Positions 1-22,082 of a stretch of 22,082 nt of DNA are shown in pieces. Positions within the stretch are counted from its first letter, which is position 1. Each line of letters starts with the position of its first letter. Origin of the DNA: a virus. Where the stretch lies: the IMG/VR virus record IMGVR_UViG_3300022200_000735, positions 1 through 22,082 of that record. One strand, 5' to 3'. A model generated the notes under the pieces. That model was not told the DNA's origin and did no database searches. It saw only the letters and a program-made list of their open reading frames with translations. The translations under genes and the position numbers were made by a program.

Positions 1-686
1 GATTTTAAAGTATTGGAGTAAGTAGCATGAATGCCCCCGTGCCATCGGTGTTTTATCATCAAGTTACGGTTTATCATAACTGACATACAAAACAACCAAC
101 GTGGAAAGTGGTCTTTTAAGCTAAATCCTGCGACGCCTTCGTATTCTGGTGCTAAGTTTGCAAGTTTACTTTCAAAGCGAGCGTCATGATTACCGAGTGT
201 AAAAATACACTTAGCGTTACCTGCAACTTTTTCAATCTCACCAAGCCTGTCAGATACCGCCTCTAATTCTTCTTTCACAGTCGGCATTTTTACTGTAGAC
301 CAAGCAGACTTTGGGTAACGAGAAATTGAAGCCCCATCGAAAGCGTCACCGTTCATCACGATAATGTCGCATTTGTGTTTCTTAATTAGTTTCACAAATG
401 CCTTGTGAGCTGTGCTGATTTCATCAGGCCAATAATGAGCGTCTGAAGCAACAAAAATAGTGGCATTATCTATGTCTACATCCATGCGACTCATATGGTC
501 ACGAACGTAATATTCGGGTGCGGTAACGTGGTCTGAAACTAAACGTATCTTGTATTTGTTCTCAATTCTTCTGCGTCTAAGGTAAACACCCCTGACTTCT
601 AGTTTGAGTTTTTTGCTGACTGCTGATGCAGATTTAAGTTGATTCCACGCTTCTATAAATTCAACATCTTTGATTCTGTCGCTCAT
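1..686 (-). CDS. HTH plus calcineurin-like metallophosphoesterase (3' end outside window)
   Basis: The frame opens with ATG at 686 and stays open to base 1, giving 228 residues with the C-terminus beyond the window. A GGAG ribosome binding site lies just upstream of the start. Residues about 8-45 form a basic helix-turn-helix-like head (SASAVSKKLKLEVRGVYLRR). The rest carries the metallophosphoesterase signature motifs in order: D82-A-H84, GDAFD at 113-117, GNHD at 165-168, and a late WHGGIH around 215-220 that fits the family's HGxH-type motif. In this family these residues bind two metal ions and hydrolyse phosphoesters. The substrate is unknown. Phages carry many such HTH-phosphoesterase fusions, and nucleic acid or nucleotide processing is a reasonable guess. 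It follows the holin-like gene after an 11-base gap, so it is probably co-transcribed with it. The family call is firm; the role is not known. Confidence 0.85.
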   Translation of the reverse strand, partial: MSDRIKDVEFIEAWNQLKSASAVSKKLKLEVRGVYLRRRRIENKYKIRLVSDHVTAPEYYVRDHMSRMDVDIDNATIFVASDAHYWPDEISTAHKAFVKLIKKHKCDIIVMNGDAFDGASISRYPKSAWSTVKMPTVKEELEAVSDRLGEIEKVAGNAKCIFTLGNHDARFESKLANLAPEYEGVAGFSLKDHFPRWLFCMSVMINRNLMIKHRWHGGIHATYSNTLK

Positions 687-697
687 GAAAACTCCAT

Positions 698-970
698 TTA
701 ACGCTTTAAGACACCCTCAATCACGACAGCCGTCACTAAACCGACAACAATCCAAATGAGCTTATCTACCAGCCTAAACACAGCACCACGGCTAATAGTA
801 ACTTTTTCTACATCAGCCATACGGTCTTCCATGTTTAGCTGACGTGCATCGTATGTATCCATTCGGTTGAACAAAGTAATAATTCGTTCTTCCATACGTG
901 CTAAAGAAACAACGGCTTCACTTAACTTATCAAGTTTCTGTTCTATGCGTGCCAGTCGTTGCTCTTCCAT
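698..970 (-). CDS. Holin-like / XhlA-like small membrane protein
   Basis: This is a 90-residue protein. Residues 1-60 are charged and helical with coiled-coil character (ARIEQKLDKLSEAVVSLARM). One hydrophobic segment spans about 71-88 (LIWIVVGLVTAVVIEGVL) and ends in KR. That layout, a cytoplasmic coiled coil followed by one C-terminal membrane anchor, matches XhlA-like haemolysin/holin accessory proteins of phages. It could equally be another tail-anchored phage membrane protein. No endolysin gene is in the window, so a lysis role rests on topology and on its position at the end of the structural block. The ATG at 970 has only a weak GGA upstream. A 62-base gap holding a perfect palindrome separates it from the preceding gene, so it may have its own control. 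Confidence 0.6.
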   Translation of the reverse strand: MEEQRLARIEQKLDKLSEAVVSLARMEERIITLFNRMDTYDARQLNMEDRMADVEKVTISRGAVFRLVDKLIWIVVGLVTAVVIEGVLKR

Positions 971-988
971 TTATTTATCCAACAAATA

Positions 989-1006
989 TGTGTTATTAAT
1001 AACACA
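989..1006. promoter_or_regulatory. 18-bp perfect palindrome in the gap before the holin-like gene
   Basis: TGTGTTATTAATAACACA is its own reverse complement. It sits in the only AT-rich gap (971-1032) between the structural genes and the holin-like gene. As RNA it could form a 7-bp stem with a TTAA loop, but no clear U-run follows on the minus strand. As DNA it has the form of a dimeric repressor or activator site. The choice between operator and weak terminator cannot be made from sequence alone. Confidence 0.4.
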
Positions 1007-1032
1007 AGTTTAATTTAATTTATGTGAAATAC

Positions 1033-1314
1033 TTAGCTTTCTAATAACTTGTTTTGACTTGCAAGTAATTGACCTGTAGTCGCATTGGCTTGAACCATCT
1101 CATTACGAAATGACTCCACCGCAGCGCCTGTATGTCTCTGTTGTTGGCTGTTCTCAATAGTAAGAATAGGCATCCACGCAATCGCACAACCGTACTCGTC
1201 TATCTCTTTACCTGTATTTGGATTATTCCCTCGCAGTTGAGTAAACCACGCACACTTCATCTGTATGCAGTCTTTCTTAATAAGAGGGCAGAACGTACCT
1301 TGCTCTAGCTTCAT
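1033..1314 (-). CDS. Conserved phage hypothetical protein with four cysteines
   Basis: A 93-residue protein whose ATG overlaps the stop of the tail-collar gene as ATGA, so translation is probably coupled. The N-terminal half holds four cysteines at 9, 16, 21 and 43 (FCPLIKKDC, MKCAWF, YGCAIAW), which suggests a small metal-binding or Fe-S knuckle. The C-terminal half is a Gln/Asn-rich helical tail (GAAVESFRNEMVQANATTGQ). I recall similar proteins from phage genomes next to tail or lysis genes, but no function is established. The spacing C-x6-C-x4-C-x21-C does not match a standard zinc finger. Gene reality is well supported by the overlap and composition; function is unknown. Confidence 0.75.
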   Translation of the reverse strand: MKLEQGTFCPLIKKDCIQMKCAWFTQLRGNNPNTGKEIDEYGCAIAWMPILTIENSQQQRHTGAAVESFRNEMVQANATTGQLLASQNKLLES

Positions 1315-2099
1315 GTTTTTGTACAGATAATTACGTCAACATACTGAACGGCTAAATCAAGGCTGTGTGTGTGCGCTGTGCCACCGCCAAGTGCAGATGT
1401 TGTACCTGATACAGAAACAGAGTGAGCGTGGTCGCCTACTGCATTGATAGATAAACCGTGAGCATGAGCGCCTCCAATATCAGTAAAAAGTGCGCCTTCT
1501 GGCCCACCAGCGCCTACAGATGCTCTACCAAAACTATCACCTGTGTTAGATGTTTGAATATTATGTTGATGCCCACCATGAGTATCGGTAGCACCACTAT
1601 GGCTATGACCACCAGCATTGCCAGTCGAACCACCTCCACTAAATGTATGGGTGTGACTTGGTATTTGGTCTGTTGTAAGTGTCGTATTGCCAACGTTTTG
1701 CGAACTAAAGGCTGTCGTAAAGTTAACTGAACCTCCTGTACCTGCTGTTCCAGTCACTACTCGCAAAGATTTATTGTTATGAGTCGTGTCTTTTGTCCAA
1801 CCAGTAGGTGCAGTTGATTGTTGAAATAATATTTTAGTGCCACTTGGTAAAGCATCAATTAGCCTACCATCTAGCGTAGAAGCACCTGACAATGCAGATG
1901 TACCTGTCACGGCTAAGTTACCACCTACGGTTAAGTTGTCACCCGATGCGCCTGTTTGAAAGTCTTTCAACTGTGCCATCAACTCGCGAAAAGCATTGTT
2001 TACAAGACCTGGTGACATACCTTCGGCAATGTTGATGCCGTCTATGTCGGTGTTGCCTGATGCCGTTGCATCAAACTCAGAGATTTTTGTCTTTGACAT
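1311..2099 (-). CDS. Tail-collar / short tail fibre-like receptor-binding protein
   Basis: A 262-residue protein. The N-terminal part (about 1-80) is a likely virion-attachment and trimerisation region, with a Gly/Thr-rich repeat-like stretch (NLTVGGNLAVTGTSALSG). Residues 85-115 (LPSGTKILFQQSTAPTGWTK) match the conserved opening of phage tail-collar domains. The C-terminal half holds six HxH motifs (149-151, 165-167, 177-179, 212-214, 224-226, 243-245) in Gly/Ser-rich linkers and ends in the typical VQYVDVIICTKT strand. In T4 gp12 and gp37 comparable histidines bind metal ions along a trimeric fibre axis and the tip binds the receptor. The start overlaps the preceding stop as TAATG. Being a receptor-binding tail tip is a strong inference; the receptor is unknown. 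Confidence 0.85.
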   Translation of the reverse strand: MSKTKISEFDATASGNTDIDGINIAEGMSPGLVNNAFRELMAQLKDFQTGASGDNLTVGGNLAVTGTSALSGASTLDGRLIDALPSGTKILFQQSTAPTGWTKDTTHNNKSLRVVTGTAGTGGSVNFTTAFSSQNVGNTTLTTDQIPSHTHTFSGGGSTGNAGGHSHSGATDTHGGHQHNIQTSNTGDSFGRASVGAGGPEGALFTDIGGAHAHGLSINAVGDHAHSVSVSGTTSALGGGTAHTHSLDLAVQYVDVIICTKT

Positions 2100-3988
2100 T
2101 ATTGTTCCAATCCAAATACTGCACCATAACCGAGGTTCATCGCTTTGCGTTGTAACTCTTTACCTAATGGTTCCATAGAGGTTTCACTTGCCTTTGCCAT
2201 TAACCGACTCGCTAACTTAGGGTCTAGCATTGCGCTGACTAGCAACTCTCGTATCTTCTCATCTGTGCCATTGTAAAGCCAGTTCATAGGAGCCGCTACT
2301 TTTTGCAACACAGACGGCACATCACCGAATATTTGTTTGCCAATAATGCCACCAATTACATTAGCTGTAGACATATTCTTAAATGTGTCAGAGCCTGGCA
2401 TCTTAGTTGCGCGATTAAGCACGCCTTCGTCTAAATCCTTGGCAATCTTTTCAAGGACTGCGATTTGTGGCTTGGACAGTTTCTCAAAGTTCTTGCCTTC
2501 CTTCGCAGCGCGTATGGCTCTAGCAAACGATGGTTGAGACAGGATAAAACTGCCTGGGTTTTGCGGGTCAGGTATTGTGCTAATTACTCGTGACCTAAAA
2601 CCTTGTGCGTCTTTCATGCTGTCAATGCCTCTACTCATAGCGGCATATTTACGTAAATAATCTCCGTAACCTGGAGCAGCCGACTCAATCACATCATCAA
2701 CAGATTTAATAATTTCGTTAAGTTGATTGCGAGCCGCTGTGTACGCTGATTTTGGAGGGCCACCTTTACTAGACTTATCTAACAAACCAAGTGTTGCATC
2801 TCGTAAGTCTTTACGTATTTCGTACAAATCTCGTGCGGAGGTGGCTCGTTTGACCTCTTGCAAAGCGTCTGTAACAACTTCTTGAACAGTTGAACGCTTA
2901 CCGACTGGAGAATTCAATATATTTTTTACCGTTTTGCCGACTACTAAATCAACAGCCGAGCGAAACGTATTAGGGTCAACGTTAGACTGTGCAAATGCGT
3001 TTTCACGCAATGGGTCTGTGATTGCGTTTCGTCTAGCTTCTGCCGCTGTAACATCTTCGACTTCTCTAGCCATGCGGTTAATGATATTCATACGCGCCTG
3101 ATTTGCAGTAGATTGTTGCTCTGCAAAACGACCCGTCATATCAAGACCCTTAATAGGTGTCTCGGCTGATATTAAGCCCAAGTCTTTTGTAGCTTGTGCG
3201 GTAGTCGGTTGATAGCCTGGGACTTTCTGTTGATAAGACTCCCCACGCTGAATAGCAGACGATGGGTTACGTGCTAGTCCTGTTAAGACTTCGCCAGCAA
3301 TCTTATCTCTGCCAAGGTCTGTAAACGGTTGCACCATTCTCTTAGCGAGTTGCGGCGTCTTGCTAGCTATCATAGAACCACCTGACGGAGCAACCATACC
3401 TGCGGCAAGCCCTAACCCCATCTGCGCTAATGGAGGCGCACCGCCCTCTCTAGCCGCGCCTGATGCACCCGCACCGCCAATAGCGCCAGTTGTCTGTAAG
3501 CCTAAATTCTGCATAAGCGCGGCTAAAGACTTTGGAGCAAGTGTTTGTGCTAGTTTTGCTGTACCGCCTACGCCTGCCATAGCCGATGCAACGTCTTGCG
3601 ACACGCGCTCAGTTGGGGTGCGTGGCTGTGGCACACCTGCCGTGTTCATTAGGTTTTGTAAAGACTGACTTGCAGGAGGAATGTTTGTTCCCGCAATCAT
3701 ATTAATAAGCTGATTCATTGCATCGCCAGCCATCATTGGGATGGCAGACGCTCCTGTAACTGCGGCACGACCTGTTAATCCTGCTTGTCTACCAAGTTGT
3801 GCCATACCCGTAGGTTCAGGCGCAAATTGGTCTTTAGGGTATGAGATGTCAATCCCTGGTGCGGACTCGGTAACCGTTTGACTTTGCTGATACAGCCTAG
3901 CCGCTTGCCTATTTATTTCATCCTGACCCATGCTTGCAGGGAAAGCTACTTGCCCAACATTAGGAATTTCTACGATAATTTCTTCCAT
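2099..3988 (-). CDS. Large internal virion / DNA-ejection protein
   Basis: A 629-residue protein starting with a short motif region (IVEIPNVGQVAFPASM at about 5-20, then a helix to residue 36) of a kind I associate with phage internal proteins. Residues about 130-210 are rich in Gly and Ala with long stretches lacking charge (GLQTTGAIGGAGASGAA, LGLAAGMVAPSGG), as expected of a membrane-active part. The remainder is mostly helical and charged, including KYAAMSRGIDSMKDAQGF. I see no enzymatic motif such as a lytic transglycosylase Glu signature. Its place is last of four consecutive Gly/Ala-rich genes, following the pattern of P22 gp7/gp20/gp16 or T7 gp14-16, proteins stored in the head and ejected to help DNA cross the envelope. 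TAATG overlaps join it to both neighbours. Confidence 0.65.
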   Translation of the reverse strand: MEEIIVEIPNVGQVAFPASMGQDEINRQAARLYQQSQTVTESAPGIDISYPKDQFAPEPTGMAQLGRQAGLTGRAAVTGASAIPMMAGDAMNQLINMIAGTNIPPASQSLQNLMNTAGVPQPRTPTERVSQDVASAMAGVGGTAKLAQTLAPKSLAALMQNLGLQTTGAIGGAGASGAAREGGAPPLAQMGLGLAAGMVAPSGGSMIASKTPQLAKRMVQPFTDLGRDKIAGEVLTGLARNPSSAIQRGESYQQKVPGYQPTTAQATKDLGLISAETPIKGLDMTGRFAEQQSTANQARMNIINRMAREVEDVTAAEARRNAITDPLRENAFAQSNVDPNTFRSAVDLVVGKTVKNILNSPVGKRSTVQEVVTDALQEVKRATSARDLYEIRKDLRDATLGLLDKSSKGGPPKSAYTAARNQLNEIIKSVDDVIESAAPGYGDYLRKYAAMSRGIDSMKDAQGFRSRVISTIPDPQNPGSFILSQPSFARAIRAAKEGKNFEKLSKPQIAVLEKIAKDLDEGVLNRATKMPGSDTFKNMSTANVIGGIIGKQIFGDVPSVLQKVAAPMNWLYNGTDEKIRELLVSAMLDPKLASRLMAKASETSMEPLGKELQRKAMNLGYGAVFGLEQ

Positions 3989-5055
3989 TATCTTTCCTCT
4001 ACTTTGCCCGTTGCAGGGTTAAATACCTTGGTCTTAGGCTTTGTTGTAGATTGTTTTTCAGCTATGCCCGCTTTCTTTTTCATAGCCTCAGTTGCAATAG
4101 CCCTTGCCTCGCGTTTTTGTTGAATAACGGCATCAGAATCGCCTACCTGTGGAAAATAAAGACGAAACTCAGCTATCATTTCATCTTTACCAATTACAGC
4201 GCCTGACTCGCTACGTAACTTAGACCTAATCCAATCATCCGCAGCTTGCTCGTACTTCTGCGTATCCTGAGACTGCACACTTCGCCTAAAAGAATCACCG
4301 ACAAATGGCATAGCACCAGCCAAGGCAGAACCTACCTGCGGGTATTCGCCCTTATCTTCTAGTGGGTCAAGAATTTTTGTAGCAGCTTCCATACGGTCAT
4401 AATATCCAACCGAGGTTTCTTGTGTAGCAGTTGGTTTAAAATCTTTTGGAGCGCCTGCGCCTACATCTGAAATAACCCGCCCTGTGTTTAAATCTATAAC
4501 GCGCTGTACAGGTTGACCATTTTCTTGCACAGTTACTAATTGTGGGTTTACATTTGCTTCGCCCACAAAGTTAGGGTCACGAGTAATCTGTCCTGTTTTT
4601 GGATTAAATATTGTTCCAGTTTTCGCATCAAATTGTAAATTAACAGATGGCGCAGACTTAGGTGTTGTAGATTCTAATGCTTTCATAATCGCACCTACCT
4701 TTTCAGGGTAAGCCACGGCTAATTGACGCATCATGTCATAGTTAATCTTACCGCCCTGTATAGCGTTTGGCAAGGCATCCTTAAACGCTTTTTCGGCTTC
4801 TGTAGCTTGCATCATTTGCTCAAACTCACGACCTTGCAATGCCTGTTGTTCAGCGCCTTTAAGTGATTCTTGATACCCACCAAGCCCTGCCATACCAGCT
4901 TGCCCTAAAACTTGACCCGTGCCAACAGGTTGAAAAGATGGCCCACTTGCCATTAAGCCCATTAGACCAGCCTGTAGCAAGCCCGAGTTTAATGCACTTT
5001 TTTGAGCCGTTTTATAATCTTCTTCACCGAGCAGACTTTGTAAATAATTAGCCAT
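3988..5055 (-). CDS. Probable internal virion / DNA-ejection protein
   Basis: A 355-residue protein. After a short polar start, residues about 24-62 form a Gly/Leu/Met-rich, weakly hydrophobic stretch (SGLLQAGLMGLMASG, GQAGMAGLGGY), followed by charged helices to about 130. A central extended region carries two related elements, GTIFNPKTGQ near 145 and KVFNPATGK near the C-terminus. A helical section at 225-335 includes YEQAADDWIRSKLRSESGA and MIAEFRLYFPQVGDS, which I recall as recurrent in phage virion proteins of unknown structure. The role is inferred from position among the Gly/Ala-rich genes and from composition. The start has a modest AAAGG-type ribosome binding site and the end overlaps the next start as TAATG. 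Confidence 0.6.
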   Translation of the reverse strand: MANYLQSLLGEEDYKTAQKSALNSGLLQAGLMGLMASGPSFQPVGTGQVLGQAGMAGLGGYQESLKGAEQQALQGREFEQMMQATEAEKAFKDALPNAIQGGKINYDMMRQLAVAYPEKVGAIMKALESTTPKSAPSVNLQFDAKTGTIFNPKTGQITRDPNFVGEANVNPQLVTVQENGQPVQRVIDLNTGRVISDVGAGAPKDFKPTATQETSVGYYDRMEAATKILDPLEDKGEYPQVGSALAGAMPFVGDSFRRSVQSQDTQKYEQAADDWIRSKLRSESGAVIGKDEMIAEFRLYFPQVGDSDAVIQQKREARAIATEAMKKKAGIAEKQSTTKPKTKVFNPATGKVEER

Positions 5056-5065
5056 GTCGTTGCCT

Positions 5066-5593
5066 TTATAGTAATGAAATAGGTCTATTAGCAGAGCGTC
5101 TACGAGAGCCTTGCTGTTGATATAACTCTTCTAGCGGGTCAGTCATAGCGATAGCTTGCCCTTTCCTAATTGATGGTGCAGACATATCGTCTTGTGGTTG
5201 TTTTGTTCCACCCATCTTTCCTAACATAGGCGCTAAATTTGAAAATGAATCTAATAGCCCTGCCGTTCCCGTTTCCGCAAGAACAGGCGCTACGTTACTT
5301 GCAACTAGGTGAGGTGCAGCCCAACTTGCTGTAGAGGGCAACGCGGCAGATGCAAATTCAGGCAATAAGCTAGAGGTAATCGTTGATTCTAAGGCAACAG
5401 GAAATGCTTGCGCCGCACCACCCGCCGCGCCACTCGCCGCACCGCCAGCACCGCCAGCAACTCCGCCCAAACCGCCACCAATTCCCCCCGTAATACCACC
5501 CATAAGCGCTCCCTGCAAAGGGTCGCCTCCTGTGAGTGCAGATGTGCCACCACCGATTGCCGCGCCAATTAATACAGGTTCTAATCCACTCAT
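5066..5593 (-). CDS. Gly/Ala-rich small internal virion protein
   Basis: A 175-residue protein. Residues about 8-62 are nearly all Gly, Ala and small hydrophobics (LIGAAIGGGTSALTGG, GGITGGIGGGLGGVAGG) with glycine-zipper spacing, which in other phage ejection proteins goes with insertion into or passage through membranes. The C-terminal third is polar and basic and ends QQGSRRRSANRPISLL. A GGGGTAA ribosome binding site precedes the ATG at 5593, three bases after the previous stop. No catalytic motif is visible. It is probably one of a set of proteins ejected with the DNA; composition and position are the only support. Confidence 0.6.
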   Translation of the reverse strand: MSGLEPVLIGAAIGGGTSALTGGDPLQGALMGGITGGIGGGLGGVAGGAGGAASGAAGGAAQAFPVALESTITSSLLPEFASAALPSTASWAAPHLVASNVAPVLAETGTAGLLDSFSNLAPMLGKMGGTKQPQDDMSAPSIRKGQAIAMTDPLEELYQQQGSRRRSANRPISLL

Positions 5594-5596
5594 ACG

Positions 5597-6634
5597 TTAC
5601 CCCAATAATCCAAGACCAGCACCAGCCGCCGCACCAAGCCCACCGTAACCCTCTGGAGCTAATGCCGCACCCGCCGCCGCACCTGATAATGCGCTACCGA
5701 CTCCACTTTTATAAATAGGTCTTGATGTTTGTGAACCCATTGGTGCGCCATACGCGGCAGACAAGTAAGACTGAAGTGCTGAGTAAGGCGCGGCTTGTTC
5801 AAAGTTGAATCGTTGCATCGCATCACCCAATGCCAATTCTTGATAACCTTCTTGCATTTGACCTAAATCAATTAAGCGCTGAATGTCGGCATAGTCTTGA
5901 GATGCCATGTCGGGTGACATACCCGCCGCTTGTAATTGACGCTGATAATCTTGTGCCGCTGTTTGACCCAAGCCACTCGCCGCGCCCAATTGTGTTTGCA
6001 ACGATTGGTTAGACAATTGACCAAGGTTTTGAATAGCGTTCTCTTGAAAGCCACGCTCTTGACCGTAATTTTGGTAAGCTAAGTTACCTGCGGTATCAGT
6101 AAGCGCTTGAGCATATTGACCCATTGCACGGTCTTGCAAGTTACCCATCGCACCTGAACCGTAACGCCCTGCCTGTGATGCTTGAGAATTAAGCTGTTGA
6201 ATTTGGTCTTGAAACTGTGTTTGTGCGCCACGCGTAGCGGCGTCAAATGCCCCGCTAAAGAACGGATTGCCACCAAGGTAACCACCTGTTGCTGTGTTTG
6301 CCGTTAAGCCCATAGCGGGGTTATACGCGGCTCGGTTATAAATGTCACCAAACGCACCTGTAGCGGGGTTGATTGCTGTCTGTAAGTTACCGACCACGTT
6401 TTGTGCGCCAGCAACAAGTGGCGAACCCGCTAAAGCTCGTTGTTGTGCCATCTGCATACCTTGTTGGGTCATATCAGATGCGCCAACGTAGGTTTGCCCA
6501 GGGTAAAACTGAGTTGGCCCAGACTTGTACAGGTCTTGCGCCTCTTGCAATCCATACTGCACGTAAGGTGCAATTGTCGGGTCTAACTCTGTCTTAACTG
6601 TCTGTGTACCGCTCGAACTAGGACTACCGCCCAT
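5597..6634 (-). CDS. Internal virion / ejection-type protein with Gly/Ala-rich C-terminus
   Basis: I place the start at ATG 6634, because AAGGAG lies seven bases before it; an in-frame TTG at 6640 is a poorer choice. That gives 345 residues. The N-terminal 60 residues contain a motif region (TELDPTIAPYVQYGLQEA, then FYPGQTYV) that I recall from Gln/Gly-rich virion proteins of aquatic phages. The middle is a long Gln/Ala/Asn-rich helical section (QFQDQIQQLNSQASQAG, RGFQENAIQNLGQLSNQ). The last 35 residues are Gly/Ala-rich and uncharged apart from one Glu (SALSGAAAGAALAP, LGAAAGAGLGLLG). It is the first of four such genes in a row. A DNA-ejection role is inferred from this. It overlaps the preceding GNAT-like gene by 11 bases. 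Confidence 0.65.
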   Translation of the reverse strand: MGGSPSSSGTQTVKTELDPTIAPYVQYGLQEAQDLYKSGPTQFYPGQTYVGASDMTQQGMQMAQQRALAGSPLVAGAQNVVGNLQTAINPATGAFGDIYNRAAYNPAMGLTANTATGGYLGGNPFFSGAFDAATRGAQTQFQDQIQQLNSQASQAGRYGSGAMGNLQDRAMGQYAQALTDTAGNLAYQNYGQERGFQENAIQNLGQLSNQSLQTQLGAASGLGQTAAQDYQRQLQAAGMSPDMASQDYADIQRLIDLGQMQEGYQELALGDAMQRFNFEQAAPYSALQSYLSAAYGAPMGSQTSRPIYKSGVGSALSGAAAGAALAPEGYGGLGAAAGAGLGLLG

Positions 6635-7028
6635 AATCAATCTCCTTCGCCCAACTACGGGGCTTAAAACCTAACTTTGGGGCAACCTTTGACCACGCGG
6701 GTCGCCATGAATCAAATGTAATTCGCTCCGCATTTGACGCTCTTGCAATCTCTTCAACCTTCTCAAACCAAACTTCAATCTCGCCTTGTAGACTGCCAGA
6801 TGCACACCATACGTGGAACGCATTGTTAACCGTTACACCCACAATAAAGCCGACTGTATAGTTATCTTTGTTCGCTAACCATAACCCTGCCTTATTGTTT
6901 ACTAAACTTGCATACACGTCTTCAGGTATCCAAGGCTCTTGGGTCTTTTTTAACAAGTCACACAAGCCACCCCTAACGTATGCCCAAACGTTCCTAATCT
7001 CTTGAGTCTGAACGTATTGAAATTTCAT
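6624..7028 (-). CDS. GNAT-like acetyltransferase-fold protein
   Basis: A 134-residue protein whose ATG overlaps the previous stop as ATGA. The order of elements fits the GNAT fold: an N-terminal helix pair (NVWAYVRGGLCDLLKK, then EPWIPEDVYASLV), strands LWLANKD and TVGFIVGVTV, a strand ending HVWCASGSL, a helix (EVWFEKVEEIARASNAE), then the strand ITFDSWRPAW and the C-terminal KLGFKPRSWAKEI typical of this fold's end. The canonical acetyl-CoA loop (Q/RxxGxG/A) is not clear, so it may have lost catalysis and serve a structural role. Phage genomes often hold such a protein between tail and internal-protein genes, as here. Fold assignment is by pattern only. Confidence 0.6.
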   Translation of the reverse strand: MKFQYVQTQEIRNVWAYVRGGLCDLLKKTQEPWIPEDVYASLVNNKAGLWLANKDNYTVGFIVGVTVNNAFHVWCASGSLQGEIEVWFEKVEEIARASNAERITFDSWRPAWSKVAPKLGFKPRSWAKEIDYGR

Positions 7029-7807
7029 GCAACCACCACGTAAGCATATTGCTTATCAGCATCAGAATTAGCCCAATGATTGATTGTAGCTTGTCCGTTC
7101 GTCTGATTGGTGATATATACATTACTGTATGCTTGCGGAGCTATATAACTCATTTTAGCAATAACGGCAGGTATTGACGGTCTAGGTATCACAACGTCAG
7201 CAGGGAAGTTCTCTAATACTACCGTTGTTGCGCTAACGTAACCAACTATTTCTACGTAATCGTTTGCTTCAAGCTCTAAGTAAGTATTAAGAACCCCCAC
7301 CACATGCGATGGTTCAGTTGCTGACTTTCTAATTGGCATAAAAAACTTTCTTGCACTTTCAGGAACGTCTACTCCATTCACTCGATACCAAATGTCGGCA
7401 AATTCCACAACATTAGATAAACTACTTAGCAATAAAGATACAAATACATCATATATACCCGCATTGCGAACATTTAACCGTGTCGTGTTGCTTCTATATA
7501 TACCGCTTGCAATCATAGTCGAATCAAATTCAACAATGCCAACTACGCCATCACCCGATGCTAATTGCCCTGTATTGTTACTAAACTCGCCATATGGGGC
7601 TGTATCTGTAAACGCAGAACCTGACGCGGGTAATAATATAATCTTACTGTCTCGACTAATGAGTGGGTCATACAACGTAGTCGTGGTCGCGTTACCCGTT
7701 GCAAGCGTAATAAGACCTGTGTTATTGGTTTTGCCCGTTAACACGCCATTCATAACCTCCGCGACTTCACGCGGTGACCCGCCCTGCGGAGGCAACCTTC
7801 TAAACAT
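7025..7807 (-). CDS. Tail accessory protein with inserted C1q/TNF-like jelly-roll domain
   Basis: A 260-residue protein that appears to have two layers. Residues 1-71 (RRLPPQGGSPREVAEVMNG, then TNNTGLITLATGNATTT) and 223-260 (YVTNQ-like start, INHWANSDADKQYAYVVVA end) look like the two halves of a short phage protein usually near 110-120 residues. Between them, about 72-222, lies a beta-rich domain with the pattern of C1q/TNF-like jelly rolls: VRNAGIYDVFVSLLLSS, EFADIWYRVNGVDVP, and LNTYLELEANDYVEIVGY. Such domains in phage tails commonly mediate trimer contacts or receptor binding. It starts on the stop of the nozzle-like gene (TAATG) and ends overlapping the GNAT-like gene (ATGA). The domain assignments are by pattern; the function is inferred. 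Confidence 0.65.
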   Translation of the reverse strand: MFRRLPPQGGSPREVAEVMNGVLTGKTNNTGLITLATGNATTTTLYDPLISRDSKIILLPASGSAFTDTAPYGEFSNNTGQLASGDGVVGIVEFDSTMIASGIYRSNTTRLNVRNAGIYDVFVSLLLSSLSNVVEFADIWYRVNGVDVPESARKFFMPIRKSATEPSHVVGVLNTYLELEANDYVEIVGYVSATTVVLENFPADVVIPRPSIPAVIAKMSYIAPQAYSNVYITNQTNGQATINHWANSDADKQYAYVVVA

Positions 7808-9243
7808 TATCTATTGCTCACAGATTGAGTCTCAACGTCAACAGCCATAACATTGCTCCAAGTGCCAGTTGGTACTATTTTAAACCTATGATAGCGACCT
7901 ACAGACCTTAACGGCACTCTGTTTTCAGTACTAGCGGGTAATTGGCTACCAAATACAACATCTGCATCTAATCGGTTACGTGATGCCACCGCAACGCTTG
8001 CAGAACCACCATCTACCTGTGGATAAGCTAGTTTTGCAATGCTTTGCATACCGTCTTGTATGTCACCCGTAATAATTTCTGAGGGCATAGGCGTGCCACC
8101 AAACAAGATAATTTTATCGTTACGCACACCCGATAAGATAGCTTTGCCACCCGCCCATAATCGAGAATCTAATGATGCAGGAACACTCTCTATGCCACCA
8201 TATATGTTTAGTTGCTCAAGTGTCGTACCTGTTGTCGTGCTTGGCGCAATATAGTTGCAAGTCGTTACACCGTGCGACCAACCGTTGACCTTCCAGTTAT
8301 ATATTAAAAAGGATAAAAACCCACTCGTATTAGGGTAAACCCATATAACAATTTGTCTCTCAGGGTCGATAGTGGCGCTCATTTGATTTAATGTGATTTC
8401 TACTACGTCATTAAAGAACCATCTGTCTACCTTTTCGCTACCAATGCTCATAATAGCCGTGCCATCGCAGACATAAAACCCGTCAGATGATAAGAAATAA
8501 GTCTTATTCTCATATTGAGCAACGGAGTTTGGCTCGTAGCAACCAAGGGTTTTAGAAAGTGTGTCAAACTGAAAGAATAATGGTGCGCCAATGTATGACA
8601 TACGCACAACAGATTTTTCAAGCAGGACTAATCCAAACTCACCGCCCGTAATAGCTTGTATATTTCCACCGTCAGGTATTACTTGGAAGTCTGATTGTGA
8701 TGTTGCCCCCGCAGTCCAAAGTGTTTCATTGTTAATATCTGACCAATAAATTTTATTTGGCTCGCTCGTATTTCGACTTGCAACAACAAAGTCACGCACA
8801 ACCGTCACATAAGACGCAACAGGAGCATCGGCTGATAAGTCAGCCCAATTAGTAGACGTTCCAATTACCCACGACTGTAGCTTGTTTTGACCGTTAGCCC
8901 CAATTAAGGTGTTGCCAAACTGTATAAAGTTCCATCGTGTTGTTGATACATAGTCAGTCAGAACTGTAGCCACTAAGTACGAAACATTATCTAAGTCTAA
9001 ATTGTTAGCATTAAACTTGTAGATTCTATTTTCGCTCGCTGCGAACAATTGAACCGTGTCACCGAACTTGCCCGCAATGGTTGTCAGCAATGGCTGTGAG
9101 GCAGAGTTTGAAAAGTCTGTTACGGTTGGGAATGGCCCATACCCCGATTGTTTTGGGAATACATTAAATGCTTCTTGTAGCGCACCCGTTAACCCTGGCT
9201 GGTCTGGTAGCCACTCACCTAGAACTAACCGTTTCGTAGCCAT
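7807..9243 (-). CDS. Tail nozzle / hub-like protein (beta-propeller type)
   Basis: I place the start at ATG 9243 (MATKRLVLGEWLPD), since AAGGGA lies at good spacing; a frame extension to 9273 lacks that support. The protein is 478 residues and strongly beta-rich, with blade-like stretches each holding an aromatic/Asp pattern: VQLFAASENRIYKF, FIQFGNTLIGANG, VVRDFVVASRN, NKIYWSDINNETLW, GEFGLVLLEKSVVRMSY, NKTYFLSSDGFYV. This resembles the propeller-containing nozzle/hub proteins of short-tailed phages (P22 gp10 and its functional counterparts), which plug the tail channel below the adaptor. The C-terminal region (RYHRFKIVPTGTWSNVMAV) is a typical final strand pair in these proteins. It overlaps the preceding repeat protein by 19 bases. 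The class is a fair inference, not a firm homology call. Confidence 0.7.
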   Translation of the reverse strand: MATKRLVLGEWLPDQPGLTGALQEAFNVFPKQSGYGPFPTVTDFSNSASQPLLTTIAGKFGDTVQLFAASENRIYKFNANNLDLDNVSYLVATVLTDYVSTTRWNFIQFGNTLIGANGQNKLQSWVIGTSTNWADLSADAPVASYVTVVRDFVVASRNTSEPNKIYWSDINNETLWTAGATSQSDFQVIPDGGNIQAITGGEFGLVLLEKSVVRMSYIGAPLFFQFDTLSKTLGCYEPNSVAQYENKTYFLSSDGFYVCDGTAIMSIGSEKVDRWFFNDVVEITLNQMSATIDPERQIVIWVYPNTSGFLSFLIYNWKVNGWSHGVTTCNYIAPSTTTGTTLEQLNIYGGIESVPASLDSRLWAGGKAILSGVRNDKIILFGGTPMPSEIITGDIQDGMQSIAKLAYPQVDGGSASVAVASRNRLDADVVFGSQLPASTENRVPLRSVGRYHRFKIVPTGTWSNVMAVDVETQSVSNR

Positions 9244-9818
9244 ATATTTGTCCCTTGTGGCAGTACAGACCAATTTTCGCCAATTAACTCAATGTCAACA
9301 ATGTAACTAGCATTACCATCTATGTTAGCAGATGTAAAGGTGGTTCTCTGAACAAACAAATCAACAGTTGCCAAACCTTCTAAGTCTGCAAATGCTGAAT
9401 AAATAGCAACAGACGAAAAATCAACATCAGCCTCGCCAATAACAGAGCTAGAAACTAAGCGTAATCGAATAGCAGAACCGTCTGTTGTAGCGTCACCAGT
9501 AATAGATGCGTCTGTAAAGGTGAACCTATTTGCATCAATATTGACAATTGCAACACTCGTAACGCTTGCAGATGCCATTGCTGTTTTTAATAGCTCAATG
9601 TCAACTTGAGCATCACCAAACACAGACAGGTCAACAAACACTAAACGGTTTGCATTGAGATTGACAGTAGCAACACAATCAATATTGGCAGATGAAAAGA
9701 ATAGACCAATTGTGTCAAGATTAACTGTCGCTAAACCGTTAGCAGAACCCGCAGCGGTTTTATCATCCCTATTAGACGTTGAAAGAGGTAATTCTGACAG
9801 CGCAGAGAATCCTAACAT
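9225..9818 (-). CDS. Tail-associated protein with eight 20-residue repeats
   Basis: A 197-residue protein. The opening MLGFSALSELPLS is, from memory, a common start of short phage virion proteins. Residues 24 to about 177 are built from eight 20-residue units with no indel: an alanine recurs at positions 30, 50, 70, 90, 110, 130, 150 and 170, each in the setting x-I-x-G-x-A-x-V-x-h, with a hydrophobic pair about ten residues later. The strict phase suggests a stacked beta structure, such as a solenoid or parallel beta fibre, rather than a globular enzyme. The C-terminal ENWSVLPQGTNIWLRNG, with its Trp pair, may cap it. GGGGG lies just before the ATG at 9818, one base after the previous stop. 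Function is unknown; position among fibre genes implies a virion role. Confidence 0.7.
   Translation of the reverse strand: MLGFSALSELPLSTSNRDDKTAAGSANGLATVNLDTIGLFFSSANIDCVATVNLNANRLVFVDLSVFGDAQVDIELLKTAMASASVTSVAIVNIDANRFTFTDASITGDATTDGSAIRLRLVSSSVIGEADVDFSSVAIYSAFADLEGLATVDLFVQRTTFTSANIDGNASYIVDIELIGENWSVLPQGTNIWLRNG
9288..9749 (-). repeat. Eight tandem 60-base coding repeats (20-residue protein repeat)
   Basis: Codons 24 to about 177 of the 197-residue tail protein. Units read GSANGLATVNLDTIGLFFSS, ANIDCVATVNLNANRLVFVD, LSVFGDAQVDIELLKTAMAS, ASVTSVAIVNIDANRFTFTD, ASITGDATTDGSAIRLRLVS, SSVIGEADVDFSSVAIYSAF, ADLEGLATVDLFVQRTTFTS, and a partial last unit ANIDGNASYIVDIE. The DNA copies have diverged, but the 20-codon phase is exact. 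Confidence 0.85.
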
Positions 9819-9819
9819 A

Positions 9820-10137
9820 TTACCCCCAAACGCGCATTGGGTATGGCTGTGGGTCGATAGAGAATGGCTCTAGTGGCTCTGAGTTTTCGTTACCGACAAC
9901 ACGCACGTTTACAAACCAACCTTCATATGGCACGGGTTCAGGAGGGTTCTCAGGGTCAACGATTTCCTGTGGCTCGTATATCACACCGATTGTGTCGATG
10001 TTTTGGTAATTAGCAACCTCATAACCCTCAACAGCTTCCACACCATTTTCAGGGTCAGCTTCTACTGCGCCTTCAATACGGTATAAGACTGTGCGTGATT
10101 CGGCTTCGTCTGTGAATTTTAGATATAGGTCGGTCAT
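9820..10137 (-). CDS. Small acidic tail accessory protein, function unknown
   Basis: A 105-residue acidic protein. It opens MTDLYLKFTDEAESRTVLY, a pattern I recall from many short proteins next to phage fibre genes. The centre is Glu/Pro/Val-rich (DPENPPEPVPYEGWFVNVRV) and the end is PFSIDPQPYPMRVWG. No motif or membrane segment is visible. An AAAGGA ribosome binding site stands seven bases before the ATG. It sits between a fibre gene with carbohydrate-binding-like modules and the 20-residue repeat protein, so an assembly factor or small structural part of the tail is plausible. The gene is real by spacing and codon pattern; function cannot be given. Confidence 0.65.
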   Translation of the reverse strand: MTDLYLKFTDEAESRTVLYRIEGAVEADPENGVEAVEGYEVANYQNIDTIGVIYEPQEIVDPENPPEPVPYEGWFVNVRVVGNENSEPLEPFSIDPQPYPMRVWG

Positions 10138-10147
10138 TTTGTTTCCT

Positions 10148-11962
10148 TTAACTTGTGAGGGCTTGAAGTTGAGTGTTGGTTAAGCGTTGGGGATAGTAGG
10201 CTATTTTACTAATGCACCCAGTAAGCCTCTGGCCATATCCAACAGACAAATCACCAATTGTGAGACGATTTACGCCACTAGGTAAAATACCGAACGTATC
10301 TGTTTTAATAGTCCCGCCATTAAATGATGCAGCAAAATCATTAACTTTATACCCAAAAGATGATTTGTAACTTACACCTGATTGTGGCACAAACCCCGCA
10401 GACAAACCTGCTTGGTCAACTGCCCCCGAGCGGGTGTAATAAAAAATATTGCCATTTGTAAATTGAGGGGCATAAAAAGCATTGCTACTTGTGCCGTCAC
10501 TAATGCCAGTAGCATTATTTCCACCTGCTTGCAATGAAATGGGTCTAGCTTCAACATAAATGCTCCCCTCATCAGCCCGATACCAATCACTAAAGTTCGT
10601 CCCCGTCATGCTCGCAGAATCAGCAGACCGTGTGACTTGTGAGGCTTGAGTTTTTACGTAAGAGGTCGGGAATGCACCCGCTTCAAGCTGTGCGCCCCAT
10701 ATGTAGATGCCTGAGTAGCCATCGCCTGTGACATTGAAAGCCCCTTTTGCATCGCTAACCCCTATTCCCCAAGCTGCATTTGAAGCCTCTGTTGAAGAAA
10801 AACTAACTGTAATTTTGTAAATTCCATTACCAACGTTGACAACAGTTAAAATGCCTGTTGCGGTACTGCCAGATAGAATTTGAGTCGATCCGTCAGTTAA
10901 ATCAACATAATAAACACCATAATTAGCGGAACTATAATGGTATAGCCAAATAACAGATTTATTTTGTTTTTTAGCAAAGACTGTAAATGACCTTGACGCT
11001 CCTCCAGAGGTATTTGATTGATATAAATAAGAAACCGATGACGTGCTTGGGATAAGCAAATCCATCGTTAAAGCACCGTCAGGGGCAACAACTGTATTAG
11101 CTGTTACCGTAGAGCTAACCTTAGACCAACTAGCATCCCCAAAATCTTCAGAGTACAACAACAAATTAGTCCTCTGCTCCTCCACCAACAACCCCAAAGA
11201 CTCCCCCGTTACAGGGTCATGGTCAAACCTTGCTGAGTTTGCAGGGGCTGTGAGTAGGGTAGGGATATAGTTGGTGATGGGCTGGGTAGTGGTTGGGGTG
11301 TAGGCTGTGACTGTATCACGGGCTTCTAATTGAGCGCCCCAAAGGTACACGCCATCTGTTCCGTTACCAGAAAAAGTAGCTGTGTCTACAGTTTCATAAA
11401 AATACAACCAAAATGATGTATGCGCAGACGTTAAAGAAACAGACACCCTATAAAACCCGTTGGCTTCGGCTGTGACGGTTGTTTGACCTGAAAAATCAGC
11501 ACCTAACCCCGCAGTAGGATTAAAACTAGCAGAGCCATCTGTTAAATCAATCTGTACGTTACCAGCTGTACCACCCAAAAAGTAAAACATTGCAAAGTTA
11601 TAACCCCCACCCTTTAGGTAGAAAGACATATTGTTATTTCCACTTAAAGTTGCTGGAAATGACCTGTATATTCTGTGGCTCGATAAAACAGCGTTGGGTA
11701 TAACCAAGTCCGCAGTTGTTGTCCCATCAGGAGCAGTTGTGCTATTAGCTGTAACAGTAGTACTGCCTTTTGCCCAAATAGCGTTGTCAAACTCCTGACT
11801 ATAAATAAACAAATTCTCCTCAGCCTTCGTAACCGTTTTCCCATCATAATAAGTCGCAGTCGATGCACGAGAATAAGTGATACGAGGGTCTAACTTCTTT
11901 GTCAGCGCAAAGGAAAGATTGAGCGAGGGGTTAATGATTGGGTAATTCTGTGAAATAGACAT
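10148..11962 (-). CDS. Tail/head fibre protein with two carbohydrate-binding-like modules and a LamG-like end
   Basis: A 604-residue protein. Residues 1-49 (LDPRITYSRASTATYYDG) are the conserved start seen in phage spike/fibre proteins. Two related modules follow: about 50-221 (opens NLFIYSQEFDNAIWAKGS, closes GVYLWGAQLEARD) and 266-437 (opens NLLLYSEDFGDASWSKVS, closes GIYIWGAQLEAGA). They are joined by ARFDHDPVTGESLGLLVEE, a linker also typical of these fibres. Residues about 455-604 resemble a LamG/concanavalin-like beta sandwich (GSIYVEARPISLQAGG, NRLTIGDLSVGYGQRLTGCI, YYPQRLTNTQLQAL). Such domains usually bind glycans, so host-surface recognition is the likely role. AAGGAA precedes the ATG. 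The preceding gene has a third copy of the module. Fibre class is well supported; the ligand is unknown. Confidence 0.8.
   Translation of the reverse strand: MSISQNYPIINPSLNLSFALTKKLDPRITYSRASTATYYDGKTVTKAEENLFIYSQEFDNAIWAKGSTTVTANSTTAPDGTTTADLVIPNAVLSSHRIYRSFPATLSGNNNMSFYLKGGGYNFAMFYFLGGTAGNVQIDLTDGSASFNPTAGLGADFSGQTTVTAEANGFYRVSVSLTSAHTSFWLYFYETVDTATFSGNGTDGVYLWGAQLEARDTVTAYTPTTTQPITNYIPTLLTAPANSARFDHDPVTGESLGLLVEEQRTNLLLYSEDFGDASWSKVSSTVTANTVVAPDGALTMDLLIPSTSSVSYLYQSNTSGGASRSFTVFAKKQNKSVIWLYHYSSANYGVYYVDLTDGSTQILSGSTATGILTVVNVGNGIYKITVSFSSTEASNAAWGIGVSDAKGAFNVTGDGYSGIYIWGAQLEAGAFPTSYVKTQASQVTRSADSASMTGTNFSDWYRADEGSIYVEARPISLQAGGNNATGISDGTSSNAFYAPQFTNGNIFYYTRSGAVDQAGLSAGFVPQSGVSYKSSFGYKVNDFAASFNGGTIKTDTFGILPSGVNRLTIGDLSVGYGQRLTGCISKIAYYPQRLTNTQLQALTS
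10652..11167 (-). repeat. Fibre module copy C (second copy in the 604-residue protein)
   Basis: Encodes residues about 266-437. It shares the opening NL-x-x-YSEDF, the VTANTVVAPDGALTMDLL segment and the IWGAQLEAGA close with the other two copies. Similarity is clear in protein and patchy in DNA, as at the GCGCCCCA block near 10690. Confidence 0.75.
11300..11815 (-). repeat. Fibre module copy B (first copy in the 604-residue protein)
   Basis: Encodes residues about 50-221. Shared landmarks are NLFIYSQEFDNAIWAK, TVTANSTTAPDGTTTADL, a central LTDGSASFNPTAGL and the YLWGAQLEA close. The DNA near 11330 (AATTGAGCGCCCCAAAGGTA) is nearly identical to that near 12208 in copy A. Confidence 0.75.
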
Positions 11963-11972
11963 TATGTATTCC

Positions 11973-13232
11973 TTATGCGAGTGTCAGCGTAGCACTACGA
12001 ACCGTACCGTCTGAGCCTTTTACTTTGACTACTAGAGATGTATCTGAGGCTAGTTCAAAAGTCATGTCAGCATTACGTGCAGGGGTCATTGAAGCCAACA
12101 AAGGTAACGCTAAACCATTAGGCGATTCAAGTGGTGCGGCATATGCTGTGGTAACTGCTGTAGCTACGGTTTTGAGGTAGGGTTGTGGTGTTGCAGAGGC
12201 TGTTAATTGAGCACCCCAAAGGTACGCACCTGAAGTGCCATCACCTGTGTATGTGTTAACAACTGCTGCCGCTACGTTATTTATAAAAAGCGTAAACCCT
12301 GCACCACTTGCACTAGAGGTCGCTGTTGCTGTAATAGTACAGCGATAAATATCATTACCAATAAGTGTTATTGTGGCATCAGTTAATCCAGCAGCAGGGT
12401 TAAATGTTCCGCTTTCTAAATCAAAAACCGCAAATGCAGTAGCTCCAAAAGCAAGACTACTTAATACCAAAGCTAAATATTGACGCTCGCCTTTTTTTGC
12501 ATAAAAGCTAGAGGTGTAGCTTGTTCCGCTAATATATGAGTAATTCCCTGAATAAATATAATGATGCCCACCTGCTGCGGTTTCTACTAATTTATCCATT
12601 GTTAAAGTACCGTCAGGAGCAACAATTGCATTGGCGGTTATGGTTGTACCATTTTTAACCCAATAAGCATTAGTTAAATCTTCTGTGTAAGTCACCAAAT
12701 TTGTAGCCCCGCCCCGCAACACAGCACTAGACCCTGCTAAAAACTGCTCTGCATTTACGATACCTGTGTTTACAGCATCTGTTGACACTTGAGCGGCTAA
12801 ACTTTGTATATCTAGCCCTGCTAAAGTCCCACCTTCAATGACTACGCTTTCTAAGTCTTGATAAGCTAATGAGCCAAGGTATTGATTCAACGGAATCTCG
12901 TTTGGGGCTGTGCCGATATCGGCTTGGGATACTGAGCGGTCTGCGGGGTAGGTTACAAATACTTCTTTGTTGCCAACACTAAACGATACCTTTGCACCCG
13001 CATTAGACGATGACAGTACTGTGTCGCGAGTGAGGGTAGATGATGAATAAGTACCTACACCTACCTCCCACTCGGTAGCCACAGCAATATTAACTATTGT
13101 GTAATAACATTGGTTTCCGTTACCGATGGCTGTAAATGCTTGATAGCCACTAACCGCGCCACCAAGCGTAATTGTGCCCGTGCCACTAGTCGTGCTAGAT
13201 TCTTTTACGCGGTCAGCTATCACTAAAGCCAT
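11973..13232 (-). CDS. Tail fibre protein with one carbohydrate-binding-like module
   Basis: A 419-residue protein. Residues 1-100 (MALVIADRVKESSTTSGTGT, ATEWEVGVGTYSSSTLTRD, VFVTYPADRSV) form a conserved phage fibre N-terminal domain, probably the virion anchor. A linker (about 101-177) leads to one copy of the module shared with the next gene: residues 178-356, opening NLVTYTEDLTNAYWVKNG, then APDGTLTMDKLVE, ending AYLWGAQLTASATPQPYL. The last 60 residues (PARNADMTFELASDTSLVVK) form a beta-rich tail and could be a trimerisation end. AAAGGAA gives a strong ribosome binding site for the ATG at 13232. Ten bases separate it from both neighbours. Host-surface binding is inferred from the module type and position. 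Confidence 0.8.
   Translation of the reverse strand: MALVIADRVKESSTTSGTGTITLGGAVSGYQAFTAIGNGNQCYYTIVNIAVATEWEVGVGTYSSSTLTRDTVLSSSNAGAKVSFSVGNKEVFVTYPADRSVSQADIGTAPNEIPLNQYLGSLAYQDLESVVIEGGTLAGLDIQSLAAQVSTDAVNTGIVNAEQFLAGSSAVLRGGATNLVTYTEDLTNAYWVKNGTTITANAIVAPDGTLTMDKLVETAAGGHHYIYSGNYSYISGTSYTSSFYAKKGERQYLALVLSSLAFGATAFAVFDLESGTFNPAAGLTDATITLIGNDIYRCTITATATSSASGAGFTLFINNVAAAVVNTYTGDGTSGAYLWGAQLTASATPQPYLKTVATAVTTAYAAPLESPNGLALPLLASMTPARNADMTFELASDTSLVVKVKGSDGTVRSATLTLA
12165..12701 (-). repeat. Fibre module copy A (in the 419-residue protein)
   Basis: Encodes residues about 178-356. It aligns with copies B and C through the NLVTYTEDLTNAYWVK opening, the TANAIVAPDGTLTMDKL segment, DLESGTFNPAAGL in the middle and the YLWGAQL close. 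Confidence 0.75.
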
Positions 13233-13242
13233 GTCAGTTCCT

Positions 13243-13629
13243 TTAAGCCAATGTTACTGTCAGATTGCCAGCTTCAATCTTTAAGATGTCGCCAGTCTGA
13301 ATGGTTTTGCTATTGTTTAATGCACCGTGATACAAAAGGTTGCCCGATGTAGAGGCGTCATAAATACCAAAGTAAGATACCGTGCCCCAATCACCTGTAG
13401 CTGTTGGGAATGTAATATCTGCGCTTGTGGTTGAAGCACCGTTGCTAGGAGCGCCAAACGTTGCTGATTGACGTGCATACGAGCCACCTGATACTTGAGT
13501 GCCTGTACCCGCATCGGTTGGGTCAGTTGTAAAGAGAGCCACATACACGGTAGCAGGACTTGTAAAGGTCGTGTTACGTAAAGTAGCGTTAATTAGTGCG
13601 TTTTCTAAATAATTCGACATTGCAGCCAT
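13243..13629 (-). CDS. Small beta-rich phage tail protein (family often labelled tail fibre protein)
   Basis: A 128-residue protein that fits a widespread short phage family: SNYLENALINATLRN at the start, then ATVYVALFTTDPTDAGTGT, VSGGSYARQSATFG, ADITFPTATGDWGTVSYFGI, GNLLYHGALNNSKTIQTGD and a final EAGNLTVTLA strand. The family is found next to adaptor and fibre genes and is usually annotated as tail or fibre related, with no proven role. GAGG about ten bases before the ATG at 13629 supports that start over the internal ATG at 13620. It follows the adaptor gene after six bases. The family call is confident; the role is uncertain. Confidence 0.75.
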   Translation of the reverse strand: MAAMSNYLENALINATLRNTTFTSPATVYVALFTTDPTDAGTGTQVSGGSYARQSATFGAPSNGASTTSADITFPTATGDWGTVSYFGIYDASTSGNLLYHGALNNSKTIQTGDILKIEAGNLTVTLA

Positions 13630-13635
13630 GATTTA

Positions 13636-14253
13636 TTACCTCGCTGATACTTTCATTTGTAAAGGGACACCGCTATGCTCAGAAGAGTCATCTGCGGCAG
13701 TTAATGCTGCTAAACCTCGGTCAAACATACTTGCCCATACTTGCGTTCTAGCATCATTCATTAAGTACGGCTCTGCCTCAATTAAAGCACCGTACAAAAT
13801 TAAGTCTGGGCAAGTTGCTAGAAACTCATTACTCGGCACAGTATCGCCAAGGTATTCAGGCGCACCGTAGTAAAGAATTTGTAATGAGTAATCTGAGTCG
13901 GGAATCGGTGCAAACTTAAACTCGTTCGCTAATATTGTATAAAAGATAGGGATGCCAGACTCTTGCACCCGTGCATTGCGGTTAAACAATGAGGGTGACA
14001 TATATTGCAAATCTAATACTGGATTTGTGTTTAGAAATAAAGTACGCAACTCTAAGAAGTCCGTAGGCAATGAAACGGTAGAATCACCGCCTGTTGTGAG
14101 TGTTTCGGCTGACTTGAGCATCTGTCTGATACGCAAGTTTCTACGCAAGCGAACCTCTGCTAGACGAATAAAATCAGGTATGACCGCAGTTAAGTCGCTT
14201 CTAGCTAAGTAATTAGCAATTGTCGTCTTTAGGTCGCTGTAATTGGTTATCAT
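13636..14253 (-). CDS. Head-tail adaptor protein (SU10 adaptor / gp4-like)
   Basis: A 205-residue protein. It opens with the helix expected of this family (YSDLKTTIANYLARSDLTAV), followed by IPDFIRLAEVRLRRNLRIRQ, a basic helix that packs against the portal in related phages. The middle is beta-rich and typical: STVSLPTDFLELRTLFLNT, then FKFAPIPDSDYSLQILYYGA. The C-terminal helices include ATCPDLILYGALIEAEPYLM and DARTQVWASMFDRGLAALTA. Such adaptors form a ring of twelve under the portal and connect it to the nozzle. The start overlaps the glycosyltransferase-like stop as ATGA, so the two are translationally coupled. Family membership is well supported by the ordered motifs. Confidence 0.85.
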   Translation of the reverse strand: MITNYSDLKTTIANYLARSDLTAVIPDFIRLAEVRLRRNLRIRQMLKSAETLTTGGDSTVSLPTDFLELRTLFLNTNPVLDLQYMSPSLFNRNARVQESGIPIFYTILANEFKFAPIPDSDYSLQILYYGAPEYLGDTVPSNEFLATCPDLILYGALIEAEPYLMNDARTQVWASMFDRGLAALTAADDSSEHSGVPLQMKVSAR

Positions 14254-14867
14254 TTAATATCACCCCAGCCGTATTCTTTTGTGCCGATATGCTTAATGTA
14301 CTTTGAAAGCACATGGTCAACATGCGTTTTAATATTAAAATCCTGCGCCTTGATGCAAAAATGCACATCCTCGCCAATTATACTACCTGCATCAGTCCAA
14401 AGTATGTCAAACCACGGCTCGGCAATTTTACTAAACACAGATGTTCTTGTTAATGTCACACCAAAACCAACAGCAGATACTTCCTCTACATAATCTTTTC
14501 CTACGCTATTCACTTTCTTAAACACGGCAGATTCATCTATCATTTCTACATTTAACGCAGTAGGCAAAACAGGCTCTACACGAGTCGTAGCGTTGACCCC
14601 GCATATATCCACACCGTGCGCCAATAAAACCTCATACGTGTCGGCAGGAAAGCGCATATCACTATCAATCCACAAGATTGCTTCAGCACCTGCATCTATC
14701 GCTGTCTTGGCAAGTTTTTCTCGTTGATGAAAGATAAGTGTGCCAGGCATTTGAAACAATAAGACTTCATCGCCCATCTTTGTTTGATACGCTACCAATC
14801 GAGCTAAATCAAAACAAAAGCCCGACATTACTTGGTCACGGCATGGTACGCAGATAGCTAACCTCAT
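14250..14867 (-). CDS. GT-A-type glycosyltransferase-like protein
   Basis: A 205-residue protein with the landmarks of a GT-A fold, family 2-like nucleotide-sugar glycosyltransferase. The first strand is RLAICVPCRD (2-11). REKLAKTAIDAGAEAILWID leads to the metal-binding D68-S-D70. VGFGVTLTRTSVF (133-145) follows, and GEDVHFCIKA (165-174) supplies the E166-D167 pair expected at the acceptor or catalytic site. A late HIG (193-195) could give a third metal ligand. It is shorter than most full GT2 enzymes, though phage versions of this size exist. It sits between capsid-side genes and the adaptor with ATGA overlaps on both sides, so it is made together with head proteins. Substrate and target (capsid, DNA or host glycan) are unknown. 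Confidence 0.75.
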   Translation of the reverse strand: MRLAICVPCRDQVMSGFCFDLARLVAYQTKMGDEVLLFQMPGTLIFHQREKLAKTAIDAGAEAILWIDSDMRFPADTYEVLLAHGVDICGVNATTRVEPVLPTALNVEMIDESAVFKKVNSVGKDYVEEVSAVGFGVTLTRTSVFSKIAEPWFDILWTDAGSIIGEDVHFCIKAQDFNIKTHVDHVLSKYIKHIGTKEYGWGDIK

Positions 14868-15184
14868 ACCGTACCTGGTCTTGTTCTAAAGAATCTGTTA
14901 TCGGGGTTATTTAAGAACATTCTGAAAGCCTTTTCATCAACAACTGCAAAGCCACGCATTACATTCTTTTTATTTAAATCATCTATCACAGTCAACGGTA
15001 ATCTAGCAACGTGAGTTAAGTCGCCCCACTTGTCTTGTGATGACACTTCATTAAACATCTTTTTATTAGACTCAATAATGTGGCTAACGTCTTGCTTGGT
15101 CTCTAATATCAAACCACCATCGCCATCATTGTGAGCAATTGTATGTCTGCCAGCTAGGGCGTCAACATTTAAGTATTTTTTCAT
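14864..15184 (-). CDS. Conserved head-region protein, function unknown
   Basis: A 106-residue protein. The first half includes GRHTIAHNDGDGGLILETKQ and HIIESNKKMFNEVS. The second half has a compact stretch, VARLPLTVIDDLNKKNVMRG, then FAVVDEKAFRMFLNNPDNRF and a basic end FRTRPGTV. I recall the LPLTVIDDLN-to-DNRFFRTRPG arrangement in other aquatic phage genomes beside the capsid gene, without a known role. The ATG at 15184 has no purine-rich ribosome binding site close by: the bases before it form the 3' arm of a hairpin, so translation may be low or structure-dependent. The stop overlaps the next start as ATGA. Confidence 0.7.
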   Translation of the reverse strand: MKKYLNVDALAGRHTIAHNDGDGGLILETKQDVSHIIESNKKMFNEVSSQDKWGDLTHVARLPLTVIDDLNKKNVMRGFAVVDEKAFRMFLNNPDNRFFRTRPGTV

Positions 15185-15190
15185 GTAAAT

Positions 15191-15216
15191 ACGGAGGCGA
15201 GTTTCCCCGCCCCCGT
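15191..15216 (-). other. GC-rich hairpin in the transcript just after the capsid gene
   Basis: On the minus-strand RNA, ACGGGGGCG pairs with CGCCTCCGT over nine positions, one a G-U pair, around an eight-base loop GGGAAACT. On the plus strand that position is a mismatch, so the structure favours the direction of the genes. Only ATTTAC, not a U-run, follows. It may be a partial terminator or a 3'-end protector for the capsid message. Confidence 0.5.
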
Positions 15217-15228
15217 TGTTAGCTTAGA

Positions 15229-16173
15229 TTAAAGTGCCATGTTTAAATCAAAGACACCGCCATGAGCTGCTTCGTTGCGAACTTCTAAAGTCAACTCTGC
15301 AAGAATCTGAGTCTTGTCGCTGTCGCCAGTCTTAGCCAATTCATTTGTTTGGAATGGGCGTAAGTAAGCTACTGCGGCAAATTCAGGGTCAAGCACCAAT
15401 GCGTCACGGTCACGCATAAAACGGTCAGGTACCACAGAAACTGACCCGAAGTCGCTCAAATAAACATCGGCCGCGCCAATGATGGTTGTAGGTGCATCAG
15501 CAGGGGCCATATAACGTTGAGCGGCAATACCTGCAAAGGTTGACACTTTCTGCTTACCAGCCGCGCCAACTAACAACACTTTAGGTGAGCCACCTGACAC
15601 AAATACTTCGCTGATAACTGTCTTTAAGAGTGTCTCAGTAAATGCACGTTGTGTGCCGTCTGTACGAGTAGATTCACCGATTGTCAATGGGTCAACACCA
15701 CCTGTACCGACTGAAGTGTTAGTCTTAATCCATGACAACATTGATGCCATCTTGCGAGCGGTTGAGCTGTTGCCAGCAGAACGAGCTTGGTTGCTTGCCA
15801 AAATGGTTTCGATGTCCCTTTTTAATTCTGAAGACGCGCGCGCAAGTTGATAGGCTTTTTCAGATTTTCTGCCTGCTTTGTTAACGGTGTCTAAAGTGCC
15901 AGATACCTGAATAGTCTTTTGAACGATTTGGGTATAGTTACCAAGACGTACTGTTGGTGAAATGGTGGCTGAAGTAGCGTCAGCACCCTCAACTGCGGCG
16001 TTAGCGGTAGTTGCGGCGGCTAGGCTATCTGTCTGCCATTCGTGGTACACGGCTGTAGCTTTGCTACGTGCCAATGTGTTAAGCAAAGGTGTTTCTGTTG
16101 GGCTGATGCTATAGATAACATCAGATAAGTCTTCGCGCTGACCGATGGCGGTATGTGCGGTAAATGTAGCCAT
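15229..16173 (-). CDS. Major capsid protein (SU10-type, HK97 fold)
   Basis: A 314-residue protein. The N-terminal region (GQREDLSDVIYSISPTETPL, then FHEW-type YHEWQTDSL) matches the SU10-like major capsid family formerly called DUF5309. The long helix expected of an HK97-fold spine is KSEKAYQLARASSELKRDIE (104-123). The peripheral part includes SGGSPKVLLVGAAGKQKV, YLSDFGSVSVVPDRFMRDRD and a C-terminal LAELTLEVRNEAAHGGVFDL. AGGA lies at good spacing before the ATG at 16173, nine bases after the scaffold stop. The length fits the family. This protein builds the shell around the scaffold and portal. A GC-rich hairpin follows the stop. Confidence 0.9.
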   Translation of the reverse strand: MATFTAHTAIGQREDLSDVIYSISPTETPLLNTLARSKATAVYHEWQTDSLAAATTANAAVEGADATSATISPTVRLGNYTQIVQKTIQVSGTLDTVNKAGRKSEKAYQLARASSELKRDIETILASNQARSAGNSSTARKMASMLSWIKTNTSVGTGGVDPLTIGESTRTDGTQRAFTETLLKTVISEVFVSGGSPKVLLVGAAGKQKVSTFAGIAAQRYMAPADAPTTIIGAADVYLSDFGSVSVVPDRFMRDRDALVLDPEFAAVAYLRPFQTNELAKTGDSDKTQILAELTLEVRNEAAHGGVFDLNMAL

Positions 16174-16182
16174 GATAGTTTC

Positions 16183-17145
16183 CTAAATAAATTTTTCAAA
16201 AAGGTTGGCGGCATCTGCTACTCGACCTGAGTTTCGTAGTTTTTGCCTTAGTTTATTTGTCTGTTCCTGCTCGGGACTCCGTTGTACTGATGCACCTGAC
16301 TTAATCATTCTTGGGGCTTCGGACACTTTCTTAATCACGCCTGGCCGCTTACTGACTAGTTTGTCATACTGCATCGCTTTGTACAGAGTCATTACTGCGC
16401 GAGAGTCGTACACACTTGCTAACTCTTGGTCTGTCCAACCTATTGATTTTGCAAATTGGCGAATTTCCTTTCGGACTGTTTCACCTTGCTCGGGGCTTGC
16501 TAACTCAGGTATGGCTTGGGTTAGCTTTTCAGCTTCGACTGCAACGTGTTGCTGTAATAATTCACGCTGTTCAGATTGTTGCATTTGTGCAATTCTGTTG
16601 CGCTCCATTTGTATAGCGGCAAGTTGTTTGTCATTTTGCTGTTGTTCAGCCACTCGAACTGCATAACCAATTGGGTCAGTTTCCTTTAAAAGTTGCAAGT
16701 CCTCTTGTGGTTGCTGAGAGATCATCTGCTCCACTAATTGCAATTTCTGAGAGTACTGGTCTCTTAATTGTTTAGATTGCTCAACGCTTGCTTTATCTTG
16801 CTCAAGGTTCTTGCGAGCCTCTGCAAGTGTTTGGGTTTTTTTAGTATAGTCTGCTTCCCGTTGATAGCCGTTAACAAGCTCATCAAGCGTGACCTCAAGC
16901 TCTTCGCCACTTACTTTGACTCGATACTTAGGTTGCTCTTGCTCTTGTTCCTCTTCACCAACTTCGTCTTCCGACTCATCTACCTCATACGAGTCTTCAG
17001 TAGCCTCCGCCTCTACCTGTTCTTCTTGTTCGGCAACGGGTTGCTCTTCCGAGTCCTCACCGCCCATAAGCCCAAGCATTGCATTTGCCGCACCGTCTAC
17101 TGACAGCGTTCCATTACCCTCAACGGGTGTCATGTTTTCGCTCAT
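16183..17145 (-). CDS. Capsid scaffold protein
   Basis: A 320-residue protein. Residues about 30-72 are extremely acidic (EEQPVAEQEEQVEAEATEDS). Residues about 73-120 carry a motif common in phage scaffolds, YRVKVSGEELEVTLDELVNG, followed by YQREADYTKKTQTLAEARK. Residues 110-215 are Gln/Glu-rich coiled coil (DKASVEQSKQLRDQYSQKLQ, MERNRIAQMQQSEQRELLQQ). A conserved basic C-terminal tail (KLRQKLRNSGRVADAANLFE) probably touches the capsid protein. Scaffolds of this layout template procapsid assembly and leave or are cleaved before DNA enters; I see no protease fused to it. It stands directly before the capsid gene, as expected. AGGGG precedes the ATG. Confidence 0.9.
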   Translation of the reverse strand: MSENMTPVEGNGTLSVDGAANAMLGLMGGEDSEEQPVAEQEEQVEAEATEDSYEVDESEDEVGEEEQEQEQPKYRVKVSGEELEVTLDELVNGYQREADYTKKTQTLAEARKNLEQDKASVEQSKQLRDQYSQKLQLVEQMISQQPQEDLQLLKETDPIGYAVRVAEQQQNDKQLAAIQMERNRIAQMQQSEQRELLQQHVAVEAEKLTQAIPELASPEQGETVRKEIRQFAKSIGWTDQELASVYDSRAVMTLYKAMQYDKLVSKRPGVIKKVSEAPRMIKSGASVQRSPEQEQTNKLRQKLRNSGRVADAANLFEKFI

Positions 17146-17155
17146 CTTTACCCCT

Positions 17156-17198
17156 AACCAAGTTTCCCTGCTTGGCTCAGTTTACAGCGAAATGCTGT
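17156..17198 (-). promoter_or_regulatory. Two small hairpins in the leader of the scaffold-capsid message
   Basis: The 57-base gap between a small gene and the scaffold gene can fold into two stems on the transcript. AGCCAAG pairs with CTTGGTT (17177-17171 with 17162-17156, one G-U pair, loop CAGGGAAA). ACAGC pairs with GCTGT (17198-17194 with 17188-17184, loop ATTTC). No convincing promoter boxes are visible. They may mark an RNA-processing or protected 5' end for the abundant scaffold and capsid mRNA. Confidence 0.3.
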
Positions 17199-17202
17199 GA
17201 AA

Positions 17203-17433
17203 TCAAAATATCTTGCGCCGCTTTGCGTCTATCTGCTTTTGTGCCGCCAAAGACTCAAAATGCGCTACAAACTTGTTGACCGCTAGTAAGCCACGGTAAG
17301 CGTTTTCTCGCTCATCATAATTCTCAGGATTGCTATTTACAATTTCATCCATATAGCTTTTCTTTATAGCCTCTACTTCACCCATAAAGAACTCATCGTT
17401 AATTAAGTTTAAGGCAAATTGTGCGTTAATCAA
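17203..17433 (-). CDS. Small helical head-region protein, function unknown
   Basis: A 76-residue, mostly helical protein: MINAQFALNLINDEFFMGEV, then an acidic/basic helix ending DAKRRKIF. No cysteine pair, membrane segment or known motif is present. Its start overlaps the stop of the Gln/Met/Pro protein by four bases, as ATGA-type coupling, and its end is 57 bases before the scaffold gene. A small head-assembly or decoration helper is possible from position, but nothing in the sequence proves it. Tight packing and steady codon use support it as a real gene. Confidence 0.65.
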   Translation of the reverse strand: MINAQFALNLINDEFFMGEVEAIKKSYMDEIVNSNPENYDERENAYRGLLAVNKFVAHFESLAAQKQIDAKRRKIF

Positions 17434-17819
17434 TTCTGATTGCCACCGTTAAAGTTTCCGCCCATTACATAGCCGCCATCACCTTGACTAATTTGGTTGT
17501 TAAAACGTGGGGCAACTACAGGTGCAGGGTTTGTCATACTAGGCGTATATTTCCTAACCGCAAAGTCAGCAGGTATTTGGTTAGCGCTTGGCAAATTAAA
17601 ATTCATTGGTATTGCGCCACCAAAGAACGGGTTTGCCACCTGTGGTCGATACGAAAAGTCTTGTGTCGGCATCTGAGGCATTTGGGTCGGCAACCTAAAC
17701 GGCTGTTGCATTTGTGGCATCTGTTGAGGCATCTGTTGAGGCATCTGCTGTGGCATTTGCTGTTGAAACGATTGCACAGAGTCAGCTATTTGTCTGTCTA
17801 AGATAGGGTTTCCGCTCAT
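17430..17819 (-). CDS. Gln/Met/Pro-rich repeat protein, function unknown
   Basis: A 129-residue low-complexity protein. After a short polar start (GNPILDRQIADSVQSF), residues 20-35 are four tandem QQMP units followed by QMQQ and two MPQMP-like copies. The middle (PFFGGAIPMNFNLPSANQIP) and the Gly/Asn-rich end (GGYVMGGNFNGGNQN) look disordered. The start overlaps the portal stop as ATGA, and the stop overlaps the next start, so it belongs firmly to the head operon. Disordered Pro/Gln proteins at this position could be flexible virion or assembly factors; no family was recognised. The repeats are visible in DNA as 12-base units. Confidence 0.65.
   Translation of the reverse strand: MSGNPILDRQIADSVQSFQQQMPQQMPQQMPQQMPQMQQPFRLPTQMPQMPTQDFSYRPQVANPFFGGAIPMNFNLPSANQIPADFAVRKYTPSMTNPAPVVAPRFNNQISQGDGGYVMGGNFNGGNQN
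17715..17762 (-). repeat. Four tandem 12-base units encoding QQMP
   Basis: Codons 20-35 of the Gln/Met/Pro protein. On the plus strand the unit reads about GGCATCTGTTGA, with the outer copies diverged by single changes. Such an in-frame microsatellite can gain or lose units without a frameshift. Confidence 0.85.
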
Positions 17820-19906
17820 AATGGGCTAATCCTTGGGTCATTAGTAATATCGGCTTGCATCGCGGCTTGTTTAAGTGCAATCTCAGCCGACAATTCCTCA
17901 CGCTTTAATTGTAATTCAAGCGCCATTTTTTCACGCTCTAATTGCATATCTAGCGCCGCAGCTTCTCTCTGTTGTTGTAACTCTGCGGCAGTCTTCTCTC
18001 GCATAAGCTGAATATCAGCCTGTGCCTTTGCTTGCTTTGCCTCTATGTCAGCCATTGCCTTTTGCTTAGTTATCTCAACTTGGGCTTGGGCTTGCTGGAG
18101 TAGAGCTTGCATATTTGGGTCAGGCTTGGGCTGTTGGGGTTGTGAAATCTGCTGTTCAATCTCTGGCGTGATTTCTTTAAAGAACTCTGCTGAATCTGAA
18201 AAACCTGCGGCTTCAATAAACCTCCCCAAAGTTTGGCGATATTGACTGACTGTTACTAGCGGATTAGATGCACCGTATTGTTGAATGATAGCTTCTTGCT
18301 TGGCAAGCACCATCTGCAACATTGTCATCTGCTCTTGCTTGTTACCTGTACCCAAACCTACATTAATCTGCATATCATATTGATTTGACCATTCGCGTGG
18401 GTCTATGGGTACGTACTTGCCACGCAATCTAATGATGGCGGGTTTGTCTTGATACTTGCAAACTAGGTGCAATATTCCCATAAAAAGGCTTTTAATGCCA
18501 GTTTCAGCAAATATACGAGCGATTAACTCTAACTTTCCACCACTTGCTTGGCTACTAGCGGCAATCGCAGCGGCGGTAACGTTCTGCAATATGTCAGGGT
18601 TAAGACCTTGTTGCATATCAGAAATACCTGTGCGTTTACCTTGCACATCGTCTAAGTATTGAAGCATGGGGAATGCTTGAGAAATAACACTTGGCACTAA
18701 CATCGGCACAACCGCGTTTGGGTTTTTCATACGCACGATACCGCCAGGCGTACTGGTCAATAAGTCATCAAGGTTTACCTGCCCCTCTACCGCACCCACA
18801 CGAGAGTTGTTACTTAGGTATAGGTTGTCAAGCATTTGACGCACTACGGTTGATTTGATAAGTTGTAAGTCCATTGTGCGGTCAGCCATTGACTCGCCAA
18901 AGAACTTGTGTGGAATAGGTATCGGACAAAGCGAATGAAACGGCACGTAGTCAGTTTCGGTATTATCTAAGATTTCTGAACCTGCGTAGTAAATCTGTCT
19001 AAACTCAGCTATGCCATCGCCATCGTAATCAGTCTTAAGATAGCACTCGTACAACTCAATCTCTTGCATTGAGTCATCTAAACTTTCGTCTTGGTAAGGT
19101 TGCTCACCATTAGAAAACCGTGCAAGTCGTTCGCTTGTGTATGACAACTCATCGTATGCAGGTAATGCGGCAACGGTTTCAGCGTCAAAGCCCATTGAGA
19201 TAAGGTCTGAACGTGTCATAAGCTTTCGGTGCGCTACAAAGGGAGCATCATCAATGCTAGTCGCTTTCTTTGACATCAAGAATTCTTCAGGTGGTACGTT
19301 TTCAATTTTGACGCCACCCTGCTTAGTCTTCTTGCCAACCGTGATAGAGTTATAACGTAACTTCAATGGTTGACCCATCTCGTCTAGTTGCTCTACATCT
19401 ATCTCTTCGGCTTCCTGCTCAATCACATCTAATGTGCCATCAGCAAGTAGCATGACTACTTCATCGTCTGTCAGATTCTCGTATGTTTCTTTCTTTTGTG
19501 TTGTTTTTGTGTCCCAGTATGCTTTGACAATACCTGTCTTTTGCATAAGCGCATCTTTTAGCCAATCGTGCAAGATGGCAAAGCCTGAGTTCTGCGTATA
19601 GAAGACCCAATTGCAATACTCGGTAGCTTGTTTAGCGCCCTCTTCATCGTTTGGCCCACGCGGTTCAAAGCGCACAATGTCATCAGATTGGGTAAACACT
19701 CGCAACAATTGTGGCAATGCGCCATCAATAGCTTCGGCAACCTCACCCGTCACAATTTGACTGCGACCCTCAACCTCATTTCCGTATGGGTTACGCAAGT
19801 AATATTCAAGCGCCTTGGCTCTTGATTCTGTTGTTTCTGAGTCTAGGTAGCCAATGGCATTATCAATCTCTGCCTCTAAGATTGACTTTAATTTACCCTC
19901 ATCCAT
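17816..19906 (-). CDS. Portal protein (P22-like)
   Basis: I choose ATG 19906 (MDEGKLKSILEAEIDNAIGY), since GAGG stands at good spacing; the GTG at 19933 is less likely. The protein has 696 residues. The N-terminal part holds the expected portal pattern: YYLRNPYGNEVEGRSQIVTG, TGEVAEAIDGALPQLLRVF, and a later RFEPRGPNDEEGAKQATEY. The middle includes LCPIPIPHKFFGESMADRTM, typical of these proteins, then RQMLDNLYLSNNSRVG and GGIVRMKNPNAVVPML. The last 110 residues are a near-unbroken charged helix (QKAMADIEAKQAKAQADIQL), like the helical barrel of the P22 portal. Twelve copies form the ring through which terminase pumps DNA. It is followed by the Gln/Met/Pro gene by ATGA overlap. Confidence 0.9.
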   Translation of the reverse strand: MDEGKLKSILEAEIDNAIGYLDSETTESRAKALEYYLRNPYGNEVEGRSQIVTGEVAEAIDGALPQLLRVFTQSDDIVRFEPRGPNDEEGAKQATEYCNWVFYTQNSGFAILHDWLKDALMQKTGIVKAYWDTKTTQKKETYENLTDDEVVMLLADGTLDVIEQEAEEIDVEQLDEMGQPLKLRYNSITVGKKTKQGGVKIENVPPEEFLMSKKATSIDDAPFVAHRKLMTRSDLISMGFDAETVAALPAYDELSYTSERLARFSNGEQPYQDESLDDSMQEIELYECYLKTDYDGDGIAEFRQIYYAGSEILDNTETDYVPFHSLCPIPIPHKFFGESMADRTMDLQLIKSTVVRQMLDNLYLSNNSRVGAVEGQVNLDDLLTSTPGGIVRMKNPNAVVPMLVPSVISQAFPMLQYLDDVQGKRTGISDMQQGLNPDILQNVTAAAIAASSQASGGKLELIARIFAETGIKSLFMGILHLVCKYQDKPAIIRLRGKYVPIDPREWSNQYDMQINVGLGTGNKQEQMTMLQMVLAKQEAIIQQYGASNPLVTVSQYRQTLGRFIEAAGFSDSAEFFKEITPEIEQQISQPQQPKPDPNMQALLQQAQAQVEITKQKAMADIEAKQAKAQADIQLMREKTAAELQQQREAAALDMQLEREKMALELQLKREELSAEIALKQAAMQADITNDPRISPL

Positions 19907-20039
19907 TTTTATCCTCGCTATGTGGGCGACCACGTTTAGGCTGTAATTGCGCTATTTTACGCTCAAGCTCTTCAATTCGCGCCAATAAAGCATCATAATC
20001 TGCTTTTGTAGGCATACTTCCCTTTGGTAACACCCACAT
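19899..20039 (-). CDS. Micro-protein between terminase and portal, coiled coil plus RGRP motif
   Basis: A 46-residue reading starts with ATG at 20039, overlapping the terminase stop as TAATG. An alternative ATG at 20015, after AAAGGGA, gives 38 residues (MPTKADYDALLARIEELERK), and I cannot choose between them. The core YDALLARIEELERKIAQL is a clear short coiled coil. The tail PKRGRPHSEDKNG contains the AT-hook core RGRP, a DNA minor-groove motif. The stop lies inside the first codons of the portal gene. It could be a DNA-contacting helper for terminase-portal docking, which is speculation. Conserved framing by both neighbours and a good ribosome binding site favour a real gene. Confidence 0.55.
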   Translation of the reverse strand: MWVLPKGSMPTKADYDALLARIEELERKIAQLQPKRGRPHSEDKNG

Positions 20040-21295
20040 TACACGACCCACCCTGTATTGACTTTCAAAGGTTTTGACCAACTAACTGTGTCATTCATGC
20101 CAACCGCTAAGTAGCGCAAGCTATCGCTACCGTGTGATGCCCAGTCGTGCAATGGCTTGTCATAAAAGACGTTACGCTTTTCATCAAATTCTCTACGATA
20201 GTTTCTAATACATTCTAACCCATCTTTTGTGTTAGGCAAATTGAACCAACAATTAGGCAACATAGAGCGTACAGCCTGTATGCCATCATCTATGCTTAAC
20301 CGTGGCACAACCGTGCAAGATAGTCCCGCCTCTTGTAATACCTCTAACCGACTCTTACCTGTCCCCAACTCTCTGACTTGTACATCGTGTGGCAATAGCA
20401 TCTCTGCTTGCTTCCACCCTCGATTGGTAAGCTCTCTTACATACCAGTCCAAACCTTGACCGTGATTCTCAAAGTAATCCATTAAGCGTATTTCTTTGCC
20501 TAGCACTTGAGCCACCCAAATAGAGGTGCTGTCGCCCATGCCTAAGTCCCAACTTACATACGTCTTTAGTAAATCACTACGAGCAATGGTGCAAAAACGG
20601 TTTTCAGACTCAAGGTCGTTCATAATCTTGCCGTAATAACTACCCTCGATTGCAGCGTGAAAACTACACTCAAACTCTTGGTTGTATTTGTCTTCACCCA
20701 TCTCGCGCTTGGCGGCTTCTAATTCATCGGCATCTACAATGTTTGTTTGTGAGGCTTTAAACTCTAAAAGTTGCCAACCAATCTCTGTCTCTGCTCGGTC
20801 TCGCAACTCTTTAAAGTGATTCTGCCCCTTTGGTGTGCCGATAAAGATAGCCTTACCCTTGCGGTCAGCAAGCGCAGGACGAATAATCTCGTTCCATATC
20901 TTTGGGTTTTGGTCAGCAATCTCATCTAGCACTACTAAGTCAAAGTACTGACCACGCAATGAGTCAGGGTTATCTGAGCCGTACAACTGGATACGCCTAT
21001 CCCAAAAGTCAACACGTAACTCAGCAATGTTAGCCACAGCATTTAGTGGTCGCGTGTAGTGCGTAAGGTAATCCCACGCTACTCGTTTCGCTTGAGAGTA
21101 TGTGGGTGCTATGTAACCGATACGTGGGCGTTCTAGCTTGCAATCAATTGCCGCCTTGATAGCAGCGTTTATAGCATTTACCGTTTTACCAAACCTTCGG
21201 TGAGCCACAACAACAACAAATCTGTTGCTTTCAATTGCATCATGTATTTGAAGCTGTTGCTCGCGGGGTTTGTATGGTATGACTATTTCTGCCAT
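20039..21295 (-). CDS. terL: Terminase large subunit (packaging ATPase and nuclease)
   Basis: A 418-residue protein with both terminase domains. The ATPase part has an adenine-binding start (YKPREQQLQI), a Walker A-like AHRRFGKT at 31-38, Walker B LVVLDE with D124-E125, and the coupling motif GTPKG at 153-157. The nuclease part begins YVSWDLGMGDST with D250 as the first metal ligand and ends with HDWASHGSDSLRYLAVG, whose Asp completes the RNase H-like site. It cuts concatemers and drives DNA through the portal ring. It is at the short end for the family but intact. The start overlaps the small-subunit gene by 13 bases. The packaging strategy (headful or cohesive end) cannot be told from the sequence. 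Confidence 0.95.
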   Translation of the reverse strand: MAEIVIPYKPREQQLQIHDAIESNRFVVVVAHRRFGKTVNAINAAIKAAIDCKLERPRIGYIAPTYSQAKRVAWDYLTHYTRPLNAVANIAELRVDFWDRRIQLYGSDNPDSLRGQYFDLVVLDEIADQNPKIWNEIIRPALADRKGKAIFIGTPKGQNHFKELRDRAETEIGWQLLEFKASQTNIVDADELEAAKREMGEDKYNQEFECSFHAAIEGSYYGKIMNDLESENRFCTIARSDLLKTYVSWDLGMGDSTSIWVAQVLGKEIRLMDYFENHGQGLDWYVRELTNRGWKQAEMLLPHDVQVRELGTGKSRLEVLQEAGLSCTVVPRLSIDDGIQAVRSMLPNCWFNLPNTKDGLECIRNYRREFDEKRNVFYDKPLHDWASHGSDSLRYLAVGMNDTVSWSKPLKVNTGWVV

Positions 21296-21609
21296 TTGAC
21301 AACCAAATCGCCGCCATCGGCTCCAGCTATTTCGTGTCTATCTGTTTCTTTCCACCCAGCCCGTGTTTTTAACCAAAATATCATAGCTGTTGTGTTACCT
21401 GTTTTGGCTTGCTCGTACAACGACCTACCAATAGCGGCATTGGCATCTACCCTACCATTATCTAATTCACGCTTATAGTGTTTAACCAAGGTGTCTGCGC
21501 TTATCTCTAATTTCGTAGATATGTCCTCATGCCGTACACCTACAGCAGCTAAAGTCATAGCTAATTTTTTAGTTTCGTCTGTTGGAACGTGTAATTTTCC
21601 CTGAGTCAT
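21283..21609 (-). CDS. Terminase small subunit-like DNA-recognition protein
   Basis: A 108-residue protein. Residues about 10-50 make a helix-turn-helix (TKKLAMTLAAVGVRHEDIST, then LEISADTLVKHYKRELDNG). The second half has a helical oligomerisation part, NAAIGRSLYEQAKTGNTTAM, then IFWLKTRAGWKETDRHEIAG, a stretch often seen in small terminase subunits of phages. Such proteins form rings, bind the pac or cos site and hand DNA to the large subunit. GGAG lies nine bases before the ATG. It overlaps the large-subunit start by 13 bases, which supports the assignment. A general HTH regulator is the alternative. Confidence 0.8.
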   Translation of the reverse strand: MTQGKLHVPTDETKKLAMTLAAVGVRHEDISTKLEISADTLVKHYKRELDNGRVDANAAIGRSLYEQAKTGNTTAMIFWLKTRAGWKETDRHEIAGADGGDLVVKWQK

Positions 21610-21611
21610 CT

Positions 21612-22082
21612 TTATAACTCCGAAACCAGTGCATTAAAAGTTTCTTTAGTAGATTCTAATGTAGCTTCTTTGCCTGTAAATTCCTGCCAGCGTTTAACTA
21701 TTACATCGCAGTATTTAGGGTCTAGTTCCATTATTCTGCATAACCTGTTTAATTTTTCACAGGCGATTAAAGTAGTACCTGTTCCACCGAAACAATCAAT
21801 AACAATTGCATTTCTTCCTGTGAAATTAGTAATAATGTTTTCAGGCAAATATACTGGAAATGTTGCCTTATGTACTTTTGAAAATTCATTACCTGATGCC
21901 GAAACACCTTCTATAACATTGTAATAAGACCCTTGACCAAATTGAGGGTTTAAGAATTTTCTTTTGCCATCACCAAAACACAATATAAATTCAACAAGGT
22001 TGTTTATTATTCCTTTTTGTATGTGAGGTGCAACATTTTTCTTTTTCCAATAAATTACGTCTTTAAAACAATCTCCAAATTC
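21612..22082 (-). CDS. Beta-class DNA methyltransferase, 5' end outside window
   Basis: The frame is open from 22082 to the TAA at 21612, so the first part of the gene lies beyond the window; 156 residues are visible. A TTG at 21983 is inside the gene and is not its start. The visible part includes QFGQGSYYNVIEGVSASGNE, the motif X-like KATFPVYLPENII, and motif I, DCFGGTGTTLIACEKLNR, which supplies the S-adenosylmethionine site at 21777-21797. Motif I at the C-terminal side implies a beta-class N6-adenine or N4-cytosine methylase, whose catalytic DPPY/SPPY motif would be upstream and is not seen. It may protect the phage genome from host restriction. It ends two bases before the small terminase gene. 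Confidence 0.85.
   Translation of the reverse strand, partial: EFGDCFKDVIYWKKKNVAPHIQKGIINNLVEFILCFGDGKRKFLNPQFGQGSYYNVIEGVSASGNEFSKVHKATFPVYLPENIITNFTGRNAIVIDCFGGTGTTLIACEKLNRLCRIMELDPKYCDVIVKRWQEFTGKEATLESTKETFNALVSEL

Follow-up and report, generated by a model that had tools for sequence, protein, structure and literature searches.

Described tail proteins and related folds

In the podophage SU10, the short tail fibre gp16 docks on the nozzle protein gp17, and the gp16 gene precedes the nozzle gene (PMC9509320). SU10 gp16 is a trimer with an alpha-helical proximal domain (PMC9509320). Phage GP4 encodes fibre I (gp80; Pfam PF23140), a non-repetitive protein. Among cellular proteins, the DUF2807 or head-GIN putative adhesins (4opw, 3ljy, 3pet) are built of repeated beta coils. 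The length of the Pfam model PF21786 (Bflower_3) fits six 20-residue units. Methylophilales phage Venkman has a short tail by electron microscopy, yet is listed as a siphovirus via similarity to phage P19250A (PMC8163748).

Here we describe a repeat protein that is encoded, like SU10 gp16, directly upstream of a nozzle gene in a related podophage tail. It was found in a viral contig of 22,082 bases (the window), which covers the structural region of a short-tailed phage resembling SU10 and GP4. No sequence similarity of the repeat protein to SU10 gp16 was detected, nor to GP4 fibre I, a different protein whose gene belongs to this tail module too and lies a few genes before the repeat gene.

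Organization of the tail module

The order of genes in the window is SU10-type portal, adaptor, GP4 fibre-I homologue, putative fibres, repeat gene and then nozzle. The main features are:

7807..9243, minus strand: nozzle protein gene, start MATKRLVLGEW; matches PHROG 3287 (E=6e-65) and PDB nozzle chains 8zkm/8zkk (E ~1e-9)
9225..9818, minus strand: repeat protein gene, 197 aa; N-terminal motif MLGFSALSELPLS, eight 20-aa coils and a C-terminal Trp coil
9228..9281, minus strand: C-terminal GENWSVLPQGTNIWLRNG, residues 180-197; two Trp at a spacing of 10, the minimal version of the tail of 2, 4 or 6 Trp seen in the family
9258..9737, minus strand: eight 20-residue coils, residues 28-187; coil 8 is terminal and merges into the Trp motif
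9738..9818, minus strand: N-terminal segment, residues 1-27; in alignments it fits the family motif M(F/L/Y)G.(S/T).(F/L)(S/A)..P.S
9820..10137, minus strand: small gene just upstream of the repeat gene, 105 aa; PHROG 18574/1361; a homologue is adjacent in L001
10148..11962, minus strand: tail protein, putative receptor-binding fibre, 604 aa; PHROG 5939 tail protein, E=1e-105
11973..13232, minus strand: putative tail fibre, 419 aa; the middle region matches PHROG 5939, and the N-terminus resembles the 745-aa fibre of L187/L189
13243..13629, minus strand: GP4 fibre-I (gp80) homologue; Pfam PF23140, E=2e-52; PDB 8jou_a
13636..14253, minus strand: head-to-tail adaptor; PDB 9nwi adapter, E=5e-13; adaptor 7z47, E=3e-9

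The 3' end of the repeat gene lies inside the nozzle gene, with a 19-nt overlap. The adaptor, fibre I and nozzle identified among its neighbours support the placement in a tail cluster that an earlier note, made from the letters of the window, had proposed. A search of the window for RNA families and tRNAs found none.

Several neighbouring genes merit separate mention. The two adjacent putative fibres (10148-13232, minus strand) have a common domain and both match PHROG 5939 and 34853. Their counterpart in L001 (L001:3-2027) ends in a different, LTSFPLID-type repeat, which suggests an exchange of receptor-binding parts. Far downstream of the nozzle, at 1311-2099 (minus strand), is a gene with a tail-collar-like N-terminus; in 52 related loci its homologue is located directly after the repeat gene and before the nozzle. 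A gene that appears glycosyltransferase-like by eye (14250-14867, minus strand; IDSDMRFP motif) is found among the structural genes, between capsid and adaptor, and its homologues keep the same place in relatives. A possible acetyltransferase gene (6624-7028, minus strand) lies downstream of the nozzle, and its positional counterpart in L005 carries an acetyltransferase annotation.

An exactly phased 20-residue repeat

Counted from residue 28, the window protein runs through eight 20-mers with no insertion or deletion. Unit position 3 is Ala in all eight (residues 30, 50, 70, 90, 110, 130, 150 and 170), position 5 is Val in six of the eight, and position 19 is I, V or L in every unit. BLOSUM autocorrelation gave z=6.7 at lag 20, z=7.6 at lag 40 and z=7.8 at lag 60, with an additional half-period signal at lag 10 (z=3.1). 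The autocorrelation values at lags 20, 40, 60 and 100 (0.32-0.66) exceed the maximum of 0.24 reached at any lag in 2000 shuffles. The eight exactly phased units with recurrent alanine that had been read by eye are thus upheld; the profile counts seven full units, the eighth being the terminal coil that runs into the Trp motif. Tandem Repeats Finder gave no match on the repeat DNA even at score 30, indicating that the DNA copies have diverged, as the earlier note had also stated. Comparison of residues 103-197 with L001, the closest relative found, yielded a dN of 0.028 and a dS of 0.52. These values argue that the protein is real and constrained, and it is under purifying selection.

A family of coil-repeat proteins upstream of the nozzle

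Relatives were gathered by profile scans of viral contigs and by a separate scan anchored on the nozzle, which revealed a large viral family; about 200 of its proteins were examined, and an alignment of 34 members was too diverse to serve for a locus scan. The repeat gene lies upstream of the nozzle in 58 of 62 nozzle-anchored loci, 42 of which have an identical 19-nt overlap; since near-duplicates are numerous among these contigs, the counts do not represent independent events. Fibre I immediately precedes the repeat gene in 106 of the 173 repeat loci. Four nozzle-anchored loci lack the repeat gene. In L187 and L189, both spanned from fibre I to nozzle, a 745-residue fibre and a 101-residue protein replace it; L226 has fibre-type genes of other kinds, and the upstream sequence of L199 extends for only 1.5 kb. 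The repeat protein is thus usual at this position yet replaceable.

The window protein shares with the family a short N-terminal motif, tandem coils of 20 (19-21) residues and a Trp tail with a spacing of 10, and its gene occupies the family's place between fibre I or other fibre genes and the nozzle. It is best regarded as belonging to an undescribed family of coil-repeat proteins of phage tails. Among cultured or named phages, members include Venkman gp51 and genes of the Manatee Spring phages annotated as "serine-rich adhesin". These share the locus and about 30% identity with the window protein but have more coils and 4 or 6 Trp; their annotations derive from weak similarity only, and we found no characterisation of them. 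Venkman gp51 (L002:12001-12717) is annotated as E3 ubiquitin-protein ligase HERC6, apparently in error. The remark in the earlier note on loosely similar phage repeat proteins with no described structure is supported insofar as homologues occur in cultured and environmental phages, and no description of the family was found in the literature searched. A scan of genome contigs returned no cellular relatives; it relies on short patterns and is weak evidence.

In every family member, one of several N-termini leads into consecutive coils, which are followed by a Trp tail. Coil number ranges from about 5 to 18 (values include 7, 9, 10, 13, 14 and 18), and the comparison of unit number among relatives that had been proposed for this protein thus gave differences of whole coils. 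In a first set, 1244 of 1271 coil-to-coil steps were of 20 residues and 27 of 21, counts somewhat biased towards 20 by a segmentation that penalises other spacings. The subfamily nearest to the window (MLGF..., 156-197 aa) includes a 19-residue coil, and the L055 group has 21-residue units. The exact 20-residue period is therefore a property of the window copy and not of the whole family. The earlier note would have taken relatives that break the 20-residue phase as evidence against its reading; the 21- and 19-residue coils count against it in part, though each departs from 20 by a single residue and the coil pattern is preserved.

The Trp tail is still more regular. Its gaps are 10 residues in 621 of 621 cases, and the number of Trp is 2, 4 or 6, never odd, in all 197 readable proteins (27 clusters), six entries with a count of 0 being left out as one-residue fragments produced by start-codon choice. 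In 132 of 137 proteins, the first Trp is found 15 residues beyond the point where the last coil starts. The tail therefore stays in the 20-residue phase, each pair of Trp making up one whole coil. Compared with the PDB, the Trp tail gave no significant match.

Predicted fold

Per-position statistics show outward polar residues alternating with inward small or aliphatic ones. Large aliphatics are found at coil positions 5, 12 and 19 (Val5, Val/Ile12, Ile/Val19), with small residues between them, and this spacing of 7, 7 and 6 is what a triangular solenoid coil would need. The AlphaFold models of the window protein (pLDDT 53.6, pTM 0.51) and of the L018 protein (pLDDT 48.7, pTM 0.42) are of low confidence; in both, strands recur with the period. 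The window model has no helix and the L018 model only three helical residues, so that no counterpart of the alpha-helical proximal domain of SU10 gp16 is predicted at this low confidence.

A profile search matched the DUF2807-type putative adhesins 4opw (E=2e-5) and 3ljy (E=0.002), and 4opw was also the best PDB match of the window protein alone (E=0.017). Foldseek gave no match at E <0.001; its most plausible match was 3pet (probability 0.98, TM 0.53), with a query model too weak to rely on. The adhesins thus provide the best profile and structure matches, with coils similar in length and pattern, but they are cellular proteins, whereas the phage family has a Trp tail and no match to Pfam DUF2807 (PF10988) above the cut-off: L030 scored 15.4 bits against 24.2, the window protein did not match, and the best E among 34 members was 0.0015. 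Overall, a beta-solenoid fold of the repeat protein is likely but unproven. Of the structure prediction and the repeat-wise stacked beta structure suggested in the earlier note, the stacked structure is the best reading of the in/out alternation, the aliphatic positions, the predicted strands and the weak DUF2807 profile similarity, while the monomer prediction repeats its strands with the period at low confidence.

In regular relatives (L018:1664-2614 and similar), the outward face carries Thr-x-Thr pairs reminiscent of ice-binding solenoids, and such a pair occurs in 816 of 1738 profile-scored family units. An ice-binding-like face was rejected for the window protein, which has mostly Asn or Asp at the second position of the pair.

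The protein might instead be an obligate trimeric beta spike, a triple-stranded beta-helix or beta-prism such as T4 gp5, in which three chains would wind around one another at the tip of the tail. Trimers are common among phage fibres and spikes, the SU10 fibres and needle are trimers (PMC9509320), and low confidence of a monomer model is expected of an obligate trimer. However, aliphatics at positions 5, 12 and 19 of every 20 residues could close a triangular coil within one chain, and the sequence and fold matches are to single-chain solenoids. We consider the trimeric spike unlikely, if the most serious of the alternatives.

Role of the protein and changes in coil number

Our best explanation, to which we give about an even chance, is a three-sided beta-solenoid of 20-residue coils with a C-terminal Trp-coil closure, which most likely acts as a short tail fibre or adhesin at the nozzle, docked on it or close by. 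The coils would stack into a small solenoid, its C-terminus closed by one tryptophan coil; the protein would be carried in the virion, would dock on or near the nozzle and would contact the host surface. Beta-solenoids stack at about 4.8 A per coil, and at that rise the window protein would be roughly 4 nm long. The place of the SU10 gp16 gene before the nozzle gene offers a positional analogy. Against the short-fibre reading, the window and L001 proteins vary in their N-terminal part, whereas phage fibres usually vary at the C-terminus. The low confidence of both models and the lack of a predicted helical domain like that of gp16 also weigh against it.

The protein could also be an assembly factor or chaperone for a neighbouring fibre or for the nozzle, and not a fibre of the virion. 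The overlap with the nozzle gene suggests coupled expression, and presence in the virion is itself inferred. Extended coil repeats and whole-coil changes would be unusual for a chaperone, though, and the repeat gene is retained beside many different fibre genes; we regard this role as improbable.

Variation between close relatives bears on the length of the protein. On either side of the repeat region, the DNA of L048 matches that of L008 at about 94% identity, yet the two proteins differ by 80 aa, or four whole coils; L227 and L230 differ in length by one 19-aa coil. Among sampled pairs with nozzles 80-90% identical, repeat protein length differs in 65%, and mean identity is 73% for the repeat protein and 90% for fibre I. 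The window and L001 proteins are strongly diverged over the first 82 residues; the DNA is 94.5% identical from the second half of the repeat gene onward, and the 193 nt just upstream are 92% identical. The repeat protein evolves faster than the nozzle, and such rapid, modular change next to a conserved gene is more in keeping with contact at the host surface than with a length standard that is fixed.

The idea of a ruler, suggested in the earlier note, or of a spacer, with some tail length dictated by the number of coils, is accordingly weakened. Changes do come as whole coils, and many lineages hold one length (296 aa in 33 of 35 proteins of one cluster). Nevertheless, the four-coil difference beside 94% identical flanks, the unequal lengths in most pairs with similar nozzles and the two loci that keep a nozzle with no repeat gene (L187 and L189) make this very improbable. 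Least probable of all is a closed ring, the "6-fold beta flower" of PF21786: L018 (44.0 bits) and L008 (37.3 bits) pass the Pfam cut-off of 34 and the model length is about six 20-residue units, but the window protein has no match, and the family's coil number is variable, with values of 7, 9, 10, 13, 14 and 18 that argue against a fixed six-fold ring.

Returning to the solenoid fibre, a broader proposal is put forward tentatively, at odds below even: that single-chain beta-solenoid tail fibres of an undescribed kind are widespread in uncultured short-tailed phages, where they may gain and lose whole coils and one to three Trp coils, altering reach or binding surface without affecting assembly, and may be exchanged with long conventional fibres. 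The family is common in environmental short-tailed phages, no function is assigned to it in the protein libraries searched, and the annotations that do exist, such as the E3 ubiquitin ligase of Venkman, are doubtful. If the protein is a coil-counted fibre, the family would offer, in near-identical phages, a naturally occurring set of beta-solenoids that differ in their number of whole coils, which would be useful for relating fibre length to host contact and for following the gain and loss of solenoid coils.
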